DNA from: Methylobacterium sp. J-030
GTDB taxonomy: Bacteria > Pseudomonadota > Alphaproteobacteria > Rhizobiales > Beijerinckiaceae
Assembly (NCBI RefSeq): GCF_022829545.1
Contig: NZ_JAKSYM010000150.1
Location: 1 to 64,000 of the forward strand
DNA length: 64,000 nt
Direction of reading: 5' to 3'
Translations under genes and position numbers: made by a program
In this document: positions 1 to 64,000 of the stretch, piece by piece
Position numbering within the stretch: position 1 is the first letter of the stretch
Layout of the letters: each line of letters opens with the position of its first letter
Notes under the pieces: model-generated
Database searches by the model: none
What the model was told of the DNA's origin: nothing
What the model saw: only the letters and a program-made list of their open reading frames with translations

Positions 1-334
1 GCCGCTCGACATGGCCCGTCACCGCGACCCGGAACGTCTGCGGGTCGATCGCGGTGGGGATGTCGGCGAGGTGGTAGCGGACGAAGAACGCGTCGTTGGG
101 CGTGATCGCGCCCTCGTCGAACACCCCAAACGGCGTCTCCAGCTGCGGCGGGCGCGCGGTCATCTGTAGGAGCGGGCGCTTGCCCGGATAGGCCACCAGC
201 CGACGCGCCCCGTTGCCAAACGGCAGCACCACATCCTCGGCGGCCCGGGCCGAACGCAGGCCGAGAGCCGCCGCCGTCAAAGCCAGTCCGCCGCCCGCCA
301 GGATGTCGCGCCGCTTGGGTACAGAAGCCATCAT
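1..334 (-). CDS. Sulfite oxidase-like molybdopterin enzyme, N-terminal part (runs off the left edge)
   Basis: The first 111 codons of a minus-strand gene are visible. The protein opens with a Tat-like signal (KRRDILAGGLALTAAALG, then an ARA cleavage site). A segment containing TPNDAFFVRYH follows, typical of the N-terminus of bacterial SorA/sulfite oxidase molybdopterin proteins. Two ATG codons stand in tandem at the start and GAGGAGA lies just upstream. The molybdenum-ligand cysteine is outside the window. Family knowledge: these periplasmic enzymes oxidise sulfite to sulfate. The inferred role is removal of sulfite released by Xsc at about 12 kb. A SoxC- or YedY-like enzyme remains possible until the rest is read. 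Confidence 0.72.
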   Translation of the reverse strand, partial: MMASVPKRRDILAGGGLALTAAALGLRSARAAEDVVLPFGNGARRLVAYPGKRPLLQMTARPPQLETPFGVFDEGAITPNDAFFVRYHLADIPTAIDPQTFRVAVTGHVER

Positions 335-396
335 GCTCTCCTCTCGAACGGGGAGCCGGGTCGCCCGGTCGCCCGGTTCAATCCGCGGGTGTCCCG

Positions 397-1755
397 TCAC
401 GCGACCTGCGGGTAGCCTGCCGTCCGGCCCAGCGAGTCCTGAAGCAGACGTCGGCGATGGATCCGGCCGATCCAGATCGCGGAGGCGGCGCTGACCAAGC
501 CGGAGAGGGCGCAGTATCCGCAGACGAGCCAGGGATTGTTCGCGCCCGAATATTCCAGCAGCGCCGTCGCGATGATCGGCGTGAGGCCGCTCGCGAAGAT
601 ACCGGAGAATTGGTAGACGAATGAGATGCCCGTGTACCGCACCCTGGCCGAGAACAATTCCGAGAACAAGGCCGCTTCGGGGCCGTAGACCGCCGCGTAG
701 AGGATCCCGAACGGGATGATGATCGCGAACCAGATCGCGCGGATACTGTCGGGATAGGATACGAATACCCAGAAGGCTGGAAAGGCCGCGAGCCCCGCGA
801 TCACCGAACCCCAGGCATAGACCCGTGTGCGGCCGAGGCGGTCGGAGAGCCAGCCGAAGAAGGGGATCGTGGCGCACATCACCACCGCCGCGGCGGTGAT
901 CCCCAGCAAGGCCTCGGTGCGCGGCACCTTCAGGGTCTGTGTCAGGTAGCCAATGGCGAAGACGGCGAAGATGTTGAACACCACGCCATCGACCATGCGC
1001 GCGCCCATGCCGGCCATGATCTCGGACGGATAGCCCCGGATCATCGACACGAACGGGATGTCTGCCTCGCGGTTGGTCCGCTTGACCTTGGCGAATTCAG
1101 GCGTCTCCATCACGTTCAGGCGGATATAGGCGCCGACCGCCACGAGCATGACGCTGAGCAGGAAGGCGATCCTCCAGCCATACGCGAGGAACTGCTCCTC
1201 GTTCAGGCTGTAGGACAAGATGGCGACGACGCCCGAGGCAAGGCACAGGCCGAGCGACAGGCCGATCTGCGGGATGCTGGCATAGAAGCCGCGCTTGTCC
1301 TCCGGCGCGTACTCGAACGCCATCAGCACCGCGCCGCCCCACTCGCCGCCGAGGCCGATGCCCTGTACCACCCGCAGCAGCAGCAGCAGGATCGGCGCGG
1401 CGATGCCGATCTGAGCATAGGTCGGCGCGAGACCGATGAGGAAGGTGGCCACTCCCATCAGCATCAGGGTGATGACGAGCATGCTCTTGCGGCCGACCTT
1501 GTCGCCGAAATGCCCGAAGATCACGCCCCCCAGCGGCCGAGCGATGAAGCCCACCGCGAAGGTCGCGTAGGCCAGGAGCGTCGAGATGAGCGGATCGCTG
1601 ACGGGAAAGAAAAGCTTGTTGAAGACGATGCCGGCCACGACCCCGTACAGGAAGAAATCGTACCACTCGATCGTCGCTCCGATGAGCGAGGCTGCCACGA
1701 CCCGACCGATCGTTCCCCTGGCCGGCTGTGCCGGCTCCCGCTCTGGATACGACAT
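397..1755 (-). CDS. MFS transporter, metabolite:H+ symporter (MHS) family
   Basis: A 452-residue protein with about twelve hydrophobic segments. The early WYDFFLYG motif and the loop GHFGDKVGRKSML are hallmarks of the MHS group (ShiA, ProP, KgtP relatives), which import small organic acids or zwitterions with protons. The start was set at the ATG preceded by GGAGG; the open frame extends further upstream without that support. It lies 100 bp upstream of the GMC dehydrogenase stop and in the same direction, so it may import that enzyme's substrate. Isethionate is an inferred candidate because the surrounding genes process C2 sulfonates; the sequence alone does not show substrate. Confidence 0.8.
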   Translation of the reverse strand: MSYPEREPAQPARGTIGRVVAASLIGATIEWYDFFLYGVVAGIVFNKLFFPVSDPLISTLLAYATFAVGFIARPLGGVIFGHFGDKVGRKSMLVITLMLMGVATFLIGLAPTYAQIGIAAPILLLLLRVVQGIGLGGEWGGAVLMAFEYAPEDKRGFYASIPQIGLSLGLCLASGVVAILSYSLNEEQFLAYGWRIAFLLSVMLVAVGAYIRLNVMETPEFAKVKRTNREADIPFVSMIRGYPSEIMAGMGARMVDGVVFNIFAVFAIGYLTQTLKVPRTEALLGITAAAVVMCATIPFFGWLSDRLGRTRVYAWGSVIAGLAAFPAFWVFVSYPDSIRAIWFAIIIPFGILYAAVYGPEAALFSELFSARVRYTGISFVYQFSGIFASGLTPIIATALLEYSGANNPWLVCGYCALSGLVSAASAIWIGRIHRRRLLQDSLGRTAGYPQVA

Positions 1756-1858
1756 CTGACCCTCCTCCCGTCGGTTCTGTGTTGCGGGTTGGTGCGGCGA
1801 TTTCCTCACATCACGGACGCCTCGTTGGGCGTCCGCTGAAGTCTTGGTCCCCATTCAC

Positions 1859-3553
1859 TCAGGCGTGCGCCGGCTCCGGCGCGGGCACCCCCCGCGGGGA
1901 GGCGGTGCGCACCTGCACCGCCTCCCGCGCCTCGGCAAGGATCAGATCGGAGGCCTTCTCGGCAATCATCACCACGGGGGCGCTGGTATTGCCGGAGATC
2001 AGCGTCGGCATGATCGAGCAATCGACCACGCGCAGACCCTCCATGCCTCGGACCCGCAGGGCGGGATCGACCACCGCCGCGGCGTCCGTGCCCATCTTGC
2101 AGGTGCCGGAGGGGTGGAAGATCGTCGCCCCGACGTTCCGGGCGAAATCGAGCAGCCCGGCATCGTCCGTCACCCCGGGCCCCGGTTTCTCCTCGGAGCG
2201 GATGAGCGGGCGCAGGGCCTGCGTCCCGGCAAGCCGCCGGGCGAATTTGATGCCCTCGACGGTGCATCGCCGGTCGGTCTCGGTGGCGAGGTAGTTCGCG
2301 CGCATGACCGGCGCCGCGAGCGGGTCGGCGCTGCGCAGGGTGAGGGTGCCACGGGATTCCGGCCGCAACTGGCAGACGGAGAAGGTGCAGCCGGACCAGG
2401 GATGCGGTTGCCCGCCCGCCATGTCCGCCGAGAGGGTGGCGAAGTGGAACTGGATGTCAGGCGTGCCCGGTCCGGGCATGACGCGGGTGAACAGGCCGCC
2501 CTGGTTGATCCCAACGGCGAGGGGGCCGCTGCGGGTCAACAGCCAGCGCAGGCCGATCCGCGTCTTGCCGACGATGTTGCGCAGGTCGTCGTTCGTGGTG
2601 ATCGGCTTGGTGAGCCGGTAGATCAGGCGGATCTGCAGGTGGTCCTGCAGGTTCTCGCCGACGCCGGGCAGGTCGTGCCGCACCGGGATGCCGTGCGGTT
2701 GGAGGGCCGCCGCCGGACCGATGCCGGATAGCAGGAGCAGCTGAGGGCTCTGCAGGGCGCCCGCCGCGAGGATCACCTCCCGCGCGGCCCGGACCTCGAT
2801 CTCGCGCCCGTGCTGGCGAATCCGCACGCCGACCGCGCGCTTGCCCTCCAGGATCAGGCCGGTCGCGTGGGCGTCGGTCTCGACGCGCAGGTTCGGGCGT
2901 TTCTCAGCCGGGCGCAGATAGGCCACCGCCGTGCTGCAGCGCAGGCCGTTGCGGGTGAAGAGCTGATAGTACCCCACGCCCTCCTGATCGCCGCCGTTGA
3001 AGTCGCCCGTGCGGCGGACGCCGAGCTCTCCACCGGCCTCGATGATCCGCTCGATCAGCTCGTGCTTGTGGCGGATGTCGGAGCACCAGAGCGGGCCGTC
3101 GCCCCCATGGGTCGCGCTGGCGCCCCGGGTGTTGTGCTCGCTGCGGATGAAGTACGGCAGCACGTCGCGCCAAGACCAGCCCGCGTTCCCGAGCTCGGCC
3201 CAATGGTCGTAATCCGCAGCCTGCCCGCGAACGAAGATCAACCCATTGATCGAGCTCGAGCCACCGAGGGTGCGGCCGCGTGGCCAGTAGATCGCCCGGC
3301 CGTTCATCGACGGCTCCGGCTCGGTCGAGAAGCCCCAGTTCAGGGTCTTGTGGACCATCGTCTTCCCGTAACCGATGGGAAGGTGAATCCAGGGCGACGA
3401 GTCGCGCGGGCCGGCTTCCAGCAGCACGACACTGTGGCGCCCGTCCGCCGAGAGGCGATTGGCGAGCACGCAGCCCGCCGTGCCGCCGCCGACCACGACA
3501 TAGTCGGACTGGACACGCTCCGGCGCGCCTACGGACTGAATGCGTTTCCTCAA
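1859..3553 (-). CDS. GMC-family FAD oxidoreductase (choline dehydrogenase-like; candidate isethionate dehydrogenase)
   Basis: A glucose-methanol-choline oxidoreductase. The FAD dinucleotide motif VVVGGGTAG is near the N-terminus, the GMC signature [18 protein letters not shown] follows, the catalytic histidine region is [10 protein letters not shown], and the C-terminal signature is around [16 protein letters not shown]. Length of about 564 residues is normal. The start is uncertain: no ATG lies close to the fold, the frame stays open to an ATG at 3625, and I prefer a TTG at 3553 with GGAGAG upstream. Members oxidise primary alcohols to aldehydes. In Cupriavidus a GMC enzyme (IseJ) makes sulfoacetaldehyde from isethionate, and the Xsc context makes that role attractive here. 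Substrate is inference. Confidence 0.78.
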
Positions 3554-3579
3554 GATTCTCTCCGCCCCGAGGGTTTGTC

Positions 3580-3604
3580 TCGAAAAACGGTACGTTACGT
3601 TCGA
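3580..3604. promoter_or_regulatory. Inverted repeat between the GMC and HDAC-like genes
   Basis: TCGAA and TTCGA arms are separated by 15 nt in the short divergent gap. If the GMC enzyme starts at the TTG at 3553, this dyad lies about 30 bp upstream of it and about 90 bp upstream of the plus-strand gene at 3695, a reasonable place for a shared operator. The arms are only 5 bp, so chance is not excluded. Confidence 0.25.
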
Positions 3605-3694
3605 TTTGATGAGAATGTCGGGCATGTGTCAAGGTGTTGGCCGTGATTTCGGCAAGACGGGCTCGGTCGACACAGACGGACAAGGAGCGGAGCG

Positions 3695-4711
3695 ATGCAG
3701 ATCTTCCACCACGGCGACAGCCGGCGCCACGATCCCGATCGCTACTTCCGGCGGGGCGCGATCGTCGAGCATCCCGAGCGGGCGGAGCGCTATCTCCTCC
3801 TGCTGGAGGCGGCACGGGACGGGGGGCACGCCCTGCATGAGGCCGGCGATGCGGGGCTTGATCCGATCCTCGCCGTCCACGACGCGGGCTACGTCACGTT
3901 CCTGCGCGACGTCTGGGAGCGCCGAAGCGCATTGCCCGGCATCGCGGACGAGATTCTCACGGGCCATTTCGCCCGGCCGCAGATGCATCGCCGCCCGGAG
4001 GGGCTGCTCGGGTTGATCGGCCTCTACACCGCCGACACGTCAACGCCGGTCCGGGCGGGGACCTGGGCGGCGGTCTACGGCTCGGCCCAGGCGGCGATCG
4101 CCGCCGCCGACGCCGCCCTGCGGGGCTCTCCCACCTACGCCCTGTGCCGGCCGCCGGGGCATCATGCCTATGCCGATTCGGCCGGCGGCTTCTGCTACCT
4201 CAACAACAGCGCTATCGCCGCCGAACGGCTGCGCGCCGCGACCGGCGGCCGGGTCGCGATCCTCGACATCGACGTCCACCACGGCAACGGCACGCAGGGC
4301 CTCTTCTACGCGCGGAGCGACGTGCTCACCGTCTCGATCCATGCAGACCCGGCCGATTACTTCCCCTACTTCGCGGGCTATGCCGACGAGACGGGCGTGG
4401 GACCGGGCGAGGGCTTCAACCGCAACCTGCCGCTGGCGCAGGGATCGGGGGATGCGGTGTGGCTCGCGGCGATCCGCGAGGGGCTTTCGGCCATCGCCGC
4501 GTCTCGGCCGGCGGCCCTCGTGGTGGCCCTGGGGCTCGACGCATCGGAGGACGACCCGATCGGGGCGCTCAGAGTCACGACGGCGGGTTTCCGTGAGGCC
4601 GCTGGGCTGATCGCGGAAGCGGGGCTGCCCACCGCCCTCGTGCAGGAGGGCGGCTACCTGTGCCCCGCCCTCCCGCGCAACCTTGCCGCATTCCTCGACG
4701 GGTTCCGATAG
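3695..4711 (+). CDS. Histone deacetylase-family amidohydrolase (acetylpolyamine amidohydrolase-like)
   Basis: A 338-residue arginase/deacetylase-fold enzyme. The metal and catalytic motifs are intact: RPPGHHA with the tandem histidines at about 156-157, DIDVHHGNGTQ at about 191-201 carrying zinc ligands, and a C-terminal QEGGY segment with the catalytic tyrosine. The start has AAGGAG seven bases upstream. Bacterial members remove acetyl or acyl groups from polyamines and other amides. It points away from the sau operon and ends 8 bp before it (convergent). Its position among sulfonate genes suggests an N-acylated sulfonate such as N-acetyltaurine as a possible substrate, but this is only a contextual inference. 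Confidence 0.85.
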   Translation: MQIFHHGDSRRHDPDRYFRRGAIVEHPERAERYLLLLEAARDGGHALHEAGDAGLDPILAVHDAGYVTFLRDVWERRSALPGIADEILTGHFARPQMHRRPEGLLGLIGLYTADTSTPVRAGTWAAVYGSAQAAIAAADAALRGSPTYALCRPPGHHAYADSAGGFCYLNNSAIAAERLRAATGGRVAILDIDVHHGNGTQGLFYARSDVLTVSIHADPADYFPYFAGYADETGVGPGEGFNRNLPLAQGSGDAVWLAAIREGLSAIAASRPAALVVALGLDASEDDPIGALRVTTAGFREAAGLIAEAGLPTALVQEGGYLCPALPRNLAAFLDGFR

Positions 4712-4719
4712 ACGGGCCT

Positions 4720-5637
4720 TCACGCCCCCGTGTGGAGCGCGAGTCCTGCCGCCCGCGGCGCCGGTTGCCCCAGGGCGCTGTGGAGCAGGTCCGGGAGTTC
4801 GTTCGGCGTGTCAGCGACGGCGATGCCCGCCGCCTCCAGGGCCGCGCGCTTGCCCGCGTAGCTGCCGCGATCCCCGGAGACGATGGCGCCGGCATGACCC
4901 ATCGTCTTGCCGGGCGGCGAGGCCCGGCCGGCGATGAACGATACGACCGGCTTGCTCATTCCGGCGGCGTATTCGGCCGCCTCCTCCTCCATCGCCCCGC
5001 CGATCTCGCCGACGAGGACCACCGCGCGGGTGTGCGCGTCCTGATCGAGGACCATCAGGGCGTCGCGGGTCGTGGTGCCGATCATGGGGTCGCCGCCGAT
5101 GCCGAGGAAGGCCGACTGGCCGTAGCCCGACCGCGTCAGGTTCAGGCAAACCAGCGTCCCAAGGCTGCCGCTTCGGGAGATCACGCCGATCTCGCCGGGC
5201 TGGAAGATATTCGGGTTGTGCCCCGGCATGATCCCGACGAAACCCTCGCCGGGGGTCACCACCCCGGCGGTGTTCGGGCCGACGATCCGCGTGCCGTGGG
5301 CCCGCGCCGCATGATGGATGGCGAGCACGTCCCGCATGGGGATGTGCTCGGTCAACACCACGAGGGTCTTCGTCCCCGCTTCGATGGCATCGATGGCCGC
5401 CGCCTTGGCCGCCGCGGGCGGGATGAACATCACCGCCCAGTCGAACGGCGTCCCCACCATGGCCTCCCGCGCCGTGGCGTAGACCGGCAGGCCGAGATGC
5501 GCCTCGCCCGCCCGCTTCGGGTTGACGCCGGCCACGACCTGCGTCCCGCAGCCGAGCATCTTCTCCGTCCAGAAGCTCCCCTGCTTGCCGGTCAGTCCCT
5601 GGACAAGGACGCGTGCATTCTGGCGATAGATCGTCAT
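4720..5637 (-). CDS. sauD: Succinyl-CoA synthetase alpha-like ligase subunit (SauD-type)
   Basis: A 305-residue SucD homologue with a CoA-binding Rossmann N-terminal half (VLVQGLTGKQG) and the phosphohistidine loop GKTMGHAGAIV, with His at about 248. It is the last gene of a tightly coupled set: its start overlaps the beta-subunit stop by 4 bp. NDP-forming acyl-CoA ligases of this type activate succinate, malate or related acids. The next gene encodes a sulfoacetaldehyde-type acylating dehydrogenase, so the likely reaction is sulfoacetate + CoA + ATP to sulfoacetyl-CoA. The alternatives are malate thiokinase or another dicarboxylate ligase; no MCL-type lyase accompanies it here. Confidence 0.78.
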   Translation of the reverse strand: MTIYRQNARVLVQGLTGKQGSFWTEKMLGCGTQVVAGVNPKRAGEAHLGLPVYATAREAMVGTPFDWAVMFIPPAAAKAAAIDAIEAGTKTLVVLTEHIPMRDVLAIHHAARAHGTRIVGPNTAGVVTPGEGFVGIMPGHNPNIFQPGEIGVISRSGSLGTLVCLNLTRSGYGQSAFLGIGGDPMIGTTTRDALMVLDQDAHTRAVVLVGEIGGAMEEEAAEYAAGMSKPVVSFIAGRASPPGKTMGHAGAIVSGDRGSYAGKRAALEAAGIAVADTPNELPDLLHSALGQPAPRAAGLALHTGA

Positions 5638-6761
5638 CGGGCTGCCTCCACCGCGGCCTGCACCGCGTCCTCCATCAAGTCGTAGGGCTCGACCCCAAGG
5701 CCCTCGCGCACGAGGCGGACGGCCTCATCCTCGCCGGTGCCGTGGATCGAGAAGAAGACCGGGACATCGGGATCGAGGCGCTTCCAGGCCGTGACGACGC
5801 CCTCGGCCATCACGTCGGTGCGGGCGAATGCTCCGCAGAAGTTGACGACAAGGCTTTTCACGCCGGGATTGGCGAGGACGAGCTTCAGCGCGGCCTCGGA
5901 TTTGGTGTAGGCTTCGCCGCCGATCTCCAGAAAGTTCGCCGGGCGGCCGCCGCAATGGCCGATGACATCCATCGTCGTCATGGTGAGTCCGGCGCCGTTC
6001 GCCAGCACGCCGACATTGCCGTCGAGCTGGATGAACTTCAGTCCCTGTGCCGCGCCCTCCCGTTCGAGGTCAGTCATCGGCTCCGGCGAAGCTTCGGCGG
6101 CGAGATCCGGGTTCCGGAATGCCGCCGAATCGTCGAGGGTGAGCTTGCAGTCGAGGGCGACGACGCGGCCGTCCTCCAGCAGGGCCAGCGGGTTGATCTC
6201 GATCAGTTCCGCATCGACGCTGCCGCCGACCCGGTAGAGGGCCGGCAGGATCGCCTCGATCCGTTCCCGCGCCGGGCCGAGGTCGAGCCCATCCAGAAGC
6301 GCGCGGGCTGCCCGCGCGTCGAAGCCCCGGTCGAGATCGACCCGGTGACGGCGGAGCGCGTCGGGCCTTGTGGCCGCGACCTCCTCGACGTCCATGCCGC
6401 CCTCGGTCGAGAACAGCACGAGGGGCGTCCGGCTCACCGGGTCGGTGAGGATCGCCGCGTAGAACTCCCGGGCGATGGAAGCGCGCTCCTCCAGAAGCAC
6501 CGACTCGACGCGATGCCCATCGATCACCATCCCGAGAATGGCGCCCGCCACCTCGCGCGCCTCGTCGGGCGTCCTGGCGGCGCGGATGCCGCCCGCTTTG
6601 CCGCGCTTGCCGGTCGGCACCTGCGCCTTGACCATGCAGGGGCCGAGTTCGGCGGCGGCGACCGCCGCGTCCTCCGCGCTCACGCAATGGATCGCTCGCG
6701 GCACCGGGATGCCGGCTGGCGCGAGGACGCGGGCCTTGGCGACGTGTTCGAGGAAGTTCAT
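5634..6761 (-). CDS. sauC: Succinyl-CoA synthetase beta-like ligase subunit (ATP-grasp, SauC-type)
   Basis: A 375-residue SucC homologue: an N-terminal ATP-grasp domain starting MNFLEHVAKARVL, a central glycine-rich part with the EINPLA nucleotide/metal motif, and a C-terminal ligase domain with NGAGLTM and a GGR loop. It overlaps SauD by 4 bp and SauS by 4 bp (ATGA at both junctions), so the three products are probably made in fixed ratio. It would form the nucleotide-binding half of a heterooligomeric acyl-CoA ligase acting in the cytoplasm. Specificity for sulfoacetate rests on operon context and is not visible in the sequence. Confidence 0.78.
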   Translation of the reverse strand: MNFLEHVAKARVLAPAGIPVPRAIHCVSAEDAAVAAAELGPCMVKAQVPTGKRGKAGGIRAARTPDEAREVAGAILGMVIDGHRVESVLLEERASIAREFYAAILTDPVSRTPLVLFSTEGGMDVEEVAATRPDALRRHRVDLDRGFDARAARALLDGLDLGPARERIEAILPALYRVGGSVDAELIEINPLALLEDGRVVALDCKLTLDDSAAFRNPDLAAEASPEPMTDLEREGAAQGLKFIQLDGNVGVLANGAGLTMTTMDVIGHCGGRPANFLEIGGEAYTKSEAALKLVLANPGVKSLVVNFCGAFARTDVMAEGVVTAWKRLDPDVPVFFSIHGTGEDEAVRLVREGLGVEPYDLMEDAVQAAVEAAR

Positions 6762-8209
6762 CGCGCGTCCTCCCGGTATCCGATCCGATCCCAGTGCGGC
6801 CCGAACAGGTCTGCCTCGCTCGGCTTGTCCTCGGGGATCGGGGTGACGAGGTGGGTGATGTTGAGGAAGTGTCGGTAGCTCAGGTTCTCGGAGATGCTGT
6901 TCTTCTGCCAGGAACCGCAGCCCATGCTCAGGGTGAAACCGAGGCCGGAATTGAATCCGCCGCCATTGCCGAAGGTGTGGGCGAAATTTACCAGCACCCG
7001 GACCACGTCGAGATCTTCGGCCAGCTCACGGGCGCGGGCCATGTCGGTGGTGTGGATGCCGCAGGAATGGCCCTTGCCCTGGTGGTCGAGGATCGCGGCG
7101 ATCTTCGTCTTCGCCTCGGCGAAGTCTTTCGCCCGGTACACCGTGAGGACAAGGGCGAGCTTCTCGCCGGAGAACGGCGCCCCGCGCCCGATCCCTTCTT
7201 CCTCCACGAGGAAGTACTGCGCGCCGCCCGCCTTCTCCGGGAGCTCGAAGGCTCGGGCGAGCACGTCGGCGTCGCGGGCGATGAGATCGCGGTTGAGCTT
7301 GCCGCGCAGCCAAAGCCGATCGGCGATGCGCTGCTTCTCGTTTGCCGTGCAGAGGTAGGCCCCAGCCCGCTCGAGGGCGGCGATGGCTCGGTCATACACC
7401 GCGTCGACGATCACCACCGCGTTCTCCGAGGAGCAGGAGGTGGAATTGTCGAAGATCTTCGAGTCGCGAATCCGCGCGGCGGCGGCGTCGAGGTCGGCGG
7501 TCTCGTCGATCATCACCGGAACGTTGCCGGCGCCGACGCCGATGGCCGGCGTGCCGCTGGAATAGGCCCGGCGGACATTGTCCTGAGAACCCGTGACCGC
7601 AACGAGGTCGCAGGCGCGCATCAATGCCTCCGTCGAGTCCTTCGTGACCGGCGCGGGCAGGATCTGCACGAGGTCGGCGGGCAGGCCGATGGTCTCAAGC
7701 TCGGCGCGCATCAGATCCACCACGCGGGCGGTGGTGCGGTAGCCCAGCGGCGAGGGCGCGATGACGATGGCGTTGCGGCCCTTGATCGCCATCATCGCCT
7801 TGTTGACCGGCGTGGCGCCGGGATTGGTCGAGGGCGTCACCGCCCCAATCACCCCCATGGGCTTTGCGTATTTCACGAGGCCCCGGGCGACGTCGTGCTC
7901 GATGACGCCGACCGACCTGCCGCGGAGCAGGTCGCGCAGGGTGCCGAACGTCTTGCGTTGCTTCTTGACGACCTTGTCCGCGACGTTGCCCAGGCCGGTA
8001 TCGGCCACGGCCAGTTCGGCGATCTCCCGGGCGTGTTCGGGCTTGTACAGGGCCCAGGCGAGGGCCCGCACCGCGGCGTCGGCGCGATCTTGGTCCACCC
8101 CGGCGAAGCGGCGCTGGGCGGCGCGCGCCCGCTCCATCACGGCGGCGACGGGTCCGTGGGTGGCCGGATCGTCCGGCTGGGCGAGGGGCATGACGGCGGC
8201 AGGCGACAT
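6758..8209 (-). CDS. sauS: Sulfoacetaldehyde dehydrogenase (CoA-acylating), SauS
   Basis: A 483-residue member of the CoA-acylating aldehyde dehydrogenase family. The NAD-binding region holds PSTNPGATPVNKAM, and the catalytic cysteine lies in NSTSCSSEN at about residue 259. The C-terminal half has the GKGHSCGIHT and GFTLSMGCGSW segments usual for acylating enzymes. AAGGAG precedes the ATG. Family knowledge: SauS converts sulfoacetyl-CoA to sulfoacetaldehyde with NAD(P)H. Lying between a CoA ligase pair and an MFS importer, with xsc 3 kb away, it fits sulfoacetate catabolism well. A related acetaldehyde or succinate-semialdehyde acylating enzyme is the alternative. Confidence 0.83.
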   Translation of the reverse strand: MSPAAVMPLAQPDDPATHGPVAAVMERARAAQRRFAGVDQDRADAAVRALAWALYKPEHAREIAELAVADTGLGNVADKVVKKQRKTFGTLRDLLRGRSVGVIEHDVARGLVKYAKPMGVIGAVTPSTNPGATPVNKAMMAIKGRNAIVIAPSPLGYRTTARVVDLMRAELETIGLPADLVQILPAPVTKDSTEALMRACDLVAVTGSQDNVRRAYSSGTPAIGVGAGNVPVMIDETADLDAAAARIRDSKIFDNSTSCSSENAVVIVDAVYDRAIAALERAGAYLCTANEKQRIADRLWLRGKLNRDLIARDADVLARAFELPEKAGGAQYFLVEEEGIGRGAPFSGEKLALVLTVYRAKDFAEAKTKIAAILDHQGKGHSCGIHTTDMARARELAEDLDVVRVLVNFAHTFGNGGGFNSGLGFTLSMGCGSWQKNSISENLSYRHFLNITHLVTPIPEDKPSEADLFGPHWDRIGYREDAR

Positions 8210-8275
8210 GGCGCGCTCCTTCGAGTTGGCGAGGGCATTGCGGGTGGCGGGGGGACGGCCAGGGGCCGGATCCGG

Positions 8276-9580
8276 TCAGGCAGTCGGCCTGACCGGGACG
8301 GGACGGCTGAGGACGCGATCGTCCCGGTGCGTGTCCACGAAGGGCTCGTTGGGCCGCATCCGCAGGGCGAGGCCGGCGCCGACGAGCAGCAGTCCGAGGG
8401 AGGCCACGAACGGGAGGTCCCATCGACCGGTCATGTCGATGATCAGCCCGAACACCACCGGGGAGATCATCCCCGCGAGGCCGAAGCCGAAGTTCATGAA
8501 GCCCGAGGCCGTGCCCGAATACTGGGGCGCGATATCCATCGGCACCGCCCAGATCGGCGCGACGATCAGCTCGGCGAAAAAAAACGCTCCGGAGAGGCAC
8601 AGGGTGATGGTCAGGAGGTCGGTCGTGAACAGCACCGGCAGCATGAACGCGAAGGCCCCGAGGAAGCCGACCACGATGACGCTGACGCGGGCTCGCGCCA
8701 CGTCTCCCGTGCGCCGCAGGATCCGGTCGCTGACGATGCCGCCCACCGTGTCCCCGACGACGCCCGCGAAGAACACGCCCGAGGCGAAAATCGCGGATTT
8801 CTTGATGTCGAGATGGTGCTGGTGGAGGAAGTACGAGGGGATCCAGTTCAGGAACAGCCAGAGCGTCCAGCCGTAGCAGAAGTCGGTGAGCGTCACCGGC
8901 AGCATCCGACGGAGCAGCCGGCCCCACGGCACCGCCCTGCGCTCGCCCGCGATCTTCACCGGCGGCAGGACGGCGATCTCCTCTTCCGTGACGCCCTTAT
9001 GCTCGCGGGGATCGTCGCGGAAGTAGAACCACCACAGGCCGACCCAGGCGAAGCTGACAAGGCCGACGATGATGAAGCTGTCGCGCCAGGAGAGCGCCAC
9101 GATCATGAGCGCGATGAGCGGCGGCGTCAGCGCGTTGCCGAGCCGGGCGGCGGCATGGGTGATGCCTTGCGCGAAGCCGCGCCGGTCGGCGGCCATCCAG
9201 TTCGCGAGCGCGCGGGTCGCCGTCGGGAAGGCGGAGCCCTCGCCGATGCCGAGCAGGAAGCGGGCCGCGACGAGGGACATCGCCCCCTCCACGAAGCCGA
9301 TCATCACCGTGGCGAGGGACCAGATCGTCCCGCAGATCAGGAGCGTCTTGCGCGGCCCCAGCCGGTCGCCGAGCCAGCCGCCGGCGATCTGGAAGAAGGC
9401 GTATGGATAGGCGAAGGCAGAGAAGGCGAGACCGAGTTCGACATTGGTCAGGCCCAGGTCTTTCTGCATGGCCGGGGCGGCTGTGCCGATATTCACCCGA
9501 TCGATGTAGGTGATCAGGTACATCAGGCAGATGACGAACAGGACCCTGTCCGTCGCCTTGAAGCGTACGAGCCGTAGCAT
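8276..9580 (-). CDS. sauU: MFS anion:cation symporter (ACS) family transporter, SauU-like
   Basis: A 434-residue MFS protein with twelve predicted helices. It opens with a typical ACS N-terminus (LMYLITYIDRVNIGTA) and has the first cytoplasmic loop GGWLGDRLGPRKTLL. ACS members import organic anions. GGAGGG lies a few bases before the ATG. It is the first gene of the set SauU-SauS-SauC-SauD, with a 66-bp gap to sauS. The inferred substrate is sulfoacetate, as for SauU of Cupriavidus. The upstream gap to the divergent LysR gene should carry the operon promoter. Confidence 0.8.
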   Translation of the reverse strand: MLRLVRFKATDRVLFVICLMYLITYIDRVNIGTAAPAMQKDLGLTNVELGLAFSAFAYPYAFFQIAGGWLGDRLGPRKTLLICGTIWSLATVMIGFVEGAMSLVAARFLLGIGEGSAFPTATRALANWMAADRRGFAQGITHAAARLGNALTPPLIALMIVALSWRDSFIIVGLVSFAWVGLWWFYFRDDPREHKGVTEEEIAVLPPVKIAGERRAVPWGRLLRRMLPVTLTDFCYGWTLWLFLNWIPSYFLHQHHLDIKKSAIFASGVFFAGVVGDTVGGIVSDRILRRTGDVARARVSVIVVGFLGAFAFMLPVLFTTDLLTITLCLSGAFFFAELIVAPIWAVPMDIAPQYSGTASGFMNFGFGLAGMISPVVFGLIIDMTGRWDLPFVASLGLLLVGAGLALRMRPNEPFVDTHRDDRVLSRPVPVRPTA

Positions 9581-9791
9581 TCCGCCCTCCTGAAAAGGGG
9601 GCGCCTGGGCGTCCTCGACTCGTCCGCATGCGACGGCGTGCGGGTCACGAGAACCCGGCGTCCTTCCTACGTTTCCACCGTGACCGGCGCGAGGGGTGTC
9701 GGGTCTGAAGCCCGATTTTTCGGTCCCTCACGGTCCGATGACGGCACGCTAGCCATTGCGTGATGTCAGGAGAAATCTATTCTCTTCATCC

Positions 9792-9813
9792 CGATCATTC
9801 AAAAAATTGATCG
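9792..9813. promoter_or_regulatory. Dyad in the sauU-lysR intergenic region
   Basis: CGATCA and TGATCG, separated by ten A/T-rich bases, lie directly before the LysR start codon. LysR-type regulators usually bind dyads in the divergent gap and repress their own gene. No clear Shine-Dalgarno sequence is visible between this dyad and the ATG at 9816. This is a candidate only. Confidence 0.3.
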
Positions 9814-9815
9814 AT

Positions 9816-10679
9816 ATGATTCCGGATTTTGAGATACCCCTGCTGAGAACCTTCGTGGCGGTTCACGATACCGGGAGCATTACGCTGGCCGGGAAGCAGG
9901 TCGGACGGACCCAGCCGGCGATCACGCACCAGATGCACCGGCTCGAGCGGGCCGTCGGGCGCCCTCTCTTCGACGGCGAGCGGCGCCACGGGGCGCTGAC
10001 CCGCGACGGCGAGGTTCTTCTCGCCTATGCCCGCAAGCTTCTGAGTCTCAACGACGAGATCCGCGATCGCTTCGGCGGCCCTGACGTCTCCGGCCGGGTG
10101 CGGCTCGGCGTGCCGGATCTCTACGCGGCCTTCCTGCTGCCCTCAGTGCTCGCCGGCTTCGCGCGGGTCTATCCCCAGGTCGAGATCGAGTTGCGCTGCT
10201 TGCGCAGTATCCAGCTCCGCGCCGCCCTCGTTCGTGAGGAGATCGATCTTGCCCTGATGACCAAGCAGCCGGACCAAGAGGGCGGCGTCATCGTGCGGGA
10301 GGAGCCCCTGGTCTGGGTCGCGGCGCGCGACTTCGATCTCGATCTGCGGGCGCCCCTGCCGCTGGCGCTCCTGCCGTCCGGCAGCCTCTACCGCCAATGC
10401 GCCCTCGACGCCCTGGAACAGGTCGGGCGAAGCTGGACGATCACGGCGGTGAGCGACAGCATCGCCGGGCTGCAGGCGGCGGTCCATGCGGGGCTCGCCG
10501 TCTCGGTCTTTCCCCTGTGCGCTGTGGACGGGGCGATCTGCCGCCTCACCACCGCGAGCGGATTGCCGGACCTTCCGGCACTCCGGATCGTGTTGCAGCG
10601 CAAATCGAGTGACGTCTCATCGGCCGCTGAACATCTGGCGGAGTATATCCTGTCGGAACTCGGTACTATGGGGGGATGA
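9816..10679 (+). CDS. LysR-family transcriptional regulator
   Basis: A 287-residue regulator with an N-terminal winged helix-turn-helix (LRTFVAVHDTGSITLAGKQ, then TQPAITHQMHRLE) and a C-terminal periplasmic-binding-like effector domain from about residue 90. It is divergent from sauU, 235 bp apart, the usual arrangement for control of the neighbouring operon, so it may respond to sulfoacetate or sulfoacetyl-CoA (inferred). The start at the ATG before IPDFEIPLL matches where the family fold begins; an in-frame ATG 60 bp upstream is possible. Confidence 0.87.
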   Translation: MIPDFEIPLLRTFVAVHDTGSITLAGKQVGRTQPAITHQMHRLERAVGRPLFDGERRHGALTRDGEVLLAYARKLLSLNDEIRDRFGGPDVSGRVRLGVPDLYAAFLLPSVLAGFARVYPQVEIELRCLRSIQLRAALVREEIDLALMTKQPDQEGGVIVREEPLVWVAARDFDLDLRAPLPLALLPSGSLYRQCALDALEQVGRSWTITAVSDSIAGLQAAVHAGLAVSVFPLCAVDGAICRLTTASGLPDLPALRIVLQRKSSDVSSAAEHLAEYILSELGTMGG

Positions 10680-10797
10680 TCGCCCCCGCCTGCTCCGGAA
10701 GCAACCCGGCAATGCGGCGGCGCGACGCAATTGTTTTTGCGGTGCAGCAGACAAGATGGTAGGTCGTTTCGGCGACTTAACCACTTCTGCTGCTGTC

Positions 10798-11010
10798 ATG
10801 AACCATCTCGAACGCGCGCGCGACATCCTCCCGATCCTCGCCGCGCTCTACGCCATGGTGATGATCGCCAACATCCATGCCGCGGCGCGCCCGGTGCTTC
10901 CCGTCAGCACGGGTATCGCCGCAACACGGGTGGTCTCAGGCCTCAAGTGGCATATGCTCGAGATCGCTCGGAACGAGCGCAACGAGGCGATTCTGTTTCC
11001 CGGGAACTGA
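10798..11010 (+). CDS. Hypothetical small protein (70 aa)
   Basis: A short frame with codon use like its neighbours, beginning MNHLERARDILPILAALYAM and ending in a charged NERNEAILFPGN tail. It contains one weak hydrophobic stretch. No known family is recognised. It lies between lysR and the end of xsc and is convergent with xsc. No strong ribosome binding site is seen, so it could be non-coding. Confidence 0.35.
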   Translation: MNHLERARDILPILAALYAMVMIANIHAAARPVLPVSTGIAATRVVSGLKWHMLEIARNERNEAILFPGN

Positions 11011-11073
11011 GCGGCCGGCGAAGAGAAAGCCGCACGGAAGCGATCCCCCGCGCGGCCGATAGTCCCGACGGGA

Positions 11074-12852
11074 TCAGGCCGGCGGCCGCTGAGGGCGCAT
11101 GTCCGACTTCTCGATGCCCGCAATCGGGACAGGCTTCTTCATCGCATCCCGGCGGAAGGGCTCGCCGAGTTCCTGGTTCAGGATCACTTCGATGAAGGTG
11201 GTGACCCCGCGCGACTGATCCTCGCCCGCCTGCTGGATGGCCTGGGTCAGGTCGCGGGTGTTGTCCACCCGGACGCCCTTGAAGCCGCAGCCCTCGGCGA
11301 TTTTCGCGTAGCTGAGCTTCGGGTCGAGTTCGGTGCCGACGAAGTTGTTGTCGTACCAGAGCACCGTGTTCCGCTTCTCCGCCCCCCACTGGTAATTGCG
11401 GAAGATCACCATGGTGATCGGCGGCCACTCGTCGCGGCCGATGGAGGTCATCTCGTTCATCGAGATGCCGAAGGCACCGTCCCCCGCGAAGCCGAAGACG
11501 GGCGTGTCGGGCTGGCCGATCTTCGCGCCGACGATGGAGGGAAAGGCGTAGCCGCAGGGGCCGAACATGCCGGGCGCGAGATACTTGCGGCTTCGCTCGA
11601 AGCTCGGATAGGCGTTGCCGATGGCGCAGTTGTTGCCGATGTCGGTGGACATGATCGCGCCCCGGGGCATCCCGGCCTGGATTGCCCGCCATGCCTGACG
11701 GGGCGACATCCGGTCCCTGTCTCGCTCTTGGGCCTCCCGGTTCCAGGTCGTGCCCGGATCGTCGTCCTCGTGATCCAGGGAGGTCAGGGCCTGCGCCCAG
11801 GCGGACTTCGTCTGGTGGATCAGCGCCTTGCGCTCCTGGCGGCCGGCATTGCCCGCCTCGGACGAGAGCTGTTCGAGGAGTTGTCGGGCGACCTGCCTCG
11901 CATCACCGCAGATACCGACCGTAATCGGCTTCGTCAGGCCGATCCGGTCCGGGTTGATGTCGACCTGGATGACCTTGGCCTGTTTCGGCCAGTAATCGAT
12001 GCCGTAGCCCGGCAGGGTCGAGAACGGGTTGAGGCGGGTGCCGAGCGCCAGCACCACGTCGGCCTTGGCGATCAGTTCCATGGCGGCCTTCGAGCCGTTG
12101 TAGCCGAGTGGTCCTACGGCGAGGGGATGGCTGCCGGGAAAGGAATCGTTGTGCTGATAGCCGGAGCACACCGGCGCATCGAGGCGTTCGGCAATCGCCG
12201 CCGTCTCCTGCACGGCGTCGCCGATCACCACGCCGGCGCCCGCGAGGATCACCGGGAACGTCGCCGCCGAAAGGATCTCGGCCGCGTCCGCGATGGCCTG
12301 CCGGCCGCCGGCCGGGCGCTCCAGGCGCACGATCTGCGGAAGCTCCACGTCGATGACCTGGGTCCAGAAATCACGCGGGACGTTGATCTGCGCCGGGGCG
12401 CAGCCGCGCCATGCCTTCTCGATCACGCGGTTCAGGACCTCGGCGACGCGGGAGGCATCGCGCACCTCCTCCTGGTAGCAGACCATGTCCTTGAACAGGT
12501 TCAGCTGTTCCACTTCCTGGAAACCGCCCTGGCCGATGGTCTTGTTGGCCGCCTGCGGCGAGACCAGAAGCATCGGCGTGTGATTCCAGTAGGCGGTCTT
12601 CATCGCGGTGACGAAGCCGGTGACGCCCGGGCCGTTCTGGGCGATGGCCATGGCCATCTTGCCCGTCGCGCGGGTGTATCCGTCGCAGATGAGGCCCGCA
12701 TTCGTCTCGTGGGCGCAGTCCCAGAAGGTGATGCCGGCCTTCGGGAAGAGGTCCGAGACCGGCATCATGGCCGATCCGATGATGCCGAAGGCGTGCTCGA
12801 TGCCGTGCATCTGCAGCACCTTCACAAAGGCTTCTTCCGTGGACATCCTCAT
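11074..12852 (-). CDS. xsc: Sulfoacetaldehyde acetyltransferase Xsc
   Basis: A 592-residue thiamine-diphosphate enzyme. The proton-relay glutamate is in CAHETNAG (about residue 49), the central domain includes the GPLGYNGS region, and the ThDP motif begins GDGAFGISMNEM and closes at NYQWGAEKRN. Length and motifs match Xsc rather than acetolactate synthase. The start ATG has GAGGG upstream; the frame stays open 15 codons further without support. Reaction: sulfoacetaldehyde + phosphate to acetyl phosphate + sulfite. This is the central desulfonation step that all feeder routes in this window require. It is divergent from the IclR regulator. Confidence 0.95.
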   Translation of the reverse strand: MRMSTEEAFVKVLQMHGIEHAFGIIGSAMMPVSDLFPKAGITFWDCAHETNAGLICDGYTRATGKMAMAIAQNGPGVTGFVTAMKTAYWNHTPMLLVSPQAANKTIGQGGFQEVEQLNLFKDMVCYQEEVRDASRVAEVLNRVIEKAWRGCAPAQINVPRDFWTQVIDVELPQIVRLERPAGGRQAIADAAEILSAATFPVILAGAGVVIGDAVQETAAIAERLDAPVCSGYQHNDSFPGSHPLAVGPLGYNGSKAAMELIAKADVVLALGTRLNPFSTLPGYGIDYWPKQAKVIQVDINPDRIGLTKPITVGICGDARQVARQLLEQLSSEAGNAGRQERKALIHQTKSAWAQALTSLDHEDDDPGTTWNREAQERDRDRMSPRQAWRAIQAGMPRGAIMSTDIGNNCAIGNAYPSFERSRKYLAPGMFGPCGYAFPSIVGAKIGQPDTPVFGFAGDGAFGISMNEMTSIGRDEWPPITMVIFRNYQWGAEKRNTVLWYDNNFVGTELDPKLSYAKIAEGCGFKGVRVDNTRDLTQAIQQAGEDQSRGVTTFIEVILNQELGEPFRRDAMKKPVPIAGIEKSDMRPQRPPA

Positions 12853-13063
12853 GGCGCACCCTCTTGGTGTTTCCCCGCATCGGCCCCGCCGGGCCACGCG
12901 ACCGCCCGCTCCGGATGTTCCTCAAGCGGGTTGTGACGCTTGAACCATCTCGATCCGGGAGGCGCTCGCAGGTCATTCATGGACCCGCGGGCGTCTGCTC
13001 GCAACAGAAATCTCGTTTTTTTGCTTTTGTCGTTCAACTTTTTGGAATAAGGGTTGTTTCTTG
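12853..13063. promoter_or_regulatory. Divergent xsc/IclR control region
   Basis: A 211-bp gap between two divergent starts. It ends in an AT-rich stretch near 13010-13060 with runs of T, unlike the surrounding GC-rich DNA. Promoters for xsc (minus) and the IclR gene (plus) must lie here. I could not pick convincing -35/-10 pairs or a clear operator. Confidence 0.45.
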
Positions 13064-13825
13064 ATGGAAGACACGGTCGAATCCTCTCCGGCCCTCAAAG
13101 CTTTCGGTCTCTTGGAGGCGATCGCCGCCATGGATCACGCCCCGACGCTCGCGGAACTGACAGAAGTCGCCAACCTTCCGAAGCCGACGCTGCACCGCTG
13201 GCTGACGATGCTGGAGGGCGCCGAGCTGCTGCGGCGGCTGCCGGACGGGCGGCGCTACGAATTGGCCGCGCGGTCCACGGCGCTGGCCTTCGCCATCCTG
13301 TCGAACAATCCCGGTTCGATCCGCCGGCACCAGATCCTGCAGGGGGTCGTCCGCGAACTCGGGGAGTCGTGCAATCTCACGCTGCTGCAAGGGGGTGAAG
13401 TCATGTATCTCGACCGCGTGGAGGCGTCCCTGCCCCTGCGGGTGGCGTTTCAGAAGGGCTCCCGCGTGCCGGTCCATTGCTCGGCGAGCGGCAAGCTCTT
13501 CCTCGCGCTCATGCCCCGGGGCCGGCGGGAGCGCCTGCTCGTGAGCCTGCCGCTCGACAAGCACACCGCCAACACGCTGACGGATCCCGCAGCCCTCGAC
13601 GCTGAGCTGCAGCAGATCAAGCGGCAGGGCTATGCCCTCGACGATGAAGAATTTCTGACCGGCCTGTTCTGCATCGCCGTGCCGATCTTCGACCGGGCGG
13701 GCAGAGACTGCATGGCGGCTCTGGCGCTCCAGGCTCCCGTCGTCCGCCTGTGGCGGGAGAACGCGCCCGATCGCTTGCCCGTGCTCCGCAACGCCGCATC
13801 GGCGCTGGCCGCGACGCTCATCTGA
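13064..13825 (+). CDS. IclR-family transcriptional regulator
   Basis: A 253-residue protein with an N-terminal winged HTH (ALKAFGLLEAIAAMD, then LPKPTLHRWLTMLE) and a C-terminal IclR effector domain with PVHCSASGKLFLAL and the closing hydrophobic segment. It is divergent from xsc and 17 bp upstream of pta, so it probably controls one or both. An IclR-type regulator (IseR) is associated with isethionate genes in other proteobacteria, consistent with the GMC gene at 1.9 kb. The ATG at 13064 is preferred over a TTG one codon earlier. Confidence 0.88.
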   Translation: MEDTVESSPALKAFGLLEAIAAMDHAPTLAELTEVANLPKPTLHRWLTMLEGAELLRRLPDGRRYELAARSTALAFAILSNNPGSIRRHQILQGVVRELGESCNLTLLQGGEVMYLDRVEASLPLRVAFQKGSRVPVHCSASGKLFLALMPRGRRERLLVSLPLDKHTANTLTDPAALDAELQQIKRQGYALDDEEFLTGLFCIAVPIFDRAGRDCMAALALQAPVVRLWRENAPDRLPVLRNAASALAATLI

Positions 13826-13842
13826 CACCCTGGGAGATCTCC

Positions 13843-14778
13843 ATGGACATGCCGCGAGTGGCGCCTTCGTATCCTAGGATGGACGACCTCGCGCATCGGG
13901 CCAAGACTTCCGGGGCCGTTCGCGTTGCTGTCGTCTACCCCTGCGAGACGGGGGCGCTGGCGGCGGCCCTGGAAGCGGCCGACCTCGGCTACATCGATCC
14001 GGTCCTGATCGGCCCCACCGCCGTGATCCGCCGGATCGCCGCGGAGGCCGGGCTCGATCTGTCAGACCGGGAGATCGTGGAGGCGGGGGATCCGCTGGCA
14101 GCCGCCCGGCGGGGCGTCGCCCTGGCGGGAGAGGGAGCGGTCGGCGCGCTCATGAAGGGATCCCTTCACACCGACGAGCTGCTCGGCGCCGTCGTCGCGC
14201 GGGAGAGCCCCCTGCGGATGGGCCGGCGCACCAGCCACGTGTTCTGGTTCGATTGCCCCGCCTACCACAAGCCCCTGATGCTGACCGACGCGGTCGTCAA
14301 CATCGCCCCCGGTCTGATGGAGAAGGCCGATATCATCCGCAACGCGATCGATCTCGCCCACGACCTCGGCAACGCCAACCCCAAGGTCGCCATCCTGGCC
14401 GCGGTCGAGACCGTGAATCCGGCGCTGCCTTCAACCATCGACGCGGCGGCCCTGTGCAAGATGGCCGACCGGGGGCAGATTTCAGGGGCGATCCTTGACG
14501 GTCCGCTCGGGTTCGACAACGCCGTGTCCCTTACCTCGGCCCACACGAAGGGCATCGTCTCGCGCGTGGCCGGCGAGCCCGACATCTTGGTCGTTCCCAA
14601 CCTCGATGCGGGCAACACCCTGTACAAGTCGCTGGTCTATCTCGGCGGCGCTGCCTGCGCGGGGCTGGTGCTCGGCGCCAGGGTGCCGATCATCCTCACG
14701 AGCCGCGCCGACTCCGTCAAGGCGCGCATCGCCTCCTGCGCCCTCGCCACCCTCGCCGCCGCGCCCCGGCCGAACTGA
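13843..14778 (+). CDS. pta: Phosphate acetyltransferase (Pta)
   Basis: A 311-residue single-domain Pta/phosphate butyryltransferase-family protein. Recognisable segments are LMKGSLHTDELLGAVV, an MLTDAVVNIAPG motif and the C-terminal PNLDAGNTLYKSLVYLGGA. GGGAG stands six bases before the ATG. Reaction: acetyl phosphate + CoA to acetyl-CoA + phosphate, the direct next step after Xsc. The short form without the regulatory N-terminus is the version usually paired with xsc in alphaproteobacteria. It follows the IclR gene closely and probably shares its transcript. Confidence 0.9.
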   Translation: MDMPRVAPSYPRMDDLAHRAKTSGAVRVAVVYPCETGALAAALEAADLGYIDPVLIGPTAVIRRIAAEAGLDLSDREIVEAGDPLAAARRGVALAGEGAVGALMKGSLHTDELLGAVVARESPLRMGRRTSHVFWFDCPAYHKPLMLTDAVVNIAPGLMEKADIIRNAIDLAHDLGNANPKVAILAAVETVNPALPSTIDAAALCKMADRGQISGAILDGPLGFDNAVSLTSAHTKGIVSRVAGEPDILVVPNLDAGNTLYKSLVYLGGAACAGLVLGARVPIILTSRADSVKARIASCALATLAAAPRPN

Positions 14779-14887
14779 CACCATGGTTTCGTCGTATCCC
14801 GCTCCGGGTGCACAGGGGTCCGGCGTCAGGTCGACGGCATTGTCCGTGCATCGCCTCGGCGCGGAGGGTCGCTGGGATCGGCATCGC

Positions 14888-16375
14888 ATGGCTGCCACGG
14901 ATCACGCCGTCGCCTGGACGCAATTGTTCGGCGCGCTCGATCGCGCCGGCTTGGCGCTTCACCTACAGATCCGTCGGGCGATCGTCGTCGCCATCGAGCG
15001 GCGGGTCCTCACACCGGAGGCGCGGCTCCCCTCCTCCCGCCAGTTGGCGAGCTTGCTCGGCGTGGCGCGCAACACCGTCGTGGCCGCCTATCAGCGATTG
15101 ATCGACGAGGGGTTCCTCGTCTCGCATGAGCGCAGCGGTATCTTCCTCGCGCCCGGAACGAAGGCCCGCGAGGAGAGCCCACCGCGTCCGAAGCCCTCCC
15201 TCGACTGGTCGGGCCGCCTCGCCATCCGGCCATCGCAGCTCCCGCAGATTACGAAGCCCCGCGATTGGTTAAGCTACCCCTATCCGTTCGTCTTCGGCCA
15301 GTTCGACCCATCGTTGTTCCCGGCCAACGACTGGCGCGAGAGCGTGCGGGCGGCGTCCAGCGTCGCTGAGATCAACGGCTGGGCCGGAGACCTCATCGAC
15401 GAGGACGATGCCGACCTCGTGGAGCAGCTGCGCCTTCAGGTTCTGCCGCGCCGGGGCGTCTTCGCGGGGGCCGACGAGGTGATGATCACCATCGGCTCCC
15501 AGCAGGCCCTGTCCCTCCTGACGCAGCTCCTGGTCGGGCACGCGACCCCCGCCGGGATCGAGGATCCCTGCTACCCCGACACCCGCAACATGCTCGGGCT
15601 CGCGACCTCCGACCTTGTCCCGCTCACCATCGACCGGCACGGGGTGGTGCCGGATGCGGTCTTCGCCGGGCGCGCCATCGCCTTCGTGACGGTGGGGCAC
15701 CATTGCCCGACCACGGCCGTGATGCCGCTGGAGCGGCGCCGCGCGCTGCTCGACGCGGCCCGGCGCCACGACGTCCTGATCGTCGAGGACGACTACGAAG
15801 CCGACCTCGCGGTGGAGGGCGAGATCCCTTCGCTCAAGAGCCTCGATGCGGACGGGCGGGTGATCTATGTCGGCAGCTTCTCGAAGGTGCTCGCGCCCGG
15901 CCTGCGCGTCGGCTACGTCGTCGCGCCCCGCGCGGTCATCGCGGAATTGCGCGTGCTCCGGCGGCTGATGCTGCGCCACCCGCCCTCGAACAATCAGCGC
16001 GCCACTGCGATGTTCATCGCCCTGGGGCATTACCGCGCGCACCTGCACCGCACCGCCGCCGCCCTGGAGGAACGCGCCGCCTGCATCGGCAGCCTCCTGC
16101 CGCGTCTGCTGCCCGGCTTCCGCTGGCGCCGCGACCCTGGCGCAACGAGCTTCTGGATCGAGGGACCGCGGGGGCTCGACGCGCGAGGTCTCACCGAGCG
16201 GGCACGGGCACGCGGCGTACTCATCGAGCCGGGCGATATTTTCTTCGCCGATCCGCAGGCCGGGCGTGCCTGTTTCCGGCTGGGCTTCACATCGATCCGT
16301 ACCGACCGGATCGAGGCGGGCCTCACCATCCTGGCGGAACTCGTGGTGCCTGCCGGACGCACCCCGGCCGCGTGA
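14888..16375 (+). CDS. tauR: MocR/GntR-type PLP-dependent regulator, TauR-like
   Basis: A 495-residue fusion of a GntR winged HTH (about residues 22-85, with SSRQLASLLGVARNTVV) and an aminotransferase-I domain. The PLP lysine is in VGSFSKVLAPGLRVGY, at about residue 333. MocR proteins sense amino compounds. TauR of Rhodobacter/Paracoccus activates taurine genes, and this gene lies directly before tauX and tauY. A start at the ATG at 14783 would add 35 residues that do not look like the family; the ATG at 14888 puts the HTH in the usual place. GabR-like specificity is the alternative. Confidence 0.8.
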   Translation: MAATDHAVAWTQLFGALDRAGLALHLQIRRAIVVAIERRVLTPEARLPSSRQLASLLGVARNTVVAAYQRLIDEGFLVSHERSGIFLAPGTKAREESPPRPKPSLDWSGRLAIRPSQLPQITKPRDWLSYPYPFVFGQFDPSLFPANDWRESVRAASSVAEINGWAGDLIDEDDADLVEQLRLQVLPRRGVFAGADEVMITIGSQQALSLLTQLLVGHATPAGIEDPCYPDTRNMLGLATSDLVPLTIDRHGVVPDAVFAGRAIAFVTVGHHCPTTAVMPLERRRALLDAARRHDVLIVEDDYEADLAVEGEIPSLKSLDADGRVIYVGSFSKVLAPGLRVGYVVAPRAVIAELRVLRRLMLRHPPSNNQRATAMFIALGHYRAHLHRTAAALEERAACIGSLLPRLLPGFRWRRDPGATSFWIEGPRGLDARGLTERARARGVLIEPGDIFFADPQAGRACFRLGFTSIRTDRIEAGLTILAELVVPAGRTPAA

Positions 16376-16497
16376 CGTGTCCGCGCGCGTCTGAACAGGA
16401 ACTGGACGCCTCGATCGCGAGCCTCTGGATCTCCCGGAACGCCCGGCCACCGGCCTAGACCCGTCGGGCCGATGCCCGCGGGCGAGGGACCTGACCG

Positions 16498-16896
16498 ATG
16501 ACCGAAGCCACCACCGAAGCGGGCCGCCGCACCCTGCTTGAGCACTTGTTCGCAGCCTTCAACCGCCACGACGTGGACGGTGTCATGGCCTGCTTCACCC
16601 CCGGCGTGGTGTTCGACACCGCCAGCGGGCCCGAAGCGCACGGGCGCCGGCTCACCGGCCAGGACGCCGTCCGTGCGGCCTTCGTCGGCGTCTGGACCGA
16701 GATGCCCGACGTCGCGTGGGCGGTCGCGGACCACACGATCGCGGGGGATCGCGCCACGTCGGAATGGCTGTTCACGGGCACGAGGCCGGATGGCAGGCGG
16801 ATCGAGGTCGACGGCGTCGACCTATTCACCTTCGAGGGCGACCTGATCGCTCGCAAGAGCGCGTTCCGGAAGGACCGCCCGGTCCCGGCAGCTTGA
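16498..16896 (+). CDS. tauX: Taurine dehydrogenase small subunit TauX-like (SnoaL/NTF2-like)
   Basis: A 132-residue SnoaL-like fold protein with LLEHLFAAFNRHDVDGVMAC at the N-terminus and a TGQDAVRAAF segment. It lies 13 bp before the TauY-like oxidoreductase and after the TauR-like regulator. TauX proteins form the small partner of the membrane-associated taurine dehydrogenase in Paracoccus and Rhodobacter. On its own the sequence would only be called an NTF2-like protein; the assignment depends on order and size. GAGGG lies about a dozen bases before the ATG. Confidence 0.7.
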   Translation: MTEATTEAGRRTLLEHLFAAFNRHDVDGVMACFTPGVVFDTASGPEAHGRRLTGQDAVRAAFVGVWTEMPDVAWAVADHTIAGDRATSEWLFTGTRPDGRRIEVDGVDLFTFEGDLIARKSAFRKDRPVPAA

Positions 16897-16909
16897 GAGG
16901 AGAGCGGCC

Positions 16910-18298
16910 GTGACGCTGATCGCCGATCCGCAGTTGCGCCCGACCGGCGCGCCCTACGATCCGACCTACGACCCCCTGACTCACGCCACGCCCGGCACGA
17001 ACCGGAACTATGCTCCGACCTATTGGGTCGCGACGGCCGGTCCTCCGCCCGCCGATGACGGCCCGATCACCGGCGATACCGATGCCGACGTGGTGATCGT
17101 CGGCTCAGGCTTCACCGGCCTGTCCTGCGCCCTGAGCCTCGCCCGCGATCACGGGATCAAGGCCACGGTGCTGGAGGCCAACCGGGTGGCGTGGGGATGC
17201 AGCACCCGCAACGGCGGCCAGGGCCAGACCGCCTCCGGGCGCCTCAGCCGCTCGCAATGGATCGCCCGCTACGGGCGCGAGACCGCCCTGAAGCTCCATG
17301 CCGAGATCATGGAGGGGTTCGACTACTTCACGGACCTCGTGCGCGAGTTCGACCCCGACCCGCAGGCCGGCGGCCACATCTACGTGGCGCACCGCCCCCG
17401 CACCTACGAGAAGCTCGCCTCGGAATCGGCGCTCGCCAACGCGGTGTTCGGCTACCGGACGCGGATGATGGGGGTCGACGAGCTGAAGCGCGACTGGCTC
17501 GACGAGGTCGGAGCGGTGGGCGCCCTGCACGAGCCCCTGGGCATCGGCATCCACCCGGCGAAATTCGCCTTCGGTTATCTCCGGGCCGCCCGCGCGGCGG
17601 GGGCGAAAGTCCATCCGTCGAGCCCCGTGCTCGGGATCGACCGCGACGGCGCGGGGTTCCGGGTGCGCACGCCCCACGGCACGGTGCGGACGCGGGCGAT
17701 AGCCATCGCCACCGGCGGTTACACCAGCCAGGGTCTTCACCCGCACCTGCGCAGCCGGGTCATGCCGATCCTGTCCAACGCCCTCGTCACCCGCCCGCTC
17801 ACGCCGGAAGAAGCGACGGCCACGATCCGCACGACCACCTTCGTCACCGATACCCGCACCCTGCGCTTCTACTATCGCCGCCTGCCGGACAACCGTGTTC
17901 AGATCGGCAGCCGCAGCGCGATTACCGGGGCGGACGCCACGCATCCCCGGCACCTGCAATTGCTGGTCGACGGGTTGCACGCGAAGTTTCCGGTGCTGGA
18001 GGGGATCCGCGTCGATTACTCGTGGTGGGGCTGGGTCGATGTCAGCCACGACATGATGCCTCGGATCGTCCAGCCGGAATCCGCTGTGCCCCTGTTCTAC
18101 AGCCTCGGCTACGGTGGCAACGGCGTCTCCTTCTCGGCCCAGGCCGGGCGGCGCCTCGCAGGGCTGGTGGCCGGACGCAAGCCCGCCGGCCTGCCGATCT
18201 TCGAAGGCCCACTCCCGGGCCATCCCTTCGCCCCCTTCCGCCGGATCGGCCAGCGGATGCTCTACCGCTGGTACCACCATCGCGACGAGGCGGCGTGA
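16910..18298 (+). CDS. tauY: Taurine dehydrogenase large subunit TauY-like FAD oxidoreductase
   Basis: A 462-residue DAO-type flavoprotein with a GSGFTG dinucleotide motif at about 65-70 after an ordinary N-terminal extension, the segment CSTRNGGQGQTASG, and a C-terminal GYGGNGVSFSAQAG FAD-contact region. It starts with GTG and GGAGAG seven bases upstream. TauY oxidatively deaminates taurine to sulfoacetaldehyde and passes electrons to the respiratory chain. Related enzymes oxidise gamma-glutamylputrescine or glycine, so the taurine call rests on TauR, TauX, Xsc and Pta next door. No TauABC importer accompanies it. Confidence 0.75.
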   Translation: MTLIADPQLRPTGAPYDPTYDPLTHATPGTNRNYAPTYWVATAGPPPADDGPITGDTDADVVIVGSGFTGLSCALSLARDHGIKATVLEANRVAWGCSTRNGGQGQTASGRLSRSQWIARYGRETALKLHAEIMEGFDYFTDLVREFDPDPQAGGHIYVAHRPRTYEKLASESALANAVFGYRTRMMGVDELKRDWLDEVGAVGALHEPLGIGIHPAKFAFGYLRAARAAGAKVHPSSPVLGIDRDGAGFRVRTPHGTVRTRAIAIATGGYTSQGLHPHLRSRVMPILSNALVTRPLTPEEATATIRTTTFVTDTRTLRFYYRRLPDNRVQIGSRSAITGADATHPRHLQLLVDGLHAKFPVLEGIRVDYSWWGWVDVSHDMMPRIVQPESAVPLFYSLGYGGNGVSFSAQAGRRLAGLVAGRKPAGLPIFEGPLPGHPFAPFRRIGQRMLYRWYHHRDEAA

Positions 18299-18308
18299 CG
18301 GGCGCCCC

Positions 18309-18955
18309 TCACGCCGCCTGCGCCGCGTCGAGGTTCGGGGGCCTGATCTCTCCGACCCTGTGGCAGGCCACGGCATGGCCCGGGCCGACGGGGAGCAGGG
18401 GCGGATCCTCGGCGCGGCAGCGATCCACCGCAAACGGGCAGCGTCCGGCGAAGCGGCAGCCTGCGGGGAGATCGATCGGGCTCGGCGGCTCGCCGCGGAC
18501 GAGGTAGCGGCTCTTCAGGGCGTCGCGGGCCGGGCCGGCCGGTACGGCCGCCGCGATCAGCGACCAGCTATAGGGGTGGCGCGGGGCGGAGAAGTACGCC
18601 GCCGTCGGCGCCTGCTCGACGATCCGGCCGAGATACATCACAGCCACCGCGTCGCAGAGGTGCTGCACGACCCCGAGGTCGTGCGAGATGAAGACGTAGG
18701 CGAGGCCCCGCTCCGCCTGGAGCCGGACGAGCAGGTTGAGGATCTGCGCCTGGATCGCGACGTCCAGCGCCGAGACCGCCTCGTCGCAGACGATGATGTC
18801 GGGTCTCGTCGTCAGCGCCCGCGCGATGCAGAGGCGCTGGCGCTGGCCGCCGGAAAACTGGTGGGGGAACAGGCTCTTGGCGTCCGGCGGAAGGCCGACG
18901 CTGGCGAACAGATCATCGAGGCGCGCGGCCGCCTCTCGCCGGGAGAGGCTTTCCA
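18309..18955 (-). pseudogene. Truncated oligopeptide/dipeptide ABC transporter ATPase (N-terminus lost)
   Basis: The C-terminal two thirds of a DppF/OppF-type ATPase are clear: signature FSGGQRQRLCIARAL, Walker B IIVCDEAVSALD, the switch histidine ISHDLG, and the C-terminal oligopeptide-transporter tail with CRFAGRCPFAVDRC. Walker A and the first ~100 residues are absent. Homology stops near the LESLSRREA segment at about 18950, where unrelated plus-strand sequence begins. It cannot bind ATP and must be a remnant. The break marks a recombination junction at the right edge of the sulfonate locus. Confidence 0.85.
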
Positions 18956-18981
18956 ATATCCGGCACGCGACGGCCCACACG

Positions 18982-19104
18982 ATGGTCGGAATCGTCGTCA
19001 AAGCGCGCTTGGCGCAGGCTGACACCGACGAAGACGATGGGCCGGATCATCTCCTGATCGTGGGGCCGGTCCGCGACATCCTTGCGCTGGGAGATCCGCG
19101 ATGA
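18982..19104 (+). pseudogene. Possible small-gene fragment, 40 codons, coupled to the next frame
   Basis: A short frame ending at 19104 encodes an acidic peptide with DTDEDDGPDHLLIVGPVRD. Its TGA overlaps the ATG of the following frame (ATGA), an arrangement typical of real operons. The part upstream of about 18980 is overlaid by the truncated ATPase, so only a 3' fragment may remain. No family is recognised. Confidence 0.3.
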
Positions 19105-19294
19105 GCCTGCCGCCAAAGCTCTCGCCCGGCGCGATCCGGGATGAAAAGCGCCGCGTGATCAGCGGGAGCGCTCGGCCTGCTGCTACACACGTGGCGGCTC
19201 CGCCGGGTGCGCTGGGCTTTCGCCACGCTCAACCGGCGTCTGGTCGCGTACGAGGATTGGCGCGCCGCCGGCCTGACCATCAAGGCCGACTGAA
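19101..19294 (+). pseudogene. Small hypothetical gene, apparently frameshifted
   Basis: The frame opens MSLPPKLSPGAIRDEKRR. Near 19165 the protein-like sequence continues in the +1 frame as LHTWRLRRVRWAFATLNRR and ends YEDWRAAGLTIKAD at a TGA near 19292. Joining the frames gives a coherent basic ~64-residue protein, so a one-base change has probably broken it. No function can be assigned. It is the last GC-rich piece before the AT-rich stretch. Confidence 0.3.
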
Positions 19295-19302
19295 CGAGAG
19301 AT

Positions 19303-19327
19303 CCCCGGCCGCCTCAGCGGTCCGGGG
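19303..19327 (+). terminator. Strong GC hairpin after the small frameshifted gene
   Basis: CCCCGG-CCGC, a CTCA loop, GCGG-T-CCGGGG forms a ten-pair stem with one bulge. No T tract follows directly, though the DNA becomes A/T-rich about 15 bases later. It could end transcription of the coupled small genes or be a remnant. Confidence 0.3.
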
Positions 19328-19768
19328 TTGCCCCAAACACATATTTTTATCAATATCTCATCGAGGGCGTGATAATAATTTTAATAAAACCTATAAAAAG
19401 CCGCTATAAATATACACACAGCGACGTAAATGAATATTAAAAGCGCTATTCCACCATTTTATGTAAGTTTAACATAGCTCACGACTGCTAATTCGAAAAT
19501 TAATCCAAATAAATCTAAAATACCAAGTTATTTCTCCATTCAAGCACCTGCTTATCCTTGGGCTGAATAAGCTGCAACAGCTTTGGGCCCCATTTGTCGG
19601 CCCAAAATCTTGCGGCGATCCGCACTTTTCCACATTCCATCCGTTAACCCACAAGTCTGGGTTTTCCTTAATGTCGGTCTTCCATTAATTAAATAGTTGC
19701 TCAGCCTAATAGTCGTTGACAACGTCAGACATGTCCGAAAGTAATACTAAAGCGTCAGGCGCACCCAG
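19328..19768. other. AT-rich intergenic stretch without recognisable genes
   Basis: Base composition drops sharply compared with both flanks. Only short open frames without family resemblance are present. The composition suggests DNA of foreign origin, continuing to about 20540. Confidence 0.5.
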
Positions 19769-20326
19769 CTATTTTCTTGGAGACCAAGCTAGGAGGAATG
19801 GACCCTGACCTGTGAGATCAGAGCCCACAGACGTTGCTGCATCAATCGCCTTTTGCGATAAAGCTAATCCATAATGAGCTATAGCATCTTCGCAAACTTT
19901 CTCTCGACTTCTGGCATTTAGCGATAAAGACAGCTTATCATTTTCGACAGGCCAAACCGTCACCATTTGTGCACTTAAAGGGGCTTTCACGTCACTGATG
20001 TGTAAAATGACGCTTGCATATGTTCGGCAGAACATATCAAAACGATTTTTATTTTCAGAAGTAGAACGACTTTTAAACGCTAGGATACCATAGGCTTTGA
20101 ATTGCTCTGGGGGATACTGGCTGGGGCCGGCAAAGATTCGTGATGGGAAGACTTCGGATGGTGGCTTTACACTAGCTTGTTCAATAACATGGGAATTGTC
20201 AGCGATACTCCACCTCGCATAATTAACAATTACGTCAGAATTAGTTGAAATAATACCTATGGCTGCAGAAATCTGGAAAAAGTTAAGCGTAAAAAATGAT
20301 ATGACCCATTTTCTGCTGCTTGGATC
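19769..20326 (-). pseudogene. Decayed membrane-anchored hypothetical protein in AT-rich DNA
   Basis: Reading the minus strand, one frame stays open for 185 codons from the stop at 20327 down to 19769, with no ATG, GTG or TTG near its beginning. It starts with a hydrophobic segment (KWVISFFTLNFFQISAAIG) and continues as a soluble-looking domain ending FLLAWSPRK. Just upstream, in a different frame, another hydrophobic stretch (FAVIVLISSVIEVV) can be read. This is what a frameshifted two-helix membrane protein would look like. An 88-residue piece from the ATG at 20035 could still be translated. No family is recognised. Confidence 0.45.
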
Positions 20327-20562
20327 CTAACAACTTCAATAACAGAAGATATCAATACAATAACAGCAAACAAATCAATTATTATAGTAATCGCACCTAT
20401 TTATAGACCTCAAAGAAATTCTTGAATGTGAAGCTACCGCTATCGAGCCGCACGGCAACCGTAGCAGTCACCTCATACTCGAAGAAACAATCCGAAGCTG
20501 GCTATGTCAAAGGCTCTAAGCAACGAACTGGATCTCGGTAGGCGGTGATTCGGTCCCGTAGC

Positions 20563-20875
20563 CTATCTGGGATGAGCAGTCGTCACCATGCCAGACCGCC
20601 TGATCACGCTTGGGTAGGCCGCCTCCGCGTTGCGGATCTGGCGGGCCTCGTGGATCGCTTTGCGGGTCAGGCCGAGGTCGGCAACCGTGGCGAGGGTGTT
20701 CCCCTGTGGAACACCCTCTTGGTGTTGGTTCGACCCGAGCTTTGCTACATCGCCCCGCTCCTGCGCGGCGTCGTATTCATCCGCGAGCCGGCGCTTGGCC
20801 TGCGCCTCGATCTCGAGGGCGTCGGCCTGCGCCCTGTGAGCGGCCGTGATCAGCTCATCAATCTCCCGGTTTGAA
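20563..20875 (-). pseudogene. Phage/plasmid-type hypothetical protein fragment
   Basis: The minus strand reads without stops through a helix-rich, charged sequence (QAKRRLADEYDAAQERGDV) and then TVADLGLTRKAIHEARQIRN before ending at 20563. The last motif resembles HTH-like segments seen in rhizobial phage and plasmid proteins. There is no start codon; the frame emerges directly from the 3' end of the carboxymuconolactone-decarboxylase-like gene, which it overlaps by about 15 bp. It looks like the tail of a gene cut by recombination. The plus-strand frame over the same bases lacks protein-like character. Confidence 0.45.
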
Positions 20876-21514
20876 CGGCGGCTCCTTGCCCGGCGGCACG
20901 CTCTCCTCAGCCATGCTCAGCAGCATGGCGACCGTCACATAGGTACCGGTGAGCGTAGTCAGATCGACGACGCCCTGGTCTCCGAGCACTGCCTTGGCGC
21001 GTGCGAAGGTCTCGTCCGAAACCGCCTGCTTCGTGGAGAGCTCCATGCAGAAGTCGTACACGGCGGCCTCGTCCGGCTTCATACCCTCCGGTCGTTTGTT
21101 GGCCTTCAGATCGGCCGCGACCTGCTCGGAGAGCCCGGCTTTGATCGCCAGCGGGTAGTGAGCGTACCACTCGACCTGCGAGCGCCAGAGGCGCCCCTGA
21201 ATCAGGATAGCGAATTCGTTCAGCCGGGTCGGGACCGACGTGTGCCAGCGCAGGTAGTCGAGAAGATCGTACATCCGCTGCGCCATTTCGGGGCTGCGGA
21301 TCATCGGGTTGTACGGGCCGCCGATGCCAACGCTCGACACCTTCATGATCTTCTCGCCGACCGGACGCTGGGCCGGCGTGAGCTGTTCCATCGTCAGCTG
21401 AGGGAAGCGCGGTTCGCGACCGACAGCGCTCGTGGATGTCTGGGCCACGGACCATCCTCCGGCGGCCGCCACTACGGCGACAGCAGCGAAGCTTTTGGCT
21501 CTGAGCAGGCTCAC
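20858..21514 (-). CDS. Carboxymuconolactone decarboxylase-family protein with signal peptide
   Basis: A 218-residue protein with an N-terminal export signal (SFAAVAVVAAAGGWSVAQ) followed by an AhpD/CMD-like helical domain, seen in RWHTSVPTRLNEFAILIQGR and EWYAHYPLAIKAGL. No CxxC peroxidase pair is present, so AhpD-type peroxidase activity is unlikely. The GTG start has GGGAGGG just upstream. CMD-like proteins of this exported type are common in Methylobacterium and related genera, with unknown reactions. It is monocistronic, flanked by remnant DNA. Confidence 0.75.
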   Translation of the reverse strand: MSLLRAKSFAAVAVVAAAGGWSVAQTSTSAVGREPRFPQLTMEQLTPAQRPVGEKIMKVSSVGIGGPYNPMIRSPEMAQRMYDLLDYLRWHTSVPTRLNEFAILIQGRLWRSQVEWYAHYPLAIKAGLSEQVAADLKANKRPEGMKPDEAAVYDFCMELSTKQAVSDETFARAKAVLGDQGVVDLTTLTGTYVTVAMLLSMAEESVPPGKEPPFKPGD

Positions 21515-21693
21515 GGATCCCTCCCTGGCACGGGCGCGCTCAGGCGCGCCTCTGTGTAAGGGGATAGTCTGTCATGCCTCCTCAGAGATCCAGTGTCCCC
21601 AACCGAGCTATGTCTTGCGCCCTGTTGGCCGCCGCTCTCACGTTCTCCGGCTACGTCGTGCTGCTCGGATGGCGGTGAGGGGAGGGTACTCAG

Positions 21694-22080
21694 TCAGAGG
21701 GAATTCCCGCCGCACACTCGCTCGACGGCATCACCGCTGTCCTCGGGCCGCGTATTGAAAGCGATCGGCACCGTCGGCACGGTCTCCCGGGCCGTGTTGA
21801 TCAAGGCCTCGAACACCGGCAGATGCCGCGGCCAGGATCGTACACCGGCGCCGATCACAAGGCAGTCATACGAGCCGGAAGTGAGCATCTGCTTCAGGAT
21901 GGGTCCAGCCTGATCGTCCGGGCGGATGAAGCACTGCTCGGCCATCCAGCCGCGGTCGCGCATATCCTCCAGCGCGATCTTGATCCCGTGGTGGATCTTC
22001 TCGGCGTTCAGCCCCGGCGGGAGAGCAGGGTCCGAGAAGTCGACCGCTTCTGGTTCGTAGCCAACCATCAGAACGCGCAT
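21694..22080 (-). CDS. Conserved hypothetical protein (128 aa, nucleotide-binding-like fold)
   Basis: It begins MRVLMVGYEPEAVDFSDP and has a later strand-turn DCLVIGAGVRS, giving a Rossmann-like alternation of hydrophobic strands and helices. GGAGGG lies four bases before the ATG. I recognise no named family. Codon use is normal for the window, in contrast to the decayed DNA at 19-20.5 kb. It is the last gene before the tRNA-derived attachment site. Confidence 0.6.
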   Translation of the reverse strand: MRVLMVGYEPEAVDFSDPALPPGLNAEKIHHGIKIALEDMRDRGWMAEQCFIRPDDQAGPILKQMLTSGSYDCLVIGAGVRSWPRHLPVFEALINTARETVPTVPIAFNTRPEDSGDAVERVCGGNSL

Positions 22081-22263
22081 CGGACCCTCCGGCGTCGGGC
22101 GGCAGATCGAGGCAGCCGTTCACGCGAGCTAGGGTCGAGGGGCGCGGCCTCAAGCCGCGATCCCATCTCCGCACAGGCGAAAACCGGTGCAGCGCTTTTT
22201 GGGTCAAAGTTGGGGTTATTGGGCCGTTGCGCCAGCAAAACCGAGCTAAACTATTGATTTTGT

Positions 22264-22307
22264 TGGCGCGCCCTACGGGAATCGAACCCGTGTTTTCGCC
22301 GTGAAAG
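22264..22307 (-). other. tRNA-Glu 3' end remnant, probable integration (att) site
   Basis: The minus strand reads CTTTCACGGCG, then a T-arm ACGGG-TTCGATT-CCCGT, an acceptor strand AGGGCGC and discriminator G followed by CCA. This matches the anticodon loop (TTC) through the 3' end of alphaproteobacterial tRNA-Glu. The 5' half (D-arm and acceptor partner GCGCCCT) is absent. A displaced tRNA 3' end 148 bp from an integrase is the classical footprint of site-specific integration. The matching intact tRNA-Glu is not in the window. Confidence 0.8.
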
Positions 22308-22454
22308 AGTGGTAACGAGGCATTTTGCGGCGGTCGGCGAACGTCGACGAACTCCTAATCTGCTCTGTAGACAGAGTCTTTCGTCCTTGCAGGTTCGCTA
22401 GCGTCCGCCTACGCCTTTTCCGTACGATTTCCGTACGGAAGCGGAGAGGGCGCC

Positions 22455-23756
22455 ATGGCTCGCACGGTACGCAACGCCAAGCTCGACACGCGTTCTGGGC
22501 GCGCCAAGCTCGCCCCTCGGCGCGAGCCATACTGGACGGTGATCTCGACCGGCTGTGCCGTGGGCTACCGGCGCGGCGCCAATGGCGGTACGTGGGTCGC
22601 GCGGATGCGTGACGGAGCCAAGCAGCATTACGACGCGCTCGGCGCCGCCGACGATAGCCGGGATGCCGACGGCCTGATCGTGTTCTCGTTCGCTCAGGCT
22701 CAAGAGCGGGCGCGTGTCTACTTTGCTCGGAAGGCGCGCGAGCTCGCCGGCTTCGATGAGGAGGCGGTTGAAGTCCCCTGGACGGTCGCGATGGCGCTGA
22801 CCGACTACCTCGCCGCGCGGGAGCGACGCGGGTCGAAGGGCGTGCGGGCAGACCGCTACGCAGCTGAGGCACGCATCCTGCCGGTGCTCGGCGCGCTCGA
22901 ATTGACGGCGCTGACGACGAAGCGCATCCGCGACTGGCACCATGATCTGGCCGAGGCGCCGAAGCTGCGCCGGACCGCGTCTGGGGAAGAAACGCAGCGT
23001 TTGGCCATTGTCGATTCGACGGACCCGGAGGCCGTGCGGGCGCGGCGCGCGACGGCCAACCGAGTGCTGACGGTCCTGAAGGCCGCGCTCAATCATGCGT
23101 TCCAAGAGGGCAAGGCCAGCTCGGACGAGGCTTGGCGCCGGGTGAAGCCCTACCGGGAGGCTGATGCCGCTAAAATCCGTTATCTGACCGCGGCCGAGTG
23201 CCGGCGCCTGCTCGACGCCTGCGCCGGGCCATTCCGAGATCTCGTGCGCGGCGCACTAGCAACAGGGTGCCGCTACGGCGAGCTCGGGCGGATCCGGGCG
23301 TCCGACTTCGACGCGCAGGCGCGCACCGTGATGATCGCCAAGTCGAAGCAAGCCAAGCCGCGCCATATCGCACTGAGCGATGAAGGGGCCACCTTCTTCG
23401 CCGCGCTCACCGCCGAGCGGCCGAGGACCGCGCTGGTCTTCTCCCGGACGGATGGAGGAGCCTGGGGAGCCTCACACCAACAGCGGCCGCTGATCGAAGC
23501 CTCGGCGCGGGCGGGACTTGAGCCGCCGTGCACCTTTCACATCCTACGGCACACCTACGCCAGCATGCTGGCAATGAGCGGGGTGCCGATGCGCGTCATC
23601 GCCGACCAGCTAGGGCACGCCGACACGCGCGTCACCGAGAAACACTACGCCCATCTCACGCCGACCTACGTGGCCGAGGCGGTGCGCCGATCGCTGCCAA
23701 AGCTCGGCCTAATTGACGCGCCATCCGCCCCCGAACATTTTAGAAGCGCAGAATGA
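22455..23756 (+). CDS. Tyrosine recombinase / phage-type integrase
   Basis: A 433-residue site-specific recombinase. A SAM-like core-binding region (about 105-230) is followed by the catalytic domain with R273 in ATGCRYGEL, H362 and R365 in HILRHTY, H388 in QLGHAD and the nucleophile Y398 in KHYAHL. All catalytic residues are present, so the enzyme may be active. GGAGAGGG precedes the ATG. It lies beside the tRNA-Glu remnant and points away from it, consistent with an island that extends rightward. Confidence 0.93.
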   Translation: MARTVRNAKLDTRSGRAKLAPRREPYWTVISTGCAVGYRRGANGGTWVARMRDGAKQHYDALGAADDSRDADGLIVFSFAQAQERARVYFARKARELAGFDEEAVEVPWTVAMALTDYLAARERRGSKGVRADRYAAEARILPVLGALELTALTTKRIRDWHHDLAEAPKLRRTASGEETQRLAIVDSTDPEAVRARRATANRVLTVLKAALNHAFQEGKASSDEAWRRVKPYREADAAKIRYLTAAECRRLLDACAGPFRDLVRGALATGCRYGELGRIRASDFDAQARTVMIAKSKQAKPRHIALSDEGATFFAALTAERPRTALVFSRTDGGAWGASHQQRPLIEASARAGLEPPCTFHILRHTYASMLAMSGVPMRVIADQLGHADTRVTEKHYAHLTPTYVAEAVRRSLPKLGLIDAPSAPEHFRSAE

Positions 23757-24023
23757 CTACAGAAACTCACAATACCGAATTGGATTGACTTTGATTATGT
23801 TTCTTGACAGCAAATATGTTAGCCGCAAACTGCAGGTTTACGCAACTTTCTCGTAGCCGGCCGGAAGCGGATACGAAACTCCAATACGGCGAAAGCCAGC
23901 CAGAGAGATTAATGAGAACCGCGTCGCTGGGATTTCCGGCCTCATGGCGGAGATGGAGGGAATGTCCCGTCGGCCCGCGGACCCAATATTTTTACAATAA
24001 CTTAGCCTGGATGAAGCCTGCGC
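23757..24023. other. Intergenic stretch after the integrase
   Basis: About 270 bases with mixed composition and short A/T-rich patches (TTGACT near 23785, TTGACA near 23808). No gene or convincing terminator is seen. Confidence 0.4.
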
Positions 24024-24248
24024 CGGGTGCGGGTGGCCTAGGGCGTGAGCCAGGAGCGATTGGCAGCGGACGCCGGCGTGGACTGGGCCTACCTGGGCGG
24101 GCTGGAGCGGCAGGCGGAGATCCCGACGGTGGACCTGCTCGACCGGGTGGCCGGTGCGCTCAGCGTGCCGCTGGGTGAGCTGTTCTCAGCGCCGGGACCG
24201 GACGAGGCGCCGCCGGCCTCGCTGCGAGGCGGACAGCGTAAGGGTTAG
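24024..24248 (+). pseudogene. XRE-family helix-turn-helix regulator with in-frame stop
   Basis: The frame reads LRRVRVA, a TAG at about 24039, then GVSQERLAADAGVDWAYLGG and TVDLLDRVAGALSVPLGELF. This is the HTH_3 fold, whose usual beginning is an LRRARGLSQ-like helix, so the stop falls inside helix 1. A GTG at 24045 could restart translation, but the product would lack the first helix. It is probably a broken regulator of the integrated element. Confidence 0.6.
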
Positions 24249-24603
24249 AAACCGGAAGAACAGTAGGCCAGAACCGGAAAACTCACACTGGAGTGTTCTA
24301 GATTGTTGAGGTTCAGTTGCTGGTTAGGTCAACACGCTTGGGGTTCAGCGTTCTGGCCGACACACTCGTTCAGAGATAGAAGTATCATGAAGCTGAAGAT
24401 GCGAACGATCAGGTGTGGTGATCGTCTCTTCATTGGTGAGCTTGATCGCGACAGGCACGCCCTCCAGAGCGTAGCGTCGCAGTGGTCCCGTGAAGGCGAC
24501 CGGCGCGATCTCAGTCAGCGTCAAAGGTTTCTACCGCGGACGCTTGGTGCTGAGCCCGCCGACAAACTTCCGCTGGGTGCTGCATCTAGGGCGCCGTAAG
24601 TGA
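24249..24603. other. Unassigned region before the amidase end
   Basis: Two opposite short readings look protein-like. The plus strand from about 24478 reads SGPVKATGAISVSVKGFYRG and ends LHLGRRK at 24603. The minus strand over part of the same bases reads PLTLTEIAPVAFTGPLRRYA. Neither has a plausible start. The plus reading ends directly against the amidase stop, so it is probably a truncated gene tail. Confidence 0.3.
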
Positions 24604-26148
24604 TCAGCCTGATTTTGGCCTGTCGAGGAAGGGCCAGGGGTGTGCCTGCTCGTACGCGCGTGCAGCCCGGAGCACGAGGTCTTCCCGGAGATAGGGGCCG
24701 ACGATCTGCAGGCCGACGGGCCGGCCATCACTGGTGAACCCACAGGGTACCGATGCCGCGGGGTGCAGACTGAGGTTGAACGGGTAGGTGTAAGGTGCCC
24801 AGTTCAGCCAATCGTCGCCGTACGCCCCGCCCGGCGGCGTATTGTGCCCGGCCGCGAAGGCTGGGACGGCGACGGTCGGGGTAAGCAGCAGGTCATACCG
24901 CTCGTTGAATCGGGCCATGGCGGCGTGCAGGGATGCCCGCGCACCGAAGGCTGTCGCGTAATCGGCCCCGGAGACACCTTGCCCCTTTCTGGCCAGAGCA
25001 AGCAGGCCGGGATCGAGTTCGCTCCACTGTGCCTGAGGAATCGGTCGGACTGCGGACCACGCGATCGTCAGCCAGATCGGTTCGAGGATCGGCATCGGGT
25101 TGGGGAACCCCGGATCCGCATGCTCCACACTGGCACCAAGCTGCGCAAACGCTTCAGCGGCCCGCCCGACGATGGCCTCGACCTCCGGGTCGAGCCGTTC
25201 GACGTAACCGAGCCTTGGACTCCACGCGATGCGCAGACCCTTGACGCCCTTGTCGAGCGACCCGACCAGATCCGGCATCGGTGCGTGCGACGAGGTTATA
25301 TCGCGGGGGTCAGGGCCGCTGAGAGCCTGCAGCGCGACAGCAGCATCGCGAACCGTGCGGCTCACCGGCCCGAGGTGCAGCGTCGGGGCGGCCGGGACAG
25401 CCGCGATCCGGCCGAGGCTCGGCTTGATGCCGAAGACGCCGCAGAACGAGCTCGGGATCCGGATGGAGCCGGCGCCATCGGTCCCGAAATGAACGACGCC
25501 GAGGTTGAGCGCCGCAGCAGCGGATCCCCCGGCTGTCGACCCTCCCGTGGTCAGCAGCGTGTTCCACGGATTGCGCGTCAGCCCCGTCAGCGGGCTGTCG
25601 CCGACCCTCTTCCAGCCGAATTCCGGCATGCAGGTCTTGCCGATGACGACCGCGCCGGCGCGCAACAGGCGCTCCGCCAGAGGCGAGTTCTGGAGGGTCC
25701 CCGCATCCGAACCGGTTCGGCTACCCTTGCGCGTGGGGTGACCGGCCCAGGGGATGTTGTCCTTGAGCGTCACGGGGACGCCGTCCAGCGGACCCAGCGG
25801 CTTGCCGTCTCGCCAGCGGGCCGCCGATGCCTCAGCGGCGCTGAGGGATCCGTCCCGATCCAGAACGATGAAAGCGTTGACAACTGGGTTCAGCGCATCG
25901 GCACGTTTGAGGACCGAGGTCACGACCTCCGTCGGTGAGCAGGACCGATCGCGGTATGCCGCCTGAAGCTTTGCGCCGTCGAGGAGGGAGGGATCACGCC
26001 CTCTTTCCTCCGCTGAGGCGCGGCGGTGAAAGGGGGCGAGCGCGAGGGCCCCCGTGACCGCTCGCCGGGTCCAACCTCCGGAGGTGGCTCCCCCGTCAGG
26101 GTCTGAGAGGTCCGCCTCGTTGTGCTCACTGTCCGTACGGCCGGTCAT
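24604..26148 (-). CDS. Amidase-signature-family amidohydrolase
   Basis: A 514-residue amidase. The catalytic lysine is in VPVTLKDNIP, the glycine/serine loop is TTGGSTAGGSAAAA with the cis-serine and the nucleophile in GTDGAGSIRIPSS, and the conserved GVFGIKPSLGR follows. The N-terminus carries TRRAVTGALALAP, a twin-arginine-like export signal. GGGAG stands upstream of the ATG. AS-family enzymes hydrolyse aryl or alkyl amides; the substrate cannot be read from sequence. It is followed on the same strand (upstream side) by a truncated DMT transporter reading the same way. Confidence 0.88.
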   Translation of the reverse strand: MTGRTDSEHNEADLSDPDGGATSGGWTRRAVTGALALAPFHRRASAEERGRDPSLLDGAKLQAAYRDRSCSPTEVVTSVLKRADALNPVVNAFIVLDRDGSLSAAEASAARWRDGKPLGPLDGVPVTLKDNIPWAGHPTRKGSRTGSDAGTLQNSPLAERLLRAGAVVIGKTCMPEFGWKRVGDSPLTGLTRNPWNTLLTTGGSTAGGSAAAALNLGVVHFGTDGAGSIRIPSSFCGVFGIKPSLGRIAAVPAAPTLHLGPVSRTVRDAAVALQALSGPDPRDITSSHAPMPDLVGSLDKGVKGLRIAWSPRLGYVERLDPEVEAIVGRAAEAFAQLGASVEHADPGFPNPMPILEPIWLTIAWSAVRPIPQAQWSELDPGLLALARKGQGVSGADYATAFGARASLHAAMARFNERYDLLLTPTVAVPAFAAGHNTPPGGAYGDDWLNWAPYTYPFNLSLHPAASVPCGFTSDGRPVGLQIVGPYLREDLVLRAARAYEQAHPWPFLDRPKSG

Positions 26149-26166
26149 CCTTGTGCTCCCCGTGGG

Positions 26167-26988
26167 TCAGCGTGCCAGGCCCGCGCTCGACGACGCGCAG
26201 GCCATCGGTGACGTTGGCGCCACCTTCCTCTGCAGGGCCAGGCCGACGCCGCTCAGCGTCAGGACAAAGGCGAGCATCTGTCGGGATCCGATCGTCTCAT
26301 GGAGTGCGAGCGCAGCGGCGACCGTTCCGATGATCGGCACCAACAGCATGCCCGTGGTCGCCATGCCTGTCGGCAGCCGGCGCAGGGCGGCCTGCCAGCT
26401 GAGGTAGCAGAGCGCGAGCGGACCGATCGCCATGTAGCTGATGCCGGCCAGGCTCGGCAGGCTCAAGCCCCTGATCTCGGAGGCCTCGGTGAACAGGCTG
26501 ATCAGCGTCATCGCCAGGCAGCCGAGCCCGACCTGCCACGCGGTGAGGGGGATCGGTGGCAAGTCGATCGGCCTTCGCTCGAGGACCGTTCCCAGCGCGA
26601 ACAGGATAGCCGCGGCCAGGGCGAGGGCGATACCAGGCGCCTTCCGGAGGATCTGGCCGGTGCCGGTGCCGTCGACGAGGACGCAGATCCCGAGGATGCC
26701 GAGAGCGAGGGCCGCGAACCCGCGCAGGTCCGGACGCTCGCCGCGCAGAACCCAGGCGAGAAGCACGGCCCAGATCGGCATCGAGTACGCCAGCAGCGCG
26801 CCCTCCGGTACGGTGAGCCATCTCAGGGACAGACCGGTGAAACCCATCCAGGCGAAGACGTTGATCGCGGCGGCGAGACCGAGCCGTCCGAAAAGTGCGC
26901 GCGGCACCGTCAGGCGCTCACCGCGCCCGTAGGCGAGAAGGCCCAGTCCGGAGGCCGCAATGAGACCGGCGACGCCCCGCGCGAACAT
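26167..26988 (-). CDS. EamA/DMT-family transporter, probably missing its first helix
   Basis: A 273-residue protein with about nine hydrophobic segments in the two-repeat EamA pattern (WMGFTGLSLRWLTVPEGALL and SYMAIGPLALCYLSWQAALR). Typical members have ten helices and open with a GxxW-type first helix; this one begins at helix 2 (MFARGVAGLIAASGLGLLAYG). Just upstream, unrelated plus-strand coding sequence begins, so the 5' end was probably lost in a rearrangement. It stops 18 bp upstream of the amidase start and may have shared its transcript. Function as a metabolite exporter is the family role. Confidence 0.65.
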   Translation of the reverse strand: MFARGVAGLIAASGLGLLAYGRGERLTVPRALFGRLGLAAAINVFAWMGFTGLSLRWLTVPEGALLAYSMPIWAVLLAWVLRGERPDLRGFAALALGILGICVLVDGTGTGQILRKAPGIALALAAAILFALGTVLERRPIDLPPIPLTAWQVGLGCLAMTLISLFTEASEIRGLSLPSLAGISYMAIGPLALCYLSWQAALRRLPTGMATTGMLLVPIIGTVAAALALHETIGSRQMLAFVLTLSGVGLALQRKVAPTSPMACASSSAGLAR

Positions 26989-26989
26989 C

Positions 26990-27112
26990 CGTGCCGCGGA
27001 GCACGGGCAGACGATGAGGCTGCTGACGGCGGTGGTGGCCGACCTCGACGCGCTTGCGGCGACGGACCGCCGGCACGTCCAGGCGAGCTATGCGGCGATC
27101 AGCCGAGCATGA
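26990..27112 (+). pseudogene. C-terminal gene fragment
   Basis: The plus strand reads ANIRAAEHGQTMRLLTAVVA and then DLDALAATDRRHV to a stop at 27112. It has amphipathic helix character but no start, and its 5' side abuts the truncated DMT transporter. The two broken genes meet at about 26990, marking a junction. No family is recognised. Confidence 0.3.
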
Positions 27113-27421
27113 CGGCGCCCTGGACCTTCAGCACCACCCCTACCCGGGGGGAGGGTCTGAACGATCGCGAAGGGGAGCACGGACCGCATGGGATCCCGAA
27201 CGCGTCACACACGAGATTTTTTCCTCTGTCGCGTGAACGAAAAATCGGTGCCGGTTCGCCGGACAATCGAGCCGGTTGCGAGAACGCCGGGATGCTGCGC
27301 GAGAGGCGCGCCGGTGCCACCACCTCGGATCAATCCGGCCGGCTCGGCGTTCGGAGTTCGGCGGAAGTGGTCGCCCGATCGCGGCTGCCGCTGATGATGA
27401 GGCGTTAAGGGATCAACAGCG
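27113..27421. other. Gene-free stretch before the methyltransferase
   Basis: About 310 bases with scattered short frames and an A/T-rich patch around 27213-27245. It probably carries the promoter of the methyltransferase gene; no clear boxes were identified. Confidence 0.4.
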
Positions 27422-28546
27422 ATGCTGTCGCCATCGGCCGCCATGGAGCGGGTGTCCGCGCTCGGACGCGCAGTAGGTTCGGCGGCAATGACGAGGAAGA
27501 TGCCAGGAGTTTCGTCGCCCCCGGGTGGAGCCGTCGTGGTGGACGTGTTCTGCGGCGCGGGCGGCCTCTCGCTCGGACTGCGCGAGGCCGGGCTTGCGAT
27601 CGCTGCCGGGATTGATCTGGATCCAGCCTGCCGATACCCCTACGAGCACAACATCGGCGCCAGCTTCCACGGTCGCGACATCATGGGAGTGTCCGCGGCC
27701 GAGGTGGCGACGATGTTCGGGGATGCTCCCGTCCGGGTGCTCGCCGGATGCGCCCCCTGCCAGCCCTTCTCAGGCTACACGACGAAGCGGCGTGAGAGCG
27801 ATGGGCGGTGGAGGTTGCTGCTGGAGTTTCTGCGCGTCGTCGAGCAGATGCGTCCCGAGATCGTCACGCTAGAGAACGTGCCGCGGCTCACGCTGCTGCC
27901 GCTATGGGGCGAGTTCGTCCGCGCCCTCGAAGCCTTGGGCTACCACGTCGTCTGGAAGGTCGTGGACGCGGCCGACTTCGGCGTACCGCAGAACCGCCGC
28001 CGCGTCGTGCTCCTGGCGTCCCGCCTCGGCGCGATTACGATGCCCAAGGCGACGGAGCATGTGCATCGGACCGTACGAGACGAAGTCTTCGACCGCCCCG
28101 CCATCACGGCGGGAGAGTGCGATCGCCACGACCGGTTGCACCAGGCTCGCGGCCTGACCGCGATCAACTTGGAGCGCATCCGGATCGCCGAGCCGGAAGG
28201 GACTTGGAAGCGCTGGCCCGAGCACATGCGCGTCAAGTGCCATACCGAACCGACCGGCCGGACGTACCCCTCGGTCTACGGCCGCATGGCTTGGGACAAG
28301 CCGTCGCCGACGATCACCACGCAGTTCTACGGGTTCGGGAACGGCCGCTTCGGCCATCCGGAACAGGATCGCGCGCTGACCTTGAGGGAAGGCGCCATGC
28401 TGCAGTCGTTTCCGGCGGAATTCGAGTTCGTGCCACCTGGCAAGCCGATCGTCGCCCGCACCATCGGTCGATTGATTGGCAACGCCGTCCCGCCGGCCCT
28501 GGGTAGGGCGATCGGTCGAACCATCATCGAGCACATCGGCGTATAG
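27422..28546 (+). CDS. C5-cytosine DNA methyltransferase (Dcm-like)
   Basis: A 374-residue enzyme with all key m5C motifs: I VVDVFCGAGGLSLG, IV GCAPCQPFS with the catalytic cysteine at about residue 113, VI TLENVPR, VIII PQNRRRVVLL and X IGNAVPP. The target-recognition region between VIII and IX is short. The start is uncertain between ATG 27422 (AAGGGA upstream) and ATG 27488, closer to motif I. It methylates cytosine in DNA at an unknown recognition site. It is convergent with the HEPN gene (10-bp gap) and belongs to a cassette with DUF262 and Vsr genes. Confidence 0.93.
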   Translation: MLSPSAAMERVSALGRAVGSAAMTRKMPGVSSPPGGAVVVDVFCGAGGLSLGLREAGLAIAAGIDLDPACRYPYEHNIGASFHGRDIMGVSAAEVATMFGDAPVRVLAGCAPCQPFSGYTTKRRESDGRWRLLLEFLRVVEQMRPEIVTLENVPRLTLLPLWGEFVRALEALGYHVVWKVVDAADFGVPQNRRRVVLLASRLGAITMPKATEHVHRTVRDEVFDRPAITAGECDRHDRLHQARGLTAINLERIRIAEPEGTWKRWPEHMRVKCHTEPTGRTYPSVYGRMAWDKPSPTITTQFYGFGNGRFGHPEQDRALTLREGAMLQSFPAEFEFVPPGKPIVARTIGRLIGNAVPPALGRAIGRTIIEHIGV

Positions 28547-28555
28547 TAGGCCGGA

Positions 28556-29227
28556 TCAGGGCGGAGGCACCTGACCGACCGCAAGATAGCCGGATGCCTC
28601 CAGATAATCATCGACGTTCTCAAGTATGGCCTCGATGTAAGCCAGCGATCGGACGCTGATTTCTAGAAGCGCTCGCGCCGAATAGTCGCGTCCAATATCG
28701 TCATATGTTTTGAGGCCGTGCGAGAGGTCGTTCCTGACATCCTTGATGGTCAGAAGATCTGCCCCGTCCCTCGTTCGAGTTGCATCCGTGAAGTGACTGA
28801 AGCCGTATGTGCCGGCGATCTTACGGACAAGTCTGGCGTCTACGTTGCCCGAGAACTGATGATCCACATCGAGGGACATGGCGACGAAGTCTATCGGCAT
28901 GTCCGCCAGGAGCACGTGATCGTCCGGGTTCTTCTTGCGCCGGAAGCCTTTCACGACCTCGCGGCGCAGCGAAGGCGACAGGCTGCCGAAGGCTACCCGC
29001 TGGCCGATCATCGTGTCGTGCACGCCGTCAAGGGCGCCGCGAGCCGATGCCTCGATCAGGTTGTAGAGGATCAGGAACGTCCCCGCACGCAGGACGTGCA
29101 GCCGTGCGAGATCGACTGGGCGTCCGCCGCCCGCTTGAGTCTCGCGGTCGGCCTTCGACACCACGGAGAGGTAGCGGCGCACCTGCGAGCGGCGGCGCCG
29201 GAAGTCCTCGACGAAGGCGCGACTCAT
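28556..29227 (-). CDS. HEPN-domain protein (MAE_28990/MAE_18760-like)
   Basis: A 223-residue, mostly helical protein. Near the C-terminus DVRNDLSHG provides the Rx4H motif (R165, H170) of HEPN ribonucleases. The general layout resembles the MAE_28990/MAE_18760 HEPN group that accompanies DUF262 proteins. Its start overlaps the DUF262 stop by 4 bp, so the two are co-translated and probably form a functional pair. Expected role: RNA cleavage as the toxic or effector arm of a defence module, from family knowledge. Which partner senses or restrains it is not known. Confidence 0.78.
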   Translation of the reverse strand: MSRAFVEDFRRRRSQVRRYLSVVSKADRETQAGGGRPVDLARLHVLRAGTFLILYNLIEASARGALDGVHDTMIGQRVAFGSLSPSLRREVVKGFRRKKNPDDHVLLADMPIDFVAMSLDVDHQFSGNVDARLVRKIAGTYGFSHFTDATRTRDGADLLTIKDVRNDLSHGLKTYDDIGRDYSARALLEISVRSLAYIEAILENVDDYLEASGYLAVGQVPPP

Positions 29228-30327
29228 CGGCCGAGAAGCCGATCGCGGACGTACTCGATCCGGCCAGTCACCCGGTTGCGGTTGTTGGCTGCGTCGGATG
29301 TGGTGAGCTCACGGAATTTCGGTTTGCTGAGATGCCCCACGAGGTCCCATGCGCCCGGCAGGGAGGAATCCTCTCGCATAGCCAGCGCGATCCCGACGGC
29401 GATCGCCTCGAACCGCACTCGCGGCGTCGACTTGGCGCTCGGGCTCTTCCGGAAGCCGTTCGGCAGAATTTCGGACACGAGGCGAAGCATGTCGTCCCAA
29501 GCGGCCCGCAAACGCGTCTCGGTCGGACCGCCGGGGCCCTCCTGTTCCATCGCGGCGTTCATGCGCTTCGCATAGTCGTCGACGAAGAGCGATACGACTT
29601 TGCCGGATTCGGTCTGGCCGTACGTGGTGTAGTCGTCCATGTAGGCGAAGAACCGTGCTGCTAGTTCCTCACGCTCGAAACGCTTTTCGGCCGCTTTGGA
29701 TAGTGGTGCGAGGGTCTTAAAAGCTTCTTGACGAGCAACTTCGCGGACAAGATCTACGAATGGCCCGGGCATGCGGCCGCGTCGACTTTCCATGTCATTC
29801 AGGCGGACCGGGCCCGTGTTGATTCTGTCGAACATGTCGCGGCGGGTCTCCTCGTCCGCCTTTTCGGTCAGTTCGATGAGGCGCAGCGTGATCCTGCCGA
29901 AGCGGCGCTGGCGCGATGCGAGCATGTCGCCGAACCGGAAGCCATTGAGGCCCGGAAGCTTCTCCATGCCTTCGAGGACGAGTTCGCCGGTCAGGAACCG
30001 TGCCAGGGTGCGGATGCGCTGCGTGCCGTCCACGATCTCCAGTCGGCCTTCGAGGTCGGGATCCTCGTTGCCGACGTCGGCGACGAACAGGTACGGCACC
30101 GGCAGGCCGATCAGCAGCGACTCGATGAACTTCGACTGCCGCTTGTCCTCCCAGATAAGATCCCGCTGATAGTCAGGGACGAAGATCTCGTTCTCGCCCT
30201 CCAGCTTTCCGGTAAGGTGCTTCTCGACCAGCACCTCGACGGGGTATTCCCGCACGGTGTAGTCGACGACCTGCTGAACGGTGCGGATCTGCCGCTCGGC
30301 CTCGTCGATCTCGTCTTTGCTTTTCAC
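29224..30327 (-). CDS. DUF262 (GmrS-like) protein
   Basis: A 367-residue DUF262 protein. The ParB/sulfiredoxin-like nucleotide site appears as PDYQRDLIWED at about 51-61 and EIVDGTQR at about 97-104, where many relatives have DGQQR; the substitution of T for the first Q is worth noting. A GTG start has GGAG upstream. The GmrS half of the type IV enzyme GmrSD carries this domain and uses nucleotide hydrolysis in cleavage of modified DNA. No DUF1524 nuclease domain is fused; the HEPN protein follows instead. It is divergent from vsr with only 46 bp between starts. Confidence 0.85.
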   Translation of the reverse strand: MKSKDEIDEAERQIRTVQQVVDYTVREYPVEVLVEKHLTGKLEGENEIFVPDYQRDLIWEDKRQSKFIESLLIGLPVPYLFVADVGNEDPDLEGRLEIVDGTQRIRTLARFLTGELVLEGMEKLPGLNGFRFGDMLASRQRRFGRITLRLIELTEKADEETRRDMFDRINTGPVRLNDMESRRGRMPGPFVDLVREVARQEAFKTLAPLSKAAEKRFEREELAARFFAYMDDYTTYGQTESGKVVSLFVDDYAKRMNAAMEQEGPGGPTETRLRAAWDDMLRLVSEILPNGFRKSPSAKSTPRVRFEAIAVGIALAMREDSSLPGAWDLVGHLSKPKFRELTTSDAANNRNRVTGRIEYVRDRLLGR

Positions 30328-30373
30328 CGTCCCGTCTCCGCTGCCACGAAGCTACCTATTGAGGCCGTCGCGC

Positions 30374-30802
30374 ATGGACCGCCTGTCTCCGACCGACCGA
30401 TCGCGGCTGATGGGGAAGGTGCGCGGCAAGGACACTACCCCCGAGATCAAGACCCGCAAGGTCGCGCACGCGTTTGGCTACCGATTCCGCCTGCATCGAC
30501 GAGACCTGCCCGGATCGCCGGACCTTGTCTTCCCTGCGCGTCAAAAGGTGATCTTCGTCCACGGCTGCTTCTGGCACCGACACCCCGGCTGCCGGAAGGC
30601 CTCGACGCCGACGACCCGTCGCACGTTCTGGCAGGAGAAGTTCGATCGGAACGTTGAGAGGGATGTGCGCAAGGAGATCCAGCTTATCGCCGCCGGATGG
30701 GATGTGCTTGTGATCTGGGAGTGCGAAACGCGAGACGTAGAGCGGTTGACGAAGACGCTGCAGGAGTTCCTCGGCGCACCAGGTACATCGACCAAGCCTT
30801 AA
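30374..30802 (+). CDS. vsr: Very short patch repair endonuclease (Vsr)
   Basis: A 142-residue Vsr protein. It starts MDRLSPTDRSRLMGKVRGKD, continues DTTPEIKTRKVAHAFGYR with the N-terminal acidic region, and has PGSPDLVFPARQ with the catalytic aspartate and the zinc-site segment FVHGCFWHRHPGC. The ATG at 30374 matches the family N-terminus. Vsr nicks 5' of the T in T:G mismatches that arise from deaminated 5-methylcytosine, so it normally accompanies a C5 methyltransferase, as it does here. The HEPN and DUF262 genes lie between the two. Confidence 0.94.
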   Translation: MDRLSPTDRSRLMGKVRGKDTTPEIKTRKVAHAFGYRFRLHRRDLPGSPDLVFPARQKVIFVHGCFWHRHPGCRKASTPTTRRTFWQEKFDRNVERDVRKEIQLIAAGWDVLVIWECETRDVERLTKTLQEFLGAPGTSTKP

Positions 30803-30826
30803 CCCAGCGGTCGTAGCAGCGCGGAG

Positions 30827-31092
30827 ATGTCAGACCGCACCATACCCGTCGACCCTCCGCCCGCCATCGCCTCCTGGCGCGACCAACTCGAACGCCTGTC
30901 CGAGCACGCTTCCCCGTGCCGCTACATGGCTCCGACGCGGTGGGCCACGATCCGGGCCAGCGCGATAGCGTTCTGCGACTAGCACGGCGCCGAGTCCCAC
31001 CGGCTCGGATGGACGGCGCCCGAGCTGTTCGCTGTCCGTCCCTAGCACGGCACGCTCCGGATCGACCTCTGCAGCGTGATGATGATTACCGG
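30827..31092 (+). pseudogene. Hypothetical gene with two in-frame TAG codons
   Basis: One frame opens MSDRTIPVDPPPAIASWRDQ and continues through TAG at 30980-30982 and TAG at 31043-31045, with protein-like sequence on both sides (HGAESHRLGWTAPELFAVRP between them, HGTLRIDLCSVMM after). The middle part resembles a conserved alphaproteobacterial hypothetical family with a GWxxxDLFGVxP-like motif. Both stops are followed by CAC GGC. From about 31092 the strand is antisense to the cysE remnant. Decay is the simplest reading. Confidence 0.5.
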
Positions 31093-31318
31093 CAACCGGG
31101 CGCAGGCGGTAGGCCAGGGCCTGCGCGAGGCCGCGCTGGTCGAGGATCGTCGCCTGGATGATGCTCGCGTAGAGCGGCTCCTCGATGAGGGTGGCCTCCG
31201 CCTCGGCGCTCAGGGCCGCCCAAACCTCAGATTCCGCGGTGCCGCGGCTCGTGGCGCGCAGGGGCGACTGGGCTGAAGCCAGGGCGGTCATGGCATGTCG
31301 GTCTTGAATGGTGGACAT
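31090..31318 (-). pseudogene. cysE: cysE (serine O-acetyltransferase) N-terminal fragment
   Basis: The minus strand encodes the N-terminal helical part of CysE: SEVWAALSAEAEATLIEEPL followed by ASIIQATILDQRGLAQALAY. Homology ends after AYRLRP at about 31090, before the left-handed beta-helix with the active site. The start may be the ATG at 31318 or 31291. It lies downstream of the sulfonate ABC operon and on the same strand, a sensible place for a cysteine-synthesis gene, and was cut by the same junction that truncates the two-TAG gene. Confidence 0.7.
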
Positions 31319-31415
31319 GGAAGCGCAATGCCCCGGTCGGCTTCGATCATGGCACAGGCCGGAACAGGTCGGGCTACGATCCGCTGACCGACGAGATGGC
31401 CCTCGATGTCGTGGG

Positions 31416-32396
31416 TCAGCGCGTGGCGACAGGATTGAAGCCGGGATCGAGAAGGCCGTCGACCGCCGCGGCCACATCGGTGCCGGCCGGGATCACGCCG
31501 GCCTGCTGCAGGGCGATGCCGGCGGCCTTGATCGAGTCGGCCTGCGCCGGCCCGATCGCCGGCTGCGACAGGTCGGTGCGTTCCAGTTGGCGGGCGATCA
31601 CCGGTTCGGGCAGCTTGGTTGCCGCCACCAGCGCCGCCGAGAGCGCCCGCGGGTCGGTCAGCGCGTAGGCGCGCGCCCGCTCGTAGGCCGCGATCACCGT
31701 CCGGACGAGGTCCGGATGCGCCTTGGCGAAGTCCTCGCGGACGTCGAGCAGGCCCCAGGTGTTGGCGGCCGCGTCGCGGTAGAACAGGACGTCGCCATTC
31801 TCGATCTCGGCGGACGCCATCATCGGATCGAGCCCCGCCCAGGCATCGACGTCGCCGCGATCCAGCGCCGTGCGCCCGTCCGGATGCTGAAGCCGGACGA
31901 GCTTGGCGTCCTTCTCGGTCAGGCCCGCCCCCTGGAGCGCGCGGATTAGGAAGATGTGCGGATCCGTTCCCCGGGTGACGGCGACGCGCTTGCCCTTCAG
32001 GTCGGCGGGTTTGGTGATGCCCGCGTCCTTGCGGGTGACCAAAGCCGTCCATTCGGGGCGCGAGAACGCGTAGACGGCCTTGATCGGGTTGCCGTTGATC
32101 CGCGCCACCAGGGCCGCGGCCCCAGCGGCCGAACCGAAATCGATCGCGCCCGCGTTGAGGAATTCGAGCGCCTTGTTCGAGCCGAGCGACTGGACCCAGC
32201 GCACCCGGATCCCCGTCGGCCTGAGCGCCTCCTCGAGGAAACCCTTGTCCTTCAGCAGGAGGCCCACCGGGTTGTAGGTCGCCCAGTCGAGCCGGATCTC
32301 CTTCGGATCCTCAGCGAGAGCCCCCTGCCCGAACGGTCCGGCTAAAGCCGTCAGCGCAATGCCGGCGGCCAAGACAACTCTGCGGATCGCGGACAT
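31416..32396 (-). CDS. ABC transporter substrate-binding protein, aliphatic sulfonate (SsuA) type
   Basis: A 326-residue exported protein: signal peptide VVLAAGIALTALAGPFGQGALA, then an NMT1/SsuA-like two-lobed fold with LDWATYNPVGLLLKDKG, GAIDFGSAAGAAALVARING and DLKGKRVAVTRGTDPHIFLI. It is the last complete gene of the minus-strand transport operon, 70 bp after the ATPase. Members bind alkanesulfonates, taurine or similar in the periplasm. This is the second binding protein of the operon. Confidence 0.87.
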   Translation of the reverse strand: MSAIRRVVLAAGIALTALAGPFGQGALAEDPKEIRLDWATYNPVGLLLKDKGFLEEALRPTGIRVRWVQSLGSNKALEFLNAGAIDFGSAAGAAALVARINGNPIKAVYAFSRPEWTALVTRKDAGITKPADLKGKRVAVTRGTDPHIFLIRALQGAGLTEKDAKLVRLQHPDGRTALDRGDVDAWAGLDPMMASAEIENGDVLFYRDAAANTWGLLDVREDFAKAHPDLVRTVIAAYERARAYALTDPRALSAALVAATKLPEPVIARQLERTDLSQPAIGPAQADSIKAAGIALQQAGVIPAGTDVAAAVDGLLDPGFNPVATR

Positions 32397-32465
32397 AGGT
32401 GAAACCTTGCGTGCGCCGACGTACGGGGACGGCGAATCGGGGAAGTTTGGGATCGAAGCGTTCGG

Positions 32466-33266
32466 TCAAGTCGGCTGGCCGAGGATCCCCAGGATCTCCC
32501 GGCGAAGACGTACGATCTCGGCGTCGTCGCGGTGGCGCGGGTAGGGGAGCCTGACAGGCAGCTCAGCTCGGATCGCGGCTGGGCGGTCGCCGAGCACGAT
32601 CACGCGCTGCGCCAGGACCAGCGCCTCTTCCACGTCGTGGGTCACCAACAGGGCGGTGAACTGCTTCTCCTGCCACAGCCGCAGGATCTCGGCCTGCATG
32701 GCCAGCCGGGTGAGCGCGTCGAGCTTGCCCAGTGGCTCGTCGAGGAGCAACAGGCGCGGCTCGTTCACCAGGGCGCGGGCGAGCGCGACGCGCTGCGCCA
32801 TGCCGCCGGAGAGCTGGTGCGGATACGCGTCGGCGAAACCGTCGAGCCCGACGAGCCTAAGGGCAGCGTCGGCGCGCATCGCCCGCTCGCGGCCGATACC
32901 CTGGGCTTCTAGTCCGAGCGACACATTCCCACGTACGGTACGCCAGGGATAAAGTGTCGGGTCTTGGAACACGAGGAGCCGCGAGGGGGCAGGCCCCTGC
33001 ACGCGCTCGCCGGCGATCGCGATCCTGCCGGCATCGGGTGCCTCCAGGCCCGCCACCAGGCGCAGGAGGGTGGACTTGCCGCAGCCAGAGGGGCCGAGCA
33101 GCGCGACGAACCCACCGGGCTCGACCTCCAGGCTCACGCGGTCGAGTACCGGCAGAGCCGCCCCGCGGATCGTGAAAGCGTGGCTCACGGCTTCGACCGC
33201 CAGCCGACTGCCCCCTGTTTCGGGATCTCGCCGCGAAGCGGCTTGTTCGAGAAGCGCGGCTACCAT
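32466..33266 (-). CDS. ssuB: Sulfonate ABC transporter ATPase (SsuB-like)
   Basis: A 266-residue ATPase with Walker A LLGPSGCGKSTLL, Q-loop VFQDPTLYPW, signature HQLSGGMAQRVALARAL, Walker B LLLLDEPLGKLD and switch VTHDVEEAL. SsuB/TauB-type features dominate. The start was set at the ATG that overlaps the permease stop (ATGGTAG); the longer open frame upstream only covers the permease in another frame. It energises import with the permease upstream. Confidence 0.92.
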   Translation of the reverse strand: MVAALLEQAASRRDPETGGSRLAVEAVSHAFTIRGAALPVLDRVSLEVEPGGFVALLGPSGCGKSTLLRLVAGLEAPDAGRIAIAGERVQGPAPSRLLVFQDPTLYPWRTVRGNVSLGLEAQGIGRERAMRADAALRLVGLDGFADAYPHQLSGGMAQRVALARALVNEPRLLLLDEPLGKLDALTRLAMQAEILRLWQEKQFTALLVTHDVEEALVLAQRVIVLGDRPAAIRAELPVRLPYPRHRDDAEIVRLRREILGILGQPT

Positions 33267-34258
33267 TGCACCAGACCCTTCTGCCACGACAGCACCCGGT
33301 CTCGCACGCGAAACAGCAGCGTGATCAGTGAAGAGCACATCAGCGCCATCACGATCAGCGCGGCGTACATATTGGCGTAGGCGGCCCACCCTTGGGCCCA
33401 TTGCAGATACCAGCCAAGGCCGGACTTCACGCCGAGCATCTCCGCGACGACCAGCACTGCGAACGAGCCGCCGAGTCCCATGAACAGGCCCACGAAGACG
33501 TGCGGCAGGGCCGCGGGGATCGCCACCCGCGTCACGAGGAACAGCGGCGAGGCGCCGAGAGTGCGGGCAACGTCGAAATAGGCCTTGTTGACGCCTGCCA
33601 CCCCCGACCAAGTCAGGACCGTGACCGGGAAGCCTGTGGCGAGCGCGACCAGGAAGGTGCTCGCGGACCAGGATGAGGGGAACACGAAGAAGGCGAGCGG
33701 CAGCCAAGCCGTCGCCGGCAGCGGCCCGACGAAGCGCAGCACCGGATGGACCCAGTAGCCGACCGCCCTCGACCAGCCGACCGCGACGCCAAGCGTGAAG
33801 CCCGCGGCCGCGCCGATCAGGTAGCCGCCGGCGAGCAGCTTGAGCGAGGCCAGGACGCTGCCGCCGAGCTTTGGCCAGTCCTCTAGGAAAACCTCCAGGA
33901 TGGCCTGCGGCGGCGGGAAGAACGGCATGGGCAGGAGTTCGAGCTTCGCGGTGGCCAGTTCCCAGGCTAGAAAGGCCAGGGCCAGGACAGCCAGCCAGGG
34001 CGTCCAGTGGGCGAGCGAGAGGCCGATCCGTCCGAGCTTGCCGGAGACGACCGCGGCAACCGGCAGGATCAACCCGAGGGCGAGGGAAGCAGCCGCGAGC
34101 GCCCCGGTGTAGGGGAAGTCACCCGCCTCGGGGAGAGCATAGGTCGCGCCGGAGAGCGCAAGCCATGCCGCTCCGGCTGCGATGCCGCGCCACGGCGGGG
34201 CCGGCAGTTGCCGGCCTTGCTGCAGGACCACACCGCCCGCGCCGGTCAAGCTCGTCAT
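33260..34258 (-). CDS. ssuC: Sulfonate ABC transporter permease (SsuC-like)
   Basis: A 332-residue membrane protein with an N-terminal extra helical region and a BPD_transp_1 domain. The EAA-like loop is DVARTLGASPLFLVTRVAIP, and a WLPLAFFVFP helix follows the periplasmic part. Length exceeds the usual SsuC (~260) because of about 80 extra hydrophobic N-terminal residues (three helices). It overlaps ssuB by 7 bp and follows the first binding protein by 24 bp. Confidence 0.9.
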   Translation of the reverse strand: MTSLTGAGGVVLQQGRQLPAPPWRGIAAGAAWLALSGATYALPEAGDFPYTGALAAASLALGLILPVAAVVSGKLGRIGLSLAHWTPWLAVLALAFLAWELATAKLELLPMPFFPPPQAILEVFLEDWPKLGGSVLASLKLLAGGYLIGAAAGFTLGVAVGWSRAVGYWVHPVLRFVGPLPATAWLPLAFFVFPSSWSASTFLVALATGFPVTVLTWSGVAGVNKAYFDVARTLGASPLFLVTRVAIPAALPHVFVGLFMGLGGSFAVLVVAEMLGVKSGLGWYLQWAQGWAAYANMYAALIVMALMCSSLITLLFRVRDRVLSWQKGLVQW

Positions 34259-34282
34259 GACGAGATCCTCATCTGACGGTTC

Positions 34283-35383
34283 TCAACTCAGCACGTCGGC
34301 GCAGACGCGCTCGGCGAACTTCGCCGTATCGGTCGTGCGCTTGAGGACGTTCACTTGCTTCAGCTCGTCGCCGTACAGGACGATCTGCTGCTTGAGCTCG
34401 GCCCCGACCGGGCTGTGCCCGTGGTGCTGGCTGCGCAGCATCGCGGCGAGATCCTCGATGGAGCCCTTGCCGCCGTACCCGGAGAAGATCCGGGCGGCGT
34501 CCTCCGGGCTCTCGTGCAGGCGATGGCCGCCCTCGAGGATGGCGCGCGTGAGCGCCGTCGCAACGGCACGGTCGTTCCGGATCAGGCTTCCGCGCACGGC
34601 CACGACGCAGCAGGTGCGGTCGGCGTATTCGCCTGACAGGTTCGTCGCGACCTCGATGAGGCGCGGGTCCTTCAGCCAGATCCAGGTGCGCGGATCGGCA
34701 TCGGCGAACGCCTGCGCCTCACCCTTCTCGATGGCAAGGTTCAGGAGATCCGCCGGGTACTGCCGCCATTCGACCCCGGCCTCCGGATCAATCCCGGCTT
34801 TGGCGAGGAGCAGGCCGAAGAAGTTCTTGGCGGGGCTAGCCTGATCGCTGATCGCGATGGTCTTGCCCTTGAGGTCTGCGATCCCGGCGATGCCAGCGGA
34901 CTTGGCCGCCAGCAGCCGCAGGCATCCGCCGTGCAGGCCGGCGGTGATCTTCACGTCGAAGCCCTGTTCAAGGGGCTTGAGCCAGCGGAGCGCCATGCCG
35001 ATGCCGGCATCAGCCTTGCCCGTGGCGATGGCCTCCAACAGTGCTTCCGTCGATCCGCCGAAATTGACGAACTCTACGTCGAGACCGTGCTGCGCGAAGA
35101 TCCCGTGCTCCTTGGCCAACGGCGCCGCGGCGGTACAGATCGCCGTGGCGTTCCAGGCAAGCTTGATCGGCTTGAGCGGTCCGGCCACGCTCTCGGCGGC
35201 GGTGGGCCGGCAGAGCGGGCCTGGATCGAACGGTGCGCCTGGACCGGGCGCCCAGGCCCGGCCGGTGCTCACGCCGAAGCCGAACGGCAGGGCTGCGGCC
35301 GCGGCGCCGACCTGAAGCAAGCGGCGGCGCGAGAGCGGCTGGCCGGATCGGGGAGTGCCCGTTCGGGAGGGCGCGTCGGTCAT
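34283..35383 (-). CDS. ABC substrate-binding protein with Tat signal (sulfonate type)
   Basis: A 366-residue protein led by a twin-arginine signal (LSRRRLLQVGAAAAALPFG) and an NMT1-like fold: IKLAWNATAICTAAAPLAKE, HGLDVEFVNFGGSTEALLEA and DLKGKTIAISDQASPAKNFF. The ATG at 35383 has GGAG nine bases upstream; the frame extends further without support. Tat export suggests folding before secretion. It is the first gene of the operon and lies 124 bp downstream of a good predicted promoter. Aliphatic sulfonate or nitrate/taurine-like ligands are the family options. Confidence 0.87.
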   Translation of the reverse strand: MTDAPSRTGTPRSGQPLSRRRLLQVGAAAAALPFGFGVSTGRAWAPGPGAPFDPGPLCRPTAAESVAGPLKPIKLAWNATAICTAAAPLAKEHGIFAQHGLDVEFVNFGGSTEALLEAIATGKADAGIGMALRWLKPLEQGFDVKITAGLHGGCLRLLAAKSAGIAGIADLKGKTIAISDQASPAKNFFGLLLAKAGIDPEAGVEWRQYPADLLNLAIEKGEAQAFADADPRTWIWLKDPRLIEVATNLSGEYADRTCCVVAVRGSLIRNDRAVATALTRAILEGGHRLHESPEDAARIFSGYGGKGSIEDLAAMLRSQHHGHSPVGAELKQQIVLYGDELKQVNVLKRTTDTAKFAERVCADVLS

Positions 35384-35506
35384 CAAAGGTCTCCGGGCCG
35401 CGCAACCGCGCGGTGGGAACGACGCACATAACCGCCCCGGCTTGCGGCCGGGCGGATCTGGCGCTCTCGTTTGCGGGAGCCGATCCGTCGAGGGCCCGGC
35501 AGAGCA

Positions 35507-35535
35507 AGTATTCGGTAGCAATCGACGCGAGTCAA
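35507..35535 (-). promoter_or_regulatory. Predicted sigma-70 promoter for the sulfonate ABC operon
   Basis: On the minus strand TTGACT (35530-35535) and AATACT (35507-35512) are separated by exactly 17 bp. It faces the Tat-signal binding protein at 35383, leaving a leader of about 115 nt. Spacing and hexamers are close to consensus. Confidence 0.5.
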
Positions 35536-35550
35536 AGGAAATATGTTCTC

Positions 35551-35577
35551 AATTTTTGCGAAATTAGCAAGAAAATT
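35551..35577. promoter_or_regulatory. AT-rich dyad upstream of the sulfonate operon promoter
   Basis: AATTTTTGC, GAAATTA, GCAAGAAAATT forms a near-perfect inverted repeat (one extra G). It lies 15 bp upstream of the -35 box, where LysR-type activators such as CysB/Cbl bind. TATAGT at 35583-35588 just beyond it could be a -10 element for the opposite operon. Confidence 0.4.
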
Positions 35578-35868
35578 TGTGCTATAGTATCGGAAGGAAG
35601 CATTTTTCAATCCTTCCTGCACCGGAAAGTGCAGCGTCCAGCCGTGCCTGCGCGACTTGTCCATGCTCGGGTGGAAATAGAACGTTTGCTCACAATGGCG
35701 GGTTGAGAAAACTGGTTCTTCTCCGACGAGGAATAATCCGGCACCTTCCTCCTACGCGCACGGCAATATTCGAAAGTACGTTTCGTTGACCCATCCAGCC
35801 GGTGGGGTGAGGATCGCGGCCTTCATGAGGTGCCTCACTCGGCATCCCGCTGGCCATAACGCCCCGTC

Positions 35869-37014
35869 ATGACCGTCGCCGTTCCACCGCCCGACATCGT
35901 CGGCAGCCTCGCTGGGCGCATCGCTGAGGGTGCGGCTCGCCACGATCGGGCCGGCACCTTCCCCCACGATTCCATCGCAGCGCTCCGGGAGGCCGGTCTC
36001 CTGGCACTCACCGTGCCGCGGCGGCTCGGCGGCGGCGGTGCCGGGCTCGCGCGGGCCGCCGAAATCGTGCGCACCCTTGGGTCTGGCGACCCGGCGACCG
36101 CGCTGGTGCTGGCGATGCAGTACACCCAGCACAGCTTGATTCACCGGTCGGACGCCCCGTGGCCACGCGACCTTGCCGATCGGGTTGGATTGGCGGCCGT
36201 GGCGCGAGGCGCCTTGATCAATGCCCTCCGGGTCGAGCCGGAACTGGGAACGCCCTCGCGCGGCGGCCTGCCGGCGACCCTCGCCCGGCGTGACGGCGAA
36301 GGTTGGCGCGTCACCGGGCGCAAGATCTACGCGACCGGGGCACCGGGGCTCGCCTACGGGCTCGTCTTCGTCCGTACCGACGAGGCGGTCCCGCGCACGG
36401 GCAACGTCCTCGTTCCGTTCGATGCGCCGGGCCTGCGCATCGTCGAGACCTGGGACCATCTCGGCCTGCGGGCCTCCGGCAGCCACGACGTGATCCTCGA
36501 CGACGTGCCGATCCCGGGCGACCACGCCGTCGACCTACGATCCTTGGAGGGCTGGAAGCGGCCGGATCCGTGGCAGCAGGCCTGGAGCTGCGCCCTGATC
36601 GCTGCTCTTTACGACGGCGTGGCGCGGGCTGCGCAGGGCTGGTTCATCGATTTCCTGCGGGCGCGCCGTCCCGGCGGTCTCGGGGCGCCGCTCGCGAGCC
36701 TACCGCGCTTCCACGATGCGGTCGGCGAGAACGAGCGGCTCCTCCACGTCAACGCCCGCCTCGTCGCCGGGCTCGCGGCCGACGTCGACGGGGGGCGCCC
36801 GCCGCCCCCGCGCGAGTCCGGCTTCGTGAAGCTCACTGTCACCGAGAACGCCATCGCGGTGGTACAGGGCGCCGCGGAGCTTTGCGGCAACGCCGCGCTG
36901 TCACGCACGAACTCGCTGGAGCGGCACCTGCGCGACGTCCTGTGCGCGCGCATCCACTGGCCCCAGGCCGACGCCGTCCGCGCCGCCGCCGGCAAGATTG
37001 CCCTCGGTGCCTGA
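35869..37014 (+). CDS. Acyl-CoA dehydrogenase-family protein (SfnB/DszC-like)
   Basis: A 381-residue protein with the three-domain ACAD layout: an N-terminal helical part (FPHDSIAALREAGLLALTVP), a middle beta domain (GWRVTGRKIYATGAPG) and a C-terminal type-2 helical domain (AVVQGAAELCGNAALSRTNS). The usual catalytic glutamate of true acyl-CoA dehydrogenases is not evident in the C-terminal domain. The SfnB/DszC group are flavin monooxygenases or related proteins of sulfur scavenging, and this gene opens the plus-strand sulfur arm. The exact substrate is unknown. Confidence 0.8.
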   Translation: MTVAVPPPDIVGSLAGRIAEGAARHDRAGTFPHDSIAALREAGLLALTVPRRLGGGGAGLARAAEIVRTLGSGDPATALVLAMQYTQHSLIHRSDAPWPRDLADRVGLAAVARGALINALRVEPELGTPSRGGLPATLARRDGEGWRVTGRKIYATGAPGLAYGLVFVRTDEAVPRTGNVLVPFDAPGLRIVETWDHLGLRASGSHDVILDDVPIPGDHAVDLRSLEGWKRPDPWQQAWSCALIAALYDGVARAAQGWFIDFLRARRPGGLGAPLASLPRFHDAVGENERLLHVNARLVAGLAADVDGGRPPPPRESGFVKLTVTENAIAVVQGAAELCGNAALSRTNSLERHLRDVLCARIHWPQADAVRAAAGKIALGA

Positions 37015-37041
37015 GCCCGCCCACGACACGGAGATTGCCAC

Positions 37042-38139
37042 ATGAGCCTGCTTCCTCCCGAGGCCGTCGAATTCATCGGCTTCGTCGCCCCCCGGCACAC
37101 CTCCGAAATCCACCCGGCGCACGGACCGGCCATCGACCGCGACTACCTGAAGCTCCTTGCGCAGGCACACGAGTGGGGCGGGTTCGACCGGGTACTCGTA
37201 GCCTTCCATTCGACCACGCCGGACGCGTTGCTGCTTGCAACGCAGGTCGCCTCCGTCACGGAACGCCTGGGGCTGATGATCGCCCACCGCACCGGGTTCA
37301 CGGCGCCGACCGTAGCGGCGCGGCAGTTCGCGACCCTCGATCAGCTCACGGGTGGACGAGTCGCGATCCACGTGATCAGCGGCGGCGACGATAGGGAACT
37401 CGCCCAGGACGGCGACCACCTCACCAAGGATCAGCGCTACGCCAGGACGGGGGAGTTCCTCGACGTCGTCCGGCAGAGCTGGACCGCGACGGCGCCGTTC
37501 GACTACGCGGGCCGGTATTATCGAGTGGAGCGGGGCTTCTCCGAGGTGAAGCCGGTGGACGCGATATCGGTCTATTTCGGCGGGGCCTCGCAGGCGGCGC
37601 TGGCGGTAGCGGGTCGCCATGCCGACACCTACGCCCTCTGGGGCGAGACGCACGCGCAGGTTGCCGAGCTGATCGGCCGGGTGCGGGAGGCGTCCGCCGC
37701 CCATGGCAGGGCGCCCCGCTTCAGCCTGTCGGTCCGCCCGATTCTGGCCGAGACCGAGGCGCGGGCCTGGCAGCGCGCCGAGGACATCCTGGCCCAGACC
37801 AGGGCCGTGCGGGCCGCGAAGGGGCTCGGCTCGGTCGCGACGCCTCAGAACGAGGGTTCCCGGCGGCTCCTCGCGGCTGCGGCCTCCGGACCGCGCCACG
37901 ACAAGCGGCTGTTCACCGCCATTGCAGCCGAGACCGGCGCAGCGGGCAATTCCACTGCCCTGGTCGGCACCCCCGAGCAGGTCGCCGACGCGCTGCTGGA
38001 TTACCATGCGCTCGGCGTGCGAACTTTCCTGATCCGCGGGTTCGATCCGCTGGAGGACGCGATCCAGTACGGGCGGGCGCTGCTGCCCGCCTTCCGGGCC
38101 GCACTCGAGCGTCGTGGCGCGACGGCGGAGGCGGCCTGA
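37042..38139 (+). CDS. ssuD: LLM-class FMNH2-dependent alkanesulfonate monooxygenase (SsuD-like)
   Basis: A 365-residue bacterial-luciferase-like protein. SsuD features include the N-terminal strand IGFVAPRHTSE, FDRVLVAFHSTTPDALLLAT, LGLMIAHRTGFTAPTVAARQ, DQLTGGRVAIHVISGGDD and the C-terminal GTPEQVADALLDY. CGGAG precedes the ATG. SsuD cleaves alkanesulfonates to aldehyde plus sulfite using FMNH2 and O2. No flavin reductase gene (SsuE) is present in this window. Its stop overlaps the next start (TGATG). Confidence 0.88.
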   Translation: MSLLPPEAVEFIGFVAPRHTSEIHPAHGPAIDRDYLKLLAQAHEWGGFDRVLVAFHSTTPDALLLATQVASVTERLGLMIAHRTGFTAPTVAARQFATLDQLTGGRVAIHVISGGDDRELAQDGDHLTKDQRYARTGEFLDVVRQSWTATAPFDYAGRYYRVERGFSEVKPVDAISVYFGGASQAALAVAGRHADTYALWGETHAQVAELIGRVREASAAHGRAPRFSLSVRPILAETEARAWQRAEDILAQTRAVRAAKGLGSVATPQNEGSRRLLAAAASGPRHDKRLFTAIAAETGAAGNSTALVGTPEQVADALLDYHALGVRTFLIRGFDPLEDAIQYGRALLPAFRAALERRGATAEAA

Positions 38140-39077
38140 TGCGGCGCGTGATCCTCTGCCTCCTCGCGCTCCTGACGGCCTGGCCCGCGTACGCGCAGGA
38201 TGTCCTACGGGTCGGGGACCAACGCGGCAACGCCCGCGCGCTGATGGAGGCCGCCGGCGTGCTCGACGGCCTGTCTTACCGGCTCGACTGGAGCGAGTTC
38301 CCCGCCGCCGCCCCCCTCCTTGAGGCGCTCAACGCCGGCGCGATCGACGCGGGCGGCGTCGGCGACGCACCCTTCACCTTCGCGGCTGCCGCCGGAGTGC
38401 CGGTGAAGGCGATCCTGGCCTTCCGCAACCGGCAGGACGGGCTGGCGATCCTGGTGCTGAAGGACTCGGCGTTGCGCACGGTGTCGGAGCTGAAGGGCAC
38501 GCGCATCGCGACGAATCGCGGCTCGATCGGCCATCAGGTCGTGCTGGCAGCGCTGGAGGAGGCAGGGCTTCCGGTAGACAGCGTCACCTTCAGCTTCCTG
38601 CCGCCGGCCGATGCCAAGATCGCCCTCGCTTCCGGAGCAGTCGATGCCTGGGCGACCTGGGAGCCCTACACCTCCACGGCGGAGTTGGCCGGGCTCGTCC
38701 GGGTTATCCGAGACGGCAACGGCATAACTCCGGGGCTCAGCTTCGCGGTGGCGAGCGACGACGCGATCCGGACCAAGCGCGCGCTGCTGGCCGACTTCGG
38801 TGCGCGCCTCGCCCGGGCGCGGGCCTGGGCCCTGAAGGATCCGGCACCGTACGCAGCCGTCTGGTCGAAGCTGATCGGCCTGCCGGAATCGGTTCCGCTT
38901 CGCTGGTTCGGGCGCGCCGCCTACCGAGTGGTGCCGATCGATGCCGAGGTCATCGCCGGTGAACAGCGCAACATCGACCTGTACGTGCGGTCTGGTTTGA
39001 TCCCCAAGGCGCGTGCACCGCGGGCCGAGGCGATCCTCGACACGAGTTTCTCGCAAACCGGCGCCGTCGTACAATGA
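38139..39077 (+). CDS. ssuA: ABC substrate-binding protein, sulfonate type
   Basis: A 312-residue SsuA-like protein with a short signal peptide (VILCLLALLTAWPAYAQ), then VLRVGDQRGNARALMEAAGV, EALNAGAIDAGGVGDAPFTF and LKGTRIATNRGSIGHQVVLA. GGAGG precedes the ATG, which overlaps the ssuD stop. No permease or ATPase follows; it probably feeds the SsuBC pair transcribed on the other strand. Confidence 0.88.
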   Translation: MRRVILCLLALLTAWPAYAQDVLRVGDQRGNARALMEAAGVLDGLSYRLDWSEFPAAAPLLEALNAGAIDAGGVGDAPFTFAAAAGVPVKAILAFRNRQDGLAILVLKDSALRTVSELKGTRIATNRGSIGHQVVLAALEEAGLPVDSVTFSFLPPADAKIALASGAVDAWATWEPYTSTAELAGLVRVIRDGNGITPGLSFAVASDDAIRTKRALLADFGARLARARAWALKDPAPYAAVWSKLIGLPESVPLRWFGRAAYRVVPIDAEVIAGEQRNIDLYVRSGLIPKARAPRAEAILDTSFSQTGAVVQ

Positions 39078-39096
39078 TGCCGGCGGAGGATCCAAT

Positions 39097-39657
39097 ATGC
39101 ACGGCAGCAGCGACGATCACAGCCACGCGCACAGCCACGCGCACAGCCACGAGCACAGCCACACCCGTGAGCCCGCGACTCCCAACCACCCCAGCAGCGC
39201 AGAGCGGTGGAAGAACGATGGCGTGCGGGTGATCCCGGGCGACCGGCTCGACGCCAACACCGCGCAGACGCCGGGCATGTTCCGGCAGGCGGCGATCAAC
39301 GCGGCCCGCGTCGGCGCCCAGAAGATCTGGGCCGGCACCGTGGCGATCCAGCCCGACGCCAAGACCGGGGTCCACCACCACGGCGAGTTGGAGAGCGTGA
39401 TCTACGTGGTCTCGGGCCGCGCCCGGATGCGCTGGGGCGACCGGCTCGAATACGTCGCGGAGGCCGGCCCCGGCGACTTCATCTTCGTGCCGCCCTTCGT
39501 GCCCCACCAGGAGATCAACGCCTCGACCGACGAGCCCCTGCACTGCGTGCTGGTGCGCTCGGACAACGAGGCCGTGGTGGTCAACCTGCCCGACGTCGCG
39601 GCCGCCGAGGCGCCCGAGACGGTCTACTGGGTCGATCCGATTCACAAACACCCTTAG
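39097..39657 (+). CDS. Cupin-domain protein with histidine-rich N-terminus
   Basis: A 186-residue protein. The first 20 residues are a metal-binding tail of alternating histidines (HSHAHSHAHSHEHSH). A single cupin domain follows, with motif 1 in TGVHHHGELESVIYVVSGRA and motif 2 in PGDFIFVPPFVPHQEINAS. GGAGG lies seven bases before the ATG. It lies between a sulfonate-binding protein and an LLM monooxygenase and probably serves the same sulfur-scavenging operon. Metal-dependent chemistry or metal storage is inferred. Confidence 0.82.
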   Translation: MHGSSDDHSHAHSHAHSHEHSHTREPATPNHPSSAERWKNDGVRVIPGDRLDANTAQTPGMFRQAAINAARVGAQKIWAGTVAIQPDAKTGVHHHGELESVIYVVSGRARMRWGDRLEYVAEAGPGDFIFVPPFVPHQEINASTDEPLHCVLVRSDNEAVVVNLPDVAAAEAPETVYWVDPIHKHP

Positions 39658-39676
39658 GACCGCGGAGACCGCATCG

Positions 39677-41002
39677 ATGAGCCGGGATCGCCAGCTCCAT
39701 CTCGGCGCCTTCATGCGCCCGATCGGGATCCACACCGGGTGGTGGCGCTATCCGGGCGGCTACCCGGACGCGAACTTCAACTTCGAGCACTTGGCGCATT
39801 TCGCCCGGCGGCTCGAGGCGGCGAAGTTCGACGCCTTCTTCATGGCGGACCACTTGGCGGTGATGAACATGCCCCCAGTGGCGTTGCGCCGTTCGGCCAC
39901 CGTCACGTCGTTCGATCCGCTGACCCTGCTGCCGGCGCTCGCCGTGCTCACCGAGCGGATCGGCCTGATCGCCACGGCCTCGACCACCTACAACGAGCCC
40001 TACCACGTCGCCCGCAAGTTCGCCTCACTCGACCACATCTCGAAGGGCCGCGCCGGCTGGAACCTCGTGACCTCCGGAAACCCCGACGAGGCCCATAATT
40101 TCGGCCGGGACGCCCATGTGGAGCACGCCACCCGCTACGCCCGGGCGCGCGAGTTCTTCGACGTGGTGACCGGCCTGTGGGATTCCTTCGCCGACGACGC
40201 CTTCCTGATGGATCCCGAGAGCGGACTGTTCTTCGATCCGGAGAAGATGCACGTGCTCGATCACCGGGGCGCGTTCCTGACGGTGAAGGGCCCGCTCAAC
40301 ATCGCCCGGCCGGTGCAGGGCTGGCCGGTGATCGTGCAGGCCGGCGCCTCCGAGGCCGGCAAGCAGATCGCGGCCGAGACCGCCGAGGTGGTGTTCGGCT
40401 CCGGCTCGACGCTTGAGGCCGCGCAGGCCTTCTACGCCGACGTGAAGGGCCGGATGCCGGCCGCCGGGCGCGACCCTGGGCACCTGAAGATCCTGCCGGG
40501 CTGCCTCGTGTTCCTGGGCGAGACGGAGGACGAGGCCTGGGCCAAGAAGACCCGCCTCGACGACCTCGTCCACCCGGACAGCGGGCTCGCCAACCTGTCG
40601 GTCCGCCTCGGCGTCGATGCGTCCGGCTTCGACCTCGACGCGCCGCTGCCCGAGATCCCCGAGACCAACGCCAGCAAGAGCGGGCGGGCGCAGATCGTCG
40701 ACTATGCCCGCCGCACCGGCGCGACGGTCCGCGAGCTGGCCCGCAAGGTCGGCGGCTACGGCGGCCTGCAGATGGTCGGCACGCCCGCCCAGGTTGCCGA
40801 CCGGATGGAGGAATGGCTGGAGACCCGCGCCTGCGATGGCTTCAACGTGATGTTCCCCTTCGTGCCGGAGGGGCTCGACGATGTGGTCGACCGCCTCGTG
40901 CCGGAGTTGCAGCGCCGCGAGCTGTTCCGCCGCGACTACTCAGGCGTGACGCTCAGAGAGCATTTTGGCCTGCCGCGGCCGGGAAACCGGTTTTTCCCGT
41001 AG
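39677..41002 (+). CDS. NtaA/SnaA/DszA-family FMN-dependent monooxygenase
   Basis: A 441-residue LLM protein of the nitrilotriacetate/dibenzothiophene-sulfone group: opening LHLGAFMRPIGIHTGWWRYP, KFDAFFMADHLAVMN, SKGRAGWNLVTSGNPDEAHN, GWPVIVQAGASEAGKQIAAE and the C-terminal GFNVMFPFVPEGLDDVVDRL. Members hydroxylate C-S or C-N bonds with FMNH2 from a separate reductase. With the SsuD-like, cupin and binding-protein genes it suggests oxidation of an organosulfur compound. It ends the first part of the plus-strand operon. Confidence 0.87.
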   Translation: MSRDRQLHLGAFMRPIGIHTGWWRYPGGYPDANFNFEHLAHFARRLEAAKFDAFFMADHLAVMNMPPVALRRSATVTSFDPLTLLPALAVLTERIGLIATASTTYNEPYHVARKFASLDHISKGRAGWNLVTSGNPDEAHNFGRDAHVEHATRYARAREFFDVVTGLWDSFADDAFLMDPESGLFFDPEKMHVLDHRGAFLTVKGPLNIARPVQGWPVIVQAGASEAGKQIAAETAEVVFGSGSTLEAAQAFYADVKGRMPAAGRDPGHLKILPGCLVFLGETEDEAWAKKTRLDDLVHPDSGLANLSVRLGVDASGFDLDAPLPEIPETNASKSGRAQIVDYARRTGATVRELARKVGGYGGLQMVGTPAQVADRMEEWLETRACDGFNVMFPFVPEGLDDVVDRLVPELQRRELFRRDYSGVTLREHFGLPRPGNRFFP

Positions 41003-41473
41003 AGGGCCGATACGTACCTGCGTCAAGCCTGCGCTTGTTCGGTCGCAAAGACGACTAACTCACTGGCCGGTGAATGACTCGGCCCTGCAGTTGTTGGCAG
41101 CCCGGCAGCGCGACTGCGCTATTACTAGGATCACGCCGATCGTGGCAGCCGTCCCGCACGCATCCAGCGGGCCGTGGCTATGAGAGAAGCTCCTCACCGA
41201 ACCGCAATTTGACGCGTTCGAGCGAAAGATCTTCAAAGTGCTGCGCGCATGACAGGTCATATCAACAGCAGCCATCTGATAGCTGCGTCGCATTGGTCGG
41301 CCAAGCCGAGTATCGCTTCGCTGCCAAAAAAATCATTGCTCTCCAGAGCACTCAATAGGATCTAATGCTGAAATTCAGCATAGAAATGACAGCCTATTCC
41401 GCGAGTTGGTCGATAAATATCATGGTGGCGACCAGGAATCGGTCGCGTCCGTGATCGATAGGCGACCAATCGG
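41003..41473. other. Gap between sulfur operons with a possible decayed frame
   Basis: About 470 bases, less GC-rich than the genes. A broken plus-strand reading around 41120-41252 ends EKLLTEPQFDAFERKIFKVL after a stop, like a gene remnant. The far end should hold the promoter of the OsmC gene. Nothing else is identified. Confidence 0.35.
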
Positions 41474-42037
41474 TTGAGCGACATAGATACATATCTCGAC
41501 GAAAAGCGGCGAGCGCTCGCTGCACGAAACGCACGGATACGGCGCGGAGAGATCTCCGCCGTACCCTTGAGCGCACGGGTGGCAGTGGAGGGCGGCAGCG
41601 GCGTGCGCCGGATCGCGATCCGCCGGCACGCCATCGTCTCCGACAGCCTGCCCGATTTTGCCGGATTCGACCTCGGACCCGGATCGCCCGAGCTTCAACT
41701 CGGCGTCCTCGGCTCTTGCCTCGCCCACACCGTCTTAATCCAAGCCGCCCTTCAAGAATTGGCGATCGACACCATCGAGGTCGAGGTCATCGCGACTTTC
41801 GATTCGCGCGCTGGCGCGGAAGGCTTCGAGGACATCCCCGTGCATCCGCAGGACATAGCCTTCGAGGTCCGTCTCCAATCGCCCGCTGACCCAGCCAGGA
41901 TTCAGGCGCTTCAGGCGGCAGTCGAGAAGACCTATCCAATCCTCAACCTGCTGCGCCTGCCGCAGTCGGTACGCGCACGCTTCGCGGTCGCCGCACCGCT
42001 CGAGCCAGATGTAACCCGGACGGAGAGTTTCGCATGA
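41474..42037 (+). CDS. OsmC-family protein lacking the second cysteine
   Basis: A 187-residue protein with an OsmC fold. The peroxidatic cysteine is C82 in GVLGSCLAHTVLIQAALQ. In most OsmC/Ohr proteins a second cysteine lies in a C-P motif in the later helix; here that site reads EKTYPILNLL, with Tyr in place of Cys, and no other cysteine exists. Classical two-Cys hydroperoxide reduction is therefore doubtful. It starts with TTG. Its stop overlaps the next gene's ATG by 4 bp, tying it to a sulfonate-binding protein. Confidence 0.78.
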   Translation: MSDIDTYLDEKRRALAARNARIRRGEISAVPLSARVAVEGGSGVRRIAIRRHAIVSDSLPDFAGFDLGPGSPELQLGVLGSCLAHTVLIQAALQELAIDTIEVEVIATFDSRAGAEGFEDIPVHPQDIAFEVRLQSPADPARIQALQAAVEKTYPILNLLRLPQSVRARFAVAAPLEPDVTRTESFA

Positions 42038-42990
42038 TGCTCACAAGACGCCGACTCTCAGCCTTATTCCTCGGCGTCGGCCTTTCTTTGACGACGGGGG
42101 CGATCGCGCAGGAGGCCGCACCAAAGGAGTTCCACATCGGCTACCAGAAGATCGGATTGATCGTGGTCGCGCGCCAGCAGGGAGCGATCGAGAAGCGCTT
42201 GGCGGCGCAGAGCACCAAGGTGCAGTGGGTCGAGTTCCAGGCCGGGCCGCCGCTGCTTGAGGCGCTCAACGCGGGCAGCATCGACTTCGGCTATACCGGC
42301 GACGCCCCGCCAATCTTCTCGCAGGCGGCGGGCGGAAACCTCGTCTATGTCAGCGCTGCCGCACCATCCGGCGACGGCGAGGCCATCCTGGTCAAAGAAG
42401 ACTCGGCCATCCACTCCATCGCGGACCTAAAGGGCCGCAAGGTCGCGGTCGGGCGGGGTACAAGTGCGCACAACCTCCTCGTCGCCGCGCTGGAAAAGGC
42501 CGGCCTGAACTTCTCTGATGTAACCCCCGCCTATTTGTCACCGGCCGATGCCGGCTCGGCCTTCGCCAACGACAGCGTCGACGCTTGGGCGATCTGGGAC
42601 CCGTACTTCGCCATAGGGCAGGCTCGTAACAGAACGCGGGTGCTGACGACCTCCGGCCGGACGATCGACGTCTCGGCCTACTTTCTGGCCAACAGGACCT
42701 TCGCTGGGAAGTACCCCGGCGTCATCGCAGGCACGCTCACGGCCCTCTCCGAGACGGCATCCTGGGCAGACGCACATCGCGACGAGGTCGCACGGGCCCT
42801 CGCCTCCGTCACGGGCATTCCCTACGAGATTCAGAAGGTTGCGGCGGACCGGACGCAATTTGCCGTCCACCCGCTCTCAGACGCGATCCAGTCAAGTCAG
42901 CAAGCAACGGCGGACCGTTTTCACCGCCTTGGGCTGATTCCAAGGGCGATCAACGTGAGGGATGCCGTGTGGGCCCCTCCGCCGACCTGA
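42034..42990 (+). CDS. ABC substrate-binding protein, aliphatic sulfonate type
   Basis: A 318-residue SsuA-like protein with signal LSALFLGVGLSLTTGAIAQ, then FHIGYQKIGLIVVARQQGAI, EALNAGSIDFGYTGDAPPIF and DLKGRKVAVGRGTSAHNLLV. DSVDAWAIWDPY is a typical family segment. It is translationally coupled to the OsmC gene. No transporter core follows, so it should share the SsuBC pump. This is the fourth sulfonate-type binding protein in the window. Confidence 0.9.
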   Translation: MMLTRRRLSALFLGVGLSLTTGAIAQEAAPKEFHIGYQKIGLIVVARQQGAIEKRLAAQSTKVQWVEFQAGPPLLEALNAGSIDFGYTGDAPPIFSQAAGGNLVYVSAAAPSGDGEAILVKEDSAIHSIADLKGRKVAVGRGTSAHNLLVAALEKAGLNFSDVTPAYLSPADAGSAFANDSVDAWAIWDPYFAIGQARNRTRVLTTSGRTIDVSAYFLANRTFAGKYPGVIAGTLTALSETASWADAHRDEVARALASVTGIPYEIQKVAADRTQFAVHPLSDAIQSSQQATADRFHRLGLIPRAINVRDAVWAPPPT

Positions 42991-43030
42991 TCGCTTTGAA
43001 TGTATCATGGTCAAGCTGGACAGTTGAACG

Positions 43031-44059
43031 ATGAACCCCCGTCGCCTCAGCGAAGCGGCAGCCCTCGCCGCGGTCGTTCTCGCCGGTGTGCTGATCCTCG
43101 CCCACAACGTCAGGGGAATGGCCGATGTCACGCTCCTCAACGTGTCCTATGATCCGACCCGCGAACTCTACGAGCGACTCAATCCGAGCTTCGAGTCGGC
43201 CGATGCTCGGGCCGAGGGCCACACAATCCACATTCGTCAGTCGCACGGCGGATCCTCGCGTCAGGCGCGAGCCGTGATCGCCGGAGAGGAAGAGGCCGAC
43301 GTCGTGACCCTCGGGCTGCCCTCTGATGTCGATGGGCTGGCCAAGCGCGGGCTCGTGGGGCAGGACTGGGCAGCGCAGTTTCCGAACCGGGCCGTACCCT
43401 ATACCTCCACGATCGTCTTCGTGGTCCGCGCCGGCAACCCGAAGGCTGTGCATGACTGGCCCGACCTCGTCCGCGAAGGGGTCGAGGTGGTGACACCCGA
43501 CCCGAAAAGCTCCGGAAACGGCAAGCTCAGCGTGCTGGCAGCCTGGGGTTCGGTGGTCACCCGCGGCGGCGACGCCGCCGCCGCTCACGACTACCTACAG
43601 GCGCTCTACGCCCACGCCGTCGGTCTCAATCCGGGCGCGCGCGGCGCAGCCGACACCTTCGCGGTCGAGCGGGTCGGCGACGTACATCTGACCTGGGAGA
43701 ACGAGGCGATCCGCGAGGTCGCAGCCTCGAACGGGGCACTCCAGATCGTCTATCCGCCGGTGAGCATCCTGGCCGAACCCTCGGTCGCGGTGGTCGAGAC
43801 CAACGCGCACCGGCACGGCTTAACAACTGAGGCCAAGGCTTATCTTGCCTACCTCTTTACCGAGTCCGCCCAGGAGACGATTGCTGACCTCGGCTACAGG
43901 CCGACGAACCTTAAGGTCCGCGACCGTCACACTGACAGACTGCCGCCACTGACCCTGTTCCCGGTTACAGCAATCGCGCGGGACTGGGCGGACGCGCAGC
44001 AGCGCTTTTTCGCCGAGAACGGCGTCCTCGACACCCTTCACCGCCCGAAGACGCAGTAG
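43031..44059 (+). CDS. Sulfate/thiosulfate-binding protein (Sbp/CysP family)
   Basis: A 342-residue periplasmic protein: hydrophobic leader AAALAAVVLAGVLILAHNV, then VTLLNVSYDPTRELYERLNP, IRQSHGGSSRQARAVIAGEE, ADVVTLGLPSDVDGLAKRG and PDPKSSGNGKLSVLAAWGS, all standard Sbp motifs. CysT, CysW and CysA do not follow; a SulP permease does. It either feeds a CysTWA system elsewhere or has a sensing role. Confidence 0.9.
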   Translation: MNPRRLSEAAALAAVVLAGVLILAHNVRGMADVTLLNVSYDPTRELYERLNPSFESADARAEGHTIHIRQSHGGSSRQARAVIAGEEEADVVTLGLPSDVDGLAKRGLVGQDWAAQFPNRAVPYTSTIVFVVRAGNPKAVHDWPDLVREGVEVVTPDPKSSGNGKLSVLAAWGSVVTRGGDAAAAHDYLQALYAHAVGLNPGARGAADTFAVERVGDVHLTWENEAIREVAASNGALQIVYPPVSILAEPSVAVVETNAHRHGLTTEAKAYLAYLFTESAQETIADLGYRPTNLKVRDRHTDRLPPLTLFPVTAIARDWADAQQRFFAENGVLDTLHRPKTQ

Positions 44060-44065
44060 GTTTGC

Positions 44066-45865
44066 ATGAGCGCCTCATCGCTTCCCGCCACGGGCCCTGC
44101 GGACGTGCCGGCGCGTCGTCCAGTCTGGTGGCCGGCGTACGGCGCCGCGGAGGCGCGGCGCGACGTCGTCGCGGGGCTGACGGTTGCAGCCATCTCGCTG
44201 CCGCAGGGCATGGCCTACGCGCTGCTCGCCGGGATTGATCCGCGCTACGGGCTCTACTCGGCGATCGTGATCACGCTCGTGGCCTCGATCCTCGGCTCGT
44301 CCTCGCACCTCATCAATGGACCAACCAGCGCGATCTCGTTGCTCGTCTTCTCCGCTCTCAGCCACTTCGATCCTGACGCTCGCGGGCAGACCGCGGAGGC
44401 GATGTTCCTGCTCGGCGCGCTGGTCGGGGCGATTCAGATCTTGATCGCCGTCTTCCGCCTCGGGGACCTGACCCGCTACATCTCGGAATCGGTGATCCTC
44501 GGCTTCATGGCGGGTGCCGCCGCGCTCCTCGCCCTCAGCCAGATCAGCAACGCGCTCGGCCTGAGGAGTCGCGGGCACGGCGACCAGAACGTGCTTGTCC
44601 GGCTCTGGCTCACGGTCACCGAGGGCGGCCCGGTAAGCGGCAAGGCGTTGACGCTCAGCCTCGGCGCTGTCGCGCTCGCACTCCTAATGCGGCGGGTCGT
44701 GCACCGATATCGCCTGCCGCAGATCGACATGCTGGCGGCGCTGGTCGCGACGGCGACCTTCGCCTACCTCGCCGGGTGGACGGCCGTCGGCCCAGATGGA
44801 AGGTCTGCGGTCGGCGTCGCGGGCGTGGTGCCGGCGAGCCTGCCGAGCTTCCACATCGCCCAGGTACGGGCCGCATGGCTCCCGGACCTCGCTGGCAGCG
44901 CGCTGGCTATCGCCTTCATGGGCCTGCTCGAGGCGCTGGCTATCGCCAAGTCGATCGCGCACGAGACCCGCCAGCCCCTCGACTACAATCGGCAATGCTT
45001 GGCAGAAGGTGCAGCGAACCTCGTCGGCGGCTTCTTCCAGTGCCTGCCGGGCTCGGGTTCCCTATCGCGCTCGGCGATCAACTACCAGGCTGGAGCGCGC
45101 ACGCGCTTCTCCGGCGTGGTAGTCTCGCTCGCGGTCGCCGCCGCGCTCCTCACCCTCGCGCCGCTGACGCAGTTCTTCCCGAAGGCCGCGCTGGCGGGTT
45201 TGCTGTTCGTGACGGCTGCACGCCTGATCGACATGAAGCGGCTCGCCTATGCGTTCCGCGCCTCGAACTACGATGCCGGTCTCGTGATGGCCACAGCCCT
45301 GTCCGCTCTTACGATCGGGGTCGAGTTCTCGATCCTGGTCGGCGTGGCGCTCTCGATCTTGCTGTTCGTCCCGCGAGCAGCGAAGCTGAAGGATTCCGAA
45401 CTTATCGTCACGACCGAAGGTGTGATCCGCGAGCGAGTAGCGGGCGACCCACCGGCCCGCGACCTAATCGTCATCGACCTTGAGGGTGAACTCTTCTTCG
45501 GCGCGGCACCGGATTTGGAGCAGGCGCTCGGCCGGGCCTTGAGCCGGGCCCGCGCGGAGAACATCACGCAGATCGTGGTGCGCCTCAAGCGCGTGCGCCA
45601 TCCCGACGTGGTCTGCCTTGAGGTGATCGAGCAGTTCCTGCGCGACGCCGGGAAGGCGTCCGTGACGGTGCGGCTCGCTGGCGCGCAGCCGGACTTTCTG
45701 GCGCTCGTGGCGCGGCTGCGCTTCGCGGCTTGGTTCCCGGCGGAACGCATCCTCCCGGAGGTGGACGACCGGGATTCTGCGACGATCAAGGCCGTGCGCC
45801 AGACTTACGCCGCGCTCGAAGCCGGGCGTGGGACCGGGGATAGCAAGCTGTATTACCTCGTCTGA
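44066..45865 (+). CDS. SulP-family anion (sulfate) permease with STAS domain
   Basis: A 599-residue protein. The transmembrane part opens with the SulP signature ISLPQGMAYALLAGIDPRYG and has a later GSGSLSRSAINYQAGARTR segment. The C-terminal ~120 residues form a STAS domain (RDLIVIDLEGELFFGAAPDL). It lies six bases after the sulfate-binding protein. SulP proteins exchange or symport sulfate and other oxyanions. Import of sulfate or export of sulfate made from sulfite are both possible. Confidence 0.92.
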   Translation: MSASSLPATGPADVPARRPVWWPAYGAAEARRDVVAGLTVAAISLPQGMAYALLAGIDPRYGLYSAIVITLVASILGSSSHLINGPTSAISLLVFSALSHFDPDARGQTAEAMFLLGALVGAIQILIAVFRLGDLTRYISESVILGFMAGAAALLALSQISNALGLRSRGHGDQNVLVRLWLTVTEGGPVSGKALTLSLGAVALALLMRRVVHRYRLPQIDMLAALVATATFAYLAGWTAVGPDGRSAVGVAGVVPASLPSFHIAQVRAAWLPDLAGSALAIAFMGLLEALAIAKSIAHETRQPLDYNRQCLAEGAANLVGGFFQCLPGSGSLSRSAINYQAGARTRFSGVVVSLAVAAALLTLAPLTQFFPKAALAGLLFVTAARLIDMKRLAYAFRASNYDAGLVMATALSALTIGVEFSILVGVALSILLFVPRAAKLKDSELIVTTEGVIRERVAGDPPARDLIVIDLEGELFFGAAPDLEQALGRALSRARAENITQIVVRLKRVRHPDVVCLEVIEQFLRDAGKASVTVRLAGAQPDFLALVARLRFAAWFPAERILPEVDDRDSATIKAVRQTYAALEAGRGTGDSKLYYLV

Positions 45866-47268
45866 TGTCGGTGAAGATTATGGGCGGATCAGCCTCAACG
45901 CACGCGGTTCCCCCAGCAGCGCTCCAGCACGCGGCGCGCTCCGTCGAGAATCAGCCCTCGCAGAATGGCGTCGACGCTGTCTTGCCCGCAGCCCGGCTCC
46001 TAGTGCTCGGGCTCCAGCACGTGTTGGTGATGTACGCCAACGCGATCGCGGTGCCCCTGATCATCGGAGGCGCCCTGAAGATGCCGAAGGATCAAATCGC
46101 ACTCCTAATCAACGCCGATCTATTCGCCTGCGGGATCGCCACGCTGATCCAGACGATCGGTCTGGGCCCGTTCGGCATCCGCCTCCCGGTGATCATGGGC
46201 GTCACGGCGGTCGCGATCCAGCCGATGCTCGCCATGGCGGCGATGCCGGGCGTCGGACTCGACGGCATCTACGGCGCCGTCATCGCGGGCGGCGTCTATG
46301 GGCTGCTGGTGGTCCCCCTCGTCGGACGGCTGATGCGCTTCTTCCCGCCCGTCGTCACCGGCACGATCCTGACGATGATCGGTATCGCTCTCACACGCGT
46401 CGCCGTCGGCTGGGCCGGCGGCGGCGCGGGCACCGCCGATTTCGGAGCGCCGGGCACCATCGTTGTCGCTGCCGGCGTGCTCACCGCGGTCCTGCTCTTG
46501 GCCCGCTTCGGCCCCGGATTCCTGGCGAACATCGCGGTGCTTCTCGGGATCGGCCTCGGCTACGGCGCGACCCTCGCGCTGGGATGGACGACCTTCGACG
46601 GCATCGGCGCGGAGCCATGGCTTCGGGTCGTGCTGCCGCTGCAATTTGGCACCCCGAGCTTCCACCTCGTGCCCTGCCTGATCATGTGTCTCGTGATGAC
46701 CATCGTCTTCATCGAGGCGACCGGGATGTTCCTGGCCCTCTCCGTTATGACTGGGCGTCCGGTCAGCACCGAGGATATCCGGCGCGGTCTGAGAGCCGAC
46801 GCGCTCGGCACGCTGATCGGTGGGCTGTTCAACACGTTTCCCTACCTGTCCTACTCGCAGAACGTCGGCCTCGTCGGTCTTACCGGCGTGCACAGCCGCT
46901 GGGTCTGCGCGACCGCGGGCGGGATCATGCTGCTGCTCGGCCTCGTCCCGAAGATCGCCTTCGTAGCCGCCTCGATCCCGCAGCCGGTCCTCGGCGGGGC
47001 GTCCCTAGTGATGTTCGGCATGGTCGCGGCGACCGGCATCCGCATCCTGGCGCAGGTCGACTACACGCGACCGGGCGGCCGCGACGCGCTGATCATTGCC
47101 GTGTCCCTCGGCCTTGGCCTGATCCCGATCGTGCAGCCGGCCTTCTTCCGAGCCGTGCCCGACACCCTACAGCCGATCGTGAAGGATCCGATCCTGCTCA
47201 CCGCGATCGCGGCGATCGCCCTCAACGCACTGCTCGGCTCAACCGGGACCGCGGCGAGATCGGACTGA
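45865..47268 (+). CDS. NCS2-family nucleobase:cation symporter (uracil-xanthine permease)
   Basis: A 467-residue permease with the NCS2 layout: RLLVLGLQHVLVMYANAIAV near the N-terminus, a GPFGIRLPVIMG helix, the signature FIEATGMFLALSVMTGRP in the second half and FNTFPYLSYSQNVGLVGLTG. It normally carries xanthine, urate or uracil. Its ATG shares a base with the SulP stop (TGATG), so it is part of the sulfate operon, an unusual partner. Purine substrate is family knowledge; the link to sulfur is unexplained. Confidence 0.92.
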   Translation: MSVKIMGGSASTHAVPPAALQHAARSVENQPSQNGVDAVLPAARLLVLGLQHVLVMYANAIAVPLIIGGALKMPKDQIALLINADLFACGIATLIQTIGLGPFGIRLPVIMGVTAVAIQPMLAMAAMPGVGLDGIYGAVIAGGVYGLLVVPLVGRLMRFFPPVVTGTILTMIGIALTRVAVGWAGGGAGTADFGAPGTIVVAAGVLTAVLLLARFGPGFLANIAVLLGIGLGYGATLALGWTTFDGIGAEPWLRVVLPLQFGTPSFHLVPCLIMCLVMTIVFIEATGMFLALSVMTGRPVSTEDIRRGLRADALGTLIGGLFNTFPYLSYSQNVGLVGLTGVHSRWVCATAGGIMLLLGLVPKIAFVAASIPQPVLGGASLVMFGMVAATGIRILAQVDYTRPGGRDALIIAVSLGLGLIPIVQPAFFRAVPDTLQPIVKDPILLTAIAAIALNALLGSTGTAARSD

Positions 47269-47305
47269 ACTCGGAACCGCGGCCCGTGTCAGGGTCGGGC
47301 TGGCA

Positions 47306-47953
47306 TCAGGCCGGCGCGGACAGGTCCGGCAGCGTGATCGGCGCCGCAGACCCGTTGATAGCGGCCTCCAGCAGGTCAAGCCGATCCTGACCCCAGAACG
47401 GCTCGTCGCGGTAGAAGTAGAACGGGGCGCCGAATACCTGCCGCCCGATGGCCTCGCGGGTCAGGCCGGCCTCCCGCTCGCGCAGATCCTCCTCCTCGAC
47501 GCGATGCAGGAGGCGACCGCCGTCGAGCCCATTCTCTTCCGCCAGGCGCCGGACGGTATCGGGATCGCCAACGTCGCGCTCGTCGGCCCAGACCGCCTTC
47601 AGGCCGGCATGAACGTAGGCCGCGACGTCGCTTCCTTGGTCGAGCGCCGCCAGCAACACGCGATGGGCCAGCGAGGGGTCGGCAGGGTAGTACTTCGGAT
47701 GCAGGACCAGCGGGATGCCGCGGATCTGACGCCAGCGCTGCATCTCCACGAGCCGATAGGCCTGCCGCTGCAGGGGGCGCTCCTTGACGGGTTTGCCGCC
47801 GCCCGCCGCGAAGACGGCGAACAAGTCGACGGGTTTGTACAGGACGCGCGCGTCGGTTCGGTCCACAAGGTCGCGGAATGCAAGGCTTCCGACGTAGGAC
47901 CACAGCGATAGGAAGCTGAAGTAGTACTCGATTTTGCGCTCAGCGAGAGCCAT
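47306..47953 (-). CDS. 2-hydroxychromene-2-carboxylate isomerase / DsbA-family (GST kappa-like)
   Basis: A 215-residue thioredoxin-fold protein with the HCCA isomerase opening KIEYYFSFLSLWSYVGSLAF (serine replaces the CxxC pair) and a helical insert followed by EAIGRQVFGAPFYFY and FWGQDRLDLLEAA. Members isomerise naphthalene-pathway intermediates with glutathione, or act as GST-kappa-like enzymes. It is convergent with the NCS2 gene and stands alone. The true substrate is not indicated by context. Confidence 0.87.
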   Translation of the reverse strand: MALAERKIEYYFSFLSLWSYVGSLAFRDLVDRTDARVLYKPVDLFAVFAAGGGKPVKERPLQRQAYRLVEMQRWRQIRGIPLVLHPKYYPADPSLAHRVLLAALDQGSDVAAYVHAGLKAVWADERDVGDPDTVRRLAEENGLDGGRLLHRVEEEDLREREAGLTREAIGRQVFGAPFYFYRDEPFWGQDRLDLLEAAINGSAAPITLPDLSAPA

Positions 47954-48058
47954 GAGGGACCGTCCGGGAGAAGAGGCTCGTCGGATGGAGCCGCTGGCTT
48001 CATTTGTACCGGTAATGGCGCCACGGTTCTATCGACTGCGGCCGACCGGAAGCTGCGA

Positions 48059-48139
48059 TCATCGCCGGCCAACCGCGACGGCGAGCTTGCTGGTAGCGCG
48101 CGAGTCGCGCTTCAAGATAGCCGTAGATTTCTCGGTCAT
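48059..48139 (-). CDS. Possible 26-residue peptide ORF
   Basis: An ATG preceded by GGAGGTAGGCGG, an excellent ribosome binding site, opens a 26-codon basic peptide (MTEKSTAILKRDSRATSKLA and six more). It lies about 100 bp upstream of the HCCA isomerase gene on the same strand. It may be a leader peptide, a small protein or the start of a frameshifted gene. Confidence 0.3.
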   Translation of the reverse strand: MTEKSTAILKRDSRATSKLAVAVGRR

Positions 48140-48264
48140 CCGCCTACCTCCGACCACGCCGGCCAGCGCGGCTTACAGCGGTTCGTCACGGACCGATCGC
48201 TCAAACGGGTCCGAACATCGGCGCGATACCGGACGATAGCCCGGTGAATCTCGATCCGCTCCCG

Positions 48265-48431
48265 TCAGGGTCTCACATCCGACCTGGGGTCCTGCTCTCG
48301 GCTGTCGGGCTCGCTGTCGAGGTAGCGCTGCGCCCAATCCTCGAACTCGGGCGGTGACAGCCGGTCTCGGGATCAGCGATCCTGTGGTGCTCCTCGCGCG
48401 GGTCTATCGGTTCGGCCGGCGTGGTCAGCAT
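48265..48431 (-). pseudogene. Small hypothetical gene, possibly frameshifted
   Basis: An ATG with AGGAAG upstream opens MLTTPAEPIDPREEHHRIAD. The protein-like reading then continues in another frame as PPEFEDWAQRYLDSEPDSRE and ends at 48265. Joined, the frames give an acidic protein of about 55 residues. No family is recognised. Confidence 0.3.
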
Positions 48432-48492
48432 GGCGTCACTTCCTGCTGGATTAGCGAGGAGTTTGAGATGGAAGGCGCCCGATGTCAGCGTT

Positions 48493-48520
48493 GAACGCTT
48501 CGGCCATGACCGAAGCGTTC
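48493..48520. repeat. Perfect 11-bp palindrome upstream of the ArsR-like gene
   Basis: GAACGCTTCGG, a six-base spacer CCATGA, then CCGAAGCGTTC. It ends 39 bp before the ATG of the ArsR-type regulator, the position expected for an autoregulatory operator. No T run follows, so it is unlikely to be a terminator. Confidence 0.6.
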
Positions 48521-48559
48521 CGTCGTGATCGGCGAACGCCGAGGGCCTATGGTTGTGCG

Positions 48560-49261
48560 ATGACCAACGCTGCCAGCCTATCCGTGACTGCGGCCCTGAT
48601 CGGAGATCCCGCTCGGGTCAACATCCTCACGGCCCTGCTCGACGGTCGGGCTCTGACGGCAACGGAGCTCGCCTAAACGGCGGGCATCACGGCGGAGACC
48701 GCGAGCGGCCACCTCGGGAAGCTTGTCGAGGGGCGCTTGCTGGGCGTCGTCGTGCAGGATCGTCGCCGTTATTTCCGGCTCGCCTCACCCGAGGTCGCAT
48801 GGATGCTAGAGACCATCCTGGTGGTGGCGGCAGCGGGACCGGAGGCGACTAGGCTACGCGCGACGCCCCGGGTCAGACCGGAGCTGCGTGAGTCCCGAAC
48901 CTGCTACGACCATCTTGCCGGACAGCTCGGTGTCGCCATCGCCGACGCTCTCTTAACGCGCGGCCTGATCGAGTTGGGTGACGAGGCCGGCGAGGCGACA
49001 GAGGCCGGTCGCGCGTGGCTCGCACGGTTCGGCGTGTCGGTCGAGCCCGTCGGCAAATCCATGCGGATGTTCTGTCGCCCCTGTCTGGACTGGAGCGAAC
49101 GGCGACCGCACCTCGCCGGCCGTCTTGGGGCTGCGCCGTGCAACCGATGCGAGGAGCTGGGCTGGATTGATCGAGCCCGGGAAGGGCGGATCGTGACCGT
49201 CACCGAATCCAGCCGGAGCGGGTTCGCGGACGCGTTCGCGTATCGCATGTCAGGAGGGTGA
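48560..49261 (+). pseudogene. ArsR-family winged-helix regulator interrupted by TAA
   Basis: The frame starts MTNAASLSVTAALIGDPARV and reads ALTATELA, then TAA at 48674-48676, and continues without shift as TAGITAETASGHLGKLVEGR through to 49261. The stop lies inside the HTH between the two recognition helices. The rest is intact (a CRPCLDWSERRPHLAGRLG segment with a CxxC-like site, then CNRCEELGW), and the whole would be 233 codons. A single base change explains the break, so this is a recent pseudogene or a sequencing error. Confidence 0.8.
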
Positions 49262-49381
49262 GGGTCTAGCTATCAGCTGGTGTCCGCTTTCAACGTCAAA
49301 CGGAGTGCGCATTGAATGACCGGAAAGGGCGCAACGCCGAACGTCCGGTTCCGGTCGTTAAGCCAACTTCCGCTTGCCACC

Positions 49382-49553
49382 GAGGCTGTGTGAAAACGCA
49401 GAGGCCCTCCGAAATCGTAGAACAATATTTTATGAGGTAGCCATCCAGGCATCCTGGATGGTGGTGTCGATGCCATTTGGACGCCTGGTCCGGCGCTGCC
49501 CAGAGCATTCGAGGGGAGATTCCTCTACCGGCTCCGCGTTTTCACACACCCTC
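49382..49553. mobile_element. MITE-like element with 22-bp terminal inverted repeats
   Basis: The left end GAGGCTGTGTGAAAACGC and the right end, read in reverse complement, agree at 20 of 22 positions. They enclose 172 bp with no transposase, and CCACC occurs on both flanks as a possible target duplication. Inside lies a perfect hairpin (CCATCCAGG, CAT, CCTGGATGG at 49441-49461). It is probably an internally deleted insertion sequence. Confidence 0.6.
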
Positions 49554-49869
49554 CACCCATTGCGAAAGGTCGGAGAGTCCGCTTCTAGGCAGTCTGGTGT
49601 GCCAGGTTCGGCAGCCTCTGGCCAAAAAACGACCGGTTGGTTTCGGTCTGTTAGGCCTCTGAACCGGACATCGCAGGACGTCGGCTGCCCGCATTATTCG
49701 AAATCCATTGCACAGACAAACGACACAACTTTCCGACAGTCGGAATAGCTCACGGCGTGCATCCCACCCGCGTCGGGAAAGGGATCGGACCCTGTGACAG
49801 TTCTGGCGTTAGGCGCCCCGGCACATCCCTGGGCATCCCTTCCGCGACCTGAGCAGGCTAGCGCTTCTC
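49554..49869. other. Gene-free stretch right of the MITE-like element
   Basis: About 315 bases with no protein-like frame. The bases look like degraded insertion-sequence flanks. The end of the pyrophosphatase gene follows. Confidence 0.4.
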
Positions 49870-50403
49870 CTATGCACCGTCGCCGCGGCGGACGAGCGCC
49901 AACGCGGCCTCAGCATCACCACGCCGGAGCACCTTGAAGTCCTTGTCGGCAAGCTGGTTGTACTGCGCGAAGAACGCCTCGACCTCATCGAGCATGCCCG
50001 GGCGCAGGTCAGATAGCGCGTGGACGTGGGCATGTGTTCGCGCCTTTACCGCCACGCCGATGAGGCGGTCGTTGCGCTCCCACGTTCCGTCACGCTCCCG
50101 CTGCTCCGCCTCGATCACGCCGAGTAGGCGCGCTTCCAGTAGGCAGCCGGGGAAGACTGAGGCATCAAGCAAGATAAGGATGTCGAGCGGATCGCCATCA
50201 GCGCCCCTCGTGGAGGGGATCATGCCGAAATCATACGGGAAGCTCATGCCCTCCGGCAGCACCATCTTGAACTGAAAGGTGCCGAACGCCTCCGAGTAGG
50301 CGTACTTGTTCGGGCTACCTTTGGGCGTCTCGATGATGACGTGGACGGCACCCTCGTTGCCGAAGGTGGGCAGGCGGCTCAGGAGCGCGGCAGGCTGAGA
50401 CAA
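49870..50403 (-). CDS. ppa: Inorganic pyrophosphatase (family I)
   Basis: A 177-residue family I PPase. The metal-binding motif DGDPLDILILLD is at about 69-80, preceded by PYDFGMIPSTRG; the N-terminal VHVIIETPKGSPNKYAYSEA carries the substrate lysine and arginine positions of the family (arginine partly replaced). It starts with TTG. It hydrolyses PPi to 2 Pi in the cytoplasm. It is probably an extra copy beside the housekeeping gene, since it lies in an accessory neighbourhood with phosphate-transport genes a few kb away. Confidence 0.9.
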   Translation of the reverse strand: MSQPAALLSRLPTFGNEGAVHVIIETPKGSPNKYAYSEAFGTFQFKMVLPEGMSFPYDFGMIPSTRGADGDPLDILILLDASVFPGCLLEARLLGVIEAEQRERDGTWERNDRLIGVAVKARTHAHVHALSDLRPGMLDEVEAFFAQYNQLADKDFKVLRRGDAEAALALVRRGDGA

Positions 50404-50822
50404 GGAGGAACTCCGACGCGGCCACGCGCCGCAATTGGAAGAACCCGAGAGGAACCGGAGGGGTCCCTAATCAGCGGCGGTGGTAACCGAACCTGGCGTG
50501 CCATCCTGTCTGATCACCCCACCCCTGAGATCCCAGCGCAGGAGTGACATCCATTAAACGGCGCTTGTCCCGGACGCGAAAGCCAGGGCCGCCGCGGCGC
50601 TCTTGTCGAGAGGCTGTCAGGCTCGCCGTTGCACCCATAGCAGGGCAGTCAGGCCCGTTCCGCAATAACCTCGCGAGGTCGAAGAGCCGGCGGCGTCCGC
50701 CAGGGCTGCAAGGGCGGCGATAGGCAGGGTTCCGCTGGGACCTGACCGACCTGAGCCTAGGGCCCCGTCTGACGAGGAGCGGCAAACGCTGCGGGCGCTC
50801 ATCCTGTGAGCGCAACCCAGCA
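50404..50822. other. Intergenic region between ppa and the DUF2252 gene
   Basis: Both flanking genes are on the minus strand. The ~420 bases contain only weak frames on either strand. It should contain the ppa promoter; no clear boxes were found. Confidence 0.4.
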
Positions 50823-52031
50823 TCAAGCAGCTTCGCTGTCCGCGTGGCGGAGGCAGTGCTGCAGGTAGCCGACCTCGTGGCGGCCGGCGAGCTCGACCAC
50901 GCTCGACCACAACCACGACGGCGCGCCCTCCGCCGCCTGGTTGCTGCCCTTCGTTACCTCGCTGCGCCAGCCCGAGCGGGTCGACTCGTCCATCTGCCGG
51001 CCATGCGCCCTTCCAACCACGTAGGCGAGGTAGTGCGCCGCCCGCACCGCCTCCCTGCGGCTGAACTGGTCGACGTCGAGCTTAAGATCCTGCGGCGCCA
51101 GCTCGCGCATCACTACGGCCTTGCCGAGGAGGCGCAGCGGCAGCATGCGCTCGCCCAGGTTCGGCGACAGCGCCCGCGCGCCGGCGACCACCCGCTCTGC
51201 CGGGTCCTCAGGCATCTCGGCCCCGGGTGCCGGCGGCGCTGCGGCTTCGACGGATTCCTTCAGGTCGACGAGCGCCAAGCTCCGCTTACCCCGAGGTTCC
51301 TCGATCCGCACAAGCGCCGCGTAGCGCAGGAAGCCAAGCGAGGAGCAGCCCTTCATCCAGTAAGCCGCGTCGACCAAGCGCACGTCGGCGTCCACGCCGC
51401 GCCCGTCATGCGCGCGCACTAGGTCACGCACCTCCTCCCGCCGGAACACCTCGTCCAACGCGGCGCGCTCGTCGCCGTCGAGCGCCCAGAACTTGCGCCC
51501 GAGCGGGATGGCAGGCTCGACGTCCTTCAGGCGCTCGCGGGCGAGGTGCTTCCAGTGCCGACCCAGCGCTCGGTGGCGGACCGTGCTTACCACGTCGGGC
51601 TCGGGCGGGGGCTCATTGGCGGACGGCCCGGCGAGCCCTTGCGCGTAGCCCCGGATCATCTCCTCCAGCATGCGCGCGGTGACCACCCCCGGCAGGTCCG
51701 AGCCGCGCGCGGCGCTGGCGAGCGACAGGCCGAGGCGGACGAGGTCGTGCGTGGGGTTGCCGACCACCGTCTGGTCGAGGTCACGGATCTGGATGTCGAC
51801 GTGGCCGTCGGCGTCGGCGAGCGGGCCGAGGTTACCGAGGTGGCAGTCGCCACAGATCCAGACCGCCGGGCCTTCGGGCAGCGTGCCGCGTGCGAGACCA
51901 TCCAGCCAGTCGTAGAATTGCAGGGTGTTGCCCCGGACGTAAGCGTGAGCGGACTTAGCCATCTTGAGGGTGCGTTGACGTTCGAGAGCCTCTGCACGTT
52001 TCTCGGGACCATACGCTCCGTTGCCGCGCAT
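50823..52031 (-). CDS. DUF2252 protein
   Basis: A 402-residue DUF2252 protein with a kinase-like layout: WICGDCHLGNLGPLADADG followed by DIQIRDLDQTVVGNPTHDL, similar to the catalytic and metal loops of aminoglycoside-phosphotransferase folds, and the C-terminal VVGRAHGRQMDES. Family function is unknown. The N-terminus (ERQRTLKMAKSAHAYVRGNT) has the usual opening helix. It stands alone, divergent from the hydrolase at 52436. Confidence 0.85.
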   Translation of the reverse strand: MRGNGAYGPEKRAEALERQRTLKMAKSAHAYVRGNTLQFYDWLDGLARGTLPEGPAVWICGDCHLGNLGPLADADGHVDIQIRDLDQTVVGNPTHDLVRLGLSLASAARGSDLPGVVTARMLEEMIRGYAQGLAGPSANEPPPEPDVVSTVRHRALGRHWKHLARERLKDVEPAIPLGRKFWALDGDERAALDEVFRREEVRDLVRAHDGRGVDADVRLVDAAYWMKGCSSLGFLRYAALVRIEEPRGKRSLALVDLKESVEAAAPPAPGAEMPEDPAERVVAGARALSPNLGERMLPLRLLGKAVVMRELAPQDLKLDVDQFSRREAVRAAHYLAYVVGRAHGRQMDESTRSGWRSEVTKGSNQAAEGAPSWLWSSVVELAGRHEVGYLQHCLRHADSEAA

Positions 52032-52435
52032 CGACGCACCTTCAGCATGAGATCACGCACCGGGCGAACCGCTCCCCGGCCGCCCCGACAACCCGCAAGG
52101 GCACGTACGCGCAGCGCGGCCGATTGCCTCCGCTGTGGATTACCGAGCGAGCTATCGCGCGCGGTGAGCCCTGATGCGGGGACGCAGGGGAGACGAGGAT
52201 TGGAGGACAACGACCCTGGTGAGCGCGGGCAACTCGCCTTTCGAAGGATGATCTCGGCCATCCTGGCGCACCTTGTCCCGCATCAGGGACATGGTCGGGA
52301 CGTAAGCCTAGTCCTATCCGGGCTTGGAGGGCCGTGGGCCAACCACGGTGGCGGAACACGCGGCCGCGACAGGATATTTCGCATCCAGAACCGTGTCCTC
52401 CGTGTTACCGCTCGCGGCTGAGCTGACTTGGCACG
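52032..52435. other. Divergent intergenic region
   Basis: About 400 bases between divergent starts. No gene, tRNA or clear repeat is seen. Promoters for both flanking genes should lie here. Confidence 0.4.
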
Positions 52436-53386
52436 ATGCGGGAGGCCGAGCCGCCCCGAGAGGACCGCCCCGAAGTCATGGAGCGCGACCGCGTCATCAT
52501 CGGCATCCACGGTCTGGCGAACAAGCCGCCGGCCGACGAGAAGACACGGTGGTGGAAGGCGGCCATCGCGGAAGGGCTGACCCGCAACGAGGGGCTCAGC
52601 GACCCGGATTTCCTGTTCGAGTTCGTCTACTGGGCGGACCTTAGGTACGACACGCCGCTTCCGGTGGACGACAACCGCGAGCCGTACCGCCCCTACGACG
52701 GTGACGGGCCGTTGCCCGGAGGGGACGAGGCACCTGCCACCACCGTGAAGGACGTGCTGGCGCCGGTGTACGCGGGCATCGACCGCATCGAGGAGGCGAC
52801 CGGGGTCACGCTCGTCGACGACCTCATCCTGGAGCACCGCTTCGACGACCTGTGGCACTACCACGCGGAGCAGGGGTTCGCCCGCGACGTCCAGGCCCGG
52901 CTGATCCGACGCCTGCGGACATACAGGCATCATCGCATCCTGCTCGTCGCCCACTCGATGGGCTCGGTCGTCGCCTATGACGCGTTGCGGCTGCTGGAGC
53001 GCGAGGATCCGTCCCTACGGGTCGAGCACCTCGTCACAGCCGCCTCGCCCCTGGGCCTCGCGAAGGTGAAGCTCAAGTTCGAGGCCGAGCACGGGGCCCT
53101 GCGGGTGCCCGACAACGTCTCGGCCTGGACGAACCTCGCCGACGGCGACGACGTGGTCGCCATCATGGGAGCGCTGGACGCGGATTACGGGCCGAACGAC
53201 CAAAGCGTGCGCATCAACGACCAGCGGGTCGTGAACCGATATCAGCGACCTGACGGCGAGCCGAACCACCACAAGTCCTACGGCTATGTGCGGACGCCGG
53301 AGTTCTCGCGCGTCGCCCGAGCCTATGCCGAGCCCGTGCGCCACGCGGTTCGTTCGAGGCCGAACCGTCTCCTGGCCGGAACTTAG
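52436..53386 (+). CDS. Alpha/beta-hydrolase-fold protein
   Basis: A 316-residue cytoplasmic protein. It has the oxyanion-hole strand VIIGIHGLANKPP, the nucleophile elbow LVAHSMGSVVAYD (Ser at about 174) and a candidate acid/histidine region near NHHKSYGYVRTPEF. The middle insert is rich in acidic residues. This resembles lipase/PGAP1-like serine hydrolases, but no specific substrate is evident. An ATG at 52478 is a second start option. It may share a transcript with the following membrane protein. Confidence 0.75.
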   Translation: MREAEPPREDRPEVMERDRVIIGIHGLANKPPADEKTRWWKAAIAEGLTRNEGLSDPDFLFEFVYWADLRYDTPLPVDDNREPYRPYDGDGPLPGGDEAPATTVKDVLAPVYAGIDRIEEATGVTLVDDLILEHRFDDLWHYHAEQGFARDVQARLIRRLRTYRHHRILLVAHSMGSVVAYDALRLLEREDPSLRVEHLVTAASPLGLAKVKLKFEAEHGALRVPDNVSAWTNLADGDDVVAIMGALDADYGPNDQSVRINDQRVVNRYQRPDGEPNHHKSYGYVRTPEFSRVARAYAEPVRHAVRSRPNRLLAGT

Positions 53387-53428
53387 CCGGCTGACGAGCC
53401 GTTTTTCGGTTCCCAACCGTTCGGGACC

Positions 53429-54397
53429 GTGTGGCGTATGTCCCTGTCGAAGAAGGTGAAGGTCGGCCTCGACGAGACCCGCATCCTGATCCTGGGCTCG
53501 CAGATCCTGCTCGGCTTCCAACTCCAGGGCGCTTTCCGCCCCACCTTCGAGCACCTGCCGTTCTACGCCCGCGTGGTCTGGGTCGCGGCACTGGGCCTGA
53601 TCACCCTCACCATCGCCCTCCTGATCACACCCTCGGTCCAGCACCGGATGGTGGAGCAGGGACGAGACACCAAGCGCCTGCTCGGCGTGATCGGCCGTTA
53701 TGCCGGTCTTTCTCTGGCCCCCTTTGCACTCGCGCTCGGTGCCGACCTGTTCCTAGCCGTCGAACCGGTGCTGGGCCTCGGTGGCGCCGCGGCAGCAGGG
53801 GCCGTCATCTGCGCCTTGGCGCTGCTGTTCTGGTACGGGCTGGAGGCACTCAGGGCACGCACCACAGGAGACAGGGAGCGCACCATGACGCGCCAGGAGC
53901 CGGAGCACGAGCACACCTCGCTGGAGACCAAGATCGAGCAGATGCTGACCGAGGCGCGCGTGGTGCTGCCCGGCGCCCAGGCCCTGCTCGGCTTCCAGCT
54001 CGTCATCACCTTTTCGGAGGCGTTCGAGAAGCTGTCCTTCGCCTCGAAGCTCGTGCACCTGGGCGCGTTGGGCCTGCTGGCGCTCACGGTCATCTGGCTG
54101 ATGGCGCCGGCCGCCTTCCACCGCATCGTCTACGCCGGCGAAGACGCGCCGGACTTCCACGTCCTGGGCAGCCGCTTCCTGCTCGCCGCGAGCGTGACGC
54201 TGGCGTTCGGCATCGCGGCCGATCTCGGGGTCGTGGTGGCGAAGGTCATCGAGTCCCAAACGGCCGGCATCATCGCCGCAGGTATCTCCCTCATCGTCCT
54301 GGTCGGGCTCTGGCACGTGTACCCAGCGCTCTTACGACGGAGACGGGCGCTTCCCGCCAGGCACGGAATGCCAGACGAAATCATCGGGCTGCGCTGA
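53429..54397 (+). CDS. Tandem DUF6328 membrane protein
   Basis: A 322-residue protein with two homologous halves. Each has an ETR/EARV-type opening, a (A/G)QxLLGFQL helix, a middle helix pair and a third membrane segment: compare ILGSQILLGFQLQGAF with LPGAQALLGFQLVITF. A polar linker of about 20 residues with EPEHEHTSLETKIEQM joins them. Most DUF6328 proteins have one unit of about 150 residues, so this is an internal duplication or fusion. Function is unknown. Confidence 0.8.
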   Translation: MWRMSLSKKVKVGLDETRILILGSQILLGFQLQGAFRPTFEHLPFYARVVWVAALGLITLTIALLITPSVQHRMVEQGRDTKRLLGVIGRYAGLSLAPFALALGADLFLAVEPVLGLGGAAAAGAVICALALLFWYGLEALRARTTGDRERTMTRQEPEHEHTSLETKIEQMLTEARVVLPGAQALLGFQLVITFSEAFEKLSFASKLVHLGALGLLALTVIWLMAPAAFHRIVYAGEDAPDFHVLGSRFLLAASVTLAFGIAADLGVVVAKVIESQTAGIIAAGISLIVLVGLWHVYPALLRRRRALPARHGMPDEIIGLR

Positions 54398-54463
54398 CTG
54401 TCACTCGTGCTCAGGGTTGGCACATATCATACCGGACCTTACGGGAGACGACTTGAAGCCACC

Positions 54464-55474
54464 TTACGGCAGCGCTAGGCCGGCCAAGCCGTAGACCAGC
54501 GCCGCCACGAGGGCGGCCGCCGGCATCGTAATCACCCAGGCTACCACAATGCCCTGGGCCACGTTCCAGCGGACCGCCGAGACGCGCCTTGCCGCGCCGA
54601 CGCCCACGATCGCCCCGGTGATCGTGTGGGTGGTCGAGACCGGGATCCCGAAGGCAGTCGCGGCGAACAGAGTCAGTGCACCGCCGGACTCGGCGCAGAA
54701 GCCTTGCATGGGTGTCAACCGCGTGATCTTCGATCCCATCGTGTGCACGATGCGCCAGCCGCCGAGCAGTGTGCCGAGCGCCATGGCGCTCTGACAGGAC
54801 AGCACGACCCAGAGCGGCACGTGGAACGCGACGCTTTCCTCTCCATGGGCGTAGAGGAGCACGGCGATGATGCCCATGGTCTTCTGGGCGTCGTTGCCGC
54901 CGTGGCCCAAGGAGTAGAGCGAGGCCGAGACGAACTGCAGCTTGCGGAACAGACCGTCCACAGCAACTGGCGTGGAGCGCACGAAGATCCACGATACGCC
55001 GAGCACGAGCAGCAGCGCGAGTAGGAAGCCCAGCGCCGGCGAGAGCACGATCGCGGCGCTCGTGGTGATGACGCCCGGCCAGACGATTGCACCCAGGCCG
55101 GCTTTGGCGACGCCGGCCCCGAGAAGGCCGCCGATGAGAGCGTGCGAGCTGGATGACGGAATGCCCGCATACCAAGTCAGCAGGTTCCAGGTGATCGCCC
55201 CGCCGAGCGCGCCCAGGATCACGCGGTCATTCACGACTGCGACGTCGATGATGCCGGACCCTACCGTACCTGCGACGTGCAGGCCGAAGACCAGGAACGC
55301 CACGAAGTTGAAGAACGCCGCCCAGAACACGGCGTAACGCGGCGCCAGCACTCGGGTCGATACGATGGTGGCGATCGAGTTGGCGGCATCGTGCAAACCG
55401 TTCAGGAAGTCGAAGAACAGGGCGACGGCGATGAGGGCGATCAGGAGTGTCACGCGTGCGGTCCGTCGTCTCAA
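54464..55474 (-). CDS. pit: Inorganic phosphate transporter (PiT family)
   Basis: A 336-residue membrane protein with both PiT signatures: DFLNGLHDAANSIATIVSTR near the N-terminus and GHGGNDAQKTMGIIAVLLY in the centre, and a later SGGALTLFAATAFGIPVSTT segment. It imports phosphate with H+ or as metal-phosphate. The TTG start overlaps the DUF47 stop by 4 bp; a GTG at 55453 is closer to the usual N-terminus. DUF47 and PiT form a common two-gene low-affinity phosphate uptake unit. Confidence 0.95.
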   Translation of the reverse strand: MRRRTARVTLLIALIAVALFFDFLNGLHDAANSIATIVSTRVLAPRYAVFWAAFFNFVAFLVFGLHVAGTVGSGIIDVAVVNDRVILGALGGAITWNLLTWYAGIPSSSSHALIGGLLGAGVAKAGLGAIVWPGVITTSAAIVLSPALGFLLALLLVLGVSWIFVRSTPVAVDGLFRKLQFVSASLYSLGHGGNDAQKTMGIIAVLLYAHGEESVAFHVPLWVVLSCQSAMALGTLLGGWRIVHTMGSKITRLTPMQGFCAESGGALTLFAATAFGIPVSTTHTITGAIVGVGAARRVSAVRWNVAQGIVVAWVITMPAAALVAALVYGLAGLALP

Positions 55475-56112
55475 ACGTGCTCGACGACGATGCTGCTGAT
55501 CTGGTTCGCCACGTCCTCGAACCGATCCATCACCTTCTCCAAGTGGTCGTAGAGTTCGGACCCGACCAGGAAAGCCATGGGATCCTGCCGGGACGCCCTG
55601 AACAGCGCCTTCAGACCGGCATTGTGCAGATCGTCGGCGCGGCCCTCCAGCTGGATGACACGCTCGGTCAGGCTGTTCAGCGCGGCGGCGTTCTCGCCCA
55701 GTGCCCGCAGCTTCGGGAGAGCCTGCGCGATCACGGCTGCGGCTTCCTGGATCACTTCGCCCATCTCGCGCATCGCCGGCTCGAAGGCAGTCACCTCGAA
55801 GAGCTGGACCGCTTTGGCGGTCTTGAGCATCTGGTCGATGGCATCATCGAGCGAGGTGACCAGCGCCTGGATGTCGCCGCGGTCGAAGGGCGTGATGAAG
55901 GTCCGGCGGACCGCAAGCAAAGCGTCCCGGGTGATGGCGTCAGCCCTGTCCTCGTGCTCGGCGATCGCGCGGCAGGCCAGCGGCACGTCCTGCGTTCCAT
56001 CGAGCAGCGCCCGAAGCGCGGCCGCACCGTCCACGAGCGTGGCGGCATGGCGCTCGAACAGATCGAAGAAGCGGTCCTCCTTCGGCATGAGCGCGCGAAA
56101 CCAAGCCAGCAT
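55471..56112 (-). CDS. DUF47/PhoU-like phosphate transport regulator
   Basis: A 213-residue all-helical PhoU_div protein: FRALMPKEDRFFDLFERHAA at the start, IAEHEDRADAITRDALLAVR with the metal-binding EHxxD type motif, and a later ERVIQLEGRADDLHNAGLKA segment that repeats it. It is translationally coupled to pit and regulates or supports Pit activity in other bacteria. Confidence 0.92.
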   Translation of the reverse strand: MLAWFRALMPKEDRFFDLFERHAATLVDGAAALRALLDGTQDVPLACRAIAEHEDRADAITRDALLAVRRTFITPFDRGDIQALVTSLDDAIDQMLKTAKAVQLFEVTAFEPAMREMGEVIQEAAAVIAQALPKLRALGENAAALNSLTERVIQLEGRADDLHNAGLKALFRASRQDPMAFLVGSELYDHLEKVMDRFEDVANQISSIVVEHV

Positions 56113-56408
56113 GCGAAGTCCCGGTGTTGAGGGTTAATCGTCCCGCGGCCGCGGTCGTGCTTGGCGACATACCATGGCCGTTGAAGATGCGAGTGCATCA
56201 ATCTCGCGAGCCGTCGAGAACTGCTGTTTGGATGGCGGAAGGCGACTTTGAGGGCTGTGATGCAGCCGCTCACAGCTTTCCGAGCGCCTCACCGCTCGAT
56301 GAGCTGCACGCCACGTGTGTCAGTTTTTGTCACGTGAGCGTCAGCATTAGTCGTTTGCCGGCTTCACCGAGGGGCGGCATCCTGTGCGTGAACGATGCAG
56401 GAAGCAGG

Positions 56409-57650
56409 ATGACGCTCGCACCACAGCTTACCTCCTCTCGGGCTGTTGCTCCGTCACGGGACGCGTCACGCACGCTGGTAGCGACCGGCGTCAACCACGC
56501 CCTGCACGACGGCTACACGGACTTGATCTACGTGCTCCTGCCGGTCCTGCAGGCGGAGTTCGGTCTAGGTTACGTCGCCCTCGGGCTGTTGCGTACCCTC
56601 TACAGCGGGACGATGGCGGCGCTGCAGATCCCAGCCGGCCATCTCGGGCAGGTCCTCGGTGCCCGCAATGTATTGGTGCTCGGCACCTTACTCAGTGCGG
56701 TCGGCTATACAGTCGCGGGCGCGTCGGGCGGCTTGCTCGGTCTGTGCGTCGGCCTCGCACTGGGAGGGGCGGGCAGCAGCACACAGCATCCCTTGGCTTC
56801 CGCGGTGATCGCCCGAACCTACGGCCGGAGCGCACGGGGGCCACTCGGCACCTACAACTTCACCGGCGATCTCGGGAAAGCGTCGCTGCCGCCCCTGGTC
56901 GGCCTCCTGCTGACGCTGTTGAGCTGGCGCATGGCTCTCTGGGTCGTCGCCGGAATGGGCGTGGTGGTCGCGCTCGGTGTGGGTCTCCTGCTCCCGCGTG
57001 ATTCTACCTCACCAGCAGAGTTGCCGGGCAAAGCCACGACAGCAATGGAGCCACAACGTACCGGGACCGTACGGACCGGCTTCTGGCTGCTCGTCGCCAT
57101 TGGCATGCTCGACAACGCTGCCCGGCCGGCCTTCCTGCTCTACCTGCCGTTCCTGCTGCAGGAGAAGGGCGCCGCGCTGACCACGGTGGGTCTCGCGCTC
57201 TCGTTGGTCTTCGTCGGCGGCGCGCTGGGCAAGGCCGTCTGCGGCCGGCTCGGGGAGCGCCTCGGCGTGACGACAACTGTGATCGCCACCGAAGCCGGCA
57301 CCGCCCTGGCGATTCTGGCGGTGATCGCCCTTCCGCTCGCCCCCGTCCTGCTGCTGCTGCCGGTGCTCGGCCTGATGCTGAACGGCACCTCCTCGGTCCT
57401 CTACGGCACCGTGCCGGACCTGGCTCCGGGCGGACGCGTCGAGCGGGCGTTTGCGGTGTTCTACACCTGCACGCTCGGCGGCAGCGCGCTCGCGATCCCT
57501 CTACTCTACGGCCGCCTGGGTGACGCGGTCGGACCGAGCTGGGCGGCAGCCGCAGGTGCTGTGACCGCGCTGGTCGTAGTCCCGATCATGCTCGTCCTAT
57601 CAACCCATCTCGCGAAGAGAGCGACCGTTCAGCAGCCTCTACCTCGCTGA
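56409..57650 (+). CDS. MFS transporter (fosmidomycin-resistance-like)
   Basis: A 413-residue protein with twelve helices, opening NHALHDGYTDLIYVLLPVLQ, a hallmark of the Fsr-type MFS group, and LGGAGSSTQHPLASAVIART and GTYNFTGDLGKASLPPLVG later. The ATG at 56409 with AGGAAG upstream was chosen; the frame is open for 95 further codons without a family match. Fsr proteins export antibiotics or other small phosphonate-like drugs in some species; the substrate here is unknown. Confidence 0.85.
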   Translation: MTLAPQLTSSRAVAPSRDASRTLVATGVNHALHDGYTDLIYVLLPVLQAEFGLGYVALGLLRTLYSGTMAALQIPAGHLGQVLGARNVLVLGTLLSAVGYTVAGASGGLLGLCVGLALGGAGSSTQHPLASAVIARTYGRSARGPLGTYNFTGDLGKASLPPLVGLLLTLLSWRMALWVVAGMGVVVALGVGLLLPRDSTSPAELPGKATTAMEPQRTGTVRTGFWLLVAIGMLDNAARPAFLLYLPFLLQEKGAALTTVGLALSLVFVGGALGKAVCGRLGERLGVTTTVIATEAGTALAILAVIALPLAPVLLLLPVLGLMLNGTSSVLYGTVPDLAPGGRVERAFAVFYTCTLGGSALAIPLLYGRLGDAVGPSWAAAAGAVTALVVVPIMLVLSTHLAKRATVQQPLPR

Positions 57651-57693
57651 TCAGGCCCATCCAGCGCCACACTGGCAATCCCGAGCCGCTTCC

Positions 57694-58521
57694 ATGAGCC
57701 CGTTCGTCCTCGCTTGCGTGATGTGCGCCGCGATCCTGCATGCCGGCTGGAACGCGGTGCTCCGCGGCGGTGACGACCGGCTCTGGTCCATGACGCTGAT
57801 GATGATCGCGGTGGCCTGCGTCACCGCAGTGGCAGCGGTGTTCGTACCGTGGCCCAACGCGGCGAGCTGGCCCTACGTGATCGCATCGGCCATCATCCAC
57901 ACCGGCTACAACCTGTCCCTCGTGCGCACCTACCGCTTCGGCGATCTCGGGCAGACATACCCGATCTCACGCGGGTCCTCGCCCGTTCTGGTCGCCCTCG
58001 GCGCGATGATCTTCGCGCACGAGGCCATCAACATCGTCTCCGCCATCGGCATCGTGCTGGTGTCCGCCGGGATCATCTCGCTGGCCTTCCAGGGCAAGGG
58101 GCTCCGAGCCGACTTCCTCCCGGCTGCCCTCACTACGGGCGTTCTGATCGGGGCTTACACCGTCGTGGATGGCATCGGTGTCCGGCTGGCCGGGAGCAGC
58201 GTGGCCTACACGAACAGCATGTTCCTGCTCTGGAGCCTCACGATGCCGCCCCTCTACTACCTGATGCGCGGCAAGCGCCCGGCCTACACCAGGGCGCAGA
58301 CCGGGATGGCGCTGACCGGCGGCCTCGTCTCGCTCTTCGCCTATGGCATCGTCATCTGGGCCATGCAGTACGACGCAATGGGCGTGGTGTCGGCGCTGCG
58401 CGAGACCAGCGTGGTCTACGCCGCCGTCATCGGGCGCGTGTTCCTCCAGGAGACGCTGACCACGCGTCGGGTCACGTCCTGTCTCGCGATTGCCATGGGC
58501 GCGGCGTGTCTGGCCTACTGA
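57694..58521 (+). CDS. EamA/DMT-family transporter
   Basis: A 275-residue protein with ten hydrophobic segments in two repeats. The first helix carries AAILHAGWNAVLRGGDD, and RTYRFGDLGQTYPISRGSSP is typical of a PhnAA/MDR-like EamA subgroup. It follows the MFS gene by 43 bp on the same strand and is a probable exporter. Complete at both ends, unlike the DMT gene at 26 kb. Confidence 0.85.
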   Translation: MSPFVLACVMCAAILHAGWNAVLRGGDDRLWSMTLMMIAVACVTAVAAVFVPWPNAASWPYVIASAIIHTGYNLSLVRTYRFGDLGQTYPISRGSSPVLVALGAMIFAHEAINIVSAIGIVLVSAGIISLAFQGKGLRADFLPAALTTGVLIGAYTVVDGIGVRLAGSSVAYTNSMFLLWSLTMPPLYYLMRGKRPAYTRAQTGMALTGGLVSLFAYGIVIWAMQYDAMGVVSALRETSVVYAAVIGRVFLQETLTTRRVTSCLAIAMGAACLAY

Positions 58522-58598
58522 TCGGTCGACTGGGGATTGAATTTGTTTCCTCGCCAAAACCGAGTGTTGGCGTCAATCAAACAGGAAGCGCAAGCAAC

Positions 58599-59057
58599 AT
58601 GGCGGCAGATTTGAACGTTCGGTCGGGTCAGTGCCATTGCGGGAGCGTGCGTTTCGAGGTGATGCTCAGCGACGGCTTCGGCTCGATCCTGCGCTGCACA
58701 TGCTCTTACTGCCGAATGCGTGGTGCCGTCGTTGCAATGGCAGGAAAGGACGGGGTTAAGATCCTGAAGGGCCAGGAAACGTTAACAAGCTACCGCTTTA
58801 ACACCGGAGCAGCGCAGCACTTCTTTTGTTCCAGATGCGGAATATACACGCATCATCAACGGCGGTCCGATACGGATTCATATGCTGTCAACGTGGCTTG
58901 CCTGGACGGGGTCAGTCCCTTCGATTTCTCCGAAGTACCTGTCACTGACGGCGTCAACCACCCGAATGACACCGGCAGACCAGCGCGTCGAGCAGGTACC
59001 CTCCGCTTCATCGCCACTGACGAACCGCCGTCCAAAGATCCATCCGCCCGCTCCTGA
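58599..59057 (+). CDS. GFA-family (glutathione-dependent formaldehyde-activating-like) zinc protein
   Basis: A 152-residue protein with the GFA zinc cysteines: GQCHCGSVRFEV, CTCSYCRMRGAV and FFCSRCGIYTHHQRR. The fold binds structural and catalytic zinc. True Gfa activity is rare among members, and most are of unknown function. The ATG follows AGGAAG by 12 bases. Base composition is lower in GC than neighbouring genes, suggesting recent acquisition. Confidence 0.88.
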   Translation: MAADLNVRSGQCHCGSVRFEVMLSDGFGSILRCTCSYCRMRGAVVAMAGKDGVKILKGQETLTSYRFNTGAAQHFFCSRCGIYTHHQRRSDTDSYAVNVACLDGVSPFDFSEVPVTDGVNHPNDTGRPARRAGTLRFIATDEPPSKDPSARS

Positions 59058-59066
59058 CCCGGTGCC

Positions 59067-59750
59067 ATGCTGAGCAACCTTGAGATCATCGCCCGGCTGG
59101 TGCTAGCCGCCATCCTGAGCGGCCTGATCGGCGTCGAGCGCGAGCGCCTGCTCTGGGCGGCTGGCCTGCGCACCCACATGCTCGTGGGCGTCGGCGCTTG
59201 CCTGATCATGATCGTCTCGGCCTTCGGCTTTGGCGACGTGCTCGGCGCCAAGAACGTCGTGCTCGACCCCTCCCGGATCGCCGCCCAGGTGGTCTCCGGG
59301 ATTGGCTTCCTCGGTGCGGGCACGATCCTGCTGCGTGGCGAGGTCGTGAAGGGCCTCACCACAGCGGCAAGCCTCTGGGCGGTGGCGGCGATCGGCCTCG
59401 CGATCGGTAGCGGCCTCTACGTCGCCGGGACCGCCACCACGTTCATACTGCTGGCGATCTTGGCCGGGCTGAAGCCGCTCCAGGAGCGCTACCACGACCG
59501 GCTCCAAGTTCAGCCGCTGCGCGTCCTGGCCGATGCGGGACAGGTCACGTTCGACACGGTGCGCGAGATCGCCGGGGATCGTGCGTCACGCATCCGCCAG
59601 TTCGTCGTGCAGCGAGCGGCCGACCCGGATCAGGACGAGATCCTGATCTCGTTCGCGCGTCTCCCGCGTCAGTCGGTCGCGGAGATCGCCCGCGCGCTCA
59701 GGGCACGCCATGGCGTCATCAGCGTCGAGAACGTCGAGGGACAGCTTTAG
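59067..59750 (+). CDS. MgtC/SapB-family membrane protein
   Basis: A 227-residue protein: the N-terminal half has four helices with the MgtC motif LIGVERERLLWAAGLRTHML and VVSGIGFLGAGTILLRGEVV. The C-terminal half is a soluble ACT-like domain ending HGVISVENVEGQL. Members are linked to Mg2+ limitation, acid tolerance and phosphate/F-ATPase regulation. It lies 10 bp after the GFA gene. Confidence 0.92.
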   Translation: MLSNLEIIARLVLAAILSGLIGVERERLLWAAGLRTHMLVGVGACLIMIVSAFGFGDVLGAKNVVLDPSRIAAQVVSGIGFLGAGTILLRGEVVKGLTTAASLWAVAAIGLAIGSGLYVAGTATTFILLAILAGLKPLQERYHDRLQVQPLRVLADAGQVTFDTVREIAGDRASRIRQFVVQRAADPDQDEILISFARLPRQSVAEIARALRARHGVISVENVEGQL

Positions 59751-59896
59751 CCGTGGTCCCCAGCGTTTGCCGCACAACCGCTCCATGAGCGGCCAGTTGT
59801 CGGACACACACGGAACCAAGCGGCTAACGAAACAGATCGATCGGGGATGTCCATCCCCCGAAATCGGCGCATGATACTGTTAGATCGGTGTTGGTG

Positions 59897-60643
59897 ATGG
59901 GCAGGATGATGGAGGTCCAGATCCTCGGCTGTGGGGACGCTTTTGGCTCCGGCGGACGCCTTCAGACATGCTTCTACATCAGGGCGGCTGGAAAGCGGTT
60001 CCTGATCGACTGCGGCACCACGGCCCTGATCGCGATGCGCCGCTTTGGCGTCAATCCCAACGCCATCGACACGGTCTTCCTGACCCATCTTCACGGTGAC
60101 CACTTCGGGGGCCTGCCGTTCCTCATCCTCGATGCGCAACTCATCAGTCGTCGAACGGCACCCCTGACCATCGCTGGTCCGCCCGGTCTGCGCCAGCGGC
60201 TGCCCGCGCTGATGGAGATACTCTTCCCGGGGTCGAGCAGCGTCGAGCGGCGCTTTGCCCTCGAACTCGTCGAGCTTGAGCCAGAGATCACGGCTGTCTT
60301 GAATGACGTTGAGGTAACACCGTTTCCCGTCCGGCACCCCTCGGGCGCCCCGTCCTTCGCTCTGCGGGTCACCTGTGAAGGGCGGACACTCTGCTACACA
60401 GGCGACACGGAGTGGGTGGACGCCATCATTCCCGCTGCTCGAAGTGCCGATCTCCTGATTGCAGAGGGCTACACGGCCGAGCGACCCGTCCGGTATCACC
60501 TCGACTGGGCCACCCTGCGGCGACACCTGCCTCAGATCGCGCCGCGACGCGTGCTCCTGACGCACATGAGCGCGGAGATGCTCGGTCACCACCCGGACGG
60601 CTATGAGGCTGCCGAGGATGGGCTTACCGTCGCAATCCGGTGA
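59897..60643 (+). CDS. MBL-fold metallohydrolase (RNase Z-like)
   Basis: A beta-lactamase-fold hydrolase of about 248 residues with the metal motif FLTHLHGDHFGG, an early VQILGCGDAFGSGGR strand-turn, TGDTEW with a later metal ligand, and a C-terminal LLTHMSAEML. Length and domain order resemble short RNase Z or phosphodiesterase proteins. Several starts are possible: GTG 59888, ATG 59897 or the tandem ATGs at 59906-59911, which best match the family N-terminus. Confidence 0.85.
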   Translation: MGRMMEVQILGCGDAFGSGGRLQTCFYIRAAGKRFLIDCGTTALIAMRRFGVNPNAIDTVFLTHLHGDHFGGLPFLILDAQLISRRTAPLTIAGPPGLRQRLPALMEILFPGSSSVERRFALELVELEPEITAVLNDVEVTPFPVRHPSGAPSFALRVTCEGRTLCYTGDTEWVDAIIPAARSADLLIAEGYTAERPVRYHLDWATLRRHLPQIAPRRVLLTHMSAEMLGHHPDGYEAAEDGLTVAIR

Positions 60644-60765
60644 GACCCAGCAAGTTCGATTCCTGCCCTTCCGGCAATCGTGATCAGGGCAGTGGGGCCA
60701 AGCCCGCTTGATATAAGACGCTAACCGAGAAGGATTGGACGGTACGGATGGCCCGTCCTGCTGCC

Positions 60766-61056
60766 CTACTGGCCAGCGTAGCGCCGCCGTTCCTGTCGCC
60801 TCCTGATCTGCTCCACCATAGCTCGGCCAGTATTCGTAAGAGCCCAGCGGCCCTCGTTCTGCTGGACCAGTTCACGATCCGCCAAGCAGAGCAGTGTCCT
60901 GAGTTCAGCCCGACTGGATGGTATATACCCGTGCGAGAGTTCGCAGCGTGTCAGCATCATGCGTTGCTGAATGGTCAGGTGGGTTCCCCACCTCATTTCG
61001 GCTTGTCCACGGATCTCAAGGCCGGATGGTGTACTTCTAAGACTGCAACGCTGCAC
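60766..61056 (-). CDS. Hypothetical protein (winged-helix-like, 96 aa)
   Basis: The minus strand encodes HLTIQQRMMLTRCELSHGYI, then SSRAELRTLLCLADRELVQQ and GRWALTNTGRAMVEQIRRRQ. This helix-helix-strand pattern with a TxxG wing resembles a small winged-helix domain. The opposite-strand frame over the same bases shows no fold-like pattern. The real start may be the internal ATG at about 60996. Confidence 0.5.
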   Translation of the reverse strand: MQRCSLRSTPSGLEIRGQAEMRWGTHLTIQQRMMLTRCELSHGYIPSSRAELRTLLCLADRELVQQNEGRWALTNTGRAMVEQIRRRQERRRYAGQ

Positions 61057-61110
61057 CTGACAGCCGGTGCCTTGAGGCTCCGATACCTTGAGCTTTAGTC
61101 GCCACCTCGC

Positions 61111-61707
61111 TTATTCTTCGCCCATCAGGGCTCCCGCGAAGCCCTTTATTAGATGCGCAAGCTCGTCCTCCTGTACGAGGCACGCAGCTTCCGCCGGAGC
61201 AAACCAGTGCAGGGCGCGCTGGCTCTGCTCCGGCCAACGCTCATGCTGGCCATCAACGCGCAGCGCATAGACGCGGACCTCGCAAGGGACCTCCACGCCG
61301 TTATCGAAGCGCTTATCGTAGCGGTACTTGCCGAGTGAGTTCGTCTCGATCTGTCCCTTCAGCCCGGCCTCCTCGAACGCCTCCCGCTCGGCGGCCTGAT
61401 GCGCCTTGCGGCCGACCATCGGCCAGCCCTTCGGGATGATCCAGCGCCCGGTGTCACGCGAGGTGATCAGCAGTATCTCTAGCCGCCCTTCAGGGCTGAT
61501 GCGGAACGGCAGAGCCGCAACCTGCTTGAGCGGCTTGGCCTGAGCCTTCCGCAGCAGCTTCTTTAGGCTCGACCGTTTAGATGGCTTCTTCAGTGCAAAC
61601 CTCAGGAATGCGGGCGGGAGGGGTTCGCTGCCAAGGGCTCTGCAACCAATCACACCATGGCACCTCCACATAGATGAAACGACCTCACCACATCGGGGGC
61701 AGATCAT
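61111..61707 (-). CDS. NUDIX hydrolase (DIPP-like)
   Basis: A 198-residue protein. An N-terminal CPRCG..C-type segment is followed by a basic linker and a NUDIX domain with GWPMVGRKAHQAAEREAFEE and the AGLKG end; the REAFEEAG core is intact, while the upstream glutamate of the classical box is replaced. This form resembles diphosphoinositol-polyphosphate-type (DIPP) NUDIX proteins of alphaproteobacteria. It hydrolyses X-linked nucleoside diphosphates or polyphosphates in the family. The N-terminal ~60 residues are an unusual extension. Confidence 0.82.
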   Translation of the reverse strand: MICPRCGEVVSSMWRCHGVIGCRALGSEPLPPAFLRFALKKPSKRSSLKKLLRKAQAKPLKQVAALPFRISPEGRLEILLITSRDTGRWIIPKGWPMVGRKAHQAAEREAFEEAGLKGQIETNSLGKYRYDKRFDNGVEVPCEVRVYALRVDGQHERWPEQSQRALHWFAPAEAACLVQEDELAHLIKGFAGALMGEE

Positions 61708-61817
61708 CAGCAGCCATGATGCCTCTTTAGACCCGCATCTGGCGCAGGCGGACGGCCTACTGCCTATCCTTGTCTGTGGCGCGGGGGTGGGCTCTGGAGC
61801 GCATTCGACCCGCCCTG

Positions 61818-61975
61818 CTACTCCCGGGAACGGGCGATGTCCTCGGGGTCGAACCGCTCGCGGACCCGCTTGAAGCCCAACCCGACCGCGATGTGGGCGA
61901 TTTAACGAAGGTTCGCCGGCCGATTCGCAGGACCTTGGGAACCTCGTCGGCGGTGAGGAAGCCGGACTGGCTCAT
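61818..61975 (-). pseudogene. Frameshifted small HTH (excisionase-like) gene
   Basis: An ATG with GGGAGG upstream opens MSQSGFLTADEVPKVLRIGR, a typical MerR/excisionase-like HTH beginning. The matching C-terminal part (HIAVGLGFKRVRERFDPEDI, then ARSRE and a TAG at 61818) lies in another frame after RRTFVK. Joined, the product would be about 50 residues. It is a probable relic of a mobile element. Confidence 0.45.
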
Positions 61976-62394
61976 AGGCCCTCCCGAAACACGGCTGAGT
62001 TTATCCAGCGCTGACACCGTCTGCCACCGCCGGGAAGCGGGATGTTCATGCGCTCCGCCACCTCCCGGACCGGTCTGAGATCACGGACGAACGCCGCTAC
62101 ACCTAGAGACTGCGGTGCAGCCCGCCTTCCCTGACGGTGTCGTATCGGGCCTTACCCTTATGAGCGCTTGGGCGGTTGCGTCGTCACAAGCATTTGCTTC
62201 ATCAAGAAGCGGCGCGAGCGAAACTGCCACCCGGCGCGCCCGAGCACCGCGCCCGGACAAGCCAAGCCGATCAGCGACGAGTACCGAGCGGCGGCTCTGA
62301 CTAACGCGGCATGGTGGTCAAGGAGCTTCGCTCGAAGAGGAAGCCAAAGCGATAGGACGCTGACATGCCGAGGCGGTCGTCGGCCGATCAGACT
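61976..62394. other. Intergenic region without recognised genes
   Basis: About 420 bases. Short frames on both strands have no recognisable pattern. No repeat or RNA gene is seen. Confidence 0.4.
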
Positions 62395-62970
62395 TCACGG
62401 GCAGACAGCTTGAGGGCCGCGCCGTGGTTGCTCTGGTCGGGATCCATGACCCGGATGCAGGGCGCGCTGCATCAACACGGTATCGACCCAGCGTCCGAGC
62501 TTGAACCCGACCTCCCGCAGCGTACCGACCATCTCGAACCCGAACCGGTGGTGGAGCGCGATTGAGCCGGCATTGGCGCTGTCGCCGATCACGGCCACCA
62601 TCTGCCGCGCCGATCCCTTCTCGCACTCGGCAATCAGCGCTCCGAGCAGGGCCGAGCCCACGCCTTGACCGCGCAGATTGTAGGCAACGTAAACTGAGTT
62701 CTCGATCGTGTGCCGGTAGGCGGGGCGTGGCCGGTAAGCCGTGGCGTAGGTGTAGCCCACGATGGCGTCACCGCGGGTTGCGATGAGGTACGGCAGCCCG
62801 GCGCTCAGGACGGCCACACGACGCGCCAGCATCTCGTCGGGGGTAGGTTGTACCTCCTCGAAGGTGGCCAAGCCCTTCAGGACGTAGGGCGTGTACATGC
62901 GCAGCACGTCGCCCATGTCGACTGCCTGCGCGTCACGCACCATGATCGGTAAGTGTTCCAGATCAGCCAT
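62395..62970 (-). CDS. GNAT acetyltransferase (phosphinothricin acetyltransferase-like)
   Basis: A 191-residue GNAT protein. It opens VRDAQAVDMGDVLRMYTPYV and carries ATFEEVQPTPDEMLARRVA, GYTYATAYRPRPAYRHTIEN and the acetyl-CoA loop NLRGQGVGSALLGALI, closely following the Pat/Bar family layout, with ALHHRFGFEMVGTLREVGFK at the end. Members N-acetylate phosphinothricin, methionine sulfoximine or amino acids. The last ~20 residues are a basic extra tail. Confidence 0.9.
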   Translation of the reverse strand: MADLEHLPIMVRDAQAVDMGDVLRMYTPYVLKGLATFEEVQPTPDEMLARRVAVLSAGLPYLIATRGDAIVGYTYATAYRPRPAYRHTIENSVYVAYNLRGQGVGSALLGALIAECEKGSARQMVAVIGDSANAGSIALHHRFGFEMVGTLREVGFKLGRWVDTVLMQRALHPGHGSRPEQPRRGPQAVCP

Positions 62971-63376
62971 CCGCGGTACACCGGTGTGATGATCTTTAAT
63001 CGGCGTCTAAAGAGAGCCCGCTCGGTGAGACAAGCGAGCAGCAGTCATGGAAGAGAGACATGCACGGCAGGATAGCGATTCCGACCTCGACCTTCATAAA
63101 GTTCACGGAAGCGTGAGAGCCTGTCACGCACAGAGCCACGAGCGCCTGCGCTGGGCGGCATGCGTACTCACCCTGGTTCGGAGCTACACCATGCGCAGGA
63201 CGTGGTTGTTGGACCGCCCATGTCACCTCTCAGCTTTTCTCAATTTCGGCGACACATACCGCCTTGCGTGACCCGAAGCCCTGGACCTACTGTTTGGCCG
63301 ACTAACGCTCCATCTGAATCGAGCGATGGCACGACGGAGCCGGCTCAAGGCACTGCTCCGCTATGGAGGAAGTCGC
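62971..63376. other. Intergenic region upstream of the PhnD-like gene
   Basis: About 400 bases between divergent genes with no supported coding sequence. Promoters for both flanking genes should be here; none is clear. Confidence 0.4.
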
Positions 63377-64000
63377 GTGAAGATCGCCCAATGGGGTGCA
63401 GCTTTAGCGCTGCTCTGCGGACCTGGCTTGGTGTCGCCCCTGAAGGCCGAGGATTGCGCCAACCGCGGCCAGCTCGACGATGCGTACTGCGACGCGAACA
63501 AGGACCTCGTCGCTGATGTCCCTGCGAAGACGCGCGACCCCAGCGTCATCGTGTTCGCCTACACGCCGGTCGAGGATCCCGCTGTCTACGAGAACAGCTT
63601 CAGGCCGTTCACCACCTATCTATCGCAATGCACGGGCAAGCGGGTCGTCTACTACCCCGTCCAGTCGAACTCTGCCGAGATCGAGGCGATGCGCTCCGGC
63701 CGGCTCACGGTGGCGGGCTTCTCGACGGGTCCGCTTGGCTTTGCCGTCAACATGGCCGGCGCCGTTCCGTTCGCCGCTAAGGGCACCGAGAAAGGGGCCG
63801 AGGGCTACAACCTCATCGTCGTGGTGAAGGCGAGCAGCCCGTATAAGACGCTGGCCGACCTCAAGGGCAAACGCGTCGCCCACACCGCCCCATCATCGAA
63901 TTCGGGCAATCTCGCCCCGAAGGCGCTGTTCCCGGAACAGGGCCTGAAGCCCGGCGAGGACTACAAGCTCATCTACTCCGGCGGCCACGACAAATCGGCG
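63377..64000 (+). CDS. Phosphate/phosphite/phosphonate ABC substrate-binding protein (PhnD-like), 3' end outside window
   Basis: A GTG start with GGAGG seven bases upstream opens a frame that stays open to the window edge (208 codons). A signal peptide (WGAALALLCGPGLVSPLKA) is followed by the PhnD-type fold: VIVFAYTPVEDPAVYENSFR, VVYYPVQSNSAEIEAMRSGR, STGPLGFAVNMAGAVPFAAK and DLKGKRVAHTAPSSNSGNLA. Members bind phosphonates, phosphite or hypophosphite in the periplasm. The transporter core should follow to the right. Confidence 0.9.
   Translation, partial: MKIAQWGAALALLCGPGLVSPLKAEDCANRGQLDDAYCDANKDLVADVPAKTRDPSVIVFAYTPVEDPAVYENSFRPFTTYLSQCTGKRVVYYPVQSNSAEIEAMRSGRLTVAGFSTGPLGFAVNMAGAVPFAAKGTEKGAEGYNLIVVVKASSPYKTLADLKGKRVAHTAPSSNSGNLAPKALFPEQGLKPGEDYKLIYSGGHDKSA

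Follow-up and report, generated by a model that had tools for sequence, protein, structure and literature searches.

Integrase-side attachment junction of a tRNA-Glu island in Methylobacterium, probably stacked against the arm of a second island

The stretch of DNA analyzed here (the window, 64,000 nucleotides, positions 1-64000 of contig C169 in genome G000, which is assembled as 6.92 Mb in 411 contigs) very probably contains the integrase-side attachment junction of a tRNA-Glu island of the type here named A, stacked against an arm that belongs to an island of type B. The attachment core, the integrase gene, arm repeats at both kinds of end and a junction of two arm types are all read from the sequence.

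Results

The attachment core and the integrase

The core, located at 22264-22307 on the minus strand, is a 3' fragment of tRNA-Glu(TTC) comprising positions 33-76, from the anticodon loop through the terminal CCA. All 44 of its 44 bases are identical to the intact tRNA-Glu(TTC) of the same genome. The match of the junction to the genome's own tRNA-Glu (E = 2.1e-19, 98% over 53 bp) excludes chance for the core, and since ARAGORN called no tRNA gene in the window, the 22264-22307 core is a fragment. Rfam returned two matches for 22100-22500, mir-3204 and Plastid-ycf2, both well under the gathering scores, and the tRNA family was absent from the list. The fragment is followed on the opposite strand by an open integrase gene (22455-23756, plus strand) without internal stop that encodes a tyrosine integrase of 433 aa, with matches to PF00589 (E=2e-25) and the PHROG integrase family phrog_1 (E=8.2e-57). 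The catalytic set R273, K298, H362-x-x-R365, H388 and Y398 is complete (R-K-HxxR-H-Y). These results bear out the original prediction of an intact integrase beside a tRNA-Glu 3' remnant reaching from anticodon loop to CCA on the minus strand.

A search of 111 genomes of the genus with the integrase gave 38 matches in 33 genomes. Of the 38 matches, 30 had loci, which together with L157-L160 made 34 rows examined; L157 and L158 were left out as duplicates and L159 and L174 as cut by a contig end, leaving 30 loci. In the alignment of these 30 rows R273, K298, R365 and Y398 are invariant, and H362 and H388 nearly so. In 30/30 integrase loci with upstream DNA, a distance of 122-154 bp separates the integrase start from a tRNA-Glu core that precedes it on the other strand, and the same layout places the P arm of the type-A island, presumed to be the integrase promoter region, at 22308-22454 (plus strand) between core and integrase. 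The tree of the 30 integrases resolved type A with 7 rows (100/99), type C with 8 rows (100/100) and type D with 12 rows (100/99); long branches lead to L173 (type B), L183 and L160 (type E), the placement of L160 being unsure. Named relatives at 86% identity or above numbered three, all from Methylobacterium, and the genomes near to G000 are congeneric with it; on these grounds G000 is assigned to Methylobacterium. A related integrase was present in 344 plasmid records, none of them at 60% identity or more, and the best was 44.8% identical over 97% of the query (Sphingomonas daechungensis).

The model of the whole integrase (pLDDT 81.4, pTM 0.53) aligned through residues 37-392 with lambda Int 1z1b_B (Z 17.2, rmsd 9.5, 284 aligned). 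When the first 104 residues were folded alone (pLDDT 82.3, pTM 0.74), the best of the VIA-align matches listed were arm-type binding domains (3jtz, Z 8.3, rmsd 2.6, 74 aligned; 3rmp_C, Z 7.7; 3ju0, Z 7.7), the next match having a Z of 4.8. An N-terminal arm-type binding domain is predicted from the models; the best Foldseek E-value for the N-terminal model was a weak 0.042. Adjoining the 3' side of the integrase gene is a short ORF at 24060-24248, by eye similar to an XRE-type regulator and without Pfam or PHROG match, which is a candidate for island control.

Arm repeats and the IHF-like site

Directly before the integrase gene is a repeat specific for each type: TTTCCGTA in A, TTGGG in B, TTGGACA in C, CAACGAA in D and GGGACAC in E. 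Within 75 bp before the gene, 26/30 loci had a direct repeat, defined by agreement in 7 or more of 8 letters and a spacing of 10-13, compared with 5.6% of single-base shuffles; the four loci without such a repeat were L172, L173, L183 and L190. The type-A arm repeat, TTTCCGTA-N3-TTTCCGTA, is found in the window at 22417-22435 (plus strand), where the sequence is TTTCCGTACGATTTCCGTA, 109 bases from the core and ending 20 bases before the integrase start. With at most 2 mismatches, TTTCCGTACGATTTCCGTA was found at one further place in G000, C203:126850-126868 (minus strand), 48 bp past the intact tRNA.

Across the 111 genus genomes the type-A pattern occurred 13 times, in 8 genomes, and the reversed-pattern control 0 times. 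All 13 occurrences are beside a tRNA-Glu core at near-constant distances. Five mark integrase ends, with 109 bases between core and repeat (G000, G010, G017, G026 and G115), seven lie 47-48 bp past an intact tRNA-Glu (the same five genomes plus G019 and G029), and one is in a tandem junction of G116, 48 bp past the fragment of another integrase (35% identical). An integrase with 64% or more identity to that of the window occurs in these eight genomes and in no other of the set, the next best being 53%. The integrase ends of G019 and G029 miss the exact pattern because their repeats are degenerate, and the type-A integrase of G116 is truncated by a contig end. At the level of sequence, arm-type repeats thus flank the core on either side, occurring at integrase ends and tRNA ends alike, which would suit a heterobivalent integrase.

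Between the tRNA 3' end and the arm on the left side of the window is an IHF-like site (22247-22259, minus strand) that matches WATCAANNNNTTR, which we take to be the IHF consensus, without mismatch at an offset of 4 past the tRNA 3' end. The 57 distinct sequences that flank tRNA-Glu cores on the 3' side are mutually related; the site was exact in 12 of them and present with at most one mismatch in 26, compared with 0.02% and 0.3%, respectively, of shuffles that preserved single-base composition only. The offset was 4 in 26/26 of the sites with at most one mismatch. Each of the 20 flanks with an exact arm repeat (8 of type A, 2 of B and 10 of E) carried an IHF-like site with at most 2 mismatches, and the C203 copy has one mismatch.

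The arm of a second island to the left of the core

The type-B arm repeat TTGGGTCAAAGTTGGGG lies at 22199-22215 (plus strand), 48 bases past the 3' end of the fragment, and is assigned to a left-hand neighbour island whose P' arm would span 22199-22263. The pattern TTGGGNCAAANTTGGGG was found at three places in the 111 genus genomes, all at tRNA-Glu cores (control 0): in the window, before the integrase of G126 (53% identical) and 48 bp past the fragment in G127. The window and G127 have 109 bp in common (44 of core plus 65) at 90%, and the match stops right after the arm repeat. The type-B repeat and the G127 match together indicate that, leftward from 22264, the first DNA is the tRNA-side arm of an island of type B. 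Judged from sequence, two islands that differ in integrase type meet here in a tandem junction at one tRNA core, in which the arm of one island and the integrase arm of the other (B|A) flank the core. Exact repeat patterns identified tandem junctions in 10/30 integrase loci, and 5 more were recognized by eye. The original prediction of a left end of an element is amended in this respect: the sequence just left of 22264 is the tRNA-proximal arm of another island and not plain chromosome flank.

The neighbour island is seen by one end, so that an integrase and fragment of its own for each member of the array were not found. The search of this genome gave no type-B integrase, the next best integrase match having 31% identity, which indicates that island B has lost its far end or that this end is missing from the assembly.

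The intact tRNA-Glu and the extent of the island

Compared with the whole genome, the junction gave four matches. Apart from its own place in the window these were the intact tRNA-Glu(TTC) of C203, a fragment in decay on C55 and a tRNA-Glu(CTC) on C294. The intact tRNA-Glu(TTC) at C203:126726-126801 (plus strand) contains the same 44-bp core as the window. Thus, the core is not confined to a single copy, and all matches beyond the window's own are on other contigs, in agreement with the earlier statement that the window holds no second core. A displaced fragment and an intact tRNA that share a core are both present in G000, and a tyrosine integrase gene adjoins the attachment site, the features of a tDNA island. 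The original prediction of an end of an integrative element is supported by the C203 tRNA-Glu with the same core and arm repeat, and also by relatives. It had further placed the intact tRNA-Glu and the far end to the right. The tRNA exists and the design is seen in relatives, but "to the right" lacks physical support because C169 and C203 are separate contigs. The arm and core sequences make the intact tRNA-Glu(TTC) on C203 the probable far end of the island, and we infer that a single island has its two ends on C169 and C203.

The G+C content falls at the C203 tRNA from 71.9% (87001-126801) to 64.8% (126802-156469). On C169 it is even along the contig, with 66.8% left of the core and 66.2% right of it (22265 to 118272), and the presumed body of the type-A island, with accessory cargo, extends from 23757 to 64000 and on to the contig end at C169:118272. 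The flanks sum to at least 125.6 kb (95,965 on C169 plus 29,668 on C203) if all flanking DNA is island. Type-A islands whose two ends lie on a single contig reach 54.4 kb at most, less than half of this sum, and a composite or rearranged island is therefore possible. By eye, the ends of both contigs resemble transposase starts.

A decayed third attachment end was observed at G000:C55:61119-61320 (L019 11119-11320), with a tRNA-Glu fragment and a type-E arm region from which the integrase is gone. It was considered as a possible outer limit of the array: from the fragment (61119-61167) onward the DNA resembles the type-E integrase end of L160, with 78% identity across 175 bp that include the fragment and extend to one arm repeat. 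In tblastn with the L160 and window integrases no integrase was found at the C55 end, and the 3' flank of the fragment is without an IHF-like site. In G007 the neighbouring DNA has a collinear counterpart in the tRNA-Glu region, but in G002, G010 and G013 the counterpart lies on the opposite side of the tRNA. C55 was kept out of the array because of the missing integrase and IHF-like site and the contradictory collinearity among relatives.

Type-A islands in relatives

In G010, G017, G019 and G029 a single contig holds both a tRNA and a co-oriented fragment, with the integrase at the fragment end, which gave island sizes of 30.7, 48.4, 54.4 and 29.8 kb, respectively, the tRNA being of the CTC type in the last two. 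In the regions compared, the ~1.45-kb core-integrase module accounts for the greater part of the DNA in common with C169, and most cargo is different. The exception is G026, where the type-A integrase end (L217, C1:913570-915017) is inverted relative to the tRNA end (L223, C1:6470766-6470908) on a single 6.56-Mb contig, a layout that would be expected had the island been divided by a large inversion, one of whose breaks fell within it. A second core was absent from the 120 kb read in G002, and the tRNA flank there has neither arm nor IHF-like site, so that the tRNA-Glu of G002 may be an unoccupied site. Sequence beyond the fragments in G007 and G031 was tried as a common chromosome flank and rejected, as parts of it map to different places in other relatives.

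Cargo

Among the selected genes scanned (10 selected proteins in the case of PHROGs), cargo consisted mainly of transporters and catabolic enzymes, with a cytosine methyltransferase/GmrSD-like cluster, a PD-(D/E)XK nuclease and ArdC in addition. The defence-like cluster at 27536-30327 includes a cytosine-5 DNA methyltransferase (PF00145), a PHROG 3846 protein and a GmrSD_N protein (PF03235), the last resembling NsnA and PD-T4-2_A in PADLOC. Near the intact tRNA, at G000:C203:136300-144491 (L015 9300-17491), are genes for a 700-aa AAA/clamp-loader-like protein, a PDDEXK_13/REase-ARP nuclease and proteins of 508 aa and 438 aa without Pfam, PADLOC or PHROGs matches; this stretch is possibly an undescribed defence locus. 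Genes for an NMT1-like binding protein and an NHL-repeat protein at G000:C169:97867-100064 (L013 13867-16064) are common, at 86-92% DNA identity, to C219 of G115 and to G026 near the type-A integrase.

Alternative explanations

The reading of the left side as the original chromosome flank of the tRNA gene is improbable. A chromosome flank is what a single-island case would place on the 3' side of the fragment, and the genes at 20857-22094 have DNA matches of 77-85% in G026, G007 and G031; however, the matches in G026 and G007 are far from the tRNA-Glu of those genomes. The left flank has an IHF-like site together with the type-B arm repeat, which elsewhere in the genus is found only at an integrase (G126) and past a fragment (G127), and its G+C content of 66.8% stands against 71.9% for the C203 backbone. 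Still less probable is that the island is a self-transferring integrative and conjugative element. Its large size, the varied cargo and an ArdC-type antirestriction gene on the C203 side would be in keeping with one, but the only match in the genome to the coupling protein family PF02534 is on C57, with none on C169 or C203. The one relaxase family searched, PF03432, had no match in G000, G010, G017, G026 or G115, although this family was detected in only 1/14 control genomes. With neither a PF02534 coupling protein on C169 or C203 nor a PF03432 relaxase found, self-transfer is unlikely on present evidence.

A rearrangement carries more weight, although it too is judged unlikely. In that event an inversion or IS-mediated event would have parted the integrase end from the tRNA end, and the DNA right of the integrase would no longer be one excisable island. 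The opposed type-A ends of G026, at 0.91 and 6.47 Mb of one contig, are a precedent, and the summed size is unusually large here and the ends of both contigs look transposase-like by eye. Against this, G000 itself shows no direct sign of such an event, and the G+C content of C169 is even.

Discussion

The features of this junction correspond to known classes of element. Islands at anticodon-loop sites and tandem arrays are already known (PMC4383910, PMC3218068). Of the 3919 islands in the Islander database paper (PMC4383910), 2083 have anticodon-centred sites, and its tandems number 125. Islander tDNA islands likewise have a tyrosine integrase, a co-oriented intact tRNA with a displaced 3' fragment from the anticodon loop, and tandem arrays; here, in contrast, ends are paired across contigs only through clade-specific arm repeats. 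Resemblance to lambda- and P4-like integrases (1z1b, 3jtz, 3rmp, 3ju0) extends to the catalytic residues, to an N-terminal model nearest arm-type domains and, at the level of sequence motifs, to a core flanked on either side by putative arm repeats, with an intervening IHF-like site, although overall identity to lambda Int is low (19% to 1z1b_B).

By analogy with these systems, insertion would have begun with recombination by the integrase between an island attP bearing a copy of the tRNA 3' half and the anticodon-loop region of tRNA-Glu. The tRNA that is seen intact on C203 would have received its 3' half back from the island, and the displaced 44-bp 3' half would have been left at the integrase end. 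The catalytic domain would act at the core while the N-terminal domain holds an arm repeat to either side, one lying 48 bp beyond the tRNA and the other before the integrase gene, at 109 bp from the core. A bend at the IHF-like site just past the CCA would join core and arms, in lambda- or P4-type working. Protein binding, a role for IHF and excision are all presumed from these likenesses. On the left side of the window the P' arm of a second island, of type B, would complete a stack of two islands of different integrase type at one tRNA core.

The module also invites comparison with intS of the KplE1 prophage, for which self-repression is reported (PMC2951348). Both have an attachment arm before the integrase gene that probably overlaps the promoter, a likeness that predicts self-repression. 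They differ in that the integrase gene of KplE1 adjoins argW at attL, whereas that of the window island borders on the displaced fragment, from which it diverges. In the terms of that source the window island has the OD shape; SIT and OD jointly make up <8% of its set, annotated tRNA genes being counted. The position of the arm repeat 20-38 bp before the integrase start suggests that the integrase represses its own promoter, as by analogy it probably does. A promoter and terminator scan of 22200-22500 gave nothing and no sigma-70-like site, and thus the integrase promoter is a presumed one.

For M. extorquens, tRNA-flanked islands are listed (PMC2680597). Among the titles and abstracts listed in literature searches, none mentioned this tRNA-Glu group or arm labels in Methylobacterium, and clade-specific arm labels as a key to stacked islands were likewise not met in these listings, which is no proof of absence. 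We propose, tentatively and as somewhat doubtful, that the tRNA-Glu integrases of Methylobacterium have one core in common and a pair of arm repeats of ~7-8 bp every 11-12 bp peculiar to each clade and placed at near-fixed distances, the arms serving as address labels by which each integrase picks its own two ends. Were each integrase to select its own label, islands with different labels could stack at one tRNA core, and the stack would be separable and its order readable from the junctions even in draft genomes. Ten junctions have an exact foreign repeat beyond the core, and in nine of them this label is not that of the local integrase; the sample is small and picked by similarity to one integrase, so that same-label stacks may also occur. 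At the tenth, L183, the local label is ill-defined and partly like that of the neighbour.

The analysis makes of one tRNA fragment a mapped end of a stacked island hot spot. The arm repeat, unlike the shared tRNA core, tracks the integrase clade and offers a cheap rule for pairing island ends across contigs. If it is true that the labels decide which ends join, this would account for the coexistence of different islands at a single tRNA gene with no cross-excision between them.
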